Shown: in pieces, positions 1-64,000 of the stretch
How positions within the stretch are numbered: position 1 is the stretch's first letter
Layout of the letters: each line of letters begins with the position of its first letter
Assembly (NCBI RefSeq): GCF_027947595.1
Contig: NZ_CP116257.1
Coordinates: 992,001-1,056,000, forward strand
DNA length: 64,000 nucleotides
Direction: 5' to 3'
Source of the DNA: Streptomyces lienomycini
GTDB lineage: Bacteria > Actinomycetota > Actinomycetes > Streptomycetales > Streptomycetaceae
Notes under the pieces: generated by a model
Databases searched by the model: none
What the model saw: only the letters and a program-made list of their open reading frames with translations
What the model was told of the DNA's origin: nothing
Program-made: the position numbers and the translations under genes

Positions 1-161
1 CCCGCCGCGCTGTGGCGGAGCGACGCTACGGGCTCCCGTCGCCCGGGGCGCGGGGGTCGACCGGATGTCACTCGAACGGGTAAGCGGGGCGGGGGTGGGG
101 CGCGGGCGCGTCCGGCCTTCCCTCCGTGCGGATCGGCCTGCGATGATCGGGCCGTCGACTT

Positions 162-177
162 GTTAACACGCGTTAAC
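162..177. promoter_or_regulatory. Palindromic operator candidate before the enoyl-CoA hydratase
   Basis: GTTAACACGCGTTAAC: two GTTAAC arms around a 4-nt spacer. It lies immediately upstream of a GGAGG ribosome binding site and the ATG at 189, so a bound repressor would block transcription or translation. The arms are AT-rich against very GC-rich flanks, typical of a TetR/GntR operator. The regulator is not identifiable in the window. Confidence 0.45.
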
Positions 178-188
178 CGGAGGGTGTC

Positions 189-1001
189 ATGAGCGGTGTC
201 ACGAGCGAGGAGCGGTTCGGAGAGTTCGTCCTGGTGAGGCGCCACGGGGACGGGCACGTCGCGGAACTGGCACTCGACCGGCCGAAGGCCATGAACGCCG
301 TCTCGACCGCGATGGCCCGCTCCGTGGGCGCGGCGTGCGCGGCGCTGGGCGAGGACCGGAGCGTACGGGTGGTGGTGCTGACCTCGACCCACGAGCGGGC
401 GTTCTGCGTCGGCGCGGACCTGAAGGAGCGCAACTCCTTCTCCGACGCCGACCTGCTGCGGCAGCGGCCGGTGACGCGGGCGGCGTACACGGCGGTGCTG
501 GAGCTGCCGCAGCCGACGGTCGCGGCGGTGCACGGGTTCGCGCTGGGCGGCGGGTTCGAGCTGGCGCTGTCGTGCGACGTGATCGTGGCCGACCGGACGG
601 CCGTGGTGGGGCTGCCGGAGGTGTCGGTGGGGGTGATCCCGGGCGGCGGCGGTACGCAGCTGCTGCCACGCCGGGTGGGGGCGGCGCGGGCGGCCGAGCT
701 GGTGTTCACCGCGCGGCGGGTGGCGGCCGGGGAGGCGCGCGAGCTGGGGCTCGTGGACCAGCTGGTGGACGAGGGGCGGGACCGGGAGGAGGCGCTGGAC
801 CTCGCCTCCCGGATGGCGACGAACTCGCCCGTGGGATTGAGGGCGGCCAAGCGGGCGCTGCGGCTCGGGCACGGCCTCGATCTGCGGGCGGGGCTAGAGG
901 TCGAGGACGCGGCGTGGCGGTCGGTGGCGTTCTCGGGCGACCGGGCGGAGGGCGTGGCGGCGTTCAACGAGAAGCGGGCGCCGCGGTGGCCGGGCGAGTG
1001 A
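189..1001 (+). CDS. Enoyl-CoA hydratase/isomerase family protein (crotonase fold)
   Basis: A 270-residue crotonase-superfamily enzyme. It should hydrate or isomerise 2-enoyl-CoA thioesters in fatty-acid or branched-chain acyl-CoA breakdown in the cytosol. Seen in the sequence: an N-terminal LDRPKAMNAVS stretch; the first oxyanion-hole segment CVGADLKER (about residues 73-81); the second oxyanion-hole segment GFALGGGFELALSCDV (about 116-131); and the acidic segment LPEVSVGVIPGGGGTQLLPR (about 139-158), containing the usual catalytic Glu position. Length is normal for the family. The ATG at 189 follows a clean GGAGG. It stands alone, with a palindrome over its promoter, so it may be repressor controlled. 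Substrate specificity cannot be read from sequence. Confidence 0.9.
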   Translation: MSGVTSEERFGEFVLVRRHGDGHVAELALDRPKAMNAVSTAMARSVGAACAALGEDRSVRVVVLTSTHERAFCVGADLKERNSFSDADLLRQRPVTRAAYTAVLELPQPTVAAVHGFALGGGFELALSCDVIVADRTAVVGLPEVSVGVIPGGGGTQLLPRRVGAARAAELVFTARRVAAGEARELGLVDQLVDEGRDREEALDLASRMATNSPVGLRAAKRALRLGHGLDLRAGLEVEDAAWRSVAFSGDRAEGVAAFNEKRAPRWPGE

Positions 1002-1138
1002 GCCGACCGACCGGGCGCGGCCGCCGCCGCCCTCTCCCACACCGTCGGTCCCCGTCCGGCGCGTGACCGGGAGCCCCGGTGACTGCGCGTCCGGCGTCGC
1101 CCGCTGTGGGTGGGGCAGGCGCGGCTCGGTGGCCGGCG

Positions 1139-1620
1139 GCCGTCGTCCTGCGCGGTCGGTCGCTGGGCGTGGCGCCCGATGCGGTCCGGCGGCGTCGCGC
1201 GCCGCTTGCCGCGGGCCGGCGGCTGCCTGTCCGGGGGTGACCGTCGTACCTGCGCGGTCGGTCCCCGGGCGCGGCTCCTGGCGGGGTTCGGCGCCGCTTG
1301 TCGCCTGCCGTGGGCCGATGGTGGTCGGCCGTCGTGGCCGGTGCGGCGTGAGCAGTCGTCCGCGTGTCGTGCGTCGGCGGCGGATCGGGCCGGTACTCGC
1401 CCCCCGTCGAGGGGTGGCCATCGTCCTGCGTGGCCGGTCGTCGGGCGCTGGTTTCGATGCGGTCCGGCGCGGCGTGCCGCTTGCCGTGGGCCGATGGTGG
1501 TCGGCCGTCGTGGTCGGTGCGGGCCGGCGTCGTCGCCGTGCGGCGTGAACAGTCGTCCGCGTGTCCCGCGTGTCGCGCGTCGCCTCGCCGGCAGGGCGGT
1601 GGAGCGGGCCGGTACTCGCC
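1139..1620. repeat. Degenerate tandem repeats in a 670-bp intergenic block
   Basis: The 1002-1673 gap holds no convincing gene but does hold diverged repeats of roughly 90-190 bp. The unit carrying CCGTGGGCCGATGGTGGTCG followed by GTGCGGCGTGA(A/G)CAGTCGTCC and GGGCCGGTACTCGCC occurs at 1308-1401 and 1484-1620. The second copy has about 25-45 extra bases. A preceding unit, GTCGT(A)CCTGCG(C/T)GG(T/C)CGGTCG, recurs near 1141, 1242 and 1430. Plus-strand open frames here (for example 1063-1548) are Arg/Gly/Pro-rich and follow the repeats, so I treat them as non-coding. Confidence 0.6.
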
Positions 1621-1673
1621 CGGTTCGCCCTGCTTGAGTAACGTTTCTCCGTGAATTTCCCTAGCCTGGAGTG

Positions 1674-2822
1674 ATGGGTGACGACAGGCGGCTCGCGGCC
1701 GTGGTCGCGCTGGCGCAGGGCATGGCCGCCGCGCACAGCGCGCGTGAGGCGTGGCGGGCGGCGGCCCTCGGCGGGTGTCTGGCGCTGGGCGGCAGCTTCG
1801 CCGCGCTGTCGGTGTGGGAGCGCGAGCTGGGGCGGCTCCGGGTCCTGGTGAACGTCGGCCGGCGGGCCGAGGACGAGGAGGAGTTCCCGGAGGACGAGTC
1901 CTACCCGGTGCACCAGTTCGCGGAGATCACCGAGTTCCTGCACGAGCGCTGGGCCGGTGGCGGCGAGCCCGACGCCTGGGTCGAGACGGCCGAGGGGCCC
2001 GCCGCCGGGCGCCCCGGGTACGTCCACCAGCGTGTCGCCGCCCTGCGCCGGCGGGGCCGCGGCTGCTGCGTGGTCGCGCCGATCGTGTTGCACGGGCGGG
2101 CCTGGGGCGAGCTGTACGTGGCCCGGCCGGTGGGGGAGCGGGTCTTCGAGCGGCCCGACGCCGACTTCGCCACCGTACTGGCCTCCGTCGTCGCCGCCGG
2201 GATCGCGCAGACCGAGCGGCTCGAAGAGGTGCGGCGGCTGGCGTACACCGACGCGCTCACCGGGCTGGCCAACCGCCGGGCCGTCGACTCCGCGCTGGAC
2301 GAGGCCGTCGAGCGGCACCGCGGGGAGGGCGTCGTCGTCAGCCTCGTGGTCTGCGACCTGAACGGCCTCAAGCGCGTGAACGACACGCACGGTCACGCCG
2401 TCGGGGACCGGCTCCTGGAGCGGTTCGGCTCGGTGCTGTCGCTGTGCGGGGCGATGCTGCCGGGGGCGCTCGCGGCGCGGCTCGGCGGGGACGAGTTCTG
2501 CCTGCTCGCGGTCGGGCCGACCGCCGACGCCGTGGTCAAGGCGGCCGAGGAGCTGTGCCGCCGGGCGGCCGAGCTGGAGCTGGGCGACGGCGTGGCCTGC
2601 GGGGTGGCGTCCACGGACGACCCGGTCGGGCCGGTCCGCTCGGCCCGCCGGCTGTTCCGGCTCGCCGACGCCGCCCAGTACCGCGCCAAGGCCGAGCGGG
2701 CGTCCGGTCCGGTCGTCGCGGGGCGCGAGGGGCCCGACGACCCCGTCGTGCGGCTCGCGGACGAGCCCTCCCGCGAGGAGGACGGGGAGCGCAGGCGGTT
2801 CCGCGGGCGGCACTCGCCGTAA
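1674..2822 (+). CDS. GAF-GGDEF protein (probable diguanylate cyclase)
   Basis: About 382 residues. The N-terminal ~170 residues look like a GAF-type sensor module. The C-terminal half is a GGDEF domain with an intact GGDEF active-site motif (residues 271-275, preceded by AARL), an upstream DALTGLANRRA helix and the VCDLNGLKRVNDTHGH metal/nucleotide-binding segment. It should make cyclic-di-GMP from two GTP, a signal that in streptomycetes controls development. No RxxD inhibitory site is seen at the usual place before GGDEF, so product inhibition may be lost. An in-frame GTG lies one codon upstream at 1671. I prefer ATG 1674 because a TAGCCT hexamer (1662-1667) ends 6 nt before it, suggesting a leaderless mRNA. 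Confidence 0.85.
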   Translation: MGDDRRLAAVVALAQGMAAAHSAREAWRAAALGGCLALGGSFAALSVWERELGRLRVLVNVGRRAEDEEEFPEDESYPVHQFAEITEFLHERWAGGGEPDAWVETAEGPAAGRPGYVHQRVAALRRRGRGCCVVAPIVLHGRAWGELYVARPVGERVFERPDADFATVLASVVAAGIAQTERLEEVRRLAYTDALTGLANRRAVDSALDEAVERHRGEGVVVSLVVCDLNGLKRVNDTHGHAVGDRLLERFGSVLSLCGAMLPGALAARLGGDEFCLLAVGPTADAVVKAAEELCRRAAELELGDGVACGVASTDDPVGPVRSARRLFRLADAAQYRAKAERASGPVVAGREGPDDPVVRLADEPSREEDGERRRFRGRHSP

Positions 2823-2873
2823 CCCCGCTCCGGTAAGGGGCGCAGCCCGTGCGCATCCGTGACGCGACCCCTC

Positions 2874-2902
2874 GTGACATCATCGAATTCACTGCGTACG
2901 CT
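2874..2902 (+). promoter_or_regulatory. hutH promoter candidate, leaderless arrangement
   Basis: GTGACA (2874-2879) and TACGCT (2897-2902) are separated by 17 bp, a good match to the principal-sigma (HrdB-type) consensus TTGACA-N17-TANNNT. The hexamer ends 7 nt before the ATG at 2910, so transcription would start at or next to the start codon. No Shine-Dalgarno sequence precedes the ATG. Confidence 0.5.
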
Positions 2903-2909
2903 CCTGAAT

Positions 2910-4484
2910 ATGGATATGCACACTGTGGTGGTGGGGACGTCCGGGGTCACCGCGTCCGACGTCCTCGCCGTGGCGCGCGGCGGCGCCCGGATCGAACTCT
3001 CCGGCGACGCGGTCGCCGCGCTGGCGGCGGCCCGCGGCGTCGTGGAGGCGCTGGCCGCCAAGCCGGACCCCGTCTACGGCGTCAGCACCGGCTTCGGCGC
3101 CCTCGCGACCCGGCACATCAGCCCCGACCTGCGCGCGCAGTTGCAGCGCAACATCGTCCGCTCGCACGCCGCCGGGATGGGCCCCCGCGTCGAACGCGAG
3201 GTCGTCCGGGCGCTGATGTTCCTGCGGCTGAAGACCGTCTGCTCCGGACACACCGGCGTCCGCCCCGAGGTCGCGCGGACCATGGCCGACGTGCTCAACG
3301 CCGGTATCACCCCGGTCGTGCACGAGTACGGCTCCCTGGGCTGCTCCGGCGACCTCGCCCCGCTGTCGCACTGCGCGCTGACCCTCATGGGCGAGGGCGA
3401 CGCCGAGGGACCCGACGGCACCGTGCGGCCGGCCGGTGAGCTGCTCGCCGAGCACGGGATCGCGCCGGTCGAGCTGCGCGAGAAGGAGGGCCTCGCCCTC
3501 CTCAACGGCACCGACGGCATGCTCGGCATGCTGGTCATGGCCCTCGCCGACCTCGACACCCTCTACAAGTCGGCCGACATCACCGCCGCGCTGACCATGG
3601 AGGCCCTGCTCGGCACCGACAAGGTGCTCGCCCCCGAGCTGCACGCCATCCGCCCGCACCCCGGGCAGGCCGCCAGCGCCGCCAACATGGCCGCCGTACT
3701 CAAGGGCTCCGGCCTGACCGGCCACCACCAGGACGACGCCCCCCGCGTCCAGGACGCCTACTCGGTGCGCTGCGCCCCGCAGGTCGCGGGCGCCGGACGC
3801 GACACCATGGCCCACGCCGGACTCGTCGCCGAGCGCGAGCTGGCCGCGGCCGTGGACAACCCCGTCGTCCTGCCTGGGGGTACCTCCCAGGCTTTCGGCT
3901 CTGGGGGAGGACGGGTGGAGTCCAACGGCAACTTCCACGGCGCCCCGGTCGCCTACGTCCTGGACTTCCTCGCCATCGCGGTCGCCGACCTCGGCTCCAT
4001 CGCCGAGCGGCGCACCGACCGGCTCCTGGACAAGAACCGCAGCCACGGCCTGCCGCCGTTCCTCGCCGACGACGCGGGCGTCGACTCCGGCCTGATGATC
4101 GCCCAGTACACGCAGGCCGCCCTGGTCAGCGAGCTGAAGCGGCTCGCCGTACCGGCGTCGGCGGACTCGATCCCGTCCTCCGCGATGCAGGAGGACCACG
4201 TGTCCATGGGCTGGTCGGCGGCGCGCAAACTGCGTACGGCCGTCGACAACCTCACGCGCGTGATCGCCGTAGAGCTGTACGCCGCCACGCGCGCCATCCA
4301 GCTCCGCGAGGGCCTCACCCCCGCCCCGGCCTCACGGGCCGTCATCGACGCCGTACGGGCGGCCGGTGTCGAGGGTCCGGGACCGGACCGGTTCCTGGCG
4401 CCCGACCTCGCCGCGGCGGACGCCTTCGTGCGCTCCGGGCAGCTGGTCGCGGCGGCGGAGACGGTCACGGGGCCGCTGGGCTAG
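2910..4484 (+). CDS. hutH: Histidine ammonia-lyase
   Basis: A 524-residue cytosolic enzyme that converts L-histidine to trans-urocanate and ammonia, the first step of histidine use. The autocatalytic MIO cofactor would form from C145-S146-G147 (GSLGCSGDLAPLSH); the first residue is Cys where many bacterial enzymes have Ala, a form I recall for streptomycete HutH. Other conserved blocks are VYGVSTGFGALA (55-66), NGTDGMLGML, GHHQDDAPRVQDAYSVRC, DNPVVLP and SADSIPSSAMQEDHVSMG. After DNPVVLP there is an 11-13 residue Gly/Ser-rich insertion encoded by an inverted repeat (3872-3910). It accounts for the protein being about a dozen residues longer than usual. Other hut genes are not in the window. 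Confidence 0.95.
   Translation: MDMHTVVVGTSGVTASDVLAVARGGARIELSGDAVAALAAARGVVEALAAKPDPVYGVSTGFGALATRHISPDLRAQLQRNIVRSHAAGMGPRVEREVVRALMFLRLKTVCSGHTGVRPEVARTMADVLNAGITPVVHEYGSLGCSGDLAPLSHCALTLMGEGDAEGPDGTVRPAGELLAEHGIAPVELREKEGLALLNGTDGMLGMLVMALADLDTLYKSADITAALTMEALLGTDKVLAPELHAIRPHPGQAASAANMAAVLKGSGLTGHHQDDAPRVQDAYSVRCAPQVAGAGRDTMAHAGLVAERELAAAVDNPVVLPGGTSQAFGSGGGRVESNGNFHGAPVAYVLDFLAIAVADLGSIAERRTDRLLDKNRSHGLPPFLADDAGVDSGLMIAQYTQAALVSELKRLAVPASADSIPSSAMQEDHVSMGWSAARKLRTAVDNLTRVIAVELYAATRAIQLREGLTPAPASRAVIDAVRAAGVEGPGPDRFLAPDLAAADAFVRSGQLVAAAETVTGPLG
3872..3910. repeat. Palindromic mini-element inserted in frame within hutH
   Basis: CCTGGGGGTACCTCCCAGG (3873-3891) is an almost perfect inverted repeat. 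TTTCGG and a CTCTGGGGGAGG arm (to about 3910) follow and can pair with the CCTCCCAG segment. It interrupts the conserved HutH sequence between DNPVVLP and RVESNGNFHG and keeps the frame, adding mostly Gly, Ser and Thr. Similar short palindromes scattered in Streptomyces genes come to mind, but I cannot check that here. No second copy was found in this window. Confidence 0.6.
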
Positions 4485-4530
4485 CGAGACCCCGGGACGG
4501 TCAAGAGAGCCAAAAGAACGTCAAGTTCTC

Positions 4531-4890
4531 TCAAAGGCCGAGGCGTTCCCGGCGTACCGAGTAGCCCACGAAGCCGGCACCGAGGCCGAGGCACAGGGCG
4601 CCGCCGACGACGTACGGCGTGCTGTCGAAGCTGCCGGTGTCGGCCAGGCGGGTGTCGCCCACGCCGGTCGCGGCCGTGTCCGTGTCCGTGGACGTGCGGA
4701 CGGAAGCGTGCGCGGACGTATCCGCGGACACGGCTCTGGCCTGGGCCGTGACCTGCGGAGACGGGGCCGCGGCCGCGGTCTCGAGCACCGGTGTCTCGGG
4801 GGTCGCGTTCGCCGAGGGGACGAACCACAGGGCGCACAGCAGGCCGCCCGCGGCGGCGGCGGTCAGCAACGGACGGCGAGCGGATGACAC
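4531..4890 (-). CDS. Small secreted LAXTG-anchored surface protein
   Basis: A 119-residue protein with an N-terminal signal peptide (RR followed by LLTAAAAGGLLCALWFV, cleavage likely after SANA, about residue 29). A Thr/Ala/Asp-rich middle is followed by LADTG (82-86), a hydrophobic segment YVVGGALCLGLGAGFVGY and a basic tail RRERLGL. That is the classic sortase sorting signal. LAXTG rather than LPXTG is the motif of class E sortases in actinobacteria, the type that anchors chaplins. It should therefore be covalently attached to peptidoglycan. No functional domain is recognisable. It is divergent from the acidic-protein gene at 5000. Confidence 0.8.
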   Translation of the reverse strand: MSSARRPLLTAAAAGGLLCALWFVPSANATPETPVLETAAAAPSPQVTAQARAVSADTSAHASVRTSTDTDTAATGVGDTRLADTGSFDSTPYVVGGALCLGLGAGFVGYSVRRERLGL

Positions 4891-4999
4891 GGAATATCGA
4901 TCCCCTTGTGGCGCTGGCGAATTGGCCGTGTGGGCAGATGTTAGTGAAAGGCGCGGGTCACAGGAAAGTCACGGGAGGGGTCGGCCTTACGCTCCGGGC

Positions 5000-5353
5000 A
5001 TGAGCACTCCAGAGACATCACGGTTTGTACGTATTCGGGTCGACCTCGTTCTCGAGATCGACGACGAGGAGGCCGTCACCGGGACCGCGCTGCAGGCGCT
5101 CGCCGAGGACGCCGACCTGTCCGACGCGGAACGGGCCGACTCCAAGCGGGCTGTGACGGAGGACACCGCCGAGGCCCTGGCCCATCTCGTGGACCCGTTC
5201 GACCTGGTCGGGGCGGTGCCCGGGGTCGAACTCCAACAGGCTTCCTGGAGCAGCGAGTACATCGACTACGACCCCGCCTCGCCCGAGTGGGACATCGACG
5301 GGGATGATGGCGACGAGAACGACCCGGAAGACGATGAAATGACGGTCGGCTGA
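5000..5353 (+). CDS. Small acidic hypothetical protein
   Basis: A 117-residue, very acidic protein I do not recognise. The first ~40 residues (RFVRIRVDLVLEIDDEEAVT) look like a short beta/alpha unit. The middle is helical, and the last 25 residues are an Asp/Glu tail (WDIDGDDGDENDPEDDE). No signal peptide or membrane segment. The start is placed at ATG 5000 because a TACGCT hexamer (4988-4993) ends 6 nt upstream, as in a leaderless transcript; the frame is open further upstream but without a ribosome binding site. A strong hairpin terminator follows the stop. Confidence 0.7.
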   Translation: MSTPETSRFVRIRVDLVLEIDDEEAVTGTALQALAEDADLSDAERADSKRAVTEDTAEALAHLVDPFDLVGAVPGVELQQASWSSEYIDYDPASPEWDIDGDDGDENDPEDDEMTVG

Positions 5354-5375
5354 CGCGGTGTGGGGAAAATCCCGG

Positions 5376-5401
5376 CCCCGGGCGGCAACCGCCGCCCGGG
5401 G
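5376..5401 (+). terminator. Hairpin terminator after the acidic protein gene
   Basis: An 11-bp perfect stem, CCCCGGGCGGC / GCCGCCCGGGG, with a 4-nt loop, followed by TTTCGTCGTC. It separates the acidic-protein gene from the L,D-transpeptidase gene. Confidence 0.7.
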
Positions 5402-5498
5402 TTTCGTCGTCTCACGGTTGCGCACTGACCGCTCCCTCCCCGCACCGCCTCCTGCCTCCGGCGGCAAACGTGGTATGGCCCACATCCGTGAGCGATGT

Positions 5499-5525
5499 GG
5501 AACGGGACGAACCGGTCGTAGCGTT
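5499..5525 (+). promoter_or_regulatory. Possible ECF-type promoter of the L,D-transpeptidase gene
   Basis: GGAAC at 5499-5503 and CGTT at 5522-5525, 18 bp apart, resemble the -35/-10 of envelope-stress ECF sigma factors (GGAAC-N16/17-CGT or TCT). A cell-wall enzyme is a sensible target. The spacing is slightly long, so this is tentative. Confidence 0.3.
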
Positions 5526-5585
5526 GAAAGTTATTGACGGGGTATCTCGGGGTTTCGGGAATCGGCAACGATGGAGAAGCGTGTG

Positions 5586-6833
5586 ATGACGGACGGTAAG
5601 CGGCGCAAGGGCCTGGCGGCCGCGTCCGCACTGCTCGGCGGTGTGCTGGTGCTCTCGGCATGTTCCAGTAGCGACGCCGACACCTCCGGGGGTGGGGACG
5701 GCAAGACCTCGCAGGCCGAGGTCGACGAGGCGGCGGCGAAGAAGACCTCAGAGGCCCAGATCAAGATCACCCCCAAGGGCGGCTCTGACAACGCCTCCAT
5801 CAACAACTCCGCGGGCGTCACGGTGAGCAAGGGCACGCTCACCGAGGTGAAGATGACCGCCACGGACGGCACCGAGGTCAAGGGCGAGATATCCGCCGAC
5901 AAGACCAGCTGGAAGCCCGGCGGTCAGCTGGAGCGCGCCACCAAGTACCAGATCACGGCGACCGCCCAGGACTCCGAGGGCCGCGCCGCCCACGAGAACG
6001 CGTCGTTCACCACGGTCTCCCCCGAGAACAGCTTCATCGGGACCTTCACCCCGGACGACGGCAAGACCGTCGGCGTCGGCATGCCCGTGTCGATCAACTT
6101 CGACAAGCAGATCACCGACAAGGCCGCCGTCCAGAAGGGCATCACGGTCAACACCAGCAGCGGCCAGGAGGTCGCCTGCCACTGGTTCAGCACCCAGCGC
6201 ATGGACTGCCGCCCCGAGAAGTACTGGCAGGAGGGGTCCACCGTCACCCTCAAGCTGGCGCTCGACGGGGTCGAGGGCGCCGACGGTGTCTACGGCGTCC
6301 AGCAGAAGTCGGTCACCTTCAAGATCGGCCGCAACCAGGTCTCCTACGTCGACGCCAAGACCAAGCAGATGAAGGTCACGCAGGACGGCAAGACGATCAA
6401 GACCATCCCGATCTCCGCCGGTTCCCCGGACAACAAGACCTACGAAGGCCAGATGGTGATCTCCGAGAAGTACAAGGAGACCCGGATGGACGGCTCGACC
6501 GTCGGCTTCACCGACGACGACGGCAAGGGCGAGTACGACATCAAGGACGTGCCGCACGCCATGCGCCTGAGCACCTCCGGCACCTTCATCCACGGCAACT
6601 ACTGGGGCAAGGGCATCTTCGGCAGCGCCAACACCAGCCACGGCTGCGTGGGCCTGGAGGACGCCAAGGGCGCGAACGACCCGAACACGCCGGGCGCCTG
6701 GTTCTACAACAACTCGATCATCGGTGACGTGGTCGTCGTCCAGAACACCGGCGACAAGACCATCGCCCCGGACAACGGCCTCAACGGCTGGAACATGGAC
6801 TGGGCCCAGTGGAAGGCGGGTTCGGCGGCCTGA
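5586..6833 (+). CDS. Lipoprotein L,D-transpeptidase (YkuD) with Ig-like domains
   Basis: About 415 residues. The N-terminus is basic, then hydrophobic, ending in the lipobox LSAC, so it should be a membrane-anchored lipoprotein outside the cell. Two Ig-like beta domains (about residues 50-230) precede a YkuD domain with a conserved HGNYW and the catalytic SHGC (351-354, Cys354). It should form 3-3 cross-links in peptidoglycan, a major linkage in actinobacteria. ATG 5571 is also in frame, but GGAG at 5573-5576 sits 6-9 nt before GTG 5583/ATG 5586, so I start at 5586. The gene ends at a strong bidirectional terminator. Confidence 0.9.
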   Translation: MTDGKRRKGLAAASALLGGVLVLSACSSSDADTSGGGDGKTSQAEVDEAAAKKTSEAQIKITPKGGSDNASINNSAGVTVSKGTLTEVKMTATDGTEVKGEISADKTSWKPGGQLERATKYQITATAQDSEGRAAHENASFTTVSPENSFIGTFTPDDGKTVGVGMPVSINFDKQITDKAAVQKGITVNTSSGQEVACHWFSTQRMDCRPEKYWQEGSTVTLKLALDGVEGADGVYGVQQKSVTFKIGRNQVSYVDAKTKQMKVTQDGKTIKTIPISAGSPDNKTYEGQMVISEKYKETRMDGSTVGFTDDDGKGEYDIKDVPHAMRLSTSGTFIHGNYWGKGIFGSANTSHGCVGLEDAKGANDPNTPGAWFYNNSIIGDVVVVQNTGDKTIAPDNGLNGWNMDWAQWKAGSAA

Positions 6834-6859
6834 CGGCCCCGGCACCCTCTGCACCACGC

Positions 6860-6898
6860 ACAGCGCCTGCCGCCCCGCACCGGGGCGGCAGGCGCTGT
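6860..6898. terminator. Strong bidirectional hairpin terminator
   Basis: A perfect 18-bp stem (6860-6877 with 6881-6898) and a 3-nt loop, between the convergent L,D-transpeptidase and metallo-hydrolase genes. Confidence 0.85.
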
Positions 6899-6902
6899 CT
6901 CG

Positions 6903-7685
6903 TCAGGAGGACAGGTCCAGCCATTCCCCTGTCGCCAGTACGTGCGCGCGCCGTCCGGCGTGCGCGCGGAAGTCGGCCTCCGGGTCGGAGACCTCGACGT
7001 AACCCGGGATCTTGTCCGGCTGCTCCGGCTCGTAGTGGATCGGCACCGCGAACCGGGCGTCGAGGATCTCCGCCACCGCGGCGGCCTGCAGCGGGTCCAG
7101 TGCGGCGGGCACCGGGCTCGGCGGCTGCAGGTGCGGCGCGTCGACCACCGCGCCGTTGGCGGGCAGGAACACCGCGTCGAACGGGCTGAACCGGCGTGCG
7201 ACGAGCCACCAGTAGCCGTGGAACATCGTGTCGCCGCCGTGGAAGATCCGCTGCCCGTCGGTCTGCACCACCCAGTTCACCTGCGGGTCGCCCAGCCCGT
7301 CCACGGCGGGGACCGCCGTGACGCGGAACGGCCCCAGGTCGCGGGTGGACCAGACGTCCACGACTTCGGCGGCCAGCCCGTACTGGGTCAGCTCGCGCTC
7401 CGCCAGCAGCGTCGTCACGTTGTCCACGTCGTCGCCGTGACCGGGCGCCGGCCGCAGCACGGGCGCCCCCGGCGTCAGCACGTCCGCGAGCGCGGACGCG
7501 TCGGTGTGGTCCCGGTGCAGGTGGGTGACGAGGGCGGCGGAGGCCCGCCCGCTCGGCGCCGCCACCCCTTCTCCGGGCTGCCACCCCGTGAACAGCGGTG
7601 AGAGGTCCCGCACGTAGTCGATCACCAGCCGCTCGCCGCCCGACTCGATCTCCACTCCGGCCCAGCCCAGTCGTCGCACTCGCAT
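6903..7685 (-). CDS. Metallo-beta-lactamase-fold hydrolase (UlaG-like)
   Basis: About 260 residues with the MBL-fold metal site THLHRDHTD (HxHxDH) and further His/Asp ligands in HGGDTMFHG and PIHYEPEQ. The overall layout (MRVRRLGWAGVEI...GERLVIDYV) is that of the UlaG/YtnP-like 'L-ascorbate-6-phosphate lactonase' family of hydrolases. Substrate unknown. The start is ATG 7685, preceded by GGAGAAGGAG on the minus strand; the open frame further upstream runs through the operator and is not coding. It is transcribed away from a TetR gene, with a double palindrome in between, so it is very likely that regulator's target. Confidence 0.85.
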   Translation of the reverse strand: MRVRRLGWAGVEIESGGERLVIDYVRDLSPLFTGWQPGEGVAAPSGRASAALVTHLHRDHTDASALADVLTPGAPVLRPAPGHGDDVDNVTTLLAERELTQYGLAAEVVDVWSTRDLGPFRVTAVPAVDGLGDPQVNWVVQTDGQRIFHGGDTMFHGYWWLVARRFSPFDAVFLPANGAVVDAPHLQPPSPVPAALDPLQAAAVAEILDARFAVPIHYEPEQPDKIPGYVEVSDPEADFRAHAGRRAHVLATGEWLDLSS

Positions 7686-7727
7686 CTCGTGCTCCTTCTC
7701 CTTCGTTCCGGTGGTTGCTCCGGAACT

Positions 7728-7773
7728 TAGCGTACGGACGTTCGCTAAATCAATAGCGAACGTCCGTACGCTA
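7728..7773. promoter_or_regulatory. Double palindromic TetR operator
   Basis: TAGCGTACGGACGTTCGCTA (7728-7747), a 6-bp spacer, then its exact reverse complement (7754-7773). Each arm is itself a near palindrome (AGCGWACG..CGTWCGCT), so there are two operator copies, enough for two TetR dimers. The right arm touches TATTCT (7772-7777), a -10-like hexamer ending 6 nt before the tetR ATG. Binding should shut off both divergent genes. Confidence 0.85.
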
Positions 7774-7783
7774 TTCTTGGCGT

Positions 7784-8386
7784 ATGTCACCACGTCGCTC
7801 AGCCGCGGAAGCGCAGGCCACCAGGGGGCGGATCCTCGGCCGTGCCGCCGAGATCGCCTCCGAGGAAGGTCTGGACGGCATCACCATCGGCCGGCTCGCC
7901 GACGAGCTGGAGATGAGCAAGTCCGGGGTGCACAAGCACTTCGGCACCAAGGAGACGCTGCAGATCTCCACCCTGGACAAGGCGTTCGTGGACTTCTGGC
8001 ACCGCGTGGTCGAGCCGGCGCTGGCCGAGCCGCCGGGTCTGCGGCGGCTGCGCGCGGTGTGCGCCAACTCCGTGGACTACCTCGAAGAGCCCCTGCTGCC
8101 CGGCGGCTGCCTGATGACCGCGGCGCTCACCGAGTACGACGGCCGCCCCGGCCGGGTCCGCGACGCGGTCGCCGAGGTGTGGTCGCGCTGGCGGGGACAG
8201 CTGCGGGCGGACCTGGCCGCGGCGGTGGACAGCGGTGAGCTGCCCGCCGGATTCGATGTCGACCAGGCGTTGTTCGAGATCGTCGCCGCCGGACTGGCGC
8301 TGAACGCGGCGATGCAGCTCCAGCACGACCGGAGGGCCGCGGGCCGGGCCCGCCGCGCGATCGAACGGGCCCTGGACCAGTCCTGA
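7784..8386 (+). CDS. TetR-family transcriptional repressor
   Basis: A 200-residue protein with an N-terminal TetR helix-turn-helix (about residues 14-60: ILGRAAEIASEEGLDGITIG, then LADELEMSKSGVHKHFGTKE). The C-terminal ligand-binding region contains PGGCLMTAALTEYDGRPGRV, of the kind seen in several TetR subfamilies without a known ligand. ATG 7784 directly follows the operator. It probably represses itself and the divergent metallo-hydrolase; the inducer is unknown. Confidence 0.9.
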   Translation: MSPRRSAAEAQATRGRILGRAAEIASEEGLDGITIGRLADELEMSKSGVHKHFGTKETLQISTLDKAFVDFWHRVVEPALAEPPGLRRLRAVCANSVDYLEEPLLPGGCLMTAALTEYDGRPGRVRDAVAEVWSRWRGQLRADLAAAVDSGELPAGFDVDQALFEIVAAGLALNAAMQLQHDRRAAGRARRAIERALDQS

Positions 8387-8389
8387 CCG

Positions 8390-8806
8390 TCACCGACCAC
8401 TCCGGACCGCCGGGGCGGCGGGTTCCCGGACGTCGTCGAGCGGCGGCTCTCCCGCGAGTTCGCACCAGACCGTCTTGTGGTCCCCGCACTGCTCCACGCC
8501 CCACCGCAGCGCCAGCGCGTCGAGGAGGGCGAGGCCGCGCCCTGACTCGTCGGTGACGGGGACCGGCCCGGTGAGGAGGGGCAGGGCGCGGGGGTCGGGA
8601 TCGGTGACCTCCACGCGCGTGCGGCCGGTGGGCAGTTCGACGACGCGGACGGTCGTGGGGGTTCCCTCGCCCACGTGGTCGATGACGTTCGTCAGCAACT
8701 CGGTCACGCACAGGCGGACGTCGTGGTCGTACCGGTGCAGGAGGCGACGCACCTCCGGTACCGCCTCCGACGTGGCGAGCAGGTCCAGTTCCCAGGTCGT
8801 CGTCAC
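8390..8806 (-). CDS. RsbW-like serine kinase / anti-sigma factor (HATPase_c_2)
   Basis: About 138 residues with the GHKL ATPase boxes of SpoIIAB/RsbW-type proteins: N-box ELLTNVIDHVGEGT, G1 box VEVTDPDP, and GRGLALLDALALRWGV. Such proteins bind a sigma factor or phosphorylate an anti-anti-sigma partner. The GTG start at 8806 overlaps the stop of the upstream gene (GTGA), so the two are translationally coupled. The adjacent divergent XRE and DUF397 genes are the usual company of this type of ATPase in Streptomyces. No sigma factor or STAS-domain partner is encoded next to it. Confidence 0.85.
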   Translation of the reverse strand: MTTTWELDLLATSEAVPEVRRLLHRYDHDVRLCVTELLTNVIDHVGEGTPTTVRVVELPTGRTRVEVTDPDPRALPLLTGPVPVTDESGRGLALLDALALRWGVEQCGDHKTVWCELAGEPPLDDVREPAAPAVRSGR

Positions 8807-9021
8807 GGCGCCGCCCGACGCAGAGCCGCGGTGAGCGCACGGGCGGTGGCGGTGTTGCAGTTGCCGAGCGAGACGAGGCCGGCGGGCGGGGTGTACGTCC
8901 CGGCGAACGTCGGCAGGTCCAGGCCGAGGGAGGGGAGGGTGATGCCGTGCAGGGCGAGGGCGGCGCGGAGTTCCTCCACGCAGCGGGTCATGTCGTCCTG
9001 CGGACGGGGTGGTCGGGGCAT
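8803..9021 (-). CDS. Small hypothetical protein coupled to the RsbW-like kinase
   Basis: About 72 residues, no recognised domain. The first half is helical (CVEELRAALALHGI) and the second half contains GLVSLGNCNTATARALTAALR. ATG 9021 is preceded by GGAAAGG, which favours it over the longer open frame up to 9060. Its stop overlaps the GTG of the kinase gene (GTGA), implying a stoichiometric partner. It is divergent from the XRE gene at 9137. Confidence 0.65.
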   Translation of the reverse strand: MPRPPRPQDDMTRCVEELRAALALHGITLPSLGLDLPTFAGTYTPPAGLVSLGNCNTATARALTAALRRAAP

Positions 9022-9136
9022 GAACGGGCACCTTTCCGTGTGCGCTCTGTGACGAAGCACTCACACAGTGGCGTGCGGCGCCCTACCGTGAAAGGGATCT
9101 CGCGTCGGCAGCCCGGAGTGCGGAAGAGGCAAGGCC

Positions 9137-10000
9137 ATGGCACAGCGCAAGGACATCGACGGCTCGACGAGCGTCCCGACCTTCTACGGCAAGGAGTTGA
9201 GGTGGCAGCGGGAGCGGGCCGGGCTGTCGCTGGAGGCGCTGGTCGCGGGCAGCTTCTACGGCAAGTCGCACCTGAGCGACATCGAACGGGGCGAGCGGCG
9301 GATGCCGTTGGATCTGGCGCGGCACGCGGATCAGGTGCTCGGGACGGACGGGTTCTTCGAGCGGCGGTGCGAGGATGTGCGGAAGGCGCGGCGGGCCGGT
9401 CATGCCGCCTACTTCGAGCAGGTCCTGGAGGCGGAGAAGCGCGCCAAGAGCATCGAGGAGTGGTGTCCGAGCCTCTTCCCCGGGCTGCTCCAGACCCCGG
9501 CATACGCGCGGGCCGTCGTACGGGCGACCCACCCGCTGGCTCTCGATGAAGACGTCGAGCCGAAAGTCAGCGCAAGGATGGCCCGTGCCGGCCTCTTCGA
9601 GGAGGACCACCACACTCCGACGTACTGGGTGATCCTGCACGAGTCGCTGCTGCTCGAACCGATCGTGCCGCCCCGGGAAATGGCCGAGCAGCTCGGCCGG
9701 GTCGTGGAGCTGTCCGAGCGTCGACGCATCGTTCCGCAGATCCTCTCGCGGACATGCGGCCCGCACCCCTTCATGGTTGGCACCGCGAAGCTGATGACCT
9801 TCCCGGATGCTCCACCGCTCGTCTACACGGAGTCGCTGCACAACGGTGTCACCCTCGACGATCCGGCGCTCGTGGAGGAGTACCGCAAGTCGTACGATCG
9901 GCTCAGGGCCGTCGCACTGTCACCGGAGACGTCCCTGGCCCGGATCGAGGCAGCGGCAGGGGATTACCGAAATGGCAAGCAACCGGATCGACTTGAGTGA
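9137..10000 (+). CDS. XRE-family regulator with DUF5753 domain
   Basis: 287 residues. Residues 16-75 form an XRE helix-turn-helix (KELRWQRERAGLSLEAL, then GKSHLSDIERGERRMP). From about residue 90 it has the DUF5753 domain (SIEEWCPSLFPGLLQTPAYA, then VILHESLLL). Many such regulators exist per Streptomyces genome, each beside a DUF397 gene, and some control development or antibiotic production. The DUF397 gene begins inside its 3' end (29-bp overlap), so the pair is coupled. The divergent neighbours are an RsbW-like ATPase and its partner. Confidence 0.9.
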   Translation: MAQRKDIDGSTSVPTFYGKELRWQRERAGLSLEALVAGSFYGKSHLSDIERGERRMPLDLARHADQVLGTDGFFERRCEDVRKARRAGHAAYFEQVLEAEKRAKSIEEWCPSLFPGLLQTPAYARAVVRATHPLALDEDVEPKVSARMARAGLFEEDHHTPTYWVILHESLLLEPIVPPREMAEQLGRVVELSERRRIVPQILSRTCGPHPFMVGTAKLMTFPDAPPLVYTESLHNGVTLDDPALVEEYRKSYDRLRAVALSPETSLARIEAAAGDYRNGKQPDRLE

Positions 10001-10289
10001 CGCGCTGTGGAGCAGGAGCAGCTACAGCAACGGCTCCGGCGGTGACTGCGTCGAGGTGGCGAGCGACTTCCCCGGTGCCGCTCTCTGGCGCAAGTCGACC
10101 TACAGCAATGGCGATGGTGGCGAATGCGTCGAGGTCGCCGATGAGGTTCCCGGCGTTGTCCCCGTTCGGGACTCCAAGGCGGTGCGGGGTGGGGACGGGG
10201 ACGGGCCCGTGATTCTGCTCGGCGTGGGCGCTTGGGCGCCCTTTGTTGCTGCGCTGGGCCGGGGCGCCTTCACCCCCCTCCACGCATAG
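9972..10289 (+). CDS. DUF397 protein with two tandem DUF397 motifs
   Basis: About 105 residues; most DUF397 proteins have about 60-70 and one motif. Two repeats are visible: WSRSSYSNGSGGDCVEVA and WRKSTYSNGDGGECVEVA, about 27 residues apart. PVRDSKAV follows the second, as at the end of a normal unit. The last ~30 residues are Gly/Ala-rich and of uncertain significance. It overlaps the XRE gene and presumably acts with it. DUF397 proteins have been proposed to be antitoxin-like partners or modulators of their XRE protein; function is not settled. Confidence 0.85.
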   Translation: MASNRIDLSDALWSRSSYSNGSGGDCVEVASDFPGAALWRKSTYSNGDGGECVEVADEVPGVVPVRDSKAVRGGDGDGPVILLGVGAWAPFVAALGRGAFTPLHA

Positions 10290-10411
10290 GTCCCCCAAAA
10301 CCCGTGAACAACCCGGCGAATCTGTCATCCCACCGCTCATCCGAGCGCCCCGATGACACTTTCCCCTGTTTGTCCTCGCCTTTCCGGAAGGGTACGCACC
10401 CCCCGCCCACC

Positions 10412-11287
10412 TCACATCGGCAGTGAGGCCGCCGCGTCCGTCCCCCAGCTCGCCAGCAGGCGCAGCGCGTCCGCCGACGGGGAGCCGGGCTCCGCGTGGT
10501 ACGTGATGAAGGCCTGCTCGTCGTCGTCGACCAGGCGGAACGTCTCGAAGGACAGGGTCAGGTCACCGACCAGCGGGTGCCGCACCCGCTTGACGCCGTA
10601 GCTCTTCTCCTTGACGTCGTGCGTGGCCCACAGACGGCGGAACTCCTCGCTCTTCACCGACAGCTCGCCCACCAGCGCGGACAGCCGCGGGTCGTCCGGA
10701 TGGCGGCCCGCGTCCATGCGCAGGAAGCTCACCATGTCGTACGCCTTCTGGTCCCAGTCGACGAACAGCTCGCGGTAGTCGGGATTCAGGAAGACCAGCC
10801 GTGCCCAGTTCCGCTCGGCGGCCGGCAGCTTGCCCCAGTCGCCGAAGAGGGCCGCGGCCATCCGGTTCCAGGCGAGGATCTCCGAGCGGCGGCCCGTCAC
10901 GTACGCGGGCACCGTGTCGATCGACTCCAGCAGCTGGAGCAGCGCCACCCGCACCGGCTGCTTGCCCCGCGGTGCCCCGGCCCGCCGGCGCTGCTGCTTG
11001 GGCCTCGCCAGGTGCGTCAGGTGCGCCTGCTCCGCGCCGGTCAGCCGCAGCGCCCGGGCGATCGCGTCCAGGACCTCCGCCGACACGTTCTGCCCGTTGC
11101 CCTGCTCGAGGCGCGTGTAGTACGCCACCGACACTCCGGCCAGCTGCGCCAGCTCCTCGCGCCGCAGCCCGGGGACCCGGCGCTGGCGCCCGTACGACTC
11201 CAGACCCACGTCCTCCGGCTTCAGCCGGGCCCGCCGGGTGCGCAGGAACTCGCTCAGTTCGGCCCGCCGGTCAAGCTGTCCATCCAT
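10412..11287 (-). CDS. XRE-family regulator with MmyB-like ligand-binding domain
   Basis: About 291 residues. N-terminal helix-turn-helix: [49 protein letters not shown]. The C-terminal PAS-like MmyB domain contains [20 protein letters not shown] and [12 protein letters not shown]. In actinobacteria these regulators typically sit divergently beside a dehydrogenase gene, as here with a zinc alcohol dehydrogenase. ATG 11287 is chosen because CTGGAAG precedes it; an in-frame ATG at 11326 would lie inside the repeat region. Probable autorepressor and repressor of the dehydrogenase; the MmyB ligand may be a fatty acid. Confidence 0.88.
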
Positions 11288-11313
11288 GCTTCCAGTATCG
11301 CCGGACGTATTCC

Positions 11314-11370
11314 CGGTCGTACGCACACGAGCCTGTCCCCGTCGGTGGTACGCACGCCGGTCGTACGCAA
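11314..11370. promoter_or_regulatory. Three direct repeats, probable XRE operator
   Basis: CGGTCGTACGCAC (11314-11326), CGGTGGTACGCAC (11343-11355) and CGGTCGTACGCAA (11358-11370) lie between the divergent XRE and alcohol dehydrogenase genes. Start-to-start distances are 29 and 15 bp. Each contains a GTACGC core. No other repeat occurs in this short divergent region, so these are the best candidates for the regulator's binding sites. Confidence 0.5.
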
Positions 11371-11454
11371 AGCCGTGGTCTGGGTGGATCGGCGGGACGC
11401 AGGCAGGGTGGAAGCGTCACCCAGTCACGTCAAGAGAAACCCGGAGAACCCGGC

Positions 11455-12495
11455 ATGACCACTGTCGCCGCGTACGCAGCACCCGCCGCCAAGGCGCCGC
11501 TGGAGCGCACCACCATCGAGCGGCGCGAGGTGCGTGAACACGACGTCCTGATCGACATCAAGTTCGCCGGCATCTGCCACTCCGACATCCACCAGGTCCG
11601 CGAGGGCTGGGGCGAGGCCATCTTCCCGATGGTCCCCGGGCACGAGATCGCGGGCATCGTCTCCGAGGTCGGCCCCGGCGTCACCAGGTTCGCCGTCGGC
11701 GACCGGGTGGGCGTCGGCTGCATGGTCGACTCCTGCCGCGAGTGCGAGAACTGCAAGGCGGGCCGGGAGCAGTACTGCACCAACGGCAACGTGATGACCT
11801 ACAACGGCGTCGGCAAGGACGGCGAGGTCACCTACGGCGGCTACTCCGAGAAGGTCGTCGTCGACGAGAACTTCGTCCTCGGCATCCCCGAGGGCATCGC
11901 CCTCGACGAGGCCGCGCCCCTGCTGTGCGCCGGCATCACCACGTACTCCCCGCTCAAGCGCTGGAACGCGGGTCCCGGCAAGAAGGTCGCCGTCGTCGGC
12001 CTGGGCGGCCTCGGCCACATGGCCGTCAAGCTCGCGCACGCCCTGGGCGCCGAGGTGACCGTGCTGTCGCAGTCCCTGCGCAAGAAGGACGACGGTCTGA
12101 AGCTGGGCGCCGACCACTACTACGCCACCAGCGACCCGGCCACCTTCGAGGAGCTGGCGGGCAGCTTCGACCTGATCGTCTCCACGGTCTCGGCCCCGCT
12201 CGACTTCGCCGCCTACCTCGGCCTGCTGAAGACGGAGGGCGCCCTGGCCAACGTCGGTGCCCCCGAGGAGCCGGTCTCCCTCAACCTCTTCGCGCTGCTC
12301 GGCGGCGGCAAGTCCCTCTCCGGCTCCATGATCGGCGGCATAGCCGAGACCCAGGAGATGCTGGACTTCTGCGCGGAGCACGGCATCGGCGCCGAGATCG
12401 AGCTGATCGCCGCGTCCGAGGTCAACGAGGCGTACGAGCGGGTGCTCGCGAGTGACGTGCGGTACCGGTTCGTGATCGACACCGCGACGATCTGA
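11455..12495 (+). CDS. Zinc-dependent alcohol dehydrogenase (cinnamyl-alcohol/YahK type)
   Basis: 346 residues. Catalytic zinc ligands are seen in GICHSDIHQ and PGHEIAGIV; the structural zinc site is [15 protein letters not shown]. The NAD(P)-binding Rossmann motif is [15 protein letters not shown]. It should interconvert aldehydes and primary alcohols, with NADP(H) preferred in this subfamily. ATG 11455 is preceded by GGAGAACC. The divergent XRE/MmyB regulator and the direct repeats between them suggest induction by a specific aldehyde or acyl ligand. Confidence 0.93.
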
Positions 12496-12669
12496 TCCCT
12501 CCGGGAAGAGTCCGGGCAAGATGTTCCGGATTCTTCCCTCCTTCCTGTCACACAGCCGCCCCGCCCCGGGTCATACCGCCACGACACACACGACGGACGC
12601 CCGGGCGGGGCGGACCCACATCGGCTCCCACCCCGCCCCCGGACGCCCCAGACCCCGGGAGCAGCAGCC

Positions 12670-12829
12670 ATGACGCACCCCTCCACCCCGCCGGCGTCCG
12701 AAGCTGCCGGTGCGCATTCCCGGGAAAGCAGGTCGCGCGTACCGTTCTGGCGAGAACCTCACCCTGGAAGACGCGCTCGTCGGCAAGCTGACGTGGGCCG
12801 AATTCCTGGCGCAGAGCATGACCGTATGA
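12670..12829 (+). pseudogene. Small gene apparently split by a frameshift, upstream of narG
   Basis: ATG 12670 follows GGGAG by 8 nt and opens a G/C3-rich frame (MTHPSTPPASEAAGAHS). Coding character then moves to the next frame. From about 12749 codons are strongly G/C3-biased and read GENLTLEDALVGKLTWAEFL then AQSMTV, with a stop at 12829. That second frame has no stop back to 12673 and could start at GTG 12710, giving a 39-residue peptide without a good ribosome binding site. One indel near 12710-12748 would join the two parts into a protein of about 52 residues. I do not recognise the product. Real mutation, sequencing error or a genuine small ORF are all possible. Confidence 0.35.
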
Positions 12830-13045
12830 GTTCTTCCGGTATTTCTGGCCGAAAGTCGCCGTAGCCGAAGAATATGCGCATGACAACAATTGCAAAGCGG
12901 ACCAAAACCTTCGCCCCCACCTCCGCAAAGGGTACTGAAATACCGTTTCTGCAGTGAATTTCGGCGAGATGCTGAAAGCGGCATACAGCGTGCCCGCCGA
13001 AACGGATCGGGCATTGCTCCGTCGCGTTCGCAAGGAGATGGCAAC
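12830..13045. promoter_or_regulatory. AT-richer leader region of the nar operon
   Basis: This ~215-bp stretch is visibly less GC-rich than its surroundings (for example 12865-12905 and 12945-12990) and contains no credible gene. It should hold the narG promoter and any oxygen- or nitrate-responsive sites. I could not identify a convincing Rex, CRP/FNR or DevR-type palindrome by eye. Confidence 0.4.
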
Positions 13046-16000
13046 GTGGTGCGAAGCAGGGCGAAGGCCGCGGCCGACGCCGCGGACCGGCTGCTGAAGG
13101 CCGGTCAGCTGCTGCGGAAGTCCCCGACCACCCTCGATCTGAGGGCCGTGTACCGCACGGACCAGAAAGTGAATGACAGTCCTTATCGAGAGCGGTGGGC
13201 GCATGACAAAGTCGTGCGCTCCACGCACGGCGTCAACTGCACGGGTTCCTGCTCGTGGAAGGTGTACGTCAAGGACGGTCTGATCACCTGGGAGACCCAG
13301 CAGACGGATTATCCGAGCGTCGGCCCCGACCGGCCCGAGTACGAGCCGCGCGGCTGTCCGCGCGGCGCTTCCTTTTCCTGGTACACCTACTCGCCCACCC
13401 GCGTTCGCCATCCGTTGGCCCGCGGTGTCCTCGTGGAAATGTACCGGGACGCCAAACGCCGGCACGGTGGCGACCCCGTGGCCGCCTGGGCCGAGCTGAC
13501 CTCCGACCCCGACAAGCGGCGCCGCTACCAGCGCGCCCGCGGGCACGGCGGCTTCGTCCGCGTCGACTGGGACGAGGCGCTGGAGATCGCCGCCGCCGCC
13601 CAGGTGCACACCATCGCCGAGTACGGACCCGACCGCGTCGCCGGGTTCTCGCCCATCCCCGCCATGTCCATGGCCTCGCACGCGGTCGGCGCCCGCTACC
13701 ACTCCCTCATCGGCGCCCCGATGATCTCCTTCTACGACTGGTACGCCGACCTGCCGATCGCCTCCCCGCAGGTCTTCGGCGACCAGACCGACGTACCGGA
13801 GTCGGGCGACTGGTGGGACGCGGCCTACCTGATGCTGTGGGGCTCCAACGTCCCCGTCACCCGCACCCCCGACGCCCACTGGATGGCGGAGGCCCGCTAC
13901 CGGGGCCAGAAGGTCGTCGTCGTCTCGCCGGACTACGCGGACGCCACCAAGTTCGCCGACGAGTGGCTGCACCCGCACCCGGGTACCGACGGGGCGCTCG
14001 CCATGGCGATGGGGCACGTGCTGCTCACCGAGTTCTTCGTGCGCCGGCAGGTCCCGTACTTCACCGACTACGTCAAGCGCTTCACCGACCTGCCCTTCCT
14101 CGTCGCCCTCGACGAGCACCCGGAGGGCCGGTGGACGCCCGGCAAGTTCGTCACCGCCGCCGACCTCGGGCTCGGCCGGCACGCCGACGCCGGGGCGCGG
14201 GCCTGGATGCCGGTGCTGATCGACGCCGACACCGACGACGTGGTCGTACCGAACGGCACCCTCGGCGACCGGTGGGGCAAGGGCGGCGAGGGGCGCTGGA
14301 ACCTCGACCTGGGCGGGGTCGATCCGCTGCTCAGTCTGCACGGCCACACGGGCGGCCGCGGTGACAACGGTGTCGAGGTGCTGCTGCCCCGCTTCGACGA
14401 ACCGGGCGCCACCGTCGCGCGCGGCGTACCGGCCCGGGAGATCGGCGGCCGGCTCGTCACCACCGTCTACGACCTGCTGCTCGCCCAGTACGCCGTCGCC
14501 CGCCCCGGCCTCGCCGGTCGGTGGCCGACGGGCTACGACGACACGGACGAGCCCTGCACCCCCGCCTGGCAGGAGCGCATCACCTCCGTCCCGGCCGCCG
14601 CCGCGATCCGTGCCGCCCGGGAGTTCGCGCGCACCGCCGAACAGACCCGCGGCCGCTGCATGATCGTCATGGGCGCCGGGACCAACCACTGGTTCCACTC
14701 CGACACCATCTACCGCTCCTTCCTCTCCCTGCTCATCCTCACCGGCTGCCAGGGCGTCAACGGCGGCGGCTGGGCGCACTACGTCGGCCAGGAGAAGGTC
14801 CGCCCCTACACCGGCTGGCAGCAACTCTCCACGGCCGCCGACTGGGTGCGGCCCTCCCGTCAGATGGCGGGCACCCCGTACTGGTACCTGCACAGCGGCC
14901 AGTGGCGTCACGAGGCCCACTCCGCCGACGCCCTCGCCTCGCCCACGGCCCCGGGCACCCTCGCCGGGCTGCACACCGCCGACCTGGTCGCCCAGTCCGC
15001 GCGGCTCGGCTGGATGCCGTCGTACCCGACCTTCGACGCCAACCCGCTCGACCTCGGCCGCCGCGCCCGCGAGAGCGGCCAGGAACCGGCCGACTGGATC
15101 GCGGACCGGATCGGCTCCGGCGACCTGGACTTCGCCTGCGAGGACCCCGACGCGCCCCGCAACTGGCCCCGCGTCCTGACCGTGTGGCGGGCCAACCTCA
15201 TCGGCTCCTCCGCCAAGGGCAACGAGTACTTCCTGCGCCACCTGCTCGGCGCCCGGGACGGCGCCACCAGCGACGAGACGCCGCCCGAGCACCGGCCGCG
15301 CTCCGTGGCCTGGCGCGACGACGAAACCCCGCAGGGCAAGCTCGACCTGCTGCTGAGCCTCGACTTCCGGATGACCTCCACGACGCTCTTCTCCGACGTC
15401 GTGCTGCCCGCCGCCACCTGGTACGAGAAGCACGACCTGTCCTCCACGGACATGCACCCCTTCGTGCACGCCTTCAGCCCCGCGATCAACCCGCCGTGGC
15501 AGGCCCGCACCGACTTCGAGATCTTCCACTCCCTCGCCCGCCGCCTGAGCGAACTCGCCGCCGGCCGCCTCGACACGGCGTACGACCTGGTCGCCACCGC
15601 CCTCCAGCACGACACCCCCGGCGAGACGGCCCAGCCCGGCGGCCGGGTCGTCGACTGGCGCGACGGACGCACCCCCGTCGAGCCGGGCCGCAACGCCCCG
15701 AACGTCACCCTCGTCGAACGGGACTACACGGCCGTCGCCGACCGGCTCGCCGCCTTCGGGCCGCTGGCCGAGGAGCACGGCATGACCGTCAAGGGCGTCA
15801 CCGTCAACCCGCACGAGGAGTCCCGGTGGCTCGCCGCGCGCTGCGGCACCGCCCCCGCCGGGCCGGCTCACGGGCGTCCGCTGCTGGACACCGACGTCAA
15901 GTTCTGCGAGGCGATCCTCGCCCTGTCCGGCACCACCAACGGCCGCCTCGCCGCCGAGGGCTTCGACCGCCTCGCCGACCGCGTCGGCCCCGGTGCCGGA

Positions 16001-16756
16001 CTCGCGGAGCTGGCCGCGTCGGTGGGGGAGCGGCGCGTGGTCTTCTCCGACACCCAGGAGCGGCCCGTGCAGGTCGGGGCCAGTTTCGAGTGGTCCGGCA
16101 AGGAGGCACCCGACCGGCGCTACTCGCCCTTCACCGTCAACACCGAGCACAAGAAGCCCTGGCACACCCTCACCGGCCGCCAGCACTTCTACGTCGACCA
16201 CGACTGGATGGCCGAGCTGGGCGAACAACTCCCCGTCTACCGGCCGCCGCTGAACCTCGCCGAGCTGGGCGACGCCCCGACGGCGACGGGCGACGGGCGG
16301 GCGGTGACCGTCCGCTACCTCACCCCGCACGCCAAGTGGTCCATCCACAGCGAGTACCAGGAGAACCTGCTGATGCAGACCCTGGCCCGCGGCGGCCCCG
16401 TCATCTGGATGAGCCCCGCCGACGCCGACGCGATCGGCGCCGCCGACAACGACTGGGTGGAGGCCGTCAACGCCCACGGCGTCGTCGTCGCCCGCGCGAT
16501 CGTCTCGCACCGCATCCCGGACGGCACGGTGCTCATGTACCACGTGCAGGAACGCCTGGTGAACGTCCCCAAGTCGGAGGCGAACGGCCGCCGCGGCGGC
16601 GTCCACAACTCCCTCACCAAGCTGCTCGTCAAGCCCACCCACCTCATCGGCGGCTACGGCCAGCTCTCCTTCGCCCCCAACTACTACGGCCCGACCGGCA
16701 ACCAGCGCGACGCCGTCACCACCATCCGGCGCCGCTCCCAGGAGGTCACGTACTGA
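13046..16756 (+). CDS. narG: Respiratory nitrate reductase, alpha (catalytic) subunit
   Basis: About 1236 residues, full length for NarG. It reduces nitrate to nitrite at a molybdenum bis-MGD centre on the inner face of the membrane. The FS0 [4Fe-4S] ligand region THGVNCTGSCSW (60-71, His61/Cys65/Cys69) is intact. The segment FYDWYADLPIASPQVFGDQT carries the Asp expected to ligate Mo. The C-terminal HAKWSIHSEYQEN and PTHLIGGYGQLSF segments are typical. GTG 13046 has AAGGAG 8 nt upstream; the frame is open further upstream but lacks a start signal. First gene of a complete narGHJI operon. Confidence 0.96.
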   Translation: MVRSRAKAAADAADRLLKAGQLLRKSPTTLDLRAVYRTDQKVNDSPYRERWAHDKVVRSTHGVNCTGSCSWKVYVKDGLITWETQQTDYPSVGPDRPEYEPRGCPRGASFSWYTYSPTRVRHPLARGVLVEMYRDAKRRHGGDPVAAWAELTSDPDKRRRYQRARGHGGFVRVDWDEALEIAAAAQVHTIAEYGPDRVAGFSPIPAMSMASHAVGARYHSLIGAPMISFYDWYADLPIASPQVFGDQTDVPESGDWWDAAYLMLWGSNVPVTRTPDAHWMAEARYRGQKVVVVSPDYADATKFADEWLHPHPGTDGALAMAMGHVLLTEFFVRRQVPYFTDYVKRFTDLPFLVALDEHPEGRWTPGKFVTAADLGLGRHADAGARAWMPVLIDADTDDVVVPNGTLGDRWGKGGEGRWNLDLGGVDPLLSLHGHTGGRGDNGVEVLLPRFDEPGATVARGVPAREIGGRLVTTVYDLLLAQYAVARPGLAGRWPTGYDDTDEPCTPAWQERITSVPAAAAIRAAREFARTAEQTRGRCMIVMGAGTNHWFHSDTIYRSFLSLLILTGCQGVNGGGWAHYVGQEKVRPYTGWQQLSTAADWVRPSRQMAGTPYWYLHSGQWRHEAHSADALASPTAPGTLAGLHTADLVAQSARLGWMPSYPTFDANPLDLGRRARESGQEPADWIADRIGSGDLDFACEDPDAPRNWPRVLTVWRANLIGSSAKGNEYFLRHLLGARDGATSDETPPEHRPRSVAWRDDETPQGKLDLLLSLDFRMTSTTLFSDVVLPAATWYEKHDLSSTDMHPFVHAFSPAINPPWQARTDFEIFHSLARRLSELAAGRLDTAYDLVATALQHDTPGETAQPGGRVVDWRDGRTPVEPGRNAPNVTLVERDYTAVADRLAAFGPLAEEHGMTVKGVTVNPHEESRWLAARCGTAPAGPAHGRPLLDTDVKFCEAILALSGTTNGRLAAEGFDRLADRVGPGAGLAELAASVGERRVVFSDTQERPVQVGASFEWSGKEAPDRRYSPFTVNTEHKKPWHTLTGRQHFYVDHDWMAELGEQLPVYRPPLNLAELGDAPTATGDGRAVTVRYLTPHAKWSIHSEYQENLLMQTLARGGPVIWMSPADADAIGAADNDWVEAVNAHGVVVARAIVSHRIPDGTVLMYHVQERLVNVPKSEANGRRGGVHNSLTKLLVKPTHLIGGYGQLSFAPNYYGPTGNQRDAVTTIRRRSQEVTY

Positions 16757-18402
16757 TGCGCGTCATGGCACAGGTGGCGATGGTCATGAACCTCGACAAG
16801 TGCATCGGCTGCCACACCTGCTCGGTCACCTGCAAGCAGACCTGGACCAACCGCACCGGCACCGAGTACGTCTGGTTCAACAACGTCGAGACCCGCCCCG
16901 GCCAGGGCTACCCCCGAGGCCACGAGGACCAGGACAAGTGGAAGGGCGGCTGGCGGCTCAAGGGCGGGCGCCTCGTCCCGCGCAGCGGCGGCCGGGCCCG
17001 GCGCCTGGCCCGCCTCTTCGCCAACCCGGAACTCCCCACCCTGGACGACTACTACCAGCCCTGGACCTACGACTACGAGAACCTCACCACCGCCCCCCTC
17101 GGCGACGACATCCCCACCGCCCCGCCCCGCTCCCGGATCGACGGCCGCCCCACCGAGATCACCTGGGGCCCCAACTGGGACGACGACCTCGGCGGCGGCC
17201 CCGACCAGCTCGCCGCCGACCCGCTGCTCGCCCGGATGAGCGAGAAGGTCCGCCTCGACTACGAGCGGGCGTTCATGTTCTACCTGCCCCGCATCTGCGA
17301 GCACTGCCTCAACCCGTCCTGCGTCGCCGTCTGCCCCTCCGGCGCCCTGTACAAGCGCGTCGAGGACGGCATCGTCCTGGTCGACCAGGACCGCTGCCGG
17401 GGCTGGCGGATGTGCGTCAGCGGCTGCCCGTACAAGAAGGTCTACTTCAACCACTCCACCGGCAAGGCCGAGAAGTGCACCTTCTGCTACCCGCGCATCG
17501 AGGCCGGCGACCCCACCGTCTGCTCCGAGACCTGCGTCGGCCGGCTGCGCTACCTCGGCGTCATGCTCTACGACGCGGACAAGGTCGGCGCCGCCGCCTC
17601 CGTCACCGACGAGAAGGACTTGTACGAGGCCCAGCTCGGCTGCTTCCTCGACCCCGACGACCCCGAGGTGGCCCGCGCGGCCGAGGCGTCCGGCATCCCG
17701 CACGACTGGGTCGAGGCCGCGCGCCGCTCCCCGGTACGCGCACTGATCACCCGGTACCGCGTCGCGCTCCCGCTGCACCCGGAGTACCGGACGATGCCGA
17801 TGGTCTGGTACGTCCCGCCGCTCTCCCCCGTCGTCGACGCCCTCACCGGCACCGGACACGACGGGGAGGACCCGGCCGCGCTGTTCGGCGCGATCGACAC
17901 GCTGCGCATCCCCCTCGGCTACCTCGCCGAACTCTTCACCGCGGGCGACCCCGGCCCCGTCGAGGCCGCCCTGTGCCGGCTGGCCGCGATGCGCTCCCAC
18001 ATGCGGCGCGTCAACCTCGGCGAGGAACAGGACCCGCGGATCGCCGAGGCGGTCGGACTGGACGAGGCGGGTGTCCTGGAGCTGTACCGGCTGCTCGCCC
18101 TCGCCAAGTACGACGAGCGGTACGTCATCCCGACCACCTACACCGGCGCCGTCCCCGACCCCGGCGGGACGGGCGGCGGCTGCAGCCTGGACGGCGAGGG
18201 CGGGCCCGGCATGATGCCGGGGGGCGAGGGCGCGGGCTTCGACCCGGACACCTTCCACGCGCCCCCCACCGCACCCCCCGCCGCGGGCGCCTCCACGGCC
18301 CTGCGCGGCCGGGTCAACCTCCTGAACTGGAACGGGAAGGGACGCCCCAACGGCCTCTTCCCCCGGGCCCGCGGCGCCGCGCGGACGGAGCCCGAGCTGT
18401 GA
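16756..18402 (+). CDS. narH: Respiratory nitrate reductase, beta (iron-sulphur) subunit
   Basis: About 548 residues. It passes electrons from NarI haems to NarG through three [4Fe-4S] and one [3Fe-4S] cluster. Cysteine groups are seen at CIGCHTCSVTCK near the N-terminus, CEHCLNPSCVAVCPSG, CRGWRMCVSGCPYKK (Trp replaces one Cys, the mark of the [3Fe-4S] site) and CTFCYPRI...CSETC. The start overlaps the narG stop (TGATG), with GGAGG 10 nt upstream. It is somewhat longer than the enterobacterial protein because of a Gly/Pro/Met-rich C-terminal tail (about 460-548). Confidence 0.96.
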   Translation: MRVMAQVAMVMNLDKCIGCHTCSVTCKQTWTNRTGTEYVWFNNVETRPGQGYPRGHEDQDKWKGGWRLKGGRLVPRSGGRARRLARLFANPELPTLDDYYQPWTYDYENLTTAPLGDDIPTAPPRSRIDGRPTEITWGPNWDDDLGGGPDQLAADPLLARMSEKVRLDYERAFMFYLPRICEHCLNPSCVAVCPSGALYKRVEDGIVLVDQDRCRGWRMCVSGCPYKKVYFNHSTGKAEKCTFCYPRIEAGDPTVCSETCVGRLRYLGVMLYDADKVGAAASVTDEKDLYEAQLGCFLDPDDPEVARAAEASGIPHDWVEAARRSPVRALITRYRVALPLHPEYRTMPMVWYVPPLSPVVDALTGTGHDGEDPAALFGAIDTLRIPLGYLAELFTAGDPGPVEAALCRLAAMRSHMRRVNLGEEQDPRIAEAVGLDEAGVLELYRLLALAKYDERYVIPTTYTGAVPDPGGTGGGCSLDGEGGPGMMPGGEGAGFDPDTFHAPPTAPPAAGASTALRGRVNLLNWNGKGRPNGLFPRARGAARTEPEL

Positions 18403-19049
18403 GCCGTACCGCGCACACCGCCACCGCCCCGGTCGTCTTCCAGGCCGCGGCACTGCTGCTGGGCTACCCCGACCAGGACTGGCCCCGCCGCCCGCGCACC
18501 GTCCGCGAGACGGTCGCCGGACTGCCCGGCGGCGAGATCCGGCTCCTGCTCTCCTTCTGCGCCGAGGCCGAGCGGGAAGACCCCCTGACCCTCGCCGCCC
18601 GCTACGTCGCCACCTTCGACCGCAGCCGCCGCCGCTGCCTCTACCTCACCTACTACACCGACGGCGACACCCGCCGCCGGGGCGCCGCCCTGGCCCGCAT
18701 CAAGTCCGAGTACCGCACCCACGGCTGGCTGCCCCCGGACGACGAACTGCCGGACTTCCTGCCGCTGATGCTGGAGTTCGCCGCCCGCGTCCCCGAGGCC
18801 GGCACCGCCCTGCTGACCGACTACCGCGCGGCGATCGAGGTCCTGCGTTACGCGCTCGAAGCCCACCGCAGTCCCCACGCCCACCTCCTCCAGGCCGTCT
18901 GCCGGTGCCTGCCGGGCCAGGCACCGGCCAGCCGCGAGGAGGCGCTGCGCCTGACCCGTACCGGCCCGCCGACCGAGGCGGTGGGCCTGGAACCCCTGGC
19001 CCCCTTCCCCGCCCGGCCCCGGTCGGACGACCAAGGAGCACGCCGATGA
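18399..19049 (+). CDS. narJ: Nitrate reductase assembly chaperone (delta subunit)
   Basis: About 216 residues of the NarJ/TorD chaperone family. It holds apo-NarGH for molybdenum cofactor insertion and membrane docking and is not part of the final enzyme. Typical segments: QAAALLLGYPDQDWP, a YVATFDRSRRRCLYLTYYTDGDTR stretch (about 65-88) and WLPPDDELPDFLPLMLEF. The GTG start overlaps the narH stop (GTGA), and the stop overlaps the narI start (ATGA), so expression is coupled. Confidence 0.94.
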   Translation: MSRTAHTATAPVVFQAAALLLGYPDQDWPRRPRTVRETVAGLPGGEIRLLLSFCAEAEREDPLTLAARYVATFDRSRRRCLYLTYYTDGDTRRRGAALARIKSEYRTHGWLPPDDELPDFLPLMLEFAARVPEAGTALLTDYRAAIEVLRYALEAHRSPHAHLLQAVCRCLPGQAPASREEALRLTRTGPPTEAVGLEPLAPFPARPRSDDQGARR

Positions 19050-19759
19050 AGCACCTGCACACCGCCCTGTGGGGTGTCCTGCCCTACCTGACCCTGGTGG
19101 TGCTGGTGGCGGGCACGGCCTGGCGCTACCACTACGACCGGTTCGGCTTCACCACCCGCTCCAGCCAGCTGCACGAGAGCCGGCTGCTGCGCGTCGGCGG
19201 CCCGCTCTTCCACTACGGCCTGCTGTTCGTGATCGCGGGCCATGTCGCCGGACTCCTGGTCCCCGAGTGGCTGACCGACCGCCTCCACGTCAGCGAGCGC
19301 CTCTACCACGCCAACGCCCTCCTCGCGGGCGGCACGGCGGGCCTGGCGACCCTGGCGGGCCTCGCCCTTCTCCTGTACCGGCGGCTGCGCACCCCCGCGA
19401 TCCGGGCCGCGACCAGCCGCAGCGACCGCGTCGTCTACCCGGTGCTGGTCACGGTCGTCCTCGCCGGACTGACGGCGACCGTGTCCGGCGCGACCGCCGC
19501 GTCGACGTACGACTACCGTCTCGGCGTCTCCGTCTGGTTCCGCAGCCTGTTCACGCTGGCCCCCGACGTGACCGCCATGGCCGAGGCCCCCCTGGTCTAC
19601 CGCCTGCACGCACTCCTCGCCATGGCCCTCTTCGCCCTCTGGCCCTTCACCCGCCTCATCCACGCCTTCACGGCACCGCTGGGGTACGTGGTGCGGCCGT
19701 ACGTCGTCTACCGCCACCGGGGGCGCGGCGAGGTGGGGGCGGGCCGGCCGGGGGGCTGA
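19046..19759 (+). CDS. narI: Respiratory nitrate reductase, gamma (cytochrome b) subunit
   Basis: 237 residues, integral membrane, about five transmembrane segments. It oxidises menaquinol and feeds electrons to NarH through two b haems. Likely haem ligands are His in HYGLLFVIAGHVAGLL and in YRLHALLAMALFALWPFTRLIHAF. The RYHYDRFGFTTRSSQLHE loop is characteristic. AAGGAG lies before ATG 19046, which overlaps the narJ stop. It ends 4 bp before the convergent aldo/keto reductase gene, leaving almost no room for a terminator. Confidence 0.95.
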   Translation: MKHLHTALWGVLPYLTLVVLVAGTAWRYHYDRFGFTTRSSQLHESRLLRVGGPLFHYGLLFVIAGHVAGLLVPEWLTDRLHVSERLYHANALLAGGTAGLATLAGLALLLYRRLRTPAIRAATSRSDRVVYPVLVTVVLAGLTATVSGATAASTYDYRLGVSVWFRSLFTLAPDVTAMAEAPLVYRLHALLAMALFALWPFTRLIHAFTAPLGYVVRPYVVYRHRGRGEVGAGRPGG

Positions 19760-19763
19760 CCGC

Positions 19764-20801
19764 TCAGCGGGCCGCGTGGTGACGGCGGCGGCGCAGTGCC
19801 GGGTCGAGCAGCGCGGGCGTGGCGTCGAACTTCTCGTGCGCGGCCAGGTCGGTGCCGGGAGCCACGATCGCGTCGATCGCGTCGAGGACGTCGTCCGGGA
19901 GGACGGTGTCGGCGGCGGCGAGCTGGGAGTGGAGGTGGTCCAGGGTGCGGGGTCCGACGAGCGCGGCGGTGACGGCCGGGTGCGCGGTGACGAAGCCGAG
20001 CGCCAGCTGGATCAGGGTCAGCCCGGCCTCGTCGGCGACCGCGGCGAGCTTCTCGACGGCGTCCAGCCGGGTCCGGTTGGCGGGCACGGTGGTGTCGAAG
20101 CGTTCGGGCATGAACGCCGACCGGTGCGTGGCGACGTCCCGCCCCGCGCGCACCGCCCCCGACAGCCAGCCCGAGGCCAGCGGGCTCCACGCCAGCACGC
20201 CGAGCCCGTACTGCTCGGTCACGGGCAGTACGTGGCTCTCGATGCCGCGCTGGAGGATGGAGTAGCTGGGCTGCTCGGTGACGTACCGGCCCAGCCGGTG
20301 CTCGCGGGCGGCCCACTGGGCCTCGACGACGCGGTACGCGGGGAAGGTCGAGGATCCGAAGTACCGGATCTTCCCCGCGCGCTGCAGGTCGGTGAGCGCG
20401 GACAGCGTCTCCTCGTCGCTCGTCCGCGGGTCCCAGCGGTGGATCTGGTAGAGGTCGACGTGGTCGACGCCGAGGCGGCGCAGGCTGTTGTCCAGCTCGG
20501 TGACCAGCCAGCGGCGCGAGGAGCCCTGGTGGTTGGGCTCGTCGCTCATCGGCATGTTGGCCTTCGTGGCCAGCACGATGTCGTCCCGGCGCCCGGCGAT
20601 GGCCTTGCCGACCATCTCCTCCGACTCGCCGCCGCTGTACATGTCGGCGGTGTCGATGAGGTTGATCCCGGCCTCCAGGGCCGCGTCGACGATGGCGGTG
20701 GCCTCGTCCTGGGTGGTGCGCCCGATGCTGCCGAAGTTCATGGCGCCGAGCGCGAGCGAGCTGACCTGCACACCGGTGCGGCCCAAGGTGCGGTACTGCA
20801 T
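19764..20801 (-). CDS. Aldo/keto reductase
   Basis: 345 residues, TIM-barrel NADPH-dependent oxidoreductase. Seen: MQYRTLGRTGVQVSSLALGA at the N-terminus; the catalytic Asp and Tyr in LIDTADMYSGGESEEMVG; the Lys in LATKAN; and the His region DLYQIHRWDP. The NADPH-binding end is VGPRTLDHLHSQLAA. It resembles the YajO/YghZ-like AKR group; substrate unknown. ATG 20801 has GGAGG upstream. It is divergent from a TetR gene with two operator-like sites between them, so it is the likely regulated target. Confidence 0.92.
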   Translation of the reverse strand: MQYRTLGRTGVQVSSLALGAMNFGSIGRTTQDEATAIVDAALEAGINLIDTADMYSGGESEEMVGKAIAGRRDDIVLATKANMPMSDEPNHQGSSRRWLVTELDNSLRRLGVDHVDLYQIHRWDPRTSDEETLSALTDLQRAGKIRYFGSSTFPAYRVVEAQWAAREHRLGRYVTEQPSYSILQRGIESHVLPVTEQYGLGVLAWSPLASGWLSGAVRAGRDVATHRSAFMPERFDTTVPANRTRLDAVEKLAAVADEAGLTLIQLALGFVTAHPAVTAALVGPRTLDHLHSQLAAADTVLPDDVLDAIDAIVAPGTDLAAHEKFDATPALLDPALRRRRHHAAR

Positions 20802-20883
20802 GACGATTCCTCCACTGCCACAAGTGTGGCGAGGTATGACTTGGTGGCGGACCCGGCGCTCTGGCATCATGAGAAGACCAAGC

Positions 20884-20934
20884 GGAACGCCGTCCCGTTT
20901 ACTCGCCCAACGATACGGAACGGTGTCCCGTTTA
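20884..20934. promoter_or_regulatory. Paired TetR operator sites
   Basis: GGAACGCCGTCCCGTTTA (20884-20901) and GGAACGGTGTCCCGTTTA (20917-20934) are near-identical and 33 bp apart, about three helical turns. The second contains the inverted repeat AACGG-N4-CCGTT; the first has one mismatch. They occupy the region between the divergent aldo/keto reductase and TetR genes. Confidence 0.7.
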
Positions 20935-20958
20935 TCAACCGGTGAAGGGAACGGCGCG

Positions 20959-21573
20959 GTGAAGGACGGCGAAGCGACGACGGACGGCGAAGCGACGACG
21001 GAGCAGGCGGCCTCCCGGCCCAAGCGCGCGGACGCCCGGCGCAACGAGAAGAACCTGCTCGACGCGGCCGCCGCGGTGTTCGTCAGGTCGGGCGTGGAGG
21101 CACCCGTACGCGACATCGCGGCCGAGGCCGGCGTCGGCACGGCCACGATCTACCGCCACTTCCCCACCCGCGCGGACCTCATCATCGGCGTCTACCGGCA
21201 CCAGGTGGAGGCCTGCGCCGAGGCCGGCCCCGCCCTGCTGGCGAGCAGCCCGACGCCGTACGCCGCACTCGCGAGCTGGGTCGACCTGTTCGTCGACTTC
21301 CTCGTCACCAAGCACGGCCTCGCCGCGGTCCTCCAGGCCGACAACGCGGGCTTCGAGACCCTCCACGCGTACTTCCTCGACCGCCTGGTCCCCGTCTGCA
21401 CCGACCTCCTCACCGCCGCGACCGCCTCCGGCGAGATCCACACCGACGTACCGGCGCTCGCCCTCATGCGCGGCGTCGGCAACCTCTGCATCGGCGCGGA
21501 GACCCCCGACCCGCGCTACGACGCCCGGCAGCTGGTGGGGGTGCTGATCGCGGGCTTGCGGCGCCGCGACTGA
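20959..21573 (+). CDS. TetR-family transcriptional regulator
   Basis: About 204 residues. A short Thr/Glu-rich N-terminus, partly encoded by a repeated GGCGAAGCGACGACGGA, precedes the helix-turn-helix (NEKNLLDAAAAVFVRSGVEA, VRDIAAEAGVGTATIYRHFP). The C-terminal domain ends VGVLIAGLRRRD. GTG 20959 is preceded by GAAGGGA. It should repress the divergent aldo/keto reductase and itself through the two AACGG...CCGTT sites. A 7-bp hairpin, CGGGGCG-GGA-CGCCCCG (21574-21590), follows directly as a terminator. Confidence 0.9.
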   Translation: MKDGEATTDGEATTEQAASRPKRADARRNEKNLLDAAAAVFVRSGVEAPVRDIAAEAGVGTATIYRHFPTRADLIIGVYRHQVEACAEAGPALLASSPTPYAALASWVDLFVDFLVTKHGLAAVLQADNAGFETLHAYFLDRLVPVCTDLLTAATASGEIHTDVPALALMRGVGNLCIGAETPDPRYDARQLVGVLIAGLRRRD

Positions 21574-21590
21574 CGGGGCGGGACGCCCCG
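21574..21590 (+). terminator. Short hairpin after the TetR gene
   Basis: A 7-bp perfect GC stem (21574-21580 with 21584-21590) and 3-nt loop directly after the tetR stop codon; no T-run. Confidence 0.4.
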
Positions 21591-21711
21591 GCCGGCCGCG
21601 TACGGCGGGCCGGCCCGCACCCGGCCCGGCATGATCGCCGGCGTTGACCCCGCACCGGCCCCGCGCGCACAATCCGGTGGCCGACGACGTTCGCCGGCCG
21701 ACAGGGGGACC

Positions 21712-23106
21712 ATGGACCAGGACTGCCGCCCGCGAGAGACTCTCACCGCGATCGCCCACAACCCGGCGGCACCGGCCGAGGTCCTGATCAGGCTGCTGAG
21801 CACGGAAGCCGCCGCGGCCTGGAGCATCGTCGCCTGGCGTGCCCTGCCGGACCAGGTGATCGACGCCGTCCTCGCACACCCCGACCGCAGGGTGCGGGCC
21901 GCGTTCACGGCGAACGTCGCGGTGGCGGCGGAACAACGCGCCAGGCTGGTGGACGACCCCGACGCGCGCGTCCGCCGGGAACTGGCCGAGGGACCGGACT
22001 GGTTCCGGGTCCCCGCGCCACCCCTGCCCCGGTCCGTCCAGCGTCGCCTGCTCGCCGATCCGGACCCCCTGGTCCGCGAGAGCGCGGCCTTCTGCCGTCA
22101 CACGGACCCCGACCTGGTCGCCGGACTCGCCGGTCATCCGGAAGCCGGCCTTCGGCGAGCGGCCTGCGGCCAGTGGTCCCTGCTCTCCGAGGACGCCCGG
22201 CACCGACTGCTCCAGGACGCCGACGACGGAGTCCGCAAGGCGGCGATGACGAGGGCCTGCCGCGACGACGCGCACTGGACGGACCTCCTCCTCGACACCG
22301 GGTCGGGTTCCTTCGACCGGCACCAGGTGATCCGCCGCGGTGCGATGACGACCACGACCGCCGAACGCCTCGCGACCAGCGGTGAAGAGGCCGACCGGCG
22401 CGAACTGGCGGCGAACCTCGCCGTCCCCGTCGACATCGTCCGAACCCTGACGGACGACGAGGCGCACAGCGTCCGGCTGGCGGTGTCGGTACGGCCGGAG
22501 CTGACGGAGAGCGAACGCCGCGCCGTCGACGTCACCATCAAGCCGTCCGACCGCCTCCAGCCCGTCGAGTGGGTCCGCCTCTGCGACGACCCGGACGTCC
22601 TGCGGCAGTGCGCCAAGTCGGCCAACAGCCTGCTACGGCGCAGCGCCGCCCTCAGCCCGCACCTCCCCGCCGACGCCGTCGCCCTCCTCGCCGAGGACGA
22701 CGACTACGCCGTGCGGCTCCTGCTGTGCGAGAACCAGCCGGCCGTCGACGGCGAAGTGGTGCTGCAGACGTACCTGGACTGCGAGGTCATCACCAAGGGC
22801 GCGCTGCTGCGCCACCCGAACTTCCCGAGCGCGGGCAACGGTGAGCGCTTCGCCGACGACCCCCGTCCGGAGAGGCGAGTGCTGGTGGGGCTCGACCCCG
22901 AAGCGCCCGTGGACATCGTGACCCGCCTGCTCGCCGACTCCGACGGGCGCGTACGTGCCATGGCGGCCGCGCACCCCGCGCTGCCGGTCGCGCTCATCCT
23001 GCGCAGCTGCGAGGACCCGGGACTCTCCTCCCGCGCGCTGACCAACGCGAGCCTGCCCGTGGAAGCCATGCACCGGTACCTGGACGCGGTGGGCGTACCC
23101 CGCTGA
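21712..23106 (+). CDS. Leucine-rich-repeat-variant (LRV/HEAT-like) protein
   Basis: About 464 residues built from ~24-residue helical repeats of the LRV/HEAT type, recognisable by recurring short motifs: [60 protein letters not shown] and [22 protein letters not shown]. Such solenoids bind other proteins; no catalytic domain or signal peptide is visible. ATG 21712 follows AGGGGGAC. It stands alone, so its partner is not suggested by context. I do not know a specific function. Confidence 0.8.
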
Positions 23107-23187
23107 GCCGTACCGCCGCGGTGGTTCGTCCGCAGCAGCGGTACGTCATCCGCGGGTAACGACGGCTTGACTCCCCTCACGCCTCGC

Positions 23188-23562
23188 TCAAAGACCTCCG
23201 GTACCGCTCTCCTGAGCTTCGAGGAGTTCGTCGCCGTGTTCGACCGCCCAGCGCCCCAGCGCCGTCATCGGGCCCTCGACCAGGCTCCGGCCGAGACGGG
23301 TCAGCGTGTAGTCGACGCGAGGGGGAGCCTCGGCGTGTGCCTGGCGCGCGACCAACCCGCCGGTGAGCAGACGGTGCAGGGAGTCGGTCAGCACCTTGTC
23401 GCTGATGCCGCCGATCGCGGCACGCAGCTCGCGGCGCCGACGGGGCCCCACGCGAAGTGCCGCGAGCACCACGGGGTCCCAGGTGTGGGCGAAGAGATCG
23501 GTGGCGGCGCGCAGACGGCAGTCGGCGACCAACTCGTAGCAGTGGACGTCGTGATCGGTCAT
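23188..23562 (-). CDS. HxlR-family (winged helix) transcriptional regulator
   Basis: About 124 residues, typical of HxlR/MarR-like redox- or metabolite-sensing repressors. It has an early Cys (HCYEL), the DLFAHTWDPVVLAAL helix, RELRAAIGGISDKVLTDSLH as recognition helix, and the wing ARQAHAEAPPRVDYTLTRLG. ATG 23562 is chosen; an ATG at 23574 is also in frame. It is divergent from an F420/NADP-type reductase, with a perfect palindrome between, so it probably represses that gene and itself. Confidence 0.9.
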   Translation of the reverse strand: MTDHDVHCYELVADCRLRAATDLFAHTWDPVVLAALRVGPRRRRELRAAIGGISDKVLTDSLHRLLTGGLVARQAHAEAPPRVDYTLTRLGRSLVEGPMTALGRWAVEHGDELLEAQESGTGGL

Positions 23563-23589
23563 CTCGCAGCCCATCCTCGCGTGTCCGTC

Positions 23590-23607
23590 ACGCACCGGTC
23601 GGTGCGT
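23590..23607. promoter_or_regulatory. Palindromic HxlR operator candidate
   Basis: ACGCACCGGTCGGTGCGT: two perfect 8-bp arms around GT, midway between hxlR (-) and the reductase gene (+). A TAGCGT hexamer at 23619-23624 could be the -10 of the reductase promoter, placing the site over its -35 region. Confidence 0.6.
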
Positions 23608-23661
23608 AACGCCTTCCCTAGCGTGGCCTTCCGACCGACCGCACGGGAGAGGGAGAGACGG

Positions 23662-24294
23662 ATGCGCATCGGAATCCTGGGCACGGGGACGCTGGCGGCG
23701 GCCCTGGGCGAGGGCTGGACACGGGCAGGGCACACGGTGGTGATCGGCGGGCGGTCGCAGACCCGGGCGAGGGAACTCGCCGAGCGGCTGGGCCGCGGAA
23801 CACGCGCCGCGACGCCGCGCGAGACGGCCGCCGGACGCGACGCGGTGCTGCTCGCCGTCTCCTTCGACGGCGTCGAGGACATGCTGGCATCGGCCGGCGC
23901 GTCCGACGGCGCGCTCGCGGGCACGCCGTTGATCGACCCCACGAACGCCACCCTGCACGGCGTCGGCACGCTGCTCACCGGGGACGGGGAGTCGATGGCG
24001 GGACGGATCGCCCGCCTCGCTCCGGGAGCCCGGGTCGTGAAGGCGTTCCACCTCTTCCCCGCGGCCCGGTGGACCGACCCGCACGGCGAACCCCGGGCGA
24101 CGGTGGCGATGTGCGGCGACGACCCGGCAGCGCTGGACGTCGTCGGGTCGCTGGTCCGTGACGTGGGTGCCGCCCCGGCGGTTCTCGGCGGGCTCGACCG
24201 CGTCCGCCAACTGGAAGAAGTCGCCGGCTTCGTCATCGCACTGGCCTTCGCGGGCACCGACCCCAACTCCGCGATCCCCCGGGTGGCGCCGTGA
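23662..24294 (+). CDS. NADPH/F420-type oxidoreductase (Rossmann fold)
   Basis: 210 residues. The N-terminus MRIGILGTGTLAAALGEGW is a dinucleotide-binding Rossmann motif, with VVIGGRSQTRARELAE as the NADP-specifying second strand. The layout matches the 'NADP oxidoreductase, coenzyme F420-dependent' family (F420:NADP oxidoreductase-like), including VKAFHLFPAA and AMCGDDPAA. Actinobacteria use F420, so hydride exchange between F420 and NADP is possible, but small members of this family often have unknown partners. GGGAGAGAC precedes ATG 23662. Confidence 0.85.
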   Translation: MRIGILGTGTLAAALGEGWTRAGHTVVIGGRSQTRARELAERLGRGTRAATPRETAAGRDAVLLAVSFDGVEDMLASAGASDGALAGTPLIDPTNATLHGVGTLLTGDGESMAGRIARLAPGARVVKAFHLFPAARWTDPHGEPRATVAMCGDDPAALDVVGSLVRDVGAAPAVLGGLDRVRQLEEVAGFVIALAFAGTDPNSAIPRVAP

Positions 24295-24332
24295 CCCGGG
24301 GCGGGGGAGACGGGTCCGGTCGGCACTCCGCC

Positions 24333-24986
24333 TCAGTCGGGCCTCGGGCCGTGCGGACAGTTGTCGCCGTTCCCGCGTGTCCACAGCGACAGGTCGCTGC
24401 TCGTCGCCACGGCAAGCGTCTGCCCTGAAGGCGAGAACCCGCCTGCGCGGAACGTGGAGTAGTCCGCGTGGAAGATGTGCCACCACGTCTCTGCGTGCGG
24501 ACCGGCGTGGGGGAGCCCACCGTCGCGGGACAGCAGGACGCGGTCGTTCGGCCAGGCCGGGGCGACCACCTCCAGGGTCCAGCCGTCCCCGGTGGTGGTG
24601 TGCAGCCCGCCGCCGAAGAGCCCCGCGATGCGTACGCGGACCCCGGCGACCGGCCCCAGCCCGGGGCAGGACAGGTCGGCGACCGCGTCGGGCGTGCTGT
24701 CCTCGGGGTCGGGGTCGCGGTCCCTGGCGATCTTCTCCCCGGTGACGGCGTCGAAGAGGCCGTGGCCGTCGTGCGAGACGACCATGACCAGGTCATGGCC
24801 GTTTTGAGGGTGGGTGGCGAAGCCGATACCGAGGAGCCCGCCGACCGGGACCCCGTACGCGTACGCGAACACGGGCCGCCAGGGCGCAGGCGCGGGGACG
24901 ACGGGGGCAGCGAGCAATCGGTCACGCAGTGCCCGCTGGTAGGCGGAGATCTCCGGTTCTGCCGGTTCACCGGCGACTTGCTTCAA
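24333..24986 (-). CDS. Hypothetical protein
   Basis: About 217 residues, unrecognised. The sequence alternates strands and turns (VFAYAYGVPVGGLLGIGFAT, DLVMVVSHDGHGLFDAVTGE, SGQTLAVATSSDLSLWTRGN), reminiscent of a beta-propeller-like or WD-type fold, with a conserved-looking ETWWHIFHADYSTFRAGGFS. No signal peptide. I place the start at TTG 24986, which has AAAGG 8 nt upstream; the frame is open to 25109, but that would run through the msrA promoter. It is divergent from msrA. Confidence 0.65.
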   Translation of the reverse strand: MKQVAGEPAEPEISAYQRALRDRLLAAPVVPAPAPWRPVFAYAYGVPVGGLLGIGFATHPQNGHDLVMVVSHDGHGLFDAVTGEKIARDRDPDPEDSTPDAVADLSCPGLGPVAGVRVRIAGLFGGGLHTTTGDGWTLEVVAPAWPNDRVLLSRDGGLPHAGPHAETWWHIFHADYSTFRAGGFSPSGQTLAVATSSDLSLWTRGNGDNCPHGPRPD

Positions 24987-24999
24987 GGCTGGGCCTTTC

Positions 25000-25025
25000 G
25001 GAATCGTTGAGGAGCCCGGTGTGTT
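25000..25025 (+). promoter_or_regulatory. SigR-type promoter of msrA
   Basis: GGAAT (25000-25004), exactly 18 bp, then GTT (25023-25025). This is the textbook consensus of the actinobacterial disulphide-stress sigma factor SigR/SigH (GGAAT-N18-GTT). It would start transcription about 75 nt before the msrA ATG. Methionine sulfoxide reductase is an expected member of that regulon. Confidence 0.75.
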
Positions 25026-25108
25026 GGACACAGGGTGGAGACGGAGGCCGGTGACGTGCGGGCCGAGTGCTCCGAACGACCGGGTCGAGAGAATTTTGGA
25101 GGGCCGCA

Positions 25109-25621
25109 ATGGCTGCGCAGACGCAGAGGGCCGTGCTGGCAGGCGGGTGCTTCTGGGGCATGGAGGAGCTGATCCGTCGGCTCCCGGGCGTGACCGCGAC
25201 CCGGGTCGGCTACACCGGGGGCGACGTGCCGAACGCGACGTACCGCAACCACGGCACGCACGCGGAGGCCATCGAGATCCTCTTCGACCCCGAGGTGACC
25301 GACTACCGCGCGATCCTGGAGTTCTTCTTCCAGATCCACGACCCGAGCACCACGAACCGCCAGGGCAACGACATCGGCCTCAGCTACCGCTCGGCGATCT
25401 ACTACGTGGACGACGAGCAGAAGCGGACCGCCGAGGACACCATCGCGGACGTGGACGCCTCCGGGCTGTGGCCCGGCAAGGTCGTCACCGAGGTGGAGCC
25501 GGTCGGCCCCTTCTGGGAGGCCGAGCCCGAGCACCAGGACTACCTCCAGCGCTACCCGGAGGGGTACACCTGCCACTTCCCGCGCCCGGGATGGCGGCTG
25601 CCCGCCCGCACCCAGGGCTGA
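25109..25621 (+). CDS. msrA: Peptide methionine-(S)-S-oxide reductase
   Basis: 170 residues. It reduces methionine-S-sulfoxide in proteins back to methionine, using thioredoxin. The catalytic motif GCFWG (Cys14) is intact and followed by the usual [20 protein letters not shown] and [20 protein letters not shown] blocks. The C-terminus is short and I see only one obvious later Cys (YTCHF), which may act as a resolving residue. TTTTGGAGGG precedes ATG 25109. A SigR-type promoter lies upstream and a strong terminator follows. Confidence 0.96.
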
Positions 25622-25648
25622 GAGCCCGCGCGGGGAAGACGGTGCGAC

Positions 25649-25680
25649 ACGGTCCGGCCGGGGTTTCCCGGCCGGACCGT
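25649..25680. terminator. Bidirectional hairpin terminator after msrA
   Basis: A 14-bp perfect stem (25649-25662 with 25667-25680) and GTTT loop, then TCTC. It serves msrA and the convergent gene ending at 25695. Confidence 0.8.
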
Positions 25681-25694
25681 TCTCATGGAGACCC

Positions 25695-26813
25695 TCAGTG
25701 CGGCAGCGTCGCCGGACTGCCGCCGTTCGCCTCGTACCCCGCCACCGCGAGCGCGCGGTAGACCGCGAACTCGGCCGCCGGGTCGGGGGACAGCGTCCAG
25801 GGCAGGGCACCGACGTGACCGTCGATGGCCATCAGCTGGTTCATCGCCTCGGCCCAGCGCTCCCCGCGGACCAGGAAGAAGACCAGCAGATGGCGGACGT
25901 GCGCCTGCATGGGATCGTCCGGGCCGGCCGAGTGGACGGCGTGCAGGGCCCCGTGGACGGCCTTGGTCACGACCTCGCTCTGGTAGAAGCCGCTGACCAG
26001 ATTGACCTCCGGCAGGTGCTCGAAGACCGCGAAGAGCGGCATCGCCGCCAGCAGGGAGCCCCGCGGGGCGCGGGCGGCGGCCGCCTCGGCGAAGGAGTAC
26101 GCCAGCGCGCGCGAGCCGTGCCACTTCTCGCACCAGTACTGCAGCGCGGCCAGGTGCGCGCCCATGTGATGGGGGGCGCGGTCCAGGATCTTCAGCCAGA
26201 GCTGCTCGAACTCCTCGCGCGAATAGCCGAGACCGCGGGCCACCGACAGCTCGACGATGTACGGGATCGGGTCCCCGGGCGCGAGAAGGGCCGCCTCACC
26301 GCAGGCCGCCCTCGCCTCCTCCATGATGATCCGGAAGTCGTCCGAACCCGCCGTGGACGTACGCCACGCCTGCTGCACCAGGAACTCGGCGTGCACCGCC
26401 GCGCCGCCCGCGTCCTTGGGCGCCTCGGCCCGCCACACCCGCAGCCACTGCCCGCCCGGCGTCTCCCCGACACCGCCGGGCCGCTGCCGCAGCTCCAGCG
26501 ACGCGGCGCCCGCGAAGGCCTGCACGCGCTGCCAGCGCCGCTCGCCCTTCGCCTCCGTGCCGGCCAGCAGCTGCTGCGCCCCCCGGTAGTCCTGGGTGCG
26601 CTGCACCAGGTCGAGGACGTCCAGCAGGTCCTGGTCCGGGCCGGGCATGCGGACGTCCAGCTCCTCCTCGCGGGCGAAGCCGTAGTTCGCCGGGTCGGCG
26701 GCGTCCGGGTGGCCGGGCTCGACCAGGCCGACCGCGCCGCGTCGGCGCCGCGAGAGTTGGAGCAGCACGAAGCCGAGCATGACCAGCGCCATCAGGACCC
26801 AGAGAATCTCCAT
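25695..26813 (-). CDS. Membrane-anchored hypothetical protein with helical repeats
   Basis: 372 residues. The N-terminal MEILWVLMALVMLGFVLLQL is a membrane anchor, followed by RRRRG, so the bulk is cytoplasmic. The remaining ~330 residues are helical (RTQDYRGAQQLLAGTEAKGE, FRIIMEEARAACGEAALLAP, HLAALQYWCEKWHGSRALAY), TPR-like but without a clear consensus. I recall it as a conserved streptomycete protein next to metB, function unknown. Its promoter region abuts the metB promoter (divergent). Confidence 0.75.
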   Translation of the reverse strand: MEILWVLMALVMLGFVLLQLSRRRRGAVGLVEPGHPDAADPANYGFAREEELDVRMPGPDQDLLDVLDLVQRTQDYRGAQQLLAGTEAKGERRWQRVQAFAGAASLELRQRPGGVGETPGGQWLRVWRAEAPKDAGGAAVHAEFLVQQAWRTSTAGSDDFRIIMEEARAACGEAALLAPGDPIPYIVELSVARGLGYSREEFEQLWLKILDRAPHHMGAHLAALQYWCEKWHGSRALAYSFAEAAAARAPRGSLLAAMPLFAVFEHLPEVNLVSGFYQSEVVTKAVHGALHAVHSAGPDDPMQAHVRHLLVFFLVRGERWAEAMNQLMAIDGHVGALPWTLSPDPAAEFAVYRALAVAGYEANGGSPATLPH

Positions 26814-26909
26814 GCCACAAGCGAACCAGACGCCGCCGACAATTGGCCAACCCGTCCCCCGCCCTGTGGAAAACGCGGGAGGCGTTCCGCACGGCTACCC
26901 TCGGTGCCC

Positions 26910-28064
26910 ATGAGCGACAGGCACATCAGTCAGCACTTCGAGACGCTCGCGATTCACGCGGGCAACACCGCCGATCCCCTGACGGGCGCGGTCGTCCCGC
27001 CGATCTATCAGGTGTCCACCTACAAGCAGGACGGCGTCGGCGGGCTGCGCGGCGGCTACGAGTACAGCCGCAGCGCCAACCCCACCCGCACCGCCCTGGA
27101 GGAGAACCTCGCCGCCCTGGAGGGCGGACGGCGCGGCCTCGCCTTCGCGTCCGGACTGGCGGCCGAGGACTGCCTGTTGCGTACGCTGCTGCGCCCCGGC
27201 GACCACGTGGTGATCCCGAACGACGCGTACGGCGGCACCTTCCGCCTCTTCGCCAAGGTCGCCACCCGGTGGGGCGTCGAGTGGTCGGTGGCCGACACGA
27301 GCGACCCCGCCGCCGTGCGGGCCGCGCTCACCCCGAAGACCAAGGCGGTGTGGGTGGAGACGCCCTCCAACCCGCTGCTCGGCATCACCGACATCGCCGC
27401 CGTCGCCCAGGTCGCCCGGGACGCCGGAGCCCGGCTCGTCGTCGACAACACCTTCGCCACGCCGTACCTGCAGCAGCCGCTGGCGCTCGGCGCGGACGTC
27501 GTCGTGCACTCGCTCACCAAGTACATGGGCGGTCACTCGGACGTCGTCGGCGGCGCGCTGATCGTCGACGACCGGGAACTGGGCGAGGAACTGGCGTTCC
27601 ACCAGAACGCCATGGGCGCGGTCGCCGGGCCCTTCGACTCCTGGCTGGTGCTGCGCGGCACCAAGACCCTCGCGGTGCGCATGGACCGGCACAGCGAGAA
27701 CGCGACCAAGGTCGCCGACATGCTCTCCCGGCACGCGCGCGTGACGAGTGTGCTCTACCCGGGGCTGCCCGAGCACCCGGGGCACGAGGTCGCGGCCAAG
27801 CAGATGAAGGCGTTCGGCGGCATGGTGTCCTTCCGCGTCGAGGGCGGCGAACAGGCCGCCGTCGCGGTGTGCGACCGCGCGAAGGTCTTCACGCTCGGCG
27901 AGTCCCTCGGCGGTGTCGAGTCGCTGATCGAGCACCCGGGCCGGATGACGCACGCCTCCGCGGCGGGCTCCGCCCTGGAGGTGCCCGCGGACCTGGTGCG
28001 CCTGTCGGTCGGCATCGAGAACGTGGACGACCTGCTGGCGGACCTCCAGCAGGCGCTCGGCTAG
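26910..28064 (+). CDS. metB: Cystathionine gamma-synthase / gamma-lyase family enzyme
   Basis: 384 residues, PLP fold-I trans-sulphuration enzyme. The PLP lysine is K204 in VHSLTKYMGGHSD. Other landmarks are HAGNTADPLTGAVVPPIYQ, EYSRSANPTRTALEENLAAL, FASGLAAEDCLLRTLL and VETPSNPLLGITDI. It would join O-acyl-homoserine and cysteine to make cystathionine, or cleave cystathionine at the gamma bond; sequence alone does not settle direction. TACCCT (26896-26901) ends 8 nt before ATG 26910 and there is no Shine-Dalgarno, suggesting a leaderless mRNA. Confidence 0.92.
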   Translation: MSDRHISQHFETLAIHAGNTADPLTGAVVPPIYQVSTYKQDGVGGLRGGYEYSRSANPTRTALEENLAALEGGRRGLAFASGLAAEDCLLRTLLRPGDHVVIPNDAYGGTFRLFAKVATRWGVEWSVADTSDPAAVRAALTPKTKAVWVETPSNPLLGITDIAAVAQVARDAGARLVVDNTFATPYLQQPLALGADVVVHSLTKYMGGHSDVVGGALIVDDRELGEELAFHQNAMGAVAGPFDSWLVLRGTKTLAVRMDRHSENATKVADMLSRHARVTSVLYPGLPEHPGHEVAAKQMKAFGGMVSFRVEGGEQAAVAVCDRAKVFTLGESLGGVESLIEHPGRMTHASAAGSALEVPADLVRLSVGIENVDDLLADLQQALG

Positions 28065-28077
28065 CCGAGGAGCGGGC

Positions 28078-28335
28078 TCACCAGCCCTCCCAGCCCGTCA
28101 CGGGTGGGGTCGTCTCCGAGGGCGGCGCCACCCACGGCTGGACGGTCAGCGCCCACACCGTGAAGGCCGCGGCCGCGGCCGCCAGCAGCAGCCACATCAG
28201 GCGGCGGGCGGCCGTCCTGCGCCGCAGCATGCGGCCGCCTCGGCGCAGGGCGTCCGCGTACAGCTCGGGCGGCACCCGCGGCGGCGACTGCTCCATGATC
28301 CGCCGGGCCGCGGCCTCCCGCCGGGGGCGGTTCAC
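28078..28335 (-). CDS. Small single-pass membrane protein downstream of an ECF sigma factor
   Basis: About 85 residues: a basic N-terminal half, then LMWLLLAAAAAAFTVWALTV as one membrane segment and a short Pro-rich outer tail. GTG 28335 is preceded by GGGAGG (5 nt), which I prefer to the ATG at 28389 that would run into the palindromic repeats. It lies just downstream of a SigE-family sigma-like gene on the same strand and could be a small anti-sigma or sensor partner, though no zinc-binding anti-sigma motif is visible. Confidence 0.6.
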   Translation of the reverse strand: MNRPRREAAARRIMEQSPPRVPPELYADALRRGGRMLRRRTAARRLMWLLLAAAAAAFTVWALTVQPWVAPPSETTPPVTGWEGW

Positions 28336-28350
28336 CGACGCCTCCCGATG

Positions 28351-28368
28351 TTCCACGCGCGCGTGGAA
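28351..28368. repeat. Perfect 18-bp palindrome between sigma-like and membrane genes
   Basis: TTCCACGCGCGCGTGGAA is a perfect palindrome. A related half-site, CTCCACGCGCGTG, recurs at about 28384-28396. It sits in the 100-bp gap between the two same-strand genes and may be an operator or RNA hairpin. Confidence 0.5.
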
Positions 28369-28435
28369 GCGCGAGCGCGGGTGCTCCACGCGCGTGTGCC
28401 GCCGTTCCCCGCGCGGGTGCGGACCGCCGTACTCG

Positions 28436-28942
28436 TCATGGCGTCGCGGCCTTCGCCTCCGCCGCCACCGGGCGGGCCCGTGCGGCGGGCGGCCGCAGCA
28501 GGGCGGTCGTCGCCCGGTCGCAGACCGTCCGTACCCGCTCCACGGGCAGACCGAGGAGTGCCGCCGCCTGTTCCTCGGCGACCCCCTCGTACAACCGCAG
28601 CACCAGGATCAGGCGTTCCTGCGGAGTGAGCCCGCCCAAGGGGCCGGCGGGCGGCCGGCGGGCCCGGCCGAGGACGCCGTACCGGTGCCAGGCCTCGCGG
28701 GCGAAACGGGTGGCCAGGTACTGCCGGGCGCGGTCGTACGGGTCCTCCCCGTGCAGCCGGTCCCAGCACGCGTACGTGTGGGCCAGACTCAGCGCCAGCA
28801 GGCGCCGCGCGCGCGGGTTGACGTCCGGTGCCTCGGCGGTGAGCAGGGTGGCGGCATGCAGCAGGCGCCCCGCCGCGCCCGCGACGAACGCCTCGAACTC
28901 GCGGGCCCGGTGGACGTGGTGGGACGCATGCCGTTCTCGCAC
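28436..28942 (-). CDS. ECF sigma factor, SigE-like family
   Basis: About 168 residues. Region 2 is recognised by FEAFVAGAAGRLLHAATLLT, typical of the small SigE-type family in actinobacteria. Region 4 is LGGLTPQERLILVLRLYEGV, then EEQAAALLGLPVERVRTVCD (helix-turn-helix). The region between is RARQYLATRFAREAWHRYG. Region 2 is less well kept than region 4, so activity as a sigma factor is probable but not certain. GTG 28942 is preceded by GGGAGG. The downstream small membrane protein gene suggests an envelope signal. Confidence 0.75.
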   Translation of the reverse strand: MRERHASHHVHRAREFEAFVAGAAGRLLHAATLLTAEAPDVNPRARRLLALSLAHTYACWDRLHGEDPYDRARQYLATRFAREAWHRYGVLGRARRPPAGPLGGLTPQERLILVLRLYEGVAEEQAAALLGLPVERVRTVCDRATTALLRPPAARARPVAAEAKAATP

Positions 28943-29054
28943 CGCGCCTCCCGCCCTGCCTGGCGACGACCCCTGGGGTCTCATATCAGGCCAGGGGCGG
29001 CCCGTCGGTCAAGAGTGCGGTGGGAACCGGTCCCGAAAGCGCGTGAAGTGCCCT

Positions 29055-29588
29055 TCAGGAACCCGACGGCGCATCCGTGCCCGACACGCCCGACACGCCC
29101 GACGGGGCCGTACGGGCGGACAGGGCGCCGTTGAAGCGGGTGAGGAGCGCGCAGAACACCTCGCGCTCCTCCGGCGCCCAGTCGCGGGTCAGCTCGGCCA
29201 TGAGCTGACGCCGGGAGGAGCGGACCTCCTCCAGCCGCGCCACGCCGCGCGGGGACAGCTGGAGGACCACCGCGCGTCCGTCCTCGGGGTGGGAGGTCCG
29301 CTTGACGAGCCCGGTGTCGACGAGCGGCGCCACCTGCCGGGTGACGGTCGAGGAGTCGATCCCCATGCTCGCGGCGAGCGCCTTCACGCCCATCGGGCCC
29401 TCTTTGTCGAGGCGGTTGAGCAGCAGGTACGCGGCGCGGTCCATGGAGTTGCGCACCTGACCCACCCCGCCGAGCCGGGTCTGTTCGGCGCGGCGGGCGA
29501 AGAGCGCGACCTCGTGCTGGAGCGTCTCGAGAAGACCGGTGTCACCGGCGGTCGTCATGTCCATCGACATTTCAGGTGTTGTGGGCAT
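29055..29588 (-). CDS. MarR-family transcriptional regulator
   Basis: 177 residues, winged-helix dimer. Recognition segment GVKALAASMGIDSSTVTRQV with wing VKRTSHPEDGRAVVLQLSPRG, the usual MarR signature. The C-terminal tail is Ser/Thr/Gly-rich (SGVSGVSGTDAPSGS). Several in-frame ATGs (29588, 29570, 29564) lack a strong ribosome binding site; I keep the first. It is divergent from ilvA with about 145 bp between, but a catabolic-type regulator controlling ilvA would be unusual. Confidence 0.88.
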   Translation of the reverse strand: MPTTPEMSMDMTTAGDTGLLETLQHEVALFARRAEQTRLGGVGQVRNSMDRAAYLLLNRLDKEGPMGVKALAASMGIDSSTVTRQVAPLVDTGLVKRTSHPEDGRAVVLQLSPRGVARLEEVRSSRRQLMAELTRDWAPEEREVFCALLTRFNGALSARTAPSGVSGVSGTDAPSGS

Positions 29589-29732
29589 GGCCGGGGGCTC
29601 ACTTCGTGGAGGGCTGCTGATTGGGGGACAGGGTACGCGGCCGGGCGGCGAGGCGTACCCGCGCTGGGCAAAGCGGGTCTCGGAGGTTGGTCACAGCGGT
29701 CTTCGGCGCTTGTGAACTGCGATGCTGGAGGT

Positions 29733-30962
29733 ATGAGCTACAGCACGGCCTCCCTCGTCGGACCCGTCACCCTCGACGACGTGCGCGGCGCCCAGAAGAT
29801 GCTCTCGGGCGTGGCACGGGTGACGGCGATGGAGGGCAGCAGGCACCTGTCCCAGCTGGTCGGCTCGCCGGTGCACCTCAAGTGCGAGAACCTCCAGCGG
29901 ACGGGCTCGTTCAAGCTGCGCGGCGCCTATGTGCGCATCGCCGGGCTGCTGCCCGAGCAGCGGGCCGCCGGTGTGGTGGCGGCGAGCGCGGGCAACCACG
30001 CGCAGGGCGTGGCACTGGCGTCGTCGCTGCTCGGGGTGGGCTCGACGGTGTTCATGCCGAAGGGCGCCCCGCTGCCGAAGATCAGCGCGACCCGGGACTA
30101 CGGCGCCGAGGTGCGGCTGCACGGACAGGTCGTCGACGAGACGCTGGCCGCCGCGCAGGAGTACGCGGAGCGGACCGGCGCCGTGTTCATCCACCCCTTC
30201 GACCACCCCGACGTCATCGCGGGCCAGGGCACGGTCGGGCTGGAGGTCCTGGAGCAGTGCCCCGAGGTGCGGACGGTCGTGGTCGGCATCGGCGGCGGCG
30301 GACTGGCGGCCGGGATCGCGGTCGCCGTGAAGGCGCTGCGGCCGGACGTGCGGATCGTGGGCGTGCAGGCGGAGGGCGCGGCGGCGTACCCGCCCTCGCT
30401 GGCCGCGGGGCGCCCGGTGGCCGTCGAGAACCCGGCGACGATGGCCGACGGCATCAAGGTGGGGCGGCCCGGTGACGTGCCGTTCCGGATCGTCCGCGAG
30501 CTGGTGGACGAGGTCCGCACGGTCTCCGAGGACGCGCTGTCCACCGCGCTGCTGTTGTGCCTGGAGCGGGCCAAGCTGGTCGTGGAGCCGGCCGGGGCGA
30601 GTCCGGTGGCGGCGCTGCTGAGCGAGCCGGACGCCTTCGCGGGGCCGGTGGTGGCGGTCCTGTCCGGCGGCAACGTCGACCCCGTGCTCATGCAGGGCGT
30701 GCTGCGGCACGGCATGGCCGCGCAGGGCCGCTATCTGGCGGTGCGGCTGCGGCTGACGGACCGGCCGGGCGCTCTGGCCACGCTGCTCGGGGTCCTGTCG
30801 GTGGTCGACGCCAACGTCCTCGACGTGAGTCACGTCCGCACCCATCCGCGGCTCGGGCTCACGGAGGCCGAGGTCGAACTGCACCTGGAGACGAAGGGCC
30901 CGGAGCACTGCGCCGAGGTCGGCCGTGCGCTGCGGGAGTCGGGGTACACCGTCATCGCCTGA
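29733..30962 (+). CDS. ilvA: Threonine ammonia-lyase (threonine dehydratase) with ACT-like domain
   Basis: 409 residues, PLP fold-II. It deaminates L-threonine to 2-oxobutyrate and can act on serine. The PLP lysine is K61 in RTGSFKLRGAY; ASAGNHAQGVA binds the substrate carboxylate; GIGGGGLAAGIA cradles the phosphate; VLSGGNVDP ends the catalytic domain. Residues ~325-409 form an ACT-like domain (RLRLTDRPGALATLLGVLSV), suggesting allosteric control. The length fits the single-ACT, TdcB/short-IlvA class, which may be biosynthetic or catabolic. ATG 29733 has CTGGAGG upstream. Confidence 0.93.
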   Translation: MSYSTASLVGPVTLDDVRGAQKMLSGVARVTAMEGSRHLSQLVGSPVHLKCENLQRTGSFKLRGAYVRIAGLLPEQRAAGVVAASAGNHAQGVALASSLLGVGSTVFMPKGAPLPKISATRDYGAEVRLHGQVVDETLAAAQEYAERTGAVFIHPFDHPDVIAGQGTVGLEVLEQCPEVRTVVVGIGGGGLAAGIAVAVKALRPDVRIVGVQAEGAAAYPPSLAAGRPVAVENPATMADGIKVGRPGDVPFRIVRELVDEVRTVSEDALSTALLLCLERAKLVVEPAGASPVAALLSEPDAFAGPVVAVLSGGNVDPVLMQGVLRHGMAAQGRYLAVRLRLTDRPGALATLLGVLSVVDANVLDVSHVRTHPRLGLTEAEVELHLETKGPEHCAEVGRALRESGYTVIA

Positions 30963-31029
30963 GCCCACCGCACCGCCGAGCCGCGGCCGGGCACCGCTTC
31001 GTCACTCGTTCGGGGAAGTGCGTTGTGAG

Positions 31030-31045
31030 ACGCGATACATCGCGT
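31030..31045. promoter_or_regulatory. Palindrome upstream of the drrAB-like genes
   Basis: ACGCGATACATCGCGT: perfect 7-bp arms around AC, about 90 bp before the ABC transporter start. AT-rich flanks (GTTGTGAG..., GTTATGG) suggest it overlaps a promoter. Likely operator for an unlinked repressor, for example of the TetR or PadR type, since no regulator gene is adjacent. Confidence 0.5.
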
Positions 31046-31132
31046 TATGGTGTGTCGTGCGTCGCTCGCTGAGCGCGGCGAAACGGACAAACCTAGGCTT
31101 CTCGAAGAATCCCCGACGACGTGGAGACTCAT

Positions 31133-32140
31133 ATGCCAGGCGCCATCTATGCCGAAGGCCTGGTGAAGACCTTCGGCGACGTAAGGGCTCTGGACGGCGT
31201 CGACCTCGATGTCCCCGAAGGCACGGTCCTCGGCCTGCTCGGGCCGAACGGCGCGGGCAAGACCACCGCCGTCCGCTGCCTCACGACCCTGCTGCGCCCC
31301 GACCGCGGCAAGGCGGTCGTCGCGGGCATCGACGTCCTCAGGCAGCCCAACGAGGTGCGGCGTTCCATCGGCCTCTCCGGCCAGTTCGCGGCGGTCGACG
31401 AATACCTGACCGGCCGGGAGAACCTGCGGATGGTCGGCCAGCTCTACCAGATGAAGGGCAAGGCCGCGAAGGCCCGGGCCGGTGAGCTGCTCGACCAGTT
31501 CCATCTCGCGGACGCCGCCGACCGCCCCACCAAGACCTACTCCGGAGGCATGCGCCGCCGCCTCGACCTGGCTGCCGCCCTGGTCGTCTCCCCGCCCGTC
31601 ATGTTCATGGACGAACCGACGACCGGCCTCGACCCGCGCAACCGGCAGGAGCTGTGGGAGGTCATCAAACAGCTGGTCGCCGGTGGTACGACCCTGCTGC
31701 TGACCACGCAGTACCTGGAGGAGGCCGACCACCTCGCCCACGACATCGCGGTCGTCGACCACGGCCGTGTCATCGCCCGCGGCAGCTCCGACCAGCTCAA
31801 GGCGCGCACCGGGGGAGAGCGCGTCGAGGTCGTGGTCCACGAGCGCGGCCACATGGGGACGGCCGCCGACGTCCTCGCCGGGTTCGGCAAGGGCGCGACC
31901 ACGGTCGAGGAGCACACCCGCAAGCTGACCGTCCCCGTCACCGGCGGCGCGAAGCTGCTCGCCGAGGTCATCCGCGAACTCGACGCCCGCGGCATCGAGA
32001 TCGACGACATCGGCCTGCGCCGCCCCACCCTCGACGACGTCTTCCTCTCCCTCACCGGCCACGTGGCCGAAGCCGAGGGCGAGGCGGACGAGTCGGCGGA
32101 CGAGACCGGCCACGACCAGGAGAAGGAGGCCGCCACGTGA
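31133..32140 (+). CDS. ABC exporter ATP-binding protein, DrrA type
   Basis: 335 residues. Walker A GPNGAGKT, Q-loop SGQFAAVDEYLTGRENL, signature YSGGMRRRLDLAAAL, Walker B VMFMDEPTTGLDPR, H-loop LLLTTQYLEEADHLAHD. The ~80-residue C-terminal extension (VVVHERGHMG...RPTLDDVFLSLTG) is that of DrrA-type drug exporters. It pairs with the ABC-2 permease that starts within its stop codon (GTGA). ATG 31133 has GGAG 6 nt upstream. Substrate unknown; a hydrophobic compound is the usual case. Confidence 0.93.
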   Translation: MPGAIYAEGLVKTFGDVRALDGVDLDVPEGTVLGLLGPNGAGKTTAVRCLTTLLRPDRGKAVVAGIDVLRQPNEVRRSIGLSGQFAAVDEYLTGRENLRMVGQLYQMKGKAAKARAGELLDQFHLADAADRPTKTYSGGMRRRLDLAAALVVSPPVMFMDEPTTGLDPRNRQELWEVIKQLVAGGTTLLLTTQYLEEADHLAHDIAVVDHGRVIARGSSDQLKARTGGERVEVVVHERGHMGTAADVLAGFGKGATTVEEHTRKLTVPVTGGAKLLAEVIRELDARGIEIDDIGLRRPTLDDVFLSLTGHVAEAEGEADESADETGHDQEKEAAT

Positions 32141-32994
32141 GCGCCGCCACCGACACGGCGCCGGTCACGGCGTCCGCCAACCCCATCGGCCAGTCCGTCC
32201 GGGACTCGCTGGTCATCGCCCGCAGAAACCTGATCCGCATGACCAGGATCCCGGAGATGGTCCTCTTCGGGGTCATCCAGCCGGTGATGTTCGTGATCCT
32301 CTTCACCTACGTCTTCGGCGGCTCGATGAAGATCGGGAACACCACCGACGCGGACGTCTACAAGGACTTCCTGATGGCCGGCATCTTCGCGCAGACCGTC
32401 ACCTTCGCCACCGCCGGATCGGCGGCCGGTATCGCCGACGACATGCAGAAGGGGCTGGTCGACCGCTTCCGCTCACTGCCGATGGCCCGTGGCGCGGTGC
32501 TGACCGGCCGCACCGTCGCGGACCTCGTGCAGACGGCCATCACCCTGCTCGTCCTCGCCGCGGTCGCGCTGATCGTGGGCTGGCGCACCGGCACCGCCGA
32601 CCCGACGAACGTCGGCCGGATCCTCGCCGGCTTCGGCCTGCTGTTGCTGCTGGGATACGCCTTCACCTGGATCGGGGCGCTGATCGGCCTCGCCGTGCGC
32701 ACACCCGAGGCGGCGACCTCGGGAGGGATCATCTGGCTGTTCCCGGTGACGTTCGTGTCGAACGCCTTCGTGGACCCCACCCAGATGACGCCCTGGCTGC
32801 GGCACGTCGCCGAGTGGAATCCCTTCAGCGCCACGGTGCAGGCCTGCCGCGAGCTGTTCGGCAGCCCGGGAGTGGTGCAGTCCGACGCCTGGCCCATGCA
32901 GCACCCGGTCTGGGCCTCGGCGCTCTGGTCCGTCCTGATCGTCGCCGTCTTCCGGACGCTGGCGGTGCGCAAGTACCGCTCGGCCGGCACCTGA
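32137..32994 (+). CDS. ABC-2 type permease, DrrB type
   Basis: 285 residues with six predicted membrane segments, starting with MVLFGVIQPVMFVILFTYVF, and the conserved cytoplasmic loop DDMQKGLVDRFRSLPMARGAV typical of DrrB/ABC-2 permeases. The PEAATSGGIIWLFPVTFVSN segment precedes the last external loop. It forms the export channel with the ATPase encoded just upstream. It is followed by a good bidirectional terminator before greA. Confidence 0.93.
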   Translation: MSAATDTAPVTASANPIGQSVRDSLVIARRNLIRMTRIPEMVLFGVIQPVMFVILFTYVFGGSMKIGNTTDADVYKDFLMAGIFAQTVTFATAGSAAGIADDMQKGLVDRFRSLPMARGAVLTGRTVADLVQTAITLLVLAAVALIVGWRTGTADPTNVGRILAGFGLLLLLGYAFTWIGALIGLAVRTPEAATSGGIIWLFPVTFVSNAFVDPTQMTPWLRHVAEWNPFSATVQACRELFGSPGVVQSDAWPMQHPVWASALWSVLIVAVFRTLAVRKYRSAGT

Positions 32995-33000
32995 CGACGA

Positions 33001-33029
33001 GCCCCCGGCGTCACGGGGACGCCGGGGGC
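33001..33029. terminator. Bidirectional terminator between the ABC permease and greA
   Basis: A 12-bp perfect stem (33001-33012 with 33018-33029) and 5-nt loop, followed by TCTC, between convergent genes. Confidence 0.8.
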
Positions 33030-33070
33030 TCTCGACCACCGTCGGGCGACCGGTCTGCCGGTCGGCCGGG

Positions 33071-33568
33071 TCAGCCGTTGTACGGCTCGGCCTTGAGGAT
33101 CTTCACCTTGGCCGGCTTGCCGTTGGGCAGCTCGTACTGCGCGTCCTCGCCGACCTTGTGGCCGATGACGCCCGAGCCCAGCGGGGACTGCGGAGAGTAG
33201 GTCTCGATGTCCGAGCTCGCGTACTCGCGCGAGGCGAGCAGGAAGCTCAGCGTGTCGTCCTCGTCACCGTCGAAGGCGATCGTGACGACCATGCCGGGCG
33301 CCACCGCGCCGTCGGCGGCGGGGGCCTCGCCCACCTTGGCGCTCTCCAGCAGCTGGGTCAGCTGGCGCACGCGGAGCTCCTGCTTGCCCTGCTCCTCCTT
33401 CGCCGCGTGGTACCCGCCGTTCTCACGCAGGTCCCCCTCCTCGCGAGCCGCGGCGATCTTGGCAGAGATCTCGGTGCGCGCAGGACCAGTAAGGTATTCA
33501 AGCTCCTCCTTGAGCTTGTTGTACGCCTCCTGGGTCAGCCAGGTGACGTTCTCGCTGGTCTGGGTCAC
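33071..33568 (-). CDS. greA: Transcription elongation factor GreA
   Basis: 165 residues. It rescues backtracked RNA polymerase by promoting cleavage of the nascent RNA. The N-terminal coiled coil (LTQEAYNKLKEELEYL ... AAAREEGDLRENGGYHAAKE) carries the acidic tip residues in EEGDLREN. The C-terminal FKBP-like domain contains SPLGSGVIGHKVGED. GTG 33568 is preceded by AGGAGC; an ATG ten codons upstream is less likely. Confidence 0.95.
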   Translation of the reverse strand: MTQTSENVTWLTQEAYNKLKEELEYLTGPARTEISAKIAAAREEGDLRENGGYHAAKEEQGKQELRVRQLTQLLESAKVGEAPAADGAVAPGMVVTIAFDGDEDDTLSFLLASREYASSDIETYSPQSPLGSGVIGHKVGEDAQYELPNGKPAKVKILKAEPYNG

Positions 33569-33748
33569 GGGTGCTCCTCGTTGGTGCTGGGAATACAAAT
33601 CAACGCCCTACCCAGAAGGATGTTCCTTCACGGAAGGGCGAAACCACGAGCCTAACAATTGAGTGGCCAAAGGGGGAGGACATAAGCCGCCAGATTCATG
33701 TCACCGCAGGTCAGGCGTCAGGTATCGGCCCCGGTGGGACCCGCTGGA

Positions 33749-34147
33749 TCACTCCGGGTGGCAGCCGAGCAGCTCCGCGGACGTACCCGCGGCCTTGGTC
33801 CGCAGGGTGACGACCCGGTCGATGCGGGTGTCGTCCCCGTCGAAGCGGAAGTCGGCCCGGCCCACCTCGTCGCCGTCCTCCGACTGCGAGCGCAGGGTGC
33901 AGTAGCCGGTCACACCGGCGTCCTTGCGGACCTCGAGGTGCACCTGCACCGAGTCCTCGGCGAGCTCGAAACCGATCAGCTCACCGCTGATCTTGTTCTG
34001 GCCGACGTAGTGGTAGCCGAACCAGCCGATCAGCGCGAGCAGGAGGGCACCGAGCACGGCGCCGACGACCTTGAGCGTGCGGTCGGCCTGCTCGTCCGAG
34101 GAGCGGCCGTAGCGACCCTGAGGCGTCCGCGTGCTCGCCGTGCTCAT
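33749..34147 (-). CDS. DUF4307 family membrane protein
   Basis: 132 residues: a polar N-terminus, one membrane segment (VVGAVLGALLLALIGWFGYHYV) and an external beta-rich domain with two Cys (GYCTLRSQSEDGDEVG, LLGCHPE) that could form a disulphide. It matches my memory of DUF4307, conserved in actinobacteria next to the mycothiol amidase gene. Function unknown. Divergent from mca. Confidence 0.8.
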   Translation of the reverse strand: MSTASTRTPQGRYGRSSDEQADRTLKVVGAVLGALLLALIGWFGYHYVGQNKISGELIGFELAEDSVQVHLEVRKDAGVTGYCTLRSQSEDGDEVGRADFRFDGDDTRIDRVVTLRTKAAGTSAELLGCHPE

Positions 34148-34185
34148 GATCGTCCTCTCCGCGGGACCGGGGCTTGCCGGGCTCC

Positions 34186-34211
34186 GGAATTATTCCGCTC
34201 CCGATTCGGTC
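34186..34211 (+). promoter_or_regulatory. SigR-type promoter candidate of mca
   Basis: GGAAT (34186-34190), 18 bp, then GTC (34209-34211). It matches the SigR consensus GGAAT-N18-GTT at all but the last base and lies about 115 bp before the mca start. Mycothiol genes are known SigR targets. Confidence 0.5.
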
Positions 34212-34328
34212 ACTATAGAAGCCTCCCGCCCGCCACCCGACCGCCGCCCTTCAACGACGCCCCTACGGGGCGGCACCTTCACATCGCGCCGCTGCACGCC
34301 GGGGCGCCGACCGACCGAGGATTGAGTC

Positions 34329-35210
34329 TTGACTGACCAGCTGCGACTGATGGCCGTCCACGCCCACCCCGACGACGAGTCGAGCAAGGGCGCGGCCACC
34401 ATGGCGAAGTACGTGTCCGAAGGGGTGGACGTGCTGGTCGTGACCTGCACGGGCGGAGAGCGCGGCTCCATCCTGAACCCGAAGCTCCAGGGCGACGCGT
34501 ACATCGAGGAGAACATCCACGAGGTGCGCAGGAAGGAGATGGACGAGGCCCGGGAGATCCTGGGCGTGGGGCAGGAGTGGCTCGGTTTCGTCGACTCCGG
34601 CCTGCCGGAGGGCGACCCGCTGCCCCCGCTGCCGGAGGGCTGCTTCGCCCTGGAGGACGTCGACAAGGCCGCCGGTGAACTGGTGCGGAAGATCCGCTCC
34701 TTCCGGCCCCAGGTGATCACCACCTACGACGAGAACGGCGGGTACCCGCACCCCGACCACATCATGACCCACAAGATCACGATGGTGGCGTTCGAGGGCG
34801 CGGCCGACACCGGGAAGTACCCGGAGGGCGAGTACGGACCGGCGTACCAGCCGCAGAAGGTCTACTACAACCAGGGCTTCAACCGGCCCCGCACCGAGGC
34901 GCTGCACAACGCGCTCCTGGAGCGCGGCCTGGAGTCGCCCTACGAGGACTGGCTCAAGCGCTGGGCGGAGTTCGAGCGCAAGGAGCGCACCCTCACCACG
35001 CACGTGCCCTGCGCGGACTTCTTCGAGACCCGGGACAAGGCGCTGATCGCGCACGCCACCCAGATCGACCCCGACGGCGGCTGGTTCCGGGTGCCGATGG
35101 AGATCCAGAAGGAGGTCTGGCCCACCGAGGAGTACGAGCTGGCCAAGTCCCTCGTGGAAACCTCCCTCCCCGAGGACGACCTCTTCGCGGGCATCCGGGA
35201 CAATGCCTGA
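34329..35210 (+). CDS. mca: Mycothiol S-conjugate amidase
   Basis: 293 residues, zinc amidase of the MshB/LmbE family. It cleaves mycothiol S-conjugates of electrophiles or drugs to release a mercapturic acid for export plus GlcN-inositol. Zinc ligands: HAHPDDES (His13, Asp16) and the later PHPDHIMTH. GGERGSILNPK is typical of Mca. The start is TTG 34329 with AGGA 8 nt upstream; ATG 34350 is possible but would cut off conserved residues. Located behind a probable SigR promoter. Confidence 0.95.
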   Translation: MTDQLRLMAVHAHPDDESSKGAATMAKYVSEGVDVLVVTCTGGERGSILNPKLQGDAYIEENIHEVRRKEMDEAREILGVGQEWLGFVDSGLPEGDPLPPLPEGCFALEDVDKAAGELVRKIRSFRPQVITTYDENGGYPHPDHIMTHKITMVAFEGAADTGKYPEGEYGPAYQPQKVYYNQGFNRPRTEALHNALLERGLESPYEDWLKRWAEFERKERTLTTHVPCADFFETRDKALIAHATQIDPDGGWFRVPMEIQKEVWPTEEYELAKSLVETSLPEDDLFAGIRDNA

Positions 35211-35439
35211 CATGAGTGCAAGCGCAAGCCTGGCAATGACGCACCTCGTCACCCTCGCCGAACTCGACGAGGACAAGGTCACCCCCGGCGTCCTCGGGTT
35301 CATCGTGTTCGCGGTGATGGCCCTGGCGGTGTGGGGTCTGATGAAGTCCATGAACCGGCACATGGGCAAGGTCGACTTCAAGGAGCCCCGGGACGCCGAG
35401 ACTCCCGGCGGCGGTGAGGCGAAGCCCCAGCGCGGCTAG
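35203..35439 (+). CDS. Small single-pass membrane protein downstream of mca
   Basis: Up to 78 residues: a short N-terminus, VTPGVLGFIVFAVMALAVWGL as one membrane segment, then a basic, hydrophilic tail (MNRHMGKVDFKEPRDAE). ATG 35203 overlaps the mca stop; ATG 35212 immediately after is the alternative. Coupling to mca suggests a joint role, but none is known to me. Confidence 0.7.
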   Translation: MPDMSASASLAMTHLVTLAELDEDKVTPGVLGFIVFAVMALAVWGLMKSMNRHMGKVDFKEPRDAETPGGGEAKPQRG

Positions 35440-35473
35440 CCTCCCCGCGCGTGGGGGCGCGGCCGGGCGGGCG

Positions 35474-38400
35474 CTACGCCGGGACCGCCACCCCCATCAC
35501 CTCCCTGGCCTGGCGGTCCGGGACCATGCCCAGCCGCCAGGCCTGCCAGCCCGACTCGAGCTGGACGCCGCGTTCCAGGAGCAGCCGGTAGGCGTCCACG
35601 TAGTCGTCCAGCTTGGCGTCGCGGGCGGAGTGCCGGGCGCGGGCCAGCTGGGCCAGCTCCTCCTGCGCCACCGCCGTGCCGATCTCCACCCCGCCGGGTG
35701 CGGCGTACGGCAGCAGGGTGCAGCGCAGGAAGCGGGCCCAGTCCTCGCCCCGCCGGTCGCCGTACGCGGCGAAGAGGGCGGCCGCCTCGTCGCACAGGGC
35801 CAGCGCCTGCGGGGTGCGGGCGTTGCCCGCGTCCACGACCGCCAGCTCCAGGCAGGTCCACGCCTCGCCGTGCCCGACGCCGATGCGCTGGAAGTCGGCG
35901 CGCGCGTCGACCAGGAGCTGCCGGGCGAAGCCGGAGTTGCGCAGCGAGCCGGTCTGGGCGGCACGCTGGTCGCGGGTCACCCGCGCCGAGTGGTGCCGGG
36001 CGCAGGCCAGGCCGTACACGTCCCGCATGCGGGAGAACATCGTGCGGGAGCGTTCCAGTGCACGGAGCGACTGGTCCAGGGCGCCCGTCTCCTCCAGCGC
36101 CTGGCCCAGGTAGTAGAAGCTCCACGCCTTGCCGCGCGCGTCCTCGTTCTCCCGGTGCCGGGCCGCCGCCCGCCGCAGTTCCTCCACCGCCACGGGCGCG
36201 TCCCCGTCGACCAGCCGGGCCCGTGCCAGCTGGGTCAGCGCCCAGGCCTCGCCACGGGCGTCCTGGGTGCGGCCGTACAGCTCCAGGGCCGCGCGCAGCT
36301 CCGTCTCGGCCCGCGGTACGTCGCCCATGCGCAGGTGCAGCTGGCCCAGCTGGAAGTGGGCCCACGCCTGGCCGTGCACCGACTCGCCGGCGCGGTGCAG
36401 GACGAGCGACTCGGTGAGCAGTTCCAGCGCCTCCGCGAGCCGGGCCCGGTCGCGCTGCACCGCCGCCAGCGCGTGCAGCGTCCACGCCCGGTCGGTGGCC
36501 AGTTCCGGCACGGCCTGCAGGTCCAGCGCCTCCCGCAGCTTCGCCGCCGCATCGGTCAGGTTGCCCTGGTGGTGCAGGGTGATCCCCAGCGAGCACAGCG
36601 CACGGGCCGCACCGGCGTCGTGGTGGGCCTCCCGGTACAGGTCGACCACGGAGGCGAGCGTCGTACGCGCCTTGTCCAGCTCGCCGAGCTGCCGGGCCGC
36701 GATACCGGTGCGCCACTGGACCGAGCGCACCAGCAGCCCCTGGTCCACGGACTGCGCCAGCTCGCTGATCTCACCGAGGCGGTAGAGGTCGCCGCGCAGC
36801 AGGCAGTAGTCGCACAGCGCGCCCAGCAGGTTCAGTACCGTGCCCTGGTCGACGCCCTCCGCGTGTCGGAGCGTGGCCGTGATGAAGCTCGACTCGTCGT
36901 CCAGCCAGCGCAGCGCCTCGTCCAGGGAGGTGAAGCCGTACTGGCCGAACTGGTGGGAGCGGGTCGACATGTTGCCGTCGACCAGGCGCAGCACGGAGTC
37001 GGCCAGCTCGGCGTAGTTCGCGATGAGGCGTTCCTGCGCGGCCGTGCGCTCGCCGGGCTCCTCCTCGTCGGCGAGCCGGGCGCGGGCGAAGGCGCGCACC
37101 ACGTCGTGCAGGCGGTAGCGGTTGCCGCGGACGTGGTCGATCAGGCCCGCCCGCGACAGGGCCGCCAGCTGCCGGGTGGCCTCCGTCTCGTCCGTGGCCA
37201 GCAGCGCGGCGGCGGCCGCGGCGCCCAGCGAGGTGCGGCCCGCCAGCGCCAGCCGGCGCAGCAGCCGCCGGGCCGGTTCGCTCTGGTCGGTGTAGCGCAG
37301 CCACAGGGCCCGTTCGACCGGCTCCACGGGACCGTACGCGCCCAGGTCGGTCGCCAGCGCGCGGGGCGAGCGCGGGCCCAGTGCCGATCCGGCGATCCGC
37401 AGGGCCAGCGGCAGCCCGCCGCACAGCTGCCGGATCAGGTCGCTCGCATCGGCGTCGTACGGACCCGACGCGTCCTCGGCGGCGGCGCCCAGCAGCTCTT
37501 CCGCGCCCGCCGCGTCCAGCTCCTCCACGGGCAGCTCGTACACCCGCGCGGGAAGGTCGGCGGGCAGCTCCATCGCCCGGCGCGCGGTGACCAGCACCAG
37601 GCTGTCCGACCGCTCCGGGATCAGGGCGCGCACCTGCTCCGGGTCCCAGGCGTCGTCGAGGACGACGGTGACCGGGACGCCGGTCAGATGCTGGTGGTAC
37701 AGCTCGCTCAACCGTTTGACCTGCTGGTCCGCCGAGGACCGCTCCCGGAACAGCAACTGCTCGCGCGGCGCCCCGAGCCGGTTCAGCAGGTGCAGCAGTG
37801 CGTCCCGGGTGCTCAGCGGCGACTCCCCGCCCTCCACGGCACCGGCACCGGAACCGGCTCCGGGATCGCCCGCCCCGGAGCCGTCCCCGCGCAGGTCGAC
37901 CAGGCAGGCCCCGCGGAAGTAGTCCCGCAGCTCGTGCACGGCCCGCACCGCCAGCGTCGTACGGCCGCTGCCCGGCGCCCCGTGCAGCACCACCACCGTC
38001 GGCTTCGTCTCCGTGCTCGCGCGGGCCGCCTGCACCCACTGCCGCAGCCGCGCCATCTCCTGCCGGCGGCCGGTGAACGCGCCGTCCGATTCCGGGAGTT
38101 GCCCGAACGACTGCTCCAGCGCGCTGCGCCCCCGCGCGGCCGCGCTCTTGTCGGCGCCCCGCAGCTTCGGCCCGGTCTTCGCGGGCCCGGTCGACGCGGC
38201 GAGCATCCGCTGCTGGTCCAGGAACGGCCGGATGCCGCGCACCTCGAGCGCGGTCAGCCACTGCAGCCGCAGCTGCTCGTGCCCGCCGGGCTGGCTGACC
38301 GCCCCGGCCCGGTGGTGGGCGGCCGGCACATGGGCCCCGACCACCTTCACCACGGTCGCCGCCGCGCCGACGACCCCCACGGCCACGCCCGCACCCACCG

Positions 38401-38716
38401 CGGTGCCCGTGCCGGTGCCGAGCGCCACGTCGGCCACCATCGCGGCGACCGCCGCAACGGCGGCCACCAGCAGGGGAGTGCCGGCGCCCTCACGGGCGTA
38501 GCGCTCGCGGAAGGTGAGCTGCCCGGCGGCGGCCTCGTCGAGGGCGTGGGTCCAGGCGTCGTACTCCTCGCCGGCCGTCCCCGCCATCGCGTCCAGTGCC
38601 GCACGGGCCCTGGAGAGCAGTACGTTGCCGTCCGTGCGTCCGCCCGAGCGCCGTACCTCCTCCTCCACGGCCCGCCTGAGCAGCCCCTCGGCCTCCGCCC
38701 GATGACTGTCCCGCAT
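35474..38716 (-). CDS. STAND-type ATPase (NB-ARC) with TPR repeats
   Basis: About 1080 residues. The N-terminal ~170 residues include a hydrophobic Ala/Val/Gly-rich region (LLVAAVAAVAAMVADVALG, then VGAGVAVGVVGAAATVVKVV), probably membrane-associated. The NB-ARC domain follows: Walker A GAPGSGRTTLAV (about 242-253), Walker B VTVVLDDAW, GGLPLALRIAGSAL, then a winged-helix region with YRLHDVVRAFARARL. The last ~480 residues are TPR repeats. This is the AfsR/LuxR-MalT architecture without a recognisable DNA-binding domain. Such ATPases are ligand-triggered switches. It is divergent from the two-component block, which may be coincidental. Confidence 0.85.
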   Translation of the reverse strand: MRDSHRAEAEGLLRRAVEEEVRRSGGRTDGNVLLSRARAALDAMAGTAGEEYDAWTHALDEAAAGQLTFRERYAREGAGTPLLVAAVAAVAAMVADVALGTGTGTAVGAGVAVGVVGAAATVVKVVGAHVPAAHHRAGAVSQPGGHEQLRLQWLTALEVRGIRPFLDQQRMLAASTGPAKTGPKLRGADKSAAARGRSALEQSFGQLPESDGAFTGRRQEMARLRQWVQAARASTETKPTVVVLHGAPGSGRTTLAVRAVHELRDYFRGACLVDLRGDGSGAGDPGAGSGAGAVEGGESPLSTRDALLHLLNRLGAPREQLLFRERSSADQQVKRLSELYHQHLTGVPVTVVLDDAWDPEQVRALIPERSDSLVLVTARRAMELPADLPARVYELPVEELDAAGAEELLGAAAEDASGPYDADASDLIRQLCGGLPLALRIAGSALGPRSPRALATDLGAYGPVEPVERALWLRYTDQSEPARRLLRRLALAGRTSLGAAAAAALLATDETEATRQLAALSRAGLIDHVRGNRYRLHDVVRAFARARLADEEEPGERTAAQERLIANYAELADSVLRLVDGNMSTRSHQFGQYGFTSLDEALRWLDDESSFITATLRHAEGVDQGTVLNLLGALCDYCLLRGDLYRLGEISELAQSVDQGLLVRSVQWRTGIAARQLGELDKARTTLASVVDLYREAHHDAGAARALCSLGITLHHQGNLTDAAAKLREALDLQAVPELATDRAWTLHALAAVQRDRARLAEALELLTESLVLHRAGESVHGQAWAHFQLGQLHLRMGDVPRAETELRAALELYGRTQDARGEAWALTQLARARLVDGDAPVAVEELRRAAARHRENEDARGKAWSFYYLGQALEETGALDQSLRALERSRTMFSRMRDVYGLACARHHSARVTRDQRAAQTGSLRNSGFARQLLVDARADFQRIGVGHGEAWTCLELAVVDAGNARTPQALALCDEAAALFAAYGDRRGEDWARFLRCTLLPYAAPGGVEIGTAVAQEELAQLARARHSARDAKLDDYVDAYRLLLERGVQLESGWQAWRLGMVPDRQAREVMGVAVPA

Positions 38717-38923
38717 GTCGCGCCCCCTCCGGCGGCATCGGTGTCCTCCCGGGCACCCCTGGTCTCCCGGGAGCCCCGTCGGCCCCGGACGTCACAGCGG
38801 CCCTCCCGGCCCGTCCCCGGGTCCTTCCCCGGTTGGACGTGGGTCAAGTGTCCTGCGGCCAGGAGACCCTGGGGAGGGCCCGCGCAGGGGTACGGCGGTG
38901 TCCGGGCACGGGGGCGCCTGCCC

Positions 38924-38970
38924 CACCCCCTACCCGGGTATCAAGGCGGCCTGGCTCCCCGGTACGACGC
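38924..38970 (+). promoter_or_regulatory. Composite promoter element, copy 1 (sensor kinase operon)
   Basis: CCACCCCC is followed by the palindrome TACCCGGGTA (38931-38940) and, 21 bp from its start, TGGCTCCCCGGTACGACGC (38952-38970). The same arrangement occurs before the ABC transporter operon at 41085-41133. The pairing suggests a binding site for the linked NarL-type regulator plus a shared core promoter. The rest of the 38717-39073 gap shows no gene. Confidence 0.6.
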
Positions 38971-39073
38971 GTCGGCCACCATCCGGCCCTCACCCTTCCC
39001 CGTCAACCACCCACCGAACACCGGCCCTGCCGCCAGGCCCCGCGCCACCCGTACGAAGGGGGAGAACCACCGC

Positions 39074-39148
39074 GTGCCGACATCCGAACAGCCGACGCCC
39101 CGCACCTCTCCGGAGACCCTCGCGGCGCACCTAGGCTGGTGCGCATGA
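39074..39148 (+). CDS. 24-residue leader ORF coupled to the sensor kinase gene
   Basis: GTG 39074 has AAGGGGGAG 9 nt upstream, one of the best ribosome binding sites in the region. It reads MPTSEQPTPRTSPETLAAHL then GWCA, with a stop whose last bases overlap the kinase start as ATGA. It is hydrophilic, without a signal or membrane segment. It could be a small protein or simply a device that delivers ribosomes to the kinase start. It lies downstream of the composite promoter element. Confidence 0.4.
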   Translation: MPTSEQPTPRTSPETLAAHLGWCA

Positions 39149-40395
39149 CCCCAGTGGAGGAGGAACGCCCGCGCGCGCTGCTCGCGGGCGCTTCGCGGCG
39201 GTGGGTGCGGCTGCTGCCGTGGGCCGTGGCGTTCGTGCTCTGCGTCGCCCTGCTGCCCACGACCCTCGTGGTCCTCACCGCCGACTACGGCCTGAACGGC
39301 GGTGCCGCCGCAGCGCTGGCCGTCGCGCAGGCCGCGCCGCTGCTGCTCGCCGTCGTACGGCCGCTGCACGCCTGGTACGTGGTCCTCGTCGCGGACGTCG
39401 CCGGTGCCCTCGTCCTGCTCACCGTCGACTTCCCGGAGCGGCTGCTGTGGCCGTTCCCGCCCATGGAGATCGTCGGGTACGTCGGCCTCTGCCTCGCCCT
39501 GGGCCTGCGCGAGCGGCGCCGGACGCTGCTGCTGGTGTGGCTGGCCACGGCGGTGGCGAACGTGGCCCTGGGCTTCGCCCCACCCCACGGCTTCGGCGCC
39601 AGGGGCCTGCTGTTCACCATCCTCGGGGGCGTCGCGCTCCTGCTGGGCGGCGCGCTGCGGGAGCGGTCCGAGGTACAGCGCAGGCTGGTCGAGCAGGAGA
39701 CGATCAGCGAGGCCGAGCGCGGCCGGCGGACGCTGCTGGAGGAGCGCGCCCGGATCGCGCGCGAGCTGCACGACGTGGTGGCGCACCACATGTCCGTCAT
39801 CACGGTGCAGGCGGGCACCGCGGAGTACCGCCTCGACTCGCTGCCGCCGGACGTGCGCGAGGAGTTCACCTCCATCGCGGCGACCGCGCGCGAGTCGCTC
39901 GGCGAGATGCGACGCCTGCTGGGCGTGCTGCGCAACGAGGAGGCGCACGGCGAGCTGGTGCCCCAGCCGGGCCTGGCGCAGATCGGGCAGCTGGTGGAGG
40001 CGACGGCGAGAACGGGCGGCCCGGTGGAGTTCGCCCCCTGCGCCGCCGACGCCGACGACGACGTGCCCGAGGCGGTCGGCCTGTCCGCGTACCGGATCGT
40101 CCAGGAGGCCCTCGCGAACGTCGTACGGCACGCGCCGGGCGCCCGCACGCGGGTGTCCCTGTCGGTGACCGGACCCGACCAGGAACACGGCGCGCGGCTC
40201 ACCGTCCTGGTCGTCAACGGGCCGCCGCCCGAGCCGCCCGCCGCGCCCCTCGAGACGAGCGGCACCGGGCACGGCCTCGTCGGCATGCGCGAGCGCGTAC
40301 GGATCATCGGCGGCACCCTCGACACGGGCCCGCTGCCGGACGGCGGCTTCCGCGTCGCCGCCCGACTCCCCCTGACCGAAAGAGACCTGACGTGA
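39145..40395 (+). CDS. Two-component sensor histidine kinase (NarL/DesK class)
   Basis: About 416 residues. Roughly six hydrophobic segments in the first 150 residues form a membrane sensor with short loops. The HisKA_3 dimerisation motif ARIARELHDVVAHHMSVITV contains the phospho-acceptor H209. The ATPase part has the N-box YRIVQEALANVVRHA and G-box GTGHGLVGMRERV. It phosphorylates the response regulator whose GTG overlaps its stop (GTGA). Two start arrangements are visible: ATGA overlap with a leader ORF, and TAGGCT (39132-39137) 7 nt before the ATG, which would give a leaderless mRNA. Confidence 0.92.
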   Translation: MTPVEEERPRALLAGASRRWVRLLPWAVAFVLCVALLPTTLVVLTADYGLNGGAAAALAVAQAAPLLLAVVRPLHAWYVVLVADVAGALVLLTVDFPERLLWPFPPMEIVGYVGLCLALGLRERRRTLLLVWLATAVANVALGFAPPHGFGARGLLFTILGGVALLLGGALRERSEVQRRLVEQETISEAERGRRTLLEERARIARELHDVVAHHMSVITVQAGTAEYRLDSLPPDVREEFTSIAATARESLGEMRRLLGVLRNEEAHGELVPQPGLAQIGQLVEATARTGGPVEFAPCAADADDDVPEAVGLSAYRIVQEALANVVRHAPGARTRVSLSVTGPDQEHGARLTVLVVNGPPPEPPAAPLETSGTGHGLVGMRERVRIIGGTLDTGPLPDGGFRVAARLPLTERDLT

Positions 40396-41066
40396 CAACG
40401 CGTGTCATCATCGTCGACGACCAGGCCATGGTGCGGGCCGGCTTCGCCGCGCTGCTGGCCGCCCAGAGCGACATCGACGTGGTGGGCGAGGCCCCCGACG
40501 GCGCCCAGGGTGTCGAACTGAGCCGCCGTACCCATCCGGACGTCGTGCTGATGGACGTCCGGATGCCCGAGATGGACGGCCTGGAGGCCGCGCGCCGCCT
40601 CCTTGACCCGCCGACGGGCGTGACCCACCGGCCGCGGGTCCTGATGCTCACCACCTTCGACGTCGACGACTACGTCTACGAGGCGCTCCGGGCGGGCGCG
40701 AGCGGCTTCCTGCTCAAGGACGCGCCGCCGGCCGACCTCATCGCGGCGGTCCGCGTCGTGGCCTCGGGCGACGCGCTGCTCGCCCCCTCCGTGACGCGCC
40801 GCCTCATCGCGGACTTCGCCAAGCAGCGCCCCGCCGGCCGGGGCAGGCCCGCGCTGCGGCTCAAGGGCCTCACGGAACGCGAGACCGAGGTCCTCACCCT
40901 GGTCGCCCGCGGTCAGTCGAACGGGGAGATCGCGCGGACGCTGGTACTGGCCGAGCAGACCGTGAAGACGCACGTCAGCCGCGTCCTCACCAAGCTCGGC
41001 CTGCGCGATCGCGCCCAGGCGGTGGTCTTCGCCTACGAGTCGGGGCTGGTGGCTCCCGGCGAGTAG
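40392..41066 (+). CDS. Two-component response regulator, NarL/LuxR type
   Basis: 224 residues. Receiver domain with the acidic pocket VIIVDDQAMVRAGF, phospho-acceptor Asp55 in VLMDVRMPEMDG, and the TTFDVDDYVYEALRAGASGFLLKD end. The C-terminal LuxR helix-turn-helix is GLTERETEVLTLVARGQSN, then LAEQTVKTHVSRVLTKLGL. It probably binds the TACC..GGTA palindromes seen before its own operon and before the ABC transporter operon. Confidence 0.93.
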   Translation: MTTRVIIVDDQAMVRAGFAALLAAQSDIDVVGEAPDGAQGVELSRRTHPDVVLMDVRMPEMDGLEAARRLLDPPTGVTHRPRVLMLTTFDVDDYVYEALRAGASGFLLKDAPPADLIAAVRVVASGDALLAPSVTRRLIADFAKQRPAGRGRPALRLKGLTERETEVLTLVARGQSNGEIARTLVLAEQTVKTHVSRVLTKLGLRDRAQAVVFAYESGLVAPGE

Positions 41067-41084
41067 GACCGCCCCCGGCCTCCT

Positions 41085-41133
41085 CCACCCCCTACCGCGG
41101 TAGCACCTCCGCATTGGCTCCCCGGTATGACGC
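41085..41133 (+). promoter_or_regulatory. Composite promoter element, copy 2 (ABC transporter operon)
   Basis: CCACCCC, the palindrome CTACCGCGGTAG (41092-41103; core 41093-41102) and, 22 bp from the core start, TGGCTCCCCGGTATGACGC (41115-41133). The last element matches copy 1 (38952-38970) at 18 of 19 positions. It ends 67 bp before the ABC ATPase start. Confidence 0.65.
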
Positions 41134-41199
41134 CCGGCGTCCGGCCGTCCCCGCACTCTTCACCCGTCACGGACAGTGCGCCGAAGAGGGAGACGGGAC

Positions 41200-42045
41200 A
41201 TGAGGCTACGCAAGGGCAAGCGGCAGAACGCGGACCACGGGCCGGAGGTGGACAACCGGCCCGGGGCCCCGGCCGCCACGCCCACTCTCGCCGTCGAACT
41301 GCGCGACGTCCGACGGCAGTACGGCCGCGGGGCGGGCACGGTGCACGCCCTCGCGGGCGTCGACCTCGCCCTGCCGCGCGGCACGTTCACCGCGGTCATG
41401 GGCCCGTCCGGGTCCGGCAAGTCCACCTTCCTGCAGTGCGCCGCAGGGCTCGACCGGCCGACCGCGGGATCCGTGTTCCTCGGCGGCACGGAGATCACCG
41501 GCATGAGCGAGAACGAGCTGACCGAGCTGCGCCGCAGCCGCCTCGGCTTCGTCTTCCAGGCGTTCAACCTGCTGCCGTCGCTGACCGTCGAGCAGAACGT
41601 GCTGCTGCCGATGCGCCTGGCCGGACAGCGCCAGGACCGCCGTCAGGCGCAGGAGGTCCTCGCCCGGGTCGGGCTCGCCGACAAGGCGAAGCGCAGGCCC
41701 GGCGAGCTGTCCGGCGGCCAGCAGCAGCGGGTGGCCGTCGCCCGCGCCCTGGTCACCGGCCCCGACGTGATCTTCGCCGACGAGCCCACCGGCGCCCTCG
41801 ACACCGGCACCGCCGCCGAGGTCCTCGGCCTGCTGCGGAACGCGGTGGACGCCCTCGGGGCCACCGTCGTCATGGTCACGCACGACCCGGCCGCGGCCGC
41901 CTGGGCCGACCGGGTGCTGTTCCTCGCCGACGGCGCCTTCGCCGACCACCTCGAACGCGGTTCGGCGGAGCGGATCGCGGCCCGCATGGCCGTGCTCACC
42001 TCGCACGCCTCCCGCGCCGGTGCGATGGCGGGAGCGGCGGCATGA
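41200..42045 (+). CDS. ABC transporter ATP-binding protein, MacB/LolD type
   Basis: 281 residues. Walker A GPSGSGKST, Q-loop VFQAFNLLPSLTVEQNV, signature LSGGQQQRVAVARAL, Walker B VIFADEPTGALD, H-loop VTHDPAAAAWADRV: the MacB/FtsE-LolD pattern. Partner of the FtsX-domain permease that overlaps its stop (ATGA). In Gram-positives these pairs export or give resistance to peptides and cell-envelope drugs, commonly under a neighbouring two-component system, as here. ATG 41200 has GAGGGAGAC upstream. Confidence 0.93.
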   Translation: MRLRKGKRQNADHGPEVDNRPGAPAATPTLAVELRDVRRQYGRGAGTVHALAGVDLALPRGTFTAVMGPSGSGKSTFLQCAAGLDRPTAGSVFLGGTEITGMSENELTELRRSRLGFVFQAFNLLPSLTVEQNVLLPMRLAGQRQDRRQAQEVLARVGLADKAKRRPGELSGGQQQRVAVARALVTGPDVIFADEPTGALDTGTAAEVLGLLRNAVDALGATVVMVTHDPAAAAWADRVLFLADGAFADHLERGSAERIAARMAVLTSHASRAGAMAGAAA

Positions 42046-44618
42046 GGCGCCCCAACGGACTCGCCCGCGAGGCCGTCCGCTTCAAGCCCGCGTCCTTCGC
42101 GGGGACCTTCCTCGCGCTGCTGATGTCCGCCCTGATCGTCTCGGCCTGCGGCATCCTGCTCGAGACCGGCCTGCGCGCCGCCGTGCCGCCGGAGCGGTAC
42201 GCGAACGCGCCGGTCGTCGCGGCGGCGGACCAGAACGAGTACGTCGTCACCGGCAGCGGCGAGGACCTCGAGAAGGAGGCGACGCCGCTGCCCGACACGG
42301 CGCGGATGGACGCCGCCCTGGCGGCGAGGGCCGCCGAGGCGCCGGGTGCGGCCGCCGCCGTCGCGGACTTCACCTTCCCGGTGCACGCGACGGACACCGG
42401 CACCGGGACCGACTCCGGCACCGGCTCCGGCTCCGGCTCCGGCTCCCGCGCCCGTGCACTGCCCGTCGCGGGCGGTGCGCTCACCGCGCACGGATGGGGC
42501 TCGCACACCTTCACCGGCACCTCGCTGACCAGCGGCTCCGCACCCCGCGAGGGGGAGGTCGTCCTCGACGCGGGCACCGCCCGTGCCGCGCACGCCGCCG
42601 TCGGGGACACGGTCGTACTGGAGACCGCCGCCGGGCGGCAGGACTTCCGCGTCGCCGGTGTCGCCGAGGCCGGGCCCGGGGACACCGCCCGCACCACCGA
42701 GGGCGGCGCCCTGACCTGGTTCGCCGACACCCAGGCCGCCACCCTCGCCGGACACCCCGGCAAGGCCGACGCCGTGGTCGTGCTGGCCGAGCGGGGCACC
42801 GGGACCGCCGCCCTCGCCGACGCCGTGCAGCAGGCCCTCACCGGCTCCGGCGTCCAGGTCCGCACCGGCGACGACCGCGGCGCCGTCGAGGACCCGGGCC
42901 TCGGGTACGCCAAGGTGACGCTCTTCGGCATCGGCGGCTCCTTCGGCGGCATCGCGGCCATCGTCGCGGTCTTCACCGCCGCCGGGACCGTCGCCCTCTC
43001 GGTCGGTCAGCGGGCCCGCGAGTTCGCCCTGCTGCGCGCCGTCGGCGCCACCCCGCGGCAGGTCCGCCGCGCCGTCGCCTGCGAAGCACTGCTCGTCGCG
43101 CCGCTCGCCGGGATCGTCGGCTGCCTGCCCGGCATCGGGCTCGCCCACTGGTGGTTCGGCCAGCTCCAGGACCGGGGCGCCGTCCCGCACGCCGTGGACC
43201 TGCACGTCTCCGGGTTTCCGCTGCTCGCCGCCGTCGTCATGGGGCTCCTGACGGCGCTCGGCGCGGGCTGGGCGGCCGGACGCCGGCCCGCGAGGATCAA
43301 GCCGGGACAGGCGCTGTCCGAGGCGTCGCTGGAGCGGCTGCGGCCCGGACCGGTCCGTACCCTCCTCGGCGTCGGCGCCCTCGTCGGGGGCGCGATCCTC
43401 ACCGGCGTGTCCGCCCGCTCCGCCGGGGACGACGCGGCGGGTGCCGCCCTCGGCGTCGTCATGCTCTTCATGCTCGCCGTCGGGCTGCTCGGCCCGCTGG
43501 TGGCCCGGCTGTGCGCCGGCCTGTTCGGCCTCCCGCTGCGCGGCGCGGGCCCGGCGGCCCAGCTCGCGGCCGCCAACTCCCGTACCAACGCCCGCCGTCT
43601 CGCCTCCGCGATCACTCCGATCGTGCTCGCCGTGGCGTTCTCCTCGACCCTCGTGTTCATGCACACCAGCGAGACCCACGCCGCCGACCGGCAACTGCGC
43701 GCGGGCGTCACCGCGGACCACGTGGTGACGGACCCGGCCGGGCTCCCGGTGGACGCGGCGGACCGCGCCGCCCGCGTGCCGGGCGTGGAGGCGGCCGTCG
43801 GACTGCTGAACACGCAGGTGCTCGTGCCGACCGGCTCCGGCGAGTTCAAGGCGCTCCAGGGCGCGGCCACCCAGGGCGTCACCGGTTCCGGCGCCGAACT
43901 GGCGGAGGTGCAGGACCTGGACGTGCGCGACGGCGGCCTCGACCGGCTGGGCGAGGGGCGCATCGCCATCGACAGGACCCTGGCGACCTCGGCGGACGCC
44001 GGCGTCGGCGACCGGCTCCCGCTCTACCTCCCCGACGGCACGGAGGTCAGCCCCGAGATCGTCGCGGTCTACGAGCGCGGCCTCGGACTGGCCACGGTCA
44101 CCATGGACCGGGCGTCCCTGGACGGGCACGTCACCTCGGCCTTCGACAGCACGCTGCTGGTACGGGGCGGCTCGGCGAAGTCCCTCACCGACCTGGGCGA
44201 GGTCACCGACGCCTCCGGCTACGCCACCGAGCAGAACCTCGACGCGAGGCTCGGCGCCTGGATGAACAACACGATGGCCGCGGTACTCGGCGGATTCGCC
44301 GCCGTCGCGGCGGTCAACACCCTGGTCATGACGGTCCTGGACCGCCGCCGCGAGCTGGGCACGCTGCGCCTGGTGGGCTCCACCCGGCGTCAGGTGATGA
44401 CGATGCTCCGCTGGGAGGGCCTGCTGGTCGCCGGGGTGGGGCTGGTCCTCGGCTCCGCGATCGCCGCGGCCACGCTCATCCCCATGATGAGCGGCGTCAC
44501 CGGCGACCTGCCGTACGTACCGCCGCTGACGTACGGGGCCCTCGCGGCCGCCGTCGGCGGCCTGGCACTCCTCGCGGTCACGCTGCCGGCCCGGGCCGCG
44601 CTGCGCCGCTGGTCCTAG
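42042..44618 (+). CDS. ABC transporter permease with two FtsX domains
   Basis: About 858 residues. The N-terminal membrane helix (FLALLMSALIVSACGILLETG) is followed by a large external domain. One FtsX domain lies near residues 290-420 (IGGSFGGIAAIVAVFTAAGT, REFALLRAVGATPRQVRRAV), a second external domain in the middle, and a second FtsX domain at the C-terminus (VNTLVMTVLDRRRELGTLRL, STRRQVMTML). This is the large mechanotransmission-type permease. Residues ~119-135 are a Gly/Ser/Thr low-complexity linker encoded by a CTCCGG/CACCGG simple repeat (42397-42450), likely length-variable. Confidence 0.92.
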   Translation: MRRPNGLAREAVRFKPASFAGTFLALLMSALIVSACGILLETGLRAAVPPERYANAPVVAAADQNEYVVTGSGEDLEKEATPLPDTARMDAALAARAAEAPGAAAAVADFTFPVHATDTGTGTDSGTGSGSGSGSRARALPVAGGALTAHGWGSHTFTGTSLTSGSAPREGEVVLDAGTARAAHAAVGDTVVLETAAGRQDFRVAGVAEAGPGDTARTTEGGALTWFADTQAATLAGHPGKADAVVVLAERGTGTAALADAVQQALTGSGVQVRTGDDRGAVEDPGLGYAKVTLFGIGGSFGGIAAIVAVFTAAGTVALSVGQRAREFALLRAVGATPRQVRRAVACEALLVAPLAGIVGCLPGIGLAHWWFGQLQDRGAVPHAVDLHVSGFPLLAAVVMGLLTALGAGWAAGRRPARIKPGQALSEASLERLRPGPVRTLLGVGALVGGAILTGVSARSAGDDAAGAALGVVMLFMLAVGLLGPLVARLCAGLFGLPLRGAGPAAQLAAANSRTNARRLASAITPIVLAVAFSSTLVFMHTSETHAADRQLRAGVTADHVVTDPAGLPVDAADRAARVPGVEAAVGLLNTQVLVPTGSGEFKALQGAATQGVTGSGAELAEVQDLDVRDGGLDRLGEGRIAIDRTLATSADAGVGDRLPLYLPDGTEVSPEIVAVYERGLGLATVTMDRASLDGHVTSAFDSTLLVRGGSAKSLTDLGEVTDASGYATEQNLDARLGAWMNNTMAAVLGGFAAVAAVNTLVMTVLDRRRELGTLRLVGSTRRQVMTMLRWEGLLVAGVGLVLGSAIAAATLIPMMSGVTGDLPYVPPLTYGALAAAVGGLALLAVTLPARAALRRWS

Positions 44619-44649
44619 CGCGGGCGTACGGGCGAACGCGCCGAGCATT

Positions 44650-44676
44650 CCCTCCGCACCCTCCGCACCCTCCGCG
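44650..44676. repeat. 9-bp tandem repeat between ABC permease and MFS genes
   Basis: CCCTCCGCA occurs twice in tandem, then CCCTCCGCG. It lies in the 123-bp gap; possible slippage site, no function evident. Confidence 0.5.
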
Positions 44677-44741
44677 CCCCCGCGCGCTCCCACGACCGCT
44701 CCCTCGACGGCCGTCACCCGGCCACGACGCGAAGGACACGC

Positions 44742-46136
44742 ATGACCACCATCCTGGCTCCCCCGGTCCGCATCGGGAAGGCCGCTGTCGGATCCCTCGG
44801 CCTACTCGCGCTGTCCACCGGCGCCCTGGAGTCGGTGGTGTCACCGACGATCCCGCTTCTCGAACGCGAACTGGACATGAGCCAGTCCGAGGGGGCGCTG
44901 CTCAGCATCGTGCTCCTCATCACCGGCGCGCTCATCACCCCGTTGGCGGGCAAGTTCGGCGACCGCTACGGCGGGAAACGGGTGCTGATCCGGCTGATGG
45001 CGGTCGTCGCCGTCGGCGGCACCGTGTCCTCCCTCGCCCCGAACCTGCCCGTGCTGCTGCTCGGACAGGTGCTGCAGGGGGCGATGGTGGGGGCGCTGCC
45101 CCTGTCGTTCATCGTGGTGCGCAAGAACCTCCCCGCCGGAGCGTCGAAGGTCGCCATCGGGGTGGTCAGCGGCCTCTTCGTCGGGGGAGGGATGGTCGGC
45201 ATGCTGTCGGCCGGGCCGGTGGCGGAACAGCTCTCCCGGCACTGGATGTTCGCGCTGCCCACGATCGCGGTCGTCGGGGCCACCCTGCTCGTGAACAGGC
45301 TCATGCCGTCCGATCCGCCGGGCGCCCCGGACGGCGGCGGCATCGACTGGCCCGGCCTGCTGCTCCTGAGCGGGATGCTGGTCACGCTCATGCTCGTACT
45401 CGCCCTGGCGCCCGAAGCCGGCTCGCACCCACTCGTACTCGGCGCCCTCGTCGTGCTGCTGGCCGCACTCGTCGCCGGCTGGGTGTCCGTCGAACGGCGG
45501 GCGGCCGCGCCGATGATCGACCTGCGGATGCTGGCCCGGCCCGCGATCTGGAAGGCGTGCGTGCTGACGTTCGTCATCTGTCTCGGCACCTCGATGGCGG
45601 TCTATCTCGTTCCGCAGCTGCTCGACGAGCGCGGCGACGGATACGGCTTCGGCGCGAGCGCCACCGAGATCGGCTTCTTCCTGCTGCCCGGCGCCGTCGC
45701 CGCGACGCTGGCCGGGCCGCTCGGCGGGCTCGGGGACCGGCGTTTCGGCTCGCGGGCCGTGGTCGTCACCGGGGCCGTCATGATGGCCGTCTCCCTGGTG
45801 GTCCTGGCGTCCGTGCACACCGAGGTCTGGCACCTCGTCGTCGGCAAGGCCCTGATAGCGCTGGCCAACGGCCTGTGCGTCACGGCGATGATGACCAGCA
45901 CCGCCACGGCCGTCGCCGCCGAGGACACCGGCATCGCCACCAGCCTGATCCTGGTGAGCCGCGTACTCGGCTACGCCGTGGGCGGGCAGCTCGGCGGCGC
46001 GCTCCTCACCGCCGCCACCCCTTCCGGGTCGGAGGTCGCGGCCGAATCGGCCTACGTCACCGGCTTCGTCATCGCCGGCGCCGTCACGTCGCTGGCCCTC
46101 TTCGTCACCCGCACCCTGCCCAAAGGAGTCAAGTAA
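44742..46136 (+). CDS. Major facilitator superfamily exporter
   Basis: 464 residues with 12-14 hydrophobic segments. The loop 2-3 motif [14 protein letters not shown] is the conserved MFS motif A, and [16 protein letters not shown] resembles the DHA2-type drug:proton antiporter pattern. It probably expels a small hydrophobic molecule. GAAGGA precedes ATG 44742. Its stop overlaps the start of a flavin monooxygenase gene (TAATG), so export and oxidation of one compound are likely linked. Confidence 0.9.
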
Positions 46137-47356
46137 TGACCCGCACCGACCAGTCGACGCCCCTGAGCGGCACACCGGGGCGCACGGCCTTGATATCCGG
46201 GGCCAGCATCGCGGGCCCCGCCCTCGCGTACTGGCTCAACCGCTACGGATACGCGGTCACGGTCGTGGAGAAGGCGCCCACCCTGCGCGGGGGCGGCTAC
46301 CCCGTCGACGTACGCGGCACCGCGCTGGAGGTCGTCCGGCGGATGGGGATCCTGCCGCGGCTGCGGGACGCGCACATCGACCTGCGGCGGCTGACCTTCC
46401 TCGACGCGGACGGCGGCGAGGTGGCCTCGCTGCACCCGCACGCCGTCACCGGCGGGGTCGCGGGCCGGGACCTGGAGGTGCGGCGCGGGGACCTCACCGA
46501 CGCGCTCCACCAGGCGGTCCGCGACGACGTGGAGTTCCTGTTCAACGACTCCGTCGACACCCTCGACCAGACCGGGCACGGGGTCGACGTCACCTTCCGC
46601 GGGGGCGGCAGCCGTACGTTCGACCTGGTGGTCGGCGCGGACGGCACGCATTCGCGTACCCGGGAGACGCTGTTCGGCCCCGAAGAGCGGTTCCACCACT
46701 ACCTCGGCTACTGCTTCGCCGTGTTCACCCTGCGCAACACCCTCGGCCTCTCCCACGAGACCGTGATGTGGAACGCCCCGGGCCGGGCCGCCGCGCTCTA
46801 CGCCGTCGGGGACGACGACGAGGTGCACGCCTTCCTGAACTTCGCCCGACCGGAACCCCCAACCGCCGCGTTCAGGGACCCGGACGCCCAACGCGCCCTG
46901 GTCGCCGAGACCTTCGCCGACGCGGGGTGGGAGGTTCCGGGCATGCTGGCCGCCCTGCGCGAGGCGGAGGACCTGTTCTTCGACGGGGTCGGCCAGATCC
47001 GCATGCCCCGCTGGTCCAGCCGCAGGGTCGCGCTGGTCGGCGACGCCGCGTACGCGCCCTCGTTCCTCACCGGACAGGGCACCAGCCTCGCCCTCGTCGG
47101 CGCCTACATGCTCGCCGGCCACCTCGCGGACCGGGACCACGCCGAGGGCTTCGCCGCCTACGAACGCGACACCCGGGAGTTCGTGACCGCGAACCAGGGC
47201 CTGGTCGGCCGGGGCGGCGCCACCCTCTTCCCGACCACCGCCCGGGACCTGGAGCGCCGCAACGCCCGGCTGCGCACCCTGAGCACCATCCCCGCCCCCC
47301 AGGGCCGGCCGGCCCACTCCGCCCTCACCCTGCCCGACTTCACGACCCCGAGGTGA
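46136..47356 (+). CDS. FAD-dependent monooxygenase (TetX/aromatic hydroxylase-like)
   Basis: 406 residues. The FAD-binding GxGxxG-like motif is [20 protein letters not shown]. The DG motif is [17 protein letters not shown], and the GD motif [20 protein letters not shown] binds the FAD ribityl. This is the class A hydroxylase group that includes TetX and rifampicin monooxygenases, as well as biosynthetic tailoring enzymes. Coupled to an MFS exporter, a role in detoxifying a drug-like molecule fits; tailoring or another catabolic role is possible. AAAGGAG precedes the ATG. Confidence 0.88.
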
Positions 47357-47487
47357 GCGCGGGGCCGGAGCACCGGCGGAGAGCACTCACCCGGTGCTCC
47401 GGACAGCGCACCGGCCGTGGCCATCCGCGACGTGCTCGCGGCGCGGATGGCCGCCCGCCCCAGGTGGGATCGTGCAACGATGGCGGT

Positions 47488-49515
47488 ATGAACCGACTTG
47501 CCGACGAGCAGTCGCCCTACCTGCTCCAACACGCCTCCAATCCGGTGGACTGGTGGCCGTGGGGCGAGGAGGCGATGGAAGAAGCCAGGCGGCGGGACGT
47601 GCCGGTGCTGCTCAGCGTCGGGTACGCGAGTTGCCACTGGTGCCACGTCATGGCGCACGAGTCGTTCGAGGACGGGCCCACCGCCGAGTTCCTCAACTCG
47701 CACTTCGTGCCCGTCAAGGTCGACCGCGAGGAGCGGCCCGACGTCGACGCCGTCTACATGGAGGCCGTGCAGGCGGCGACCGGGCAGGGCGGCTGGCCCA
47801 TGACCGTGTTCCTCACGCCGGACGCCGAGCCCTTCTACTTCGGCACCTACTTCCCGCCCGAGCCCCGGCACGGCATGCCCTCCTTCCGGCAGGTGCTGCA
47901 GGGCGTCCAGCAGGCCTGGGGGGAGCGGCGCGGTGAGGTCGCCGAGGTCGCCGGGAAGATCGTCCGGGATCTCGCCGGGCGGGAGATCTCCTTCGGCGAC
48001 GCCGAGCCGCCCGGTGAGGAGCAGCTCGGGCAGGCGCTGCTCGGGCTGACCCGGGAGTACGACGCGCAGCGCGGCGGGTTCGGCGGGGCGCCGAAGTTCC
48101 CGCCGTCCATGGTCGTCGAGTTCCTGCTCCGCCACCACGCCCGCACCGGAGCCGAGGGCGCGCTCCAGATGGCCCGCGACACCTGTGAGCGGATGGCCCG
48201 CGGCGGCATCTACGACCAGCTGGGCGGAGGCTTCGCCCGTTACTCCGTGGACCGCGACTGGGTCGTGCCGCACTTCGAGAAGATGCTGTACGACAACGCC
48301 CTGCTGTGCCGCGTCTACGCCCACCTCTGGCGGGCCACCGGCTCGGACCTCGCCCGCCGGGTCGCGCTGGAGACCGCCGACTTCATGGTGCGGGAACTGC
48401 GCACCGCCGAGGGCGGGTTCGCCTCCGCCCTGGACGCGGACAGCGACGACGGCACGGGCCGGCACGTCGAGGGCGCCTACTACGTGTGGACGCCCGCGCA
48501 GCTCACCGAGGTCCTCGGTGCCGAGGACGCGGAACTGGCCGCGCAGTACTTCGGCGTGACCGCGGAGGGCACCTTCGAGCTCGGCGCCTCCGTGCTGCAA
48601 CTGCCGCAGCAGGAGGGCGTGTTCGAAGCGGACCGGATCGCGTCGGTCCGGGAGCGGCTGCTGGCCGCCCGGGAGGGGCGCCCCGCTCCGGGCCGGGACG
48701 ACAAGGTGGTCGCCGCCTGGAACGGCCTGGCGATCGCCGCGCTCGCCGAGACCGGCGCCTACTTCGAGCGCCCCGACCTGGTGGAGGCCGCCGTCGCCGC
48801 CGCCGACCTGCTGGTGCGGCTGCACCTCGACGCGCACGTCCGGCTCACCCGCACCAGCAAGGACGGCCGGGCCGGTGCCAACGCCGGGGTGCTGGAGGAC
48901 TACGCCGACGTGGCGGAGGGCTTCCTCGCGCTGGCGTCCGTCACCGGGGAGGGCGTCTGGCTGGACTTCGCCGGTTTCCTGCTCGACCACGTCCTGACCC
49001 GGTTCACCGACGGGTCCGGCTCGCTGTACGACACCGCGGCCGACGCCGAGCGGCTGATCCGCCGCCCGCAGGACCCCACCGACAACGCCACCCCGTCCGG
49101 CTGGAGCGCCGCCGCGGGCGCCCTGCTGTCCTACGCCGCCCACACCGGCTCCGAGCCGCACCGCACCGCCGCCGAGCGCGCCCTCGGGGTGGTGAAGGCG
49201 CTCGGCCCGCGGGTCCCGCGGTTCGTCGGCTGGGGTCTGGCCACCGCGGAGGCGCTGCTCGACGGTCCCCGCGAGGTCGCCGTCGTCGGACCGGCGCCGG
49301 CCGACGGTGCCGTGCGGGGGCTGCACCGTACGGCGCTGCTGGGAACGGCGCCCGGAGCGGTCGTCGCCTTCGGCGCCGAGGGGAGCGACGAGTTCCCGTT
49401 GCTCGCCGGCCGCCCCCTGGTGGGCGGGGAGCCGGCCGCGTACGTCTGCCGGAACTTCACCTGCGACGCGCCGACGACCGATCCGCAGCGGCTCCGCGCC
49501 GCCCTGAACGACTGA
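47488..49515 (+). CDS. YyaL/Spermatogenesis-associated-20 type thioredoxin-domain protein
   Basis: 675 residues. N-terminal thioredoxin-like DUF255 domain with the hallmark [40 protein letters not shown] (CHWCH redox motif) and [15 protein letters not shown]. The large C-terminal (alpha/alpha)6-barrel resembles glycosidases or epimerases ([32 protein letters not shown]). Widely conserved; the bacterial function is not established. Stands alone. ATG 47488 has no strong Shine-Dalgarno. Confidence 0.9.
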
Positions 49516-49539
49516 CCGGCCGGGACCCGGCCGGGGCCG

Positions 49540-49890
49540 TCAGGCGCCGGCGAGGATCAGCAGGCCCAGCGTGAGCTGGGCGCCCCACTGGAGGAAGACG
49601 GCCGCGCGCCTGGCGGACACCCACCGGGCGCGGGGCCAGAACAGGGCCAGGACGCCCAGGGCGACCGAGGTCCAGAAGCAGGCCCACAGGAGGCCGCCGG
49701 GCACGTGCGAGCACTGCCCGCTGGTCATCAGGCACTGGGTGCCGCGCTCGGTGGAGAGCACGAGGATCCAGGCGACGAGGACCGTCGGCGGGAGCAGGAC
49801 GAGCCCGGCCGCTGAGCCGACGGTCAGGGCACGGGCGGAGCGCCGCGCCGGGGCGGGGCGCGCGGACGGGGTCCGGGACAGGGTGGTCAT
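49540..49890 (-). CDS. Small integral membrane protein
   Basis: About 116 residues with three hydrophobic segments (SAAGLVLLPPTVLVAWILVL, LLWACFWTSVALGVLALFW, FLQWGAQLTLGLLILAG) and two Cys in the first external loop (CLMTSGQC) that could pair. Start ATG 49890; ATG 49899 is also in frame. Unrecognised function. Confidence 0.7.
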   Translation of the reverse strand: MTTLSRTPSARPAPARRSARALTVGSAAGLVLLPPTVLVAWILVLSTERGTQCLMTSGQCSHVPGGLLWACFWTSVALGVLALFWPRARWVSARRAAVFLQWGAQLTLGLLILAGA

Positions 49891-49939
49891 GCCGGCCATC
49901 CCACCGCGCGGACCGGCCGCCGGTGATCGGCCGGCCTAC

Positions 49940-50671
49940 TCAACCGCCGTGAGTACTCCTGCTCACCGCGCGCTCCACGATGGCCTGGAGCTGTTCGTGG
50001 TGCGCGCCCCGCCAGTACGCGCGTCCGCACGCGGTGCACTGGGCGAAGACGTCGTACGACCGCTGCGTCCCGTCCTCGAGCCGGTCCGCCACCTCGTCCT
50101 TGGTGGCCTCCTTCAGCAGGCCGTTGCAGGCGGTGCACCGGGTCCACGGGTGCAGTGCGGGCCGGAACCGGTCCAGGACGTCGTGCAGTTGTTCCTCGGG
50201 GGCCGTGCTGTAGACGTACGCCCCGGCCCACAGTTCACGTCGGCGCAGCAGCCCCCGGTCGCGGCTGAGCATGACCCGCTTCTCCGCCGCCGACAGCGCG
50301 GCGAGCGCCGGGTCGCCGAGGTCCGTCGACTCGTAGGCCGTGTCCACGCCGAGCAGCCGCAGTCGGCGGGCCAGGGTGCCCAGGTGCACGTCGAGGAGGA
50401 AGCGCAGCGGGGCGCCCGGGACCCGCTGGGGGTGCCCTACGGCCCGTACGGTCACCGACTCGCCGCCCGTGGGCACGTAGCCGGTCTCCACCTCGCGGCC
50501 GTCCACGAGGAGTGTGCCGACCTCGGTCAGCGGGACGCCGAGGGACTCGACGAGGTGACCGAGTGTGGAGACGCCGTCGGTGGCGGTGCGGGCCGTGCCG
50601 GTGGGGCGGGCGCGGGGGACGAACAGGCGCAGCCCGGGGGCGAACTCGACGTGGATCTCGGGACCGTTCAC
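49940..50671 (-). CDS. Mut7-C RNAse-domain protein with ubiquitin-like N-terminus
   Basis: About 243 residues. Residues 1-90 (IHVEFAPGLRLFVPRARPTG, VPTGGESVTVRAV) look like a ubiquitin/ThiS-like beta-grasp domain. The rest is Mut7-C: a PIN-like nuclease core (RFLLDVHLGTLARRLRLLGV, DRGLLRRREL with acidic residues) followed by a zinc ribbon CTACNGLL...CTACGRAYWRG. Such fusions are annotated as predicted RNA-processing proteins; the substrate is unknown. GTG 50671 chosen as start; it fits the beta-grasp boundary. Confidence 0.85.
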   Translation of the reverse strand: MNGPEIHVEFAPGLRLFVPRARPTGTARTATDGVSTLGHLVESLGVPLTEVGTLLVDGREVETGYVPTGGESVTVRAVGHPQRVPGAPLRFLLDVHLGTLARRLRLLGVDTAYESTDLGDPALAALSAAEKRVMLSRDRGLLRRRELWAGAYVYSTAPEEQLHDVLDRFRPALHPWTRCTACNGLLKEATKDEVADRLEDGTQRSYDVFAQCTACGRAYWRGAHHEQLQAIVERAVSRSTHGG

Positions 50672-50712
50672 CCGGTCAGGATGGCACGGGGAGGCGGACG
50701 GCCGGTCACCGG

Positions 50713-51417
50713 CTAGTACGCGACCAGCGAGATCCCCACGTAGTGCGCGATGAAGGCGGCCAGGGTGAAGGAGTGGAAGACCTCGTGGAAGCCGAACCAG
50801 CGCGGTGAGGGGTTGGGGCGTTTGAGGCCGTAGATCACGCCGCCGACGCTGTAGAGCAGCCCGCCGACGATCACCAGGACGAGGACGGCGATGCCGCCGG
50901 CCCGCATGAACTCGGGGAGGTAGAAGACGGCCGCCCAGCCCATGGCGAGGTAGCACGGGGTGTAGAGCCAGCGCGGGGCGCCGACCCAGAAGACGCGGAA
51001 GACTATGCCGGCCGCGGCGGCGGCCCAGATGCCCCACAGCAGCCACTCGCCCTGGGCGCCGGGCAGCAGCAGCATCGTGAGCGGGGTGTAGGTGCCCGCG
51101 ATGATCAGGAAGATGTTGGCGTGGTCGAGGCGGCGCAGCACGCCGTCCATGCGGGGGCTCCAGTCGCCCCGGTGGTAGAGCGCGCTGACGCCGAACAGCA
51201 GGCAGGCCGTCAGGACGTAGATCCCGCAGGCGATGCGGCCTTCGGGGGACTCGGCGAGCGCGGTCAGCACCAGCCCGGCGATCAGGACGGCCGGGAACAT
51301 GCCGAGATGAAGCCAGCCGCGGAGCTTCGGCTTGACCGGATGCGGGAGGGAAAGCGCGACAGGGCCGCGGCCGGCGGCCGCCGGGTCCCTGGGCGCGTCG
51401 GGGACGGACGCAGTCAT
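50713..51417 (-). CDS. Haemolysin III / PAQR family membrane protein
   Basis: 234 residues with seven membrane segments. The conserved PAQR/YqfA signatures are present: SALYHRGDWSPRMDGVLRRLDHANIFLIIAGTYTP region (about 77-111, His/Asp metal ligands) and GFHEVFHSFTLAAFIAHYVG with the paired His. Members may be zinc-dependent ceramidase-like hydrolases or membrane-homeostasis factors; haemolysis is historical naming. The upstream region (51430-51470) is AT-rich and includes TACGG-TT-CCGTA. Confidence 0.9.
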   Translation of the reverse strand: MTASVPDAPRDPAAAGRGPVALSLPHPVKPKLRGWLHLGMFPAVLIAGLVLTALAESPEGRIACGIYVLTACLLFGVSALYHRGDWSPRMDGVLRRLDHANIFLIIAGTYTPLTMLLLPGAQGEWLLWGIWAAAAAGIVFRVFWVGAPRWLYTPCYLAMGWAAVFYLPEFMRAGGIAVLVLVIVGGLLYSVGGVIYGLKRPNPSPRWFGFHEVFHSFTLAAFIAHYVGISLVAY

Positions 51418-51714
51418 GGGCGCATCGTACCTACGGTTCCGTAAGTTACGTATCAGTACGCATGTATGACGAACAGCGAGTGGCCATCGTCTCACGAGGC
51501 ACCCGGGCGCGCACCCCTCTCGTGCCCGGGTGCGGGTACGTGGCGATCCTCACGCCGCTCAGGTGTGACGCCCTCTGGACAGATGGGCGCTCGAGTCGGA
51601 TGATCAAATGAGTGCGGTCGACACCGGATGAGCGCCCACGAGGTCAACGTCACGCATCCGGGTCGCAGCCCCCACGGGGCCTCTCAACAAAAAACCCCTC
51701 ATTTAGGAGCAATC
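51418..51714. promoter_or_regulatory. Divergent control region, haemolysin III-like gene and pckG
   Basis: About 300 bp without a credible gene. Near 51432-51443 lies TACGGTTCCGTA (imperfect centre). The last 45 bp before pckG is unusually A/T-rich for the window (CAACAAAAAACCCCTCATTTA), leading into TAGGAG and GTG. Likely holds both promoters and a pckG 5' untranslated region; no clear operator. Confidence 0.35.
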
Positions 51715-53577
<1,863 letters not shown>

Positions 53578-53677
53578 GCACCTGCCGCCACCCGCCTGGC
53601 ACCCCTCATCTCCGCGGCCGGTCCGGCTAGCCCTGACCCGCGAAGTCGTCACGAAGGCCGGCCGCGAGGGGGCCTCC

Positions 53678-53713
53678 CCGCGCTCCAGTAGCTCGCAGTA
53701 CCCCGGAGCGCGG
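53678..53713 (+). terminator. Hairpin in the gap after pckG
   Basis: CCGCGCTCC (53678-53686) pairs with GGAGCGCGG (53705-53713), with an 18-nt loop. The gap 53578-53883 contains nothing gene-like; this is the only clear structure, possibly the pckG terminator. Confidence 0.35.
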
Positions 53714-53883
53714 AGAAGCCCCGCTCTCGGGCCGGGTCCCCGCACAACGGCGTGCGGCGGACCCGGCCCTTCGGCGTCTCGCGCGGTGTCCGGTACGCGG
53801 TGCGGGCCGGTGTGGGGGCGGAGGAGGTGTGCGGCTCTCCCCGACGCGGGTACCCGGGAGGCCGGCAGAAGGAGGGATGCGCC

Positions 53884-54069
53884 ATGGCAGACGGTGGTGA
53901 CGACTTCTACTCGCGCGACCGGCCGCAGGACCCGGACCCGGCGCTGCGCGAGGACCGTCCCCGCGGTGGTGGTCCGGAGGATCCGGGCAGCCGCGGCACC
54001 TGGCCGGTGTGGGCGATCATCCTCGCGATCGTCGTGCTGTTCGTCGTCTTCGTGGTGATCTTCGGCTGA
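53884..54069 (+). CDS. Small tail-anchored membrane protein
   Basis: 61 residues: a polar, Asp/Arg/Gly/Pro-rich N-terminal 40 residues, then VWAIILAIVVLFVVFVVIFG at the extreme C-terminus. Tail-anchored with the N-terminus probably cytosolic. GAAGGAGGG 7 nt before ATG 53884 is an excellent ribosome binding site, supporting it as a real small gene. No function known. Confidence 0.75.
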   Translation: MADGGDDFYSRDRPQDPDPALREDRPRGGGPEDPGSRGTWPVWAIILAIVVLFVVFVVIFG

Positions 54070-54169
54070 TCTCCGGCCGACCCGCGGGGACGAGGACGTG
54101 CGTGGCGCCCGGTCCGCGCGTCGCTGCGGGTGCGCGCGGACCGGGGCCGTTCGGGGGAGCCCGGAGGGC

Positions 54170-54592
54170 TCAGCGGGAGGCGAGTTCGCGCGGTTCCAGG
54201 GCCGCCGAGTGCGCGTCCATCCGCTCGGCCGTCAGGATCGCGACGGCCGTGTCGGCACGGGAGGCGGCCACCACCAGGGCCCGCGACGCCAGGGTGTGCG
54301 CCCGCCGGTGCAGGCCCGCCGGACGGGCGTCGGCGCGGGCGGCGGTCACCGGCACACGGGCGGGCGCCTGTCCCGCACGCAACCGGGCCACCTGCCCGGC
54401 GAGCCGGTCGGCGGCAATGTCCAGGTCGTCGGCGGGGGCGAGGGCCCGCAACTCGTCGGTGACGGCGAGCAGCGCCGCGAGGTGTCCCGCGAGCTGGATG
54501 TCCAGCTCCTCCTCCCGGGACCGGTGAGGGAAGTCCGAGGAGGTGCGGTTCGTCGTGCTGTGGACCGACGTGCCGCGGATCGGTTCGTACAT
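54170..54592 (-). CDS. Hypothetical helical protein
   Basis: 140 residues, unrecognised. Almost entirely helical with regularly spaced Ala/Leu (LDIQLAGHLAALLAVTDELR, DIAADRLAGQVARLRAG, SRALVVAASRADTAVAILTA), suggesting a coiled-coil or bundle. No signal peptide. Start ATG 54592. An inverted repeat TTAGA-N5-TCTAA lies about 40 bp upstream and may control it. Confidence 0.65.
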   Translation of the reverse strand: MYEPIRGTSVHSTTNRTSSDFPHRSREEELDIQLAGHLAALLAVTDELRALAPADDLDIAADRLAGQVARLRAGQAPARVPVTAARADARPAGLHRRAHTLASRALVVAASRADTAVAILTAERMDAHSAALEPRELASR

Positions 54593-54630
54593 GGGTCGGC
54601 CTCCAGAGTCTCTCAGGAAGCCATCCTAGC

Positions 54631-54645
54631 TTAGATTCCGTCTAA
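54631..54645. promoter_or_regulatory. Inverted repeat upstream of the helical hypothetical gene
   Basis: TTAGATTCCGTCTAA: 5-bp arms, 5-bp spacer, in an AT-rich patch between two minus-strand genes. It could be an operator or -10 region for the gene starting at 54592. Confidence 0.35.
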
Positions 54646-54692
54646 AGTTGAGCCGTTCACAAAGAAGGGTGCCGCGTACACGGACGGTGAGG

Positions 54693-55904
54693 TCAGGGCT
54701 GGCCGTAGCCGTCCAGGAAGTTCCCGATCCGGCTCACCGCCTCGCGCAGGTCGTCGGCCGTGGGCAGGGTCACCACCCGGAAGTGGTCCGGCTCGGGCCA
54801 GTTGAAGCCGGTGCCCTGGACGACCATGATCTTCTCCTGGCGCAGCAGGTCCAGGACCATCCGCCGGTCGTCCTTGATCTTGAAGACCTTGGGGTCGAGC
54901 CGCGGGAAGAGGTACAGCGCGCCCTTCGGCTTCACGCAGGTCACGCCCGGGATGCTGGTCAGTGCCTCGTGGGCGGCGTCCCGCTGCTCGCGCAGCCGCC
55001 CGCCCGGCAGCACCAGCTCGTTGATGGTCTGCCGCCCGCCGAGCGCCGCGACCACACCGTGCTGGCCCGGCATGTTGGCGCACAGCCGCATGTTCGCCAG
55101 CACCGTCAGGCCCTCGATGTAGGACTCGGCGTGCGCGCGCGGCCCGGAGACCGACATCCAGCCGACCCGGTAGCCGGCCACCCGGTACGCCTTCGACATG
55201 CCGTTGAAGGTGAGGGTGAGCAGATCCGGGGCGATCGCGGCGGTCGCGGTGTGCGTGGCGTCGTCGTAGAGGATCTTGTCGTAGATCTCGTCGGAGCAGA
55301 CCAGCAGGTTGTGCCGGCGGGCGATGTCCGTCAGCCCGCGCAGCATCGCGTCGTCGTAGACCGCGCCCGTCGGGTTGTTCGGGTTGATGATCACCAGTGC
55401 CTTGGTGCGGTCGGTGATCTTCCGCTCGACGTCCGCGAGGTCGGGCATCCAGTCGGACTGCTCGTCGCACCGGTAGTGCACCGCCGTGCCGCCGGACAGT
55501 GAGACGGCGGCCGTCCACAGGGGGTAGTCCGGGGCCGGGACGAGGACCTCGTCGCCGTCGTCCAGCAGGCCCTGCATCGCCATGACGATCAGCTCGGAGA
55601 CGCCGTTGCCGACGAAGACGTGCTCGACGTCCGTCTCGATGCCCAGGGTCTGGTTGTGCATGACGACCGCCCGGCGTGCCGCCAGCAGGCCCTTCGCGTC
55701 GCCGTAGCCGTGTGCCGTGGAGACGTTGCGGAGGATGTCCTCCAGGATCTCCGGCGGGCACTCGAAGCCGAAGGCGGCGGGGTTGCCGGTGTTCAGCTTC
55801 AGGATGCGGTGCCCGGCCGCTTCCAGCCGCATCGCCTCCTCGAGCACCGGGCCCCGGATCTCGTAACAGACGTTGGCGAGCTTGGTCGACTGGATCACCT
55901 GCAT
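54693..55904 (-). CDS. alaA: PLP-dependent aminotransferase, AlaA-like
   Basis: 403 residues, class I/II fold-I aminotransferase. PLP lysine in TFNGMSKAYRVAGYRVGW; Tyr/Asp contacts in PAPDYPLW and VCSDEIYDKILYDD; the PNNPTGAVY motif binds substrate carboxylate; the C-terminal Arg is in DHFRVVTLP. The N-terminal KLANVCYEIRGPVLEEAMRL and length match AlaA (glutamate-pyruvate aminotransferase), which makes alanine from pyruvate. Symbol by similarity only. Stands alone. Confidence 0.88.
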   Translation of the reverse strand: MQVIQSTKLANVCYEIRGPVLEEAMRLEAAGHRILKLNTGNPAAFGFECPPEILEDILRNVSTAHGYGDAKGLLAARRAVVMHNQTLGIETDVEHVFVGNGVSELIVMAMQGLLDDGDEVLVPAPDYPLWTAAVSLSGGTAVHYRCDEQSDWMPDLADVERKITDRTKALVIINPNNPTGAVYDDAMLRGLTDIARRHNLLVCSDEIYDKILYDDATHTATAAIAPDLLTLTFNGMSKAYRVAGYRVGWMSVSGPRAHAESYIEGLTVLANMRLCANMPGQHGVVAALGGRQTINELVLPGGRLREQRDAAHEALTSIPGVTCVKPKGALYLFPRLDPKVFKIKDDRRMVLDLLRQEKIMVVQGTGFNWPEPDHFRVVTLPTADDLREAVSRIGNFLDGYGQP

Positions 55905-56137
55905 GTCCGTGAGCTTACGACCCGGTTACGACCCATGGGTCGTGTTCTCCACCACGTGAGACGCGTGCCTCCGGGGGTCCCCGCGGTCTCCGTCCGGGCC
56001 CGGTGGGCGGGATCGCGCCAACTGGCGGCCGGTTACCGGCCCTTGTCCGCACCCCTCTCCGTCATGAGAATGCCCATGACAAAACGGCGCCGTCCGGACG
56101 ACCTCCGGCCGGTGCCCTCCATAGAGGGGACCCCCAC

Positions 56138-56968
56138 ATGAACAAGCCTCTCCTTGCCGCGCTCGCGACCCTGGCCGTCACCGGGGTCGGCGTGGCACCG
56201 GCGGCCGCGTCACCCGCGGCTCCCGCCGCCGCCCGTGCCGTGTCCTTCGCCGGCACCGTCGCGCTCAGCAACTGCTCCGGCTCGGTCGTCCGCCTGCCCG
56301 CCTCCGAGGACGACGACCCGGCGCTGGTCATGTCCAACGGCCACTGTCTGGAGACGGGCTTCCCGGCGGCCGGCGAGGTCGTCGTGAACCAGCCCTCCAG
56401 CCGCACCTTCGGGCTGCTCAACGCTTCAGGCACCCGCGTCGCCACCCTGCGGGCCTCCAGGATCGCCTACGCGACGATGACCGACACGGACGTCTCGCTC
56501 TACCAGCTCACCAGCACGTACGCCCAGATCCGCGGCTCCTGGGGGATCAACGCGCTCACCCTCGACGACACCCGCCCCGCGGCCGGCACCGCGATCACCG
56601 TCGTCTCCGGCTACTGGAAGCGCACCTACGCCTGCAACGTCGACGGGTTCGCCTACCGCCTGAAGGAGGGGGAGTGGACCTGGAAGGACTCGGTCCGCTA
56701 CACCTCCGCCTGCCGGACCATCGGCGGCACCTCCGGGTCGCCCGTCGTCGACAACGCCACCGGCGAGGTCGTCGCCGTCAACAACACGGGCAACGAGGAC
56801 GGCGGACGCTGCACGGACAACAACCCCTGCGAGGTCTCCGAGAACGGCACCGTGACGGTCCGCGAGGGCATCAACTACGCCCAGCAGACCTACGGCATCC
56901 CCGGCTGCTTCGGCCCCGACAACAAGCTCGACCTCTCGCGCGGCGGCTGCGCCCTGCCCAAGCCGTAG
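56138..56968 (+). CDS. Secreted chymotrypsin-like serine protease
   Basis: 276 residues with a signal peptide (MNKPLLAALATLAVTGVGVA, cleavage after AAA/ASPA near 25-30). A trypsin-fold domain follows with His69 (SNGHCL), Asp in MTDTDVSLYQL and Ser201 in GGTSGSPVVDN. Several Cys (SNCSGS, YACNV, SACRT, RCTDNNPC, GCF/GCA) suggest disulphides, as expected outside the cell. Probably an exported endopeptidase used in nutrient scavenging or processing. No obvious long pro-region. An ATG with a weak ribosome binding site (AGAGGGGA) starts it. Confidence 0.9.
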   Translation: MNKPLLAALATLAVTGVGVAPAAASPAAPAAARAVSFAGTVALSNCSGSVVRLPASEDDDPALVMSNGHCLETGFPAAGEVVVNQPSSRTFGLLNASGTRVATLRASRIAYATMTDTDVSLYQLTSTYAQIRGSWGINALTLDDTRPAAGTAITVVSGYWKRTYACNVDGFAYRLKEGEWTWKDSVRYTSACRTIGGTSGSPVVDNATGEVVAVNNTGNEDGGRCTDNNPCEVSENGTVTVREGINYAQQTYGIPGCFGPDNKLDLSRGGCALPKP

Positions 56969-57035
56969 CGCCGGAGCGGCGGGCCGGCCCGGCGGGCGGT
57001 GCCGGACCGGCCACGGGCCCGGCCCGGCCCCGGGC

Positions 57036-58646
57036 TCAGCGCGGGACCCGGCGCACCGAGCGCCCCGCCAGCACGTCCGTGCGCCGCCCGTCCTCCATCA
57101 CGAACCGCCCGTCGACCAGCACGTACGGGACGCCCGTCGGCAGGACGCGCGGGTCCTCGAAGGTGCTGCCCGCCGCGACCGTCGCCGGGTCGAAGAGGAC
57201 CAGGTCGGCCCGGTACCCCTCGCGGACCAGGCCCCGGTCGGGCAGCCGCAGCCGGGCCGCCGGGCGCGAGGTGAGGTGGGCGACGCACTCCTCCAGCGGG
57301 AGCACGCCCAGCTCGCGCACGTAGTGCCCGAGGTAGTGCGGGAAGGTGCCGTAGGCGCGCGGGTGGGGCTTGGCTCCCTGGAGGATGCCGTCCGAGCCGC
57401 CGGTGTGGACGCGGTGCCGCATGATCGCGCGCACGTTCTCCTCGTGGCCGACGTGCTGGAGGATGGTCGGCGCCAGCCGGTCGGCCAGCAGGAGGCGGCG
57501 GGCGGTCGTCCACGGGCTCTCGCCGCGCAGCCGCGCCGACTCCAGGACCGTACGGCCGACGTACTCGGCGAGCGCCGGGTCGCCGGTGCCGGAGATCTCG
57601 ATCGTGTCCCACTCCATGGGCACGCCGTGGCAGCCGTCGGAGCCGATCTCCTCGACGTGGTGGCGGATGCGTTCGGCGGTGTCGTCGTCCGCGAGCCGCT
57701 TCATGATCTGCTCCGGGCCGCCCTCGCTCGCCCAGCTCGGCAGCATCGCCACGAGGGTGGTGCAGCCGGGGGTGTACGGGTAGGTGTCGAGCGTGATGTC
57801 GGCGCCGCCGGCCAGCGCCTCGTCGAGCAGCGTCAGCAGCTCGGGCGCCTTGCCCTTGTTCACGCCGAAGTTCATGGTGGCGTGGGCCAGGTGCAGCGGG
57901 CAGTCCGCCTCCCGGGTCAGCTCCACCATCTCCTCGTACGCCTTCAGGGCCCCGGCCCCGTACGAGCGGTGGTGCGGGCAGTAGTAGCCGCCGTACTCGG
58001 CGACCACCCGGCACAGTTCGGTCAGCTCGGCGTCCTTCGCGTACATGCCGGGCGTGTACGTCAGCCCCGACGACATGCCGACCGCGCCCTGCTCCATGCC
58101 CTCGGCGACCAGCCGCCGCATGTGCTCCAGCTCGGTGGGCGTCGCCTCCCGGTCGTCCCAGCCGACGGCGAGGGCGCGCACCGTGCCCTGCGGGATCAGG
58201 TACGCGGCGTTCACGGCGATGCCGCGGTCGAGCCGGTCCAGGTACTCGCCGACCGACCGCCAGTCGAAGTCCACGTCGTCCCCGGGGCCGTTCCACCCCG
58301 CGATCGCGCGGCGCACCTCGCCGAGGGTGCGGTCGTCGACCGGCGCGTACGACAGCCCGTCCTGGCCGATGACCTCCAGGGTGACGCCCTGGGCGGCCTT
58401 GGCGCTGTGGTCGGGGTCCCGCAGCAGCGCCAGGTCGCTGTGGGCGTGCATGTCGATGAAGCCGGGGGAGAGGACCAGGCCCTCGGCGTCCAGCTCGCGA
58501 CGCGCCTTCGGGCGCTGGCAGCCGGCGGCGGCCGCCTCCTTGACGATCGACACGATCCGGCCGCCGTCGACCACCACGTCGGCGCGGTAGGAGTCGGTGC
58601 CGGAACCGTCCACGACGTCGGCGTCCCGGATGACCAGCTCTTCCAT
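57036..58646 (-). CDS. D-aminoacylase-family amidohydrolase (candidate N-acetyl-D-glucosaminate deacetylase)
   Basis: 536 residues, amidohydrolase superfamily. Metal-binding HAHSD (HxH) near residue 67, YYCPHHRSYG, HLAHATMNFG, HVGHEENVRAI and TGGSDGIL (catalytic Asp) are all present, as in N-acyl-D-amino-acid deacylases. It removes the N-acyl group from an N-acyl-D-amino acid. N-acetyl-D-glucosaminate has a D-configured alpha-carbon and so is a chemically valid substrate. The downstream-acting PLP lyase gene lies immediately upstream on the same strand, and the KDG kinase is divergent. The start ATG 58646 has GGGAGCGGGAC upstream. Confidence 0.88.
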   Translation of the reverse strand: MEELVIRDADVVDGSGTDSYRADVVVDGGRIVSIVKEAAAAGCQRPKARRELDAEGLVLSPGFIDMHAHSDLALLRDPDHSAKAAQGVTLEVIGQDGLSYAPVDDRTLGEVRRAIAGWNGPGDDVDFDWRSVGEYLDRLDRGIAVNAAYLIPQGTVRALAVGWDDREATPTELEHMRRLVAEGMEQGAVGMSSGLTYTPGMYAKDAELTELCRVVAEYGGYYCPHHRSYGAGALKAYEEMVELTREADCPLHLAHATMNFGVNKGKAPELLTLLDEALAGGADITLDTYPYTPGCTTLVAMLPSWASEGGPEQIMKRLADDDTAERIRHHVEEIGSDGCHGVPMEWDTIEISGTGDPALAEYVGRTVLESARLRGESPWTTARRLLLADRLAPTILQHVGHEENVRAIMRHRVHTGGSDGILQGAKPHPRAYGTFPHYLGHYVRELGVLPLEECVAHLTSRPAARLRLPDRGLVREGYRADLVLFDPATVAAGSTFEDPRVLPTGVPYVLVDGRFVMEDGRRTDVLAGRSVRRVPR

Positions 58647-58671
58647 GTCCCGCTCCCTTTTCTCGGCTGTC

Positions 58672-59961
58672 TCAGAAGAACGTGCGGATGTAGTCGACGA
58701 CCGTCCCGTCCGCCTCGGCGACCGGGATGAGCTGCCACTTGTCGAAGGACGTGCACGGGTGGGAAAGCCCCAGGCCCACCCAGTCCCCGACCTCCAGCTC
58801 CGCCTCCGGGGCGGTGCGCAGCCAGGCGTGCTGGTCGGACAGGCCGCTCACGGCGATGCCGGTCGCCGGGCGCTCGGGGCCGCCGCCCGCCGGGCGGACC
58901 GCTTGGGCGAAGGGCAGGTCGAGGTCGTACGCCGCGTCGCGCTTGCCCGCGTTGGCGAAGGCCTGCTCGGGGGAGGGGCGGGAGACCACCTGGGTCCACA
59001 GCCGGAACGCGGGCTCCAGGGCGCCCTCGGCGGGGACGCGGTTGAAGGGGGTCACCTCCCGGTAGTGCCCGTCGTCGTGGGAGACGTAGGCACCGGAGCG
59101 CAGCAGCTTCAGCACCGGCAGGGACAGCTCCGGCACCTCGGCGAACACGTCGGCCACCGCGTCGAACCAGGCGCTGCCGCCCGCGCTCAGCACGATCTCC
59201 CCAAGGCCCTCGAACCGCCCGGCCCCGTCGAAGTCGGCCGCCAGCGCGACCAGCCGCCGCAGCCACGCGTGCACGCGCTCCGGGTCGGCGTCCGGCACCT
59301 CGCCCTCGTACCCGGCGACGCCCGCGAGCCGCAGCGTCCGGGTGCGGGCCACCGCGTCGGCGACCGCCGCGCAGTCCGCCTCGGTGCGCGCCCCGGTCCG
59401 CGCCCCCTCACCGGCGCCCAGCTCGACCACGACGTCCACCGGGCGGGCGGCTCCCGCCGCGGTCAGGGCCGCGTCCATCAGCTCGACGCCGCGCACGGAG
59501 TCGACGTAGCAGACGAAGCGGAAGTCCGGGTCGGCGTCAAGTTCGGCGGCGAGCCTGCGCAGGGCGGCGGCGTCGACCAGCTCGTTGGCGAGGAAGATCC
59601 GCCCGATGCCGAAGGCCCGCGCCACCCACACCTGGTGCGGCACGGCGAGGGTGATGCCCCAGGCGCCGTGCTCGATCTGGCGGTGGAAGAGCTGCGGGGC
59701 CATGGAGGTCTTGCCGTGCGGCGCGAAGGCGAGGCCGTGCCGGGCGGCGTACGTCTCCATGAGCCCCAGGTTGTGCTCCAGCCGCTCGGCCGACAGGGCC
59801 AGCACGGGGGTGGCGAAACCGCCGGTGAAGAGGTTGCGGCGCTGGGCGGTCAGCTCGGCGACGGTCAGCCCGGCGGCGTCCGGCGGAAGGCCCTTGAAAC
59901 GGTGGTCGACGCGCTCCTCGGCCAGCTCGGCGAGGGCTTCGGTACCGGAGTCGAGGGCCAT
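58672..59961 (-). CDS. Fold-III PLP lyase (D-serine dehydratase/D-threonine aldolase type; candidate D-glucosaminate dehydratase)
   Basis: About 429 residues. N-terminal alanine-racemase-like barrel with the PLP lysine in FAPHGKTSMAPQLF. The C-terminal beta domain ends WVGLGLSHPCTSFDKWQLIP, with the His/Cys pair that binds zinc in DSD1-type D-serine dehydratases. It should eliminate water and then ammonia from a D-configured beta-hydroxy amino acid, giving a 2-keto acid. D-glucosaminate (to 2-keto-3-deoxygluconate), D-serine and D-threonine are all possible substrates. Transcribed with the amidohydrolase gene (25-bp gap) from the divergent palindromic promoter. Confidence 0.85.
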   Translation of the reverse strand: MALDSGTEALAELAEERVDHRFKGLPPDAAGLTVAELTAQRRNLFTGGFATPVLALSAERLEHNLGLMETYAARHGLAFAPHGKTSMAPQLFHRQIEHGAWGITLAVPHQVWVARAFGIGRIFLANELVDAAALRRLAAELDADPDFRFVCYVDSVRGVELMDAALTAAGAARPVDVVVELGAGEGARTGARTEADCAAVADAVARTRTLRLAGVAGYEGEVPDADPERVHAWLRRLVALAADFDGAGRFEGLGEIVLSAGGSAWFDAVADVFAEVPELSLPVLKLLRSGAYVSHDDGHYREVTPFNRVPAEGALEPAFRLWTQVVSRPSPEQAFANAGKRDAAYDLDLPFAQAVRPAGGGPERPATGIAVSGLSDQHAWLRTAPEAELEVGDWVGLGLSHPCTSFDKWQLIPVAEADGTVVDYIRTFF

Positions 59962-59982
59962 GGAGCCTCCCTGATCTGATGC

Positions 59983-60008
59983 GTTGCAAATCCTGCAACG
60001 ATCGTTGC
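59983..60008. promoter_or_regulatory. Overlapping palindromes, probable IclR operator
   Basis: GTTGCAAATCCTGCAAC (59983-59999; arms GTTGCA/TGCAAC, 5-bp spacer) overlaps GCAACGATCGTTGC (59995-60008; perfect 14-bp palindrome). They share one TGCAAC arm, so three half-sites are evenly arrayed in the only divergent promoter of the cluster. Both arms resemble operators of IclR-family proteins, and an IclR gene is encoded in the plus-strand operon. The whole cluster is thus probably one regulon. Confidence 0.75.
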
Positions 60009-60097
60009 GTATATCGCTTACTGCTGTCTAACATCTCGGCGAACGCGGGGTCAACGGAGCAGCCGCCCGCCAGACGCGACGAGGAGCCCCCACCATC

Positions 60098-61144
60098 GTG
60101 ACCGCCACCGGACGAACCAGCACCGCCCCCGACGTCGCGGACGTCGTCGCGCTCGGCGAGTCCATGGTCACCTTCCTCCCCTCCCGCCCCGGGCGCCTCG
60201 CCGACGTCCCCTCCTTCGAGAGGGCCATCGGCGGCGCCGAGTCCAACGTGGCCTGCGTGCTCGCCGCCGCCGGACACTCCGTGCGCTGGGTCGGCCGGGT
60301 CGGCGCCGACGGCTTCGGCGACCACCTCGTCGAGGCGATCGGCGCCTACGGCGTCGACGTCTCCGCCGTACGCCGCGACCCCGCCCGCCCGACCGGCGTC
60401 TACTTCCGCACCGCGGGCGACCGGGCCACCGACGCCCACGAGGTGGCGTACTACCGGGCGGGCTCGGCCGCGTCCGCGATGTCCGTCGACACCATGGACC
60501 TCGACGCGATCCGCTCCGGCCGCGTCCTGCACCTCTCCGGCATCACGCCCGCGCTCTCCGCCGACTGCCTCGGCCTGATGCGCGAACTGACCGCCCGCCG
60601 CCCCGGCCGCCCCCTCGTCTCCTTCGACGTCAACCACCGCCCCGGCCTGTGGCGCGACGCCGGTCACGGCCACGGCTCCGAGGTGCTCCTCGAACTGGCC
60701 CGCGGCGCCGACCTCGTCTTCGTCGGCGAGGACGAGGCCTGGGGACTGGGCGGCCCCGACGCCGTACGCGCCGCCCTGCCCGAGCCCGACCTGCTCGTCG
60801 TGAAGCAGGGCGCCGGCGGCGCCACCGCCTTCCACGGCTCCGACGTCACCACCGTCCCCGCGCTCACCGTCGACGTCGTCGCCGCCGTCGGCGCGGGCGA
60901 CGCCTTCGCCGCCGGGTTCCTCTCCGCCACCCTGCGCGAGCTGCCCGTCCGCGACCGCCTGCGCCACGGCCACCTCATGGCCGCCGCCGCCCTCACCGTC
61001 CCCGGCGACCTCGCCACGCCCCCGGCCCGCGACCACGCCGACCGCCTCGCCGCCCTCGACGACACCGCGTGGGGGAGACTGCGACTCGGCCCCGGCTGGA
61101 CACAGGACGTCCGAGGGGCCGACGAGGAGGTACGCACACCATGA
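60098..61144 (+). CDS. kdgK: PfkB-family sugar-acid kinase (2-dehydro-3-deoxygluconokinase type)
   Basis: 348 residues, ribokinase fold. N-terminal GESMVTFLPSRPGRL and GGAESNVACVLAAAGHSVRW; substrate segments YYRAGSAASAMS and LHLSGITPALS are characteristic of KDG kinases; DVNHRPGLW; and the catalytic AVGAGDAFAAGF. It should phosphorylate 2-keto-3-deoxygluconate to KDPG for aldol cleavage to pyruvate and glyceraldehyde-3-phosphate. A KDG kinase makes little sense in a pure D-amino-acid cluster and is the main argument for a glucosaminate pathway. GTG start; the stop overlaps iclR (ATGA). Confidence 0.88.
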   Translation: MTATGRTSTAPDVADVVALGESMVTFLPSRPGRLADVPSFERAIGGAESNVACVLAAAGHSVRWVGRVGADGFGDHLVEAIGAYGVDVSAVRRDPARPTGVYFRTAGDRATDAHEVAYYRAGSAASAMSVDTMDLDAIRSGRVLHLSGITPALSADCLGLMRELTARRPGRPLVSFDVNHRPGLWRDAGHGHGSEVLLELARGADLVFVGEDEAWGLGGPDAVRAALPEPDLLVVKQGAGGATAFHGSDVTTVPALTVDVVAAVGAGDAFAAGFLSATLRELPVRDRLRHGHLMAAAALTVPGDLATPPARDHADRLAALDDTAWGRLRLGPGWTQDVRGADEEVRTP

Positions 61145-61905
61145 GCCAGACCGTCGACCGCGCGCTCAGCATCCTGCCGCTGCTCGCCGAGGGCCCCGCC
61201 GACCTGGGCCGGGTCGCCGACCGCCTCGGCGTCCACAAGTCCACGGCCCTGCGTCTGCTGCGCACGCTCCACGACCACGGCTTCGTCTACCGGCAGGCCG
61301 ACCAGCGCTACCGCCTCGGCGCCCGGCTGATCTCCCTCGCCCAGGAGGCGATGGAGAACCTCGACGTCCGCGAGATCGCCCACCCCCACCTCGTACGCCT
61401 CAACGAGCAGGTCGGACACACCGTCCACCTCGCCGTCCACGAGGAGGACGAGGTCCTCTACATCGACAAGGTCGAGAGCCGCTACCCCGTCCGCATGTAC
61501 TCCCGGATCGGCAAGCCCGTCGCCATCACCGTCGCGGCCGTCGCCAAGCTGCTGCTGGCCGACCTCCCCGAGAACGAGCGCCGGACCGTGGCCGAGCAGC
61601 TCGACTACCCCATGTACACGGCCCGTTCGACACCGAACGCCGACGGGTTCCTCAAGGAACTCGTCAAGGTGCGCGAACAGGGCTGGGCCACCGACCTCGG
61701 TGGCCACGAGGAGTCCATCAACTGCGTCGCCGCACCCATCAGGGGCGCGGACGGCCGGGTGGTCGCCGCCATGTCGGTCTCCGCACCGAACGTCGTCGTC
61801 ACCGCCGACGAACTCCTCACCCTGCTCCCGCTGGTGCGCCGTACGGCGGACGCCATCAGCGGCGAGTACTCCGGCAGGACCCCAGCCAAGGAAGTCACCG
61901 CATGA
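61141..61905 (+). CDS. IclR-family transcriptional regulator
   Basis: 254 residues. N-terminal winged helix (RALSILPLLAEGPADLGRVA, HKSTALRLLRTLHDHGFV) and C-terminal GAF-like effector domain (HLAVHEEDEVLYIDKVESRY, ...YSRIGKPVAITVAAVAKLLL, SINCVAAPIRGADGRVVAAM). In this family the C-terminal domain senses a pathway metabolite such as KDG or glucosaminate. Overlaps kdgK and ridA by ATGA. Likely controls both arms of the cluster via the 59983-60008 palindromes. Confidence 0.93.
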   Translation: MSQTVDRALSILPLLAEGPADLGRVADRLGVHKSTALRLLRTLHDHGFVYRQADQRYRLGARLISLAQEAMENLDVREIAHPHLVRLNEQVGHTVHLAVHEEDEVLYIDKVESRYPVRMYSRIGKPVAITVAAVAKLLLADLPENERRTVAEQLDYPMYTARSTPNADGFLKELVKVREQGWATDLGGHEESINCVAAPIRGADGRVVAAMSVSAPNVVVTADELLTLLPLVRRTADAISGEYSGRTPAKEVTA

Positions 61906-62312
61906 CCGACAAGATCGCCCTCGTCCCCGCGACCCACACCGTCCCCCCGGCGAAGTTCAGCCACGGCGTGAAGAAGGGCAACATCCTCCAGGTCGCCGGC
62001 CAGGTCGGCTTCCTGCCCCACGAGGAGGGCAAGGCCCCGACCCCGGCCGGCCCGACCCTGCGCGAGCAGACCCTCCAGACCCTCGCCAACGTCAAGGCGA
62101 TCCTGGAGGAGGGCGGCGCCTCCTGGGACGACGTGATGATGCTCCGCGTCTACCTCACGGACGTCGACCACTTCGCCGAGATGAACCAGATCTACAACGC
62201 CTACTTCGAGGAGCAGGGCCTCACCCAGCCGCCCGCCGCCCGCACGACCGTGTACGTCGGTCTGCCCGCCGGCCTCCTCATCGAGATCGACGCGCTCGCC
62301 GTCCTCGGCTGA
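61902..62312 (+). CDS. ridA: RidA-family enamine/imine deaminase
   Basis: 136 residues, YjgF/YER057c/UK114 fold: VPPAKFSHGVKKGNILQVAG, QVGFLPHEEG, LREQTLQTLANVKAILEEGG, TVYVGLPAGLLIEIDALAVL. Such proteins hydrolyse the reactive enamine/imine made when PLP lyases dehydrate amino acids, releasing ammonia and the keto acid. Placed beside a fold-III PLP dehydratase, it probably completes that enzyme's reaction. The usual RidA arginine is not obvious in my reading, so it may be a paralogous Rid subfamily. Overlaps iclR (ATGA). Confidence 0.88.
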   Translation: MTDKIALVPATHTVPPAKFSHGVKKGNILQVAGQVGFLPHEEGKAPTPAGPTLREQTLQTLANVKAILEEGGASWDDVMMLRVYLTDVDHFAEMNQIYNAYFEEQGLTQPPAARTTVYVGLPAGLLIEIDALAVLG

Positions 62313-62349
62313 CCGTCCCTCCGCCCCGCCTGTCTGACTGTCTGTGATC

Positions 62350-62384
62350 GGCACGGCGTCCCCGCACCCACGGGGCGCCGTGCC
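62350..62384 (+). terminator. Hairpin between ridA and the GntP gene
   Basis: GGCACGGCG-T-CCCCG pairs with CGGGGCGCCGTGCC (one bulged T) around a 6-nt loop. No long T-run; may reduce rather than end read-through into the permease gene, setting its level below the enzymes. Confidence 0.6.
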
Positions 62385-62434
62385 GTGCTCCTCCCTGCCC
62401 GAAAGCTCCATGTACTTATCCAGAGGACCCCCGT

Positions 62435-63916
62435 ATGTCCCACTCGTCCCTCCCTCTTGCCGCCGCCTCCGAGGCCCCACCCCACACCGGCGGTCTGCTC
62501 ACCCTGATCGACGGCACGGCGGGTCTGCTGACCGTCGCCGCGATCGGCATCGCGCTCCTGCTCTTCCTCATCATCAAGGTGCGGCTGCAGCCCTTCGTCG
62601 CGCTGCTCGCCGTCTCCATAGCCGTCGGCCTGCTCGCCGGCCTCTCGGTCACCGAACTCTTCGGCACCGTCCAGAAGTCCGACGCCGTCTCCACCATCGA
62701 GTCCGGCATGGGCGGCATCCTCGGCCACGTCGCCATCATCATCGGCCTGGGCACCATGCTCGGCGCGATCCTCGAAGTCAGCGGCGGCGCACAGGTACTG
62801 GCCTCACGTCTCCTCGGCCTCTTCGGGGAGAAGCGCGCCCCGCTCGCCATGGGCCTCACCGGCCTGATCTTCGGCATCCCGGTCTTCTTCGACGTGGGCA
62901 TCTTCGTCCTCGCGCCCATCGTCTACGCCGCCGCCAAGCGCTCCGGCAAGTCGATCCTGCTCTACTGCCTGCCGCTGCTGGCCGGTCTCTCCATGACCCA
63001 CGCCTTCCTGCCGCCGCACCCCGGCCCGGTGGCCGCCGCCGGGCTGCTGAACGTCAAGCTCGGCTGGATCATCCTCATGGGCATCGTCTGCGGCATCCCC
63101 GCCGTCCTCGCCGCCTGGGTGTTCTCCGCCTGGATCGGCCGCCGCATCTTCGTGCCCGTGCCGCAGGACATGGTCGAGGCGTCCGAGGAGGCCAAGCAGG
63201 CCGTCATCGAGGAGCAGAGCAAGGCGGGCGTCGCGCCGACCGAGACCCCGGTCGCGCTCGGCACCGTCCTCGGCATCATCGGCACCCCGCTGATCCTGAT
63301 CCTCGCCGCGACCTTCTCCTCCATCGCCCTGGACCCGTCCACCCTCCGCTCGGTGATCGAGTTCTTCGGCAACCCGTTCGTCGCCCTGACCATCGCCCTG
63401 CTCCTCGCCTACTACCTCCTCGGCATCCGGCGCGGCTGGTCCCGCAAGTCCCTGGAGACCGTCTCCACGGCCTCGCTGAAGCCGGTCGGCAACATCCTGC
63501 TGGTGGTCGGCGCGGGCGGTGTCTTCGGCGCCGTCCTCAAGGCCAGCGGCGTCGCCCAGGCCCTGTCCGACACCTTCAACGACGTCGGCCTGCCGGTGAT
63601 CGTCCTCGCCTACCTGATCTCCGTGGTGCTGCGGGTCGCGCAGGGCTCGGCGACGGTGGCCATCGTGACGACGGCGGGCATCGTGGCGCCGCTGCTCGCC
63701 GAGGGCGACCACTCGCAGGCGTTCGTCGCCCTGGTCATCATGGCGATCTCGGCGGGCTCCATCTTCGCCTCGCACGTCAACGACGGCGGCTTCTGGATGG
63801 TCGCCAAGTACTTCGGCATCAGCGAGCGGGACACGCTCAAGACGTGGACCGTGCTGGAGAGCGTCCTGTCGGTCGCCGGGTTCGTGGTGGCGGCGGTGGT
63901 GAGCCTGTTCGTGTAG
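62435..63916 (+). CDS. GntP-family sugar-acid/D-serine:proton symporter
   Basis: 493 residues with about 12-14 membrane segments. It has the GntP family motifs LGTMLGAILEVSGGAQVLA, FGIPVFFDVGIFVLAPIVY, THAFLPPHPGPVAAAGLL, GNILLVVGAGGVFGAVLKAS and FASHVNDGGFWMVAKYF. Family members import gluconate and other sugar acids, and DsdX-type members import D-serine. N-acetyl-D-glucosaminate, a gluconate analogue, would fit. Separated from ridA by a 120-bp gap with a hairpin; GAGGA precedes the ATG. Confidence 0.93.
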   Translation: MSHSSLPLAAASEAPPHTGGLLTLIDGTAGLLTVAAIGIALLLFLIIKVRLQPFVALLAVSIAVGLLAGLSVTELFGTVQKSDAVSTIESGMGGILGHVAIIIGLGTMLGAILEVSGGAQVLASRLLGLFGEKRAPLAMGLTGLIFGIPVFFDVGIFVLAPIVYAAAKRSGKSILLYCLPLLAGLSMTHAFLPPHPGPVAAAGLLNVKLGWIILMGIVCGIPAVLAAWVFSAWIGRRIFVPVPQDMVEASEEAKQAVIEEQSKAGVAPTETPVALGTVLGIIGTPLILILAATFSSIALDPSTLRSVIEFFGNPFVALTIALLLAYYLLGIRRGWSRKSLETVSTASLKPVGNILLVVGAGGVFGAVLKASGVAQALSDTFNDVGLPVIVLAYLISVVLRVAQGSATVAIVTTAGIVAPLLAEGDHSQAFVALVIMAISAGSIFASHVNDGGFWMVAKYFGISERDTLKTWTVLESVLSVAGFVVAAVVSLFV

Positions 63917-63955
63917 GCGGCTCGTGTAGGCGTCTGATAACGAAGTCGGGGCTGG

Positions 63956-63970
63956 CTGTGTCCGACACAG
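63956..63970. promoter_or_regulatory. Perfect palindrome before a gene leaving the window
   Basis: CTGTGTCCGACACAG: 7-bp arms around a central C. A CATACT hexamer at 63981-63986 and a GTG at 63993 (reading off the edge) follow, so this may be an operator for a gene beginning at the window end. Nothing more can be said of that gene. Confidence 0.4.
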
Positions 63971-64000
63971 GATCGTCGACCATACTGCCCGCGTGGAGCA

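Follow-up and report, generated by a model that had tools for sequence, protein, structure and literature searches.

A divergent cluster of six genes in Streptomyces lienomycini and a KDPG aldolase gene located elsewhere in the genome very likely form a regulon for the catabolism of the C1-oxidised ends of chitin, as judged from comparative sequence analysis. Chitin degradation in soil is a classic trait of streptomycetes, and LPMOs were obtained from them early on. Nearly all descriptions so far of a route for oxidised chitin ends concern marine bacteria; the cluster presented here apparently uses a different first enzyme and a different mode of control. No paper describing the fate of these ends in Actinomycetota was found in one open-access library; the accessible parts of chitin papers on Arthrobacter and Aeromonas contain nothing on an actinomycete route, and a literature search for Sco4986, a Streptomyces D-aminoacylase, gave no useful result. 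The cluster lies within the window, the 64,000-nucleotide stretch of DNA that was analysed, and comprises the following features:

57036-58646 (-): deacylase, D-aminoacylase-like, PF07969, 536 amino acids; predicted N-acetyl-D-glucosaminate deacetylase of a GQDG subfamily
58672-59961 (-): fold-III PLP lyase, PF14031 and PF01168, 429 amino acids; predicted D-glucosaminate dehydratase/deaminase forming KDG and ammonia
59983-60008 (+): operator GTTGC-N7-GCAAC-N5-TTGC with three half sites, GTTGCAAATCCTGCAACGATCGTTGC; predicted IclR target
60005-60034 (+): probable promoter of the kinase operon, TTGCGT-N18-TAACAT, as read from the sequence
60098-61144 (+): PfkB kinase of the KDG-kinase type, PF00294, 348 amino acids, GTG start
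61141-61905 (+): IclR-family regulator, PF01614 and PF09339, 254 amino acids
61902-62312 (+): RidA-family protein, PF01042, 136 amino acids
62435-63916 (+): GntP-family permease, PF02447, 493 amino acids; predicted sugar-acid importer

The first-pass annotation had described these six genes as a divergent cluster, and six intact open reading frames of the families named are indeed present at this place. The ATGA overlaps that it reported exist between the kinase and iclR genes and between the iclR and ridA genes, whereas ridA and gntP are 122 bp apart. The top NCBIfam match of the kinase is KDG/KDGal kinase at 170.9 bits, which is under the equivalog cut-off of 400, and its best PDB match is the KDG kinase of T. 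thermophilus (1v19). The permease scores above the NCBIfam cut-off for gluconate:H+ symporters. The lyase matches PF14031 at 67.7 bits (cut-off 22), which places it among the D-serine dehydratase-like PLP enzymes, and is the sole match to this domain in the whole genome; its nearest solved relative is 3gwq, a chain labelled D-serine deaminase. For the deacylase, the nearest solved relative is the D-aminoacylase AfDam (1m7j), and PpOngB (9kb1) is matched at 191 bits.

From these families and their comparison across genomes, we infer a route with its substrates, its enzymatic steps and its control. GntP would import N-acetyl-D-glucosaminate, from which the deacylase would remove acetate to give D-glucosaminate. 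The PLP lyase would convert D-glucosaminate to KDG by elimination of water and ammonia, and RidA might clear the reactive enamine/imine. KDG would then be phosphorylated to KDPG by the PfkB kinase, and KDPG would be cleaved to pyruvate and glyceraldehyde-3-phosphate by the KDPG aldolase, whose gene is under the same operator. In relatives, oxidised ends in the lactone form may be opened by a lactonase, and GlcNAc-GlcNAc1A may be cleaved by a GH20 enzyme to release the acid, so that the overall order would run from lactone or oligomer via N-acetyl-D-glucosaminate, glucosaminate, KDG and KDPG to pyruvate. IclR is predicted to bind the operator and to repress the promoter that overlaps it as long as neither the sugar acid nor KDG is available. 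Deacetylation, deamination to KDG and phosphorylation have been proven for the ong route of Pseudoalteromonas (PMC9537276, accessible part), and the match of the predicted deacylation, elimination and phosphorylation to these steps supports the proposed reading.

The palindrome noticed in the shared promoter region proved to be real, and the -35 element of the probable promoter overlaps its third half site; promoter-like elements of a similar kind are visible in several relatives. The exact operator is present at the equivalent intergenic position in all 11 other Streptomyces loci compared, in Arthrobacter (L071) and in locus L056, while the Tsukamurella site (L077) has one mismatch and the spacing in locus L058 is one base shorter. 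The iclR gene is likewise a conserved cluster member. Across 150 Streptomyces genomes, 232 exact sites were found compared to 6 for the reversed pattern, which shows that the operator is not a product of chance; at least two exact sites occur in only 77 of these genomes, and 15 have none. The 7.86 Mb genome of S. lienomycini contains two exact sites: one is in the cluster, and the other, 5.1 Mb away, precedes the gene of a KDPG aldolase by 31 bp. The earlier statement that no KDPG aldolase is seen thus applies to the window, but not to the genome, where an aldolase belongs to the predicted regulon. Among 90 exact sites examined in other Streptomyces, 23 lie 4-60 bp before a KDPG aldolase gene, five precede a lactonase-like gene and one precedes a GH20 gene; eight have no clear pathway link, and two are at contig ends. 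A weight matrix built from 76 sites, each scoring at least 27, detected no operator at the seven LPMO, two GH20, one lactonase and second aldolase loci of this genome (best score 5.6), and five one-mismatch sites in this genome have no recognised pathway gene downstream. Between positions 56001 and 64000 of the window, no DasR-like site was found at up to five mismatches.

Further links come from 80 related loci of named genomes, which were found by the deacylase. The lyase is present in 78 of these loci, the kinase in 70, a KDPG aldolase in 23, a lactonase in nine and a GH20 hexosaminidase in seven. In Tsukamurella, Arthrobacter (L071) and locus L056, the KDPG aldolase gene is located directly in the operon, and ABC importer genes are present in the Amycolatopsis and Actinokineospora loci examined. 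Few cluster members are as well conserved as deacylase and lyase, which are kept in 11/11 other Streptomyces loci; the kinase is missing from one of these loci (and from 4 of 51 cluster operator sites), and GntP from three within the stretch compared. GH20 is absent from the cluster in the window and is found in clusters of relatives. In Microbacterium, a deacylase relative with 54% identity is fused to a GH20 domain, and a NagB-family gene and genes of ROK proteins lie next to it; these neighbours point to GlcNAc. Both domains are present in all 120 homologs listed out of 227. Aldolase, lactonase, GH20, ABC importers and the fusion thus support the idea of a streptomycete route for oxidised chitin put forward in the first-pass annotation; the active site of its deacylase, however, is not OngB-like.

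OngB is the GlcNAc1A deacetylase of the ong route and, like the deacylase of the cluster, an amidohydrolase with a catalytic Asp and Arg379 or its counterpart (Wang et al. 2025, PMC12017989, accessible part). The deacylase shares 27-32% identity with two OngB proteins, one from Pseudoalteromonas and one from Klebsiella. In the alignment, however, OngB residues Cys97, Lys254 and Ser292 (PMC12017989) are replaced by Asp (Asp96), Thr and Thr, respectively, and the deacylase falls outside the AfDam/OngB clade; it was therefore rejected as an OngB orthologue, and OngB is no guide to its substrate. At the position of OngB Gln298, an Arg of the deacylase is aligned, but this column adjoins a long insertion and the structural pairing given in the paper differs from the alignment. 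Compared to AfDam, both His residues of the metal site are kept, whereas Asp replaces Cys and Thr replaces Lys252. The Cys/His/His metal site and Lys252 of an AfDam-type N-acyl-D-amino-acid deacylase are thus incomplete; the Thr at the Ser292 site is nevertheless the AfDam-type residue.

A pocket unlike that of OngB would also suit an enzyme acting on another 2-acylamino-2-deoxy-aldonic acid, such as galactosaminate or mannosaminate, so that the same chemistry would serve a different glycan source. GalNAc is also released by GH20 enzymes, and the kinase and aldolase genes in an ong-like cluster of Klebsiella carry galactonate-type annotations. However, the neighbours of the fusion gene point to GlcNAc, the best match of the kinase is a KDG kinase, chitin is an abundant source and LPMO genes are present in the genome, which makes this substrate unlikely.

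The D-aminoacylase and the D-serine deaminase as closest solved relatives, together with the AfDam-type Thr, would fit the use of N-acyl-D-amino acids (D-Ser, D-Thr, D-Met), in which deacylase and dehydratase feed keto acids into metabolism and the kinase is a bystander. Comamonas encodes deacylase, deaminase and RidA with no kinase among the annotated features in 13 kb, and four loci, judged mycobacterial-looking by their neighbours, have the lyase but none of the five remaining cluster genes. In a tree of 29 lyases, the Streptomyces lyase groups (86/90) with such lone lyases, apart from OngC. On plasmids of Pantoea and Klebsiella variicola, the lyase neighbours are amino-acid ABC clusters, with no annotated kinase or deacylase. 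Catabolism of D-amino acids would, however, leave the kinase, KDPG aldolase, lactonase and GH20 genes of the 80 loci, the aldolase under the common operator and the GH20 fusion unexplained, and we regard it as improbable. GntP and a KDG kinase alone would fit a plain gluconate/KDG salvage operon with deacylase and lyase as unrelated neighbours, but the conservation of these two genes in Streptomyces, the lyase in nearly all deacylase-found loci and the lack of a Pfam-recognised gluconate dehydratase among the six genes leave this explanation with hardly any probability.

The catabolism of oxidised chitin ends is thus the preferred reading, and its expected co-occurrence with AA10 LPMOs was found in Streptomyces, but not in cluster-bearing genomes outside this genus. 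The S. lienomycini genome has seven LPMO_10 matches, and 5.4 kb past gntP it encodes a GH18 chitinase. LPMO_10 was detected in 16 of 396 sampled genomes, namely in all 12 Streptomyces genomes and in four others, which lack the lyase; no sampled genome outside Streptomyces combines LPMO_10 and lyase. The one sampled Microbacterium carrier of the fusion is without LPMO_10. It appears rather likely that a second amidohydrolase subfamily, in which Asp stands where the metal Cys would be, was recruited independently in actinomycetes as N-acetyl-D-glucosaminate deacetylase. It would be part of a complete IclR-controlled regulon that converts chitin lactone or oxidised chitobiose into pyruvate and that includes bifunctional GH20-deacetylases in Microbacterium, whose sampled carrier may feed on oxidised ends released by other organisms. 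The regulon thereby predicts a new carbohydrate deacetylase subfamily and a bifunctional GH20-deacetylase, and offers possible roles for genes that now carry annotations such as D-aminoacylase, alanine racemase or sugar kinase, as in Tsukamurella. Being compact and conserved, with a predicted operator, it makes the gap in actinomycetes accessible to ordinary tests.

Apart from a single betaproteobacterium, all carriers of the complete ong route reported by Jiang et al. (2022; PMC9537276, accessible part) are Gammaproteobacteria, whereas the host described here belongs to the Actinomycetota. In a comparison with these verified chitin-oxidation genes, the enzyme classes are the same, but deacylase and lyase fall outside the OngB and OngC clades. 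The ong genes of Pseudoalteromonas prydzensis and the present system have in common a deacetylase of the D-aminoacylase fold, a fold-III PLP deaminase, RidA, a KDG kinase and a KDPG aldolase downstream in the route, with GH20 in relatives (PMC9537276). Going by the same accessible text, they differ in the regulator (IclR instead of MurR/RpiR), the transporter (GntP or ABC instead of an SSS symporter), the lack of a TonB receptor gene among the six genes, the lactonase that joins in relatives, and the aldolase gene, which is unlinked but under the common operator in Streptomyces. An ong-like cluster of Cupriavidus also holds a GntP, which is 37% identical to the cluster permease. Unlike the context of AfDam and D-serine dehydratase, the cluster or its relatives include a sugar kinase, aldolase, lactonase and GH20. 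A D-glucosaminate route predicted for Natrarchaeobius (PMC12343721, accessible part) also proceeds via KDPG and is accompanied by IclR-family and RutC-family genes.

All six open reading frames that the first-pass annotation had placed between window positions 57036 and 63916 are intact and lie where it put them:

Minus strand: deacylase (PF07969)
Minus strand: lyase (PF14031 with PF01168)
Plus strand: kinase (PF00294)
Plus strand: IclR, RidA and GntP, the remaining three cluster families

The designation of the kinase as KDG-type holds in part: KDG kinases head its matches in both NCBIfam and the PDB, and alignment with the T. thermophilus KDG kinase (PDB 1v19) revealed that the GGAE, YYR, DVN-R and GAGDAF motifs, which we take to bind KDG or ATP, are retained, but its score of 170.9 bits lies under the NCBIfam equivalog cut-off of 400. 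Between RidA and GntP lies a strong, GC-rich inverted repeat (62350–62384; ggcacggcgtccccg...cggggcgccgtgcc), possibly an attenuator or partial terminator ahead of the permease. In a phylum sample of 396 genomes, the lyase is present in 28, including S. lienomycini and 11 other Streptomyces, and no Streptomyces genome is found among the non-matches listed (closest kin first). Deacylase, lyase, IclR and RidA occur together in all 11 other Streptomyces loci; within the stretch fetched, the kinase is found in 10 (it is absent from locus L048) and GntP in 8. The kinase is also absent at 4 of 51 Streptomyces cluster-promoter sites (L101, L103, L157, L172). At loci L050–L053 and L055, the lyase alone of the six genes was matched, and the other genes look mycobacterial.

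The intergenic region between lyase and kinase contains three half sites (GTTGC-N7-GCAAC-N5-TTGC, 59983–60008), the predicted operator of the IclR protein, the third of which overlaps the probable -35 element. The pattern is exact in 12/12 Streptomyces loci compared and in Arthrobacter L071 and L056; the Tsukamurella locus L077 has one mismatch, and the spacing in L058 is shorter by one base. In the S. lienomycini genome, the exact operator occurs at only two places, the cluster and C1:6198367–6198392, which is 31 bp upstream of the presumed ATG start of a KDPG aldolase gene, one of two PF01081 genes in this genome. By a rough estimate, the chance that one random site would land in the 100 bp ahead of either of two genes in 7.86 Mb is about 1 in 10^5. 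The earlier remark that no KDPG aldolase is seen is thus true of the window, but not of the genome. The other PF01081 gene (L089 7578–9241; G000:C1 about 3235577–3237240) lacks the operator and stands beside a further KDG-type kinase (45% to ours), which suggests another KDG-producing route in this genome.

Across 150 Streptomyces genomes, 232 exact sites were found, compared with 6 for the reversed control pattern; 135 genomes carry the pattern, and 77 have at least two sites. We read 90 sites (the 30 that were given as loci plus the first 60 of the rest in list order, excluding the two of S. lienomycini): 51 are cluster promoters, 23 lie 4–60 bp upstream of the aldolase gene, whose start was placed from the tblastn match, and 16 are others. 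Roughly half of the 150 genomes contain one exact site or none, so the exact pattern does not tie the aldolase to the cluster in every genome. Five of the 16 others precede a lactonase-like gene (L107, L117, L125, L132, L136), one precedes a GH20 gene (L113; PF00728 confirmed), two at contig ends are unreadable (L104, L151), and eight that were read have no visible link to the pathway. Three of the five lactonases carry a confirmed PF10282 domain, and each of these three appears to start with a twin-arginine-like stretch; the calls at L107 and L136 come from reading the sequence. In S. lienomycini, the lactonase and both GH20 genes lack the operator. Near the GH20 promoter of L113 (about 1427), a DasR-like palindrome with three mismatches to a DasR site accompanies the operator. 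At L098 and L164, an exact operator lies between a different IclR-like gene and an apparent aldehyde dehydrogenase gene, where a paralogous regulator that recognises a similar sequence may act.

Named genomes were scanned with the deacylase alignment; of the 484 relatives, the 80 best loci were taken, the nearest deacylase among them being that of S. tendae (95.9%). Within up to 8 kb at these 80 loci are lyase (78), RidA (74), IclR (71), kinase (70), GntP (51), aldolase (23), lactonase (9) and GH20 genes (7), and the exact operator is present at 49; all these counts are lower bounds because contig ends cut some loci. In Tsukamurella tyrosinosolvens, RidA-IclR-kinase is divergent from lyase-deacylase-KDPG aldolase-gluconate symporter, an order repeated in Arthrobacter sp. 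StoSoilB13 (L071) and L056. The Amycolatopsis regifaucium locus (L214) reads lyase-deacylase-GntP-lactonase-ABC binding protein-permease-GH20 (Pfam-confirmed, save GntP, found by tblastn) and resembles that of Amycolatopsis orientalis (L204), and Actinokineospora (L205) has lyase-deacylase-lactonase-GH20 with an ABC binding protein further along. In Microbacterium sp. M28 (L061), a deacylase (54% to ours) and a catalytic domain of family GH20 are fused in a single open reading frame, whose neighbours encode the lyase and RidA, a protein of the NagB family (PF01182) and two ROK proteins. A search with this fusion returned 227 relatives; PF00728 and PF07969 are present on 120/120 listed, nearly all named carriers being Microbacterium, a sample biased to fusions because the query is itself one. 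On an Arthrobacter sp. zg-Y820 plasmid (L080 7995–14033), a sugar kinase, Rid hydrolase, M20 metallohydrolase, KDPG-type aldolase and PLP enzyme are annotated together, possibly a non-homologous version of the same route.

Co-occurrence with LPMOs was borne out within Streptomyces, but not outside it. LPMO_10 is found in 16/396 genomes, namely 12/12 Streptomyces and four others, none of which has the lyase, and it is absent from the non-Streptomyces carriers G278, G268, G225 and G257. Either these carriers feed on oxidised ends that other organisms produce, or their substrate comes from a different source. No LPMO gene was found within up to 8 kb at any of the 80 best loci from the 484 relatives, some of which are cut by contig ends. 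Outside the window, 5.4 kb past GntP (L090 9363–11132, minus strand), lies a gene for a GH18 chitinase that also has CBM4_9 and Fn3 domains. By tblastn, genes closely related to it stand near the cluster in L043, L045, L047, L048 and L049, which makes at least 5 of the 11 other Streptomyces loci.

According to the available sections of Jiang et al. (PMC9537276), OngB, OngC and KdgK are proven on N-acetyl-D-glucosaminate and its products, the RidA gene is essential, and the complete route is reported from Gammaproteobacteria and one betaproteobacterium only. The deacylase, lyase and kinase of the cluster belong to the same enzyme classes as these verified proteins; identity to ong-type proteins of Pseudoalteromonas and Klebsiella is 27–32% for the deacylase and 31–35% for the lyase, and 25% for the kinase against that of Pseudoalteromonas. 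An OngB-like active site was rejected, as the key residues named in the available part of Wang et al. (PMC12017989) are mostly unmatched in the alignment: Cys97 is replaced by Asp, Lys254 by Thr, Glu226 by Tyr, Ser291 by Cys and Ser292 by Thr, the last being the residue of D-aminoacylases, whereas the deacylase retains the two metal His residues, the catalytic Asp, Tyr194, Tyr285 and a counterpart of Arg379; the Gln298 column borders a long insertion and is not comparable. At the 80 best loci from the 484 relatives, Thr296, Asp419 and Arg430 are each found in 80 and Thr257 in 77, none being part of the search patterns; Asp96, also in 80/80, was selected for by one pattern.

The deacylase tree unites OngB, the D-aminoacylase AfDam (PDB 1m7j) and a deacylase of Comamonas (100/100) and keeps them separate from our group of ten (88/98); the Asp-bearing L058 and L059 of the Microbacterium family are separate on a long branch. 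Given this position and the different residues, the enzyme, provided that it is indeed a deacetylase, probably has an origin separate from that of OngB. The Streptomyces lyase groups with moderate support (86/90) with mycobacterial-looking lone lyases. A separate clade (100/99) unites the remaining actinobacterial lyases of the pathway, and OngC falls elsewhere in the tree. PDB 3gwq, labelled D-serine deaminase, groups with an OngC-like protein of Cupriavidus metallidurans (100/99), and a branch of zero length separates PDB 9g5m, labelled amidohydrolase, from the OngB-like protein of Klebsiella. On a Klebsiella pneumoniae plasmid (L079 2805–9209), an annotated 2-dehydro-3-deoxygalactonokinase and its aldolase replace KDG kinase and KDPG aldolase in an ong-like cluster. 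In C. metallidurans, relatives of OngB, C, D and R, kinase and aldolase were found by tblastn in an unannotated record together with a GntP that shares 37% identity with ours, which ties GntP to the pathway.

The proposal of a streptomycete oxidised-chitin route appears right in outline and gains further support from the operator-linked aldolase, the operons of relatives and the GH20 fusion. The cluster would represent an actinomycete variant of this route, which differs from ong in its regulator, its transporter and the subfamily of its deacetylase.
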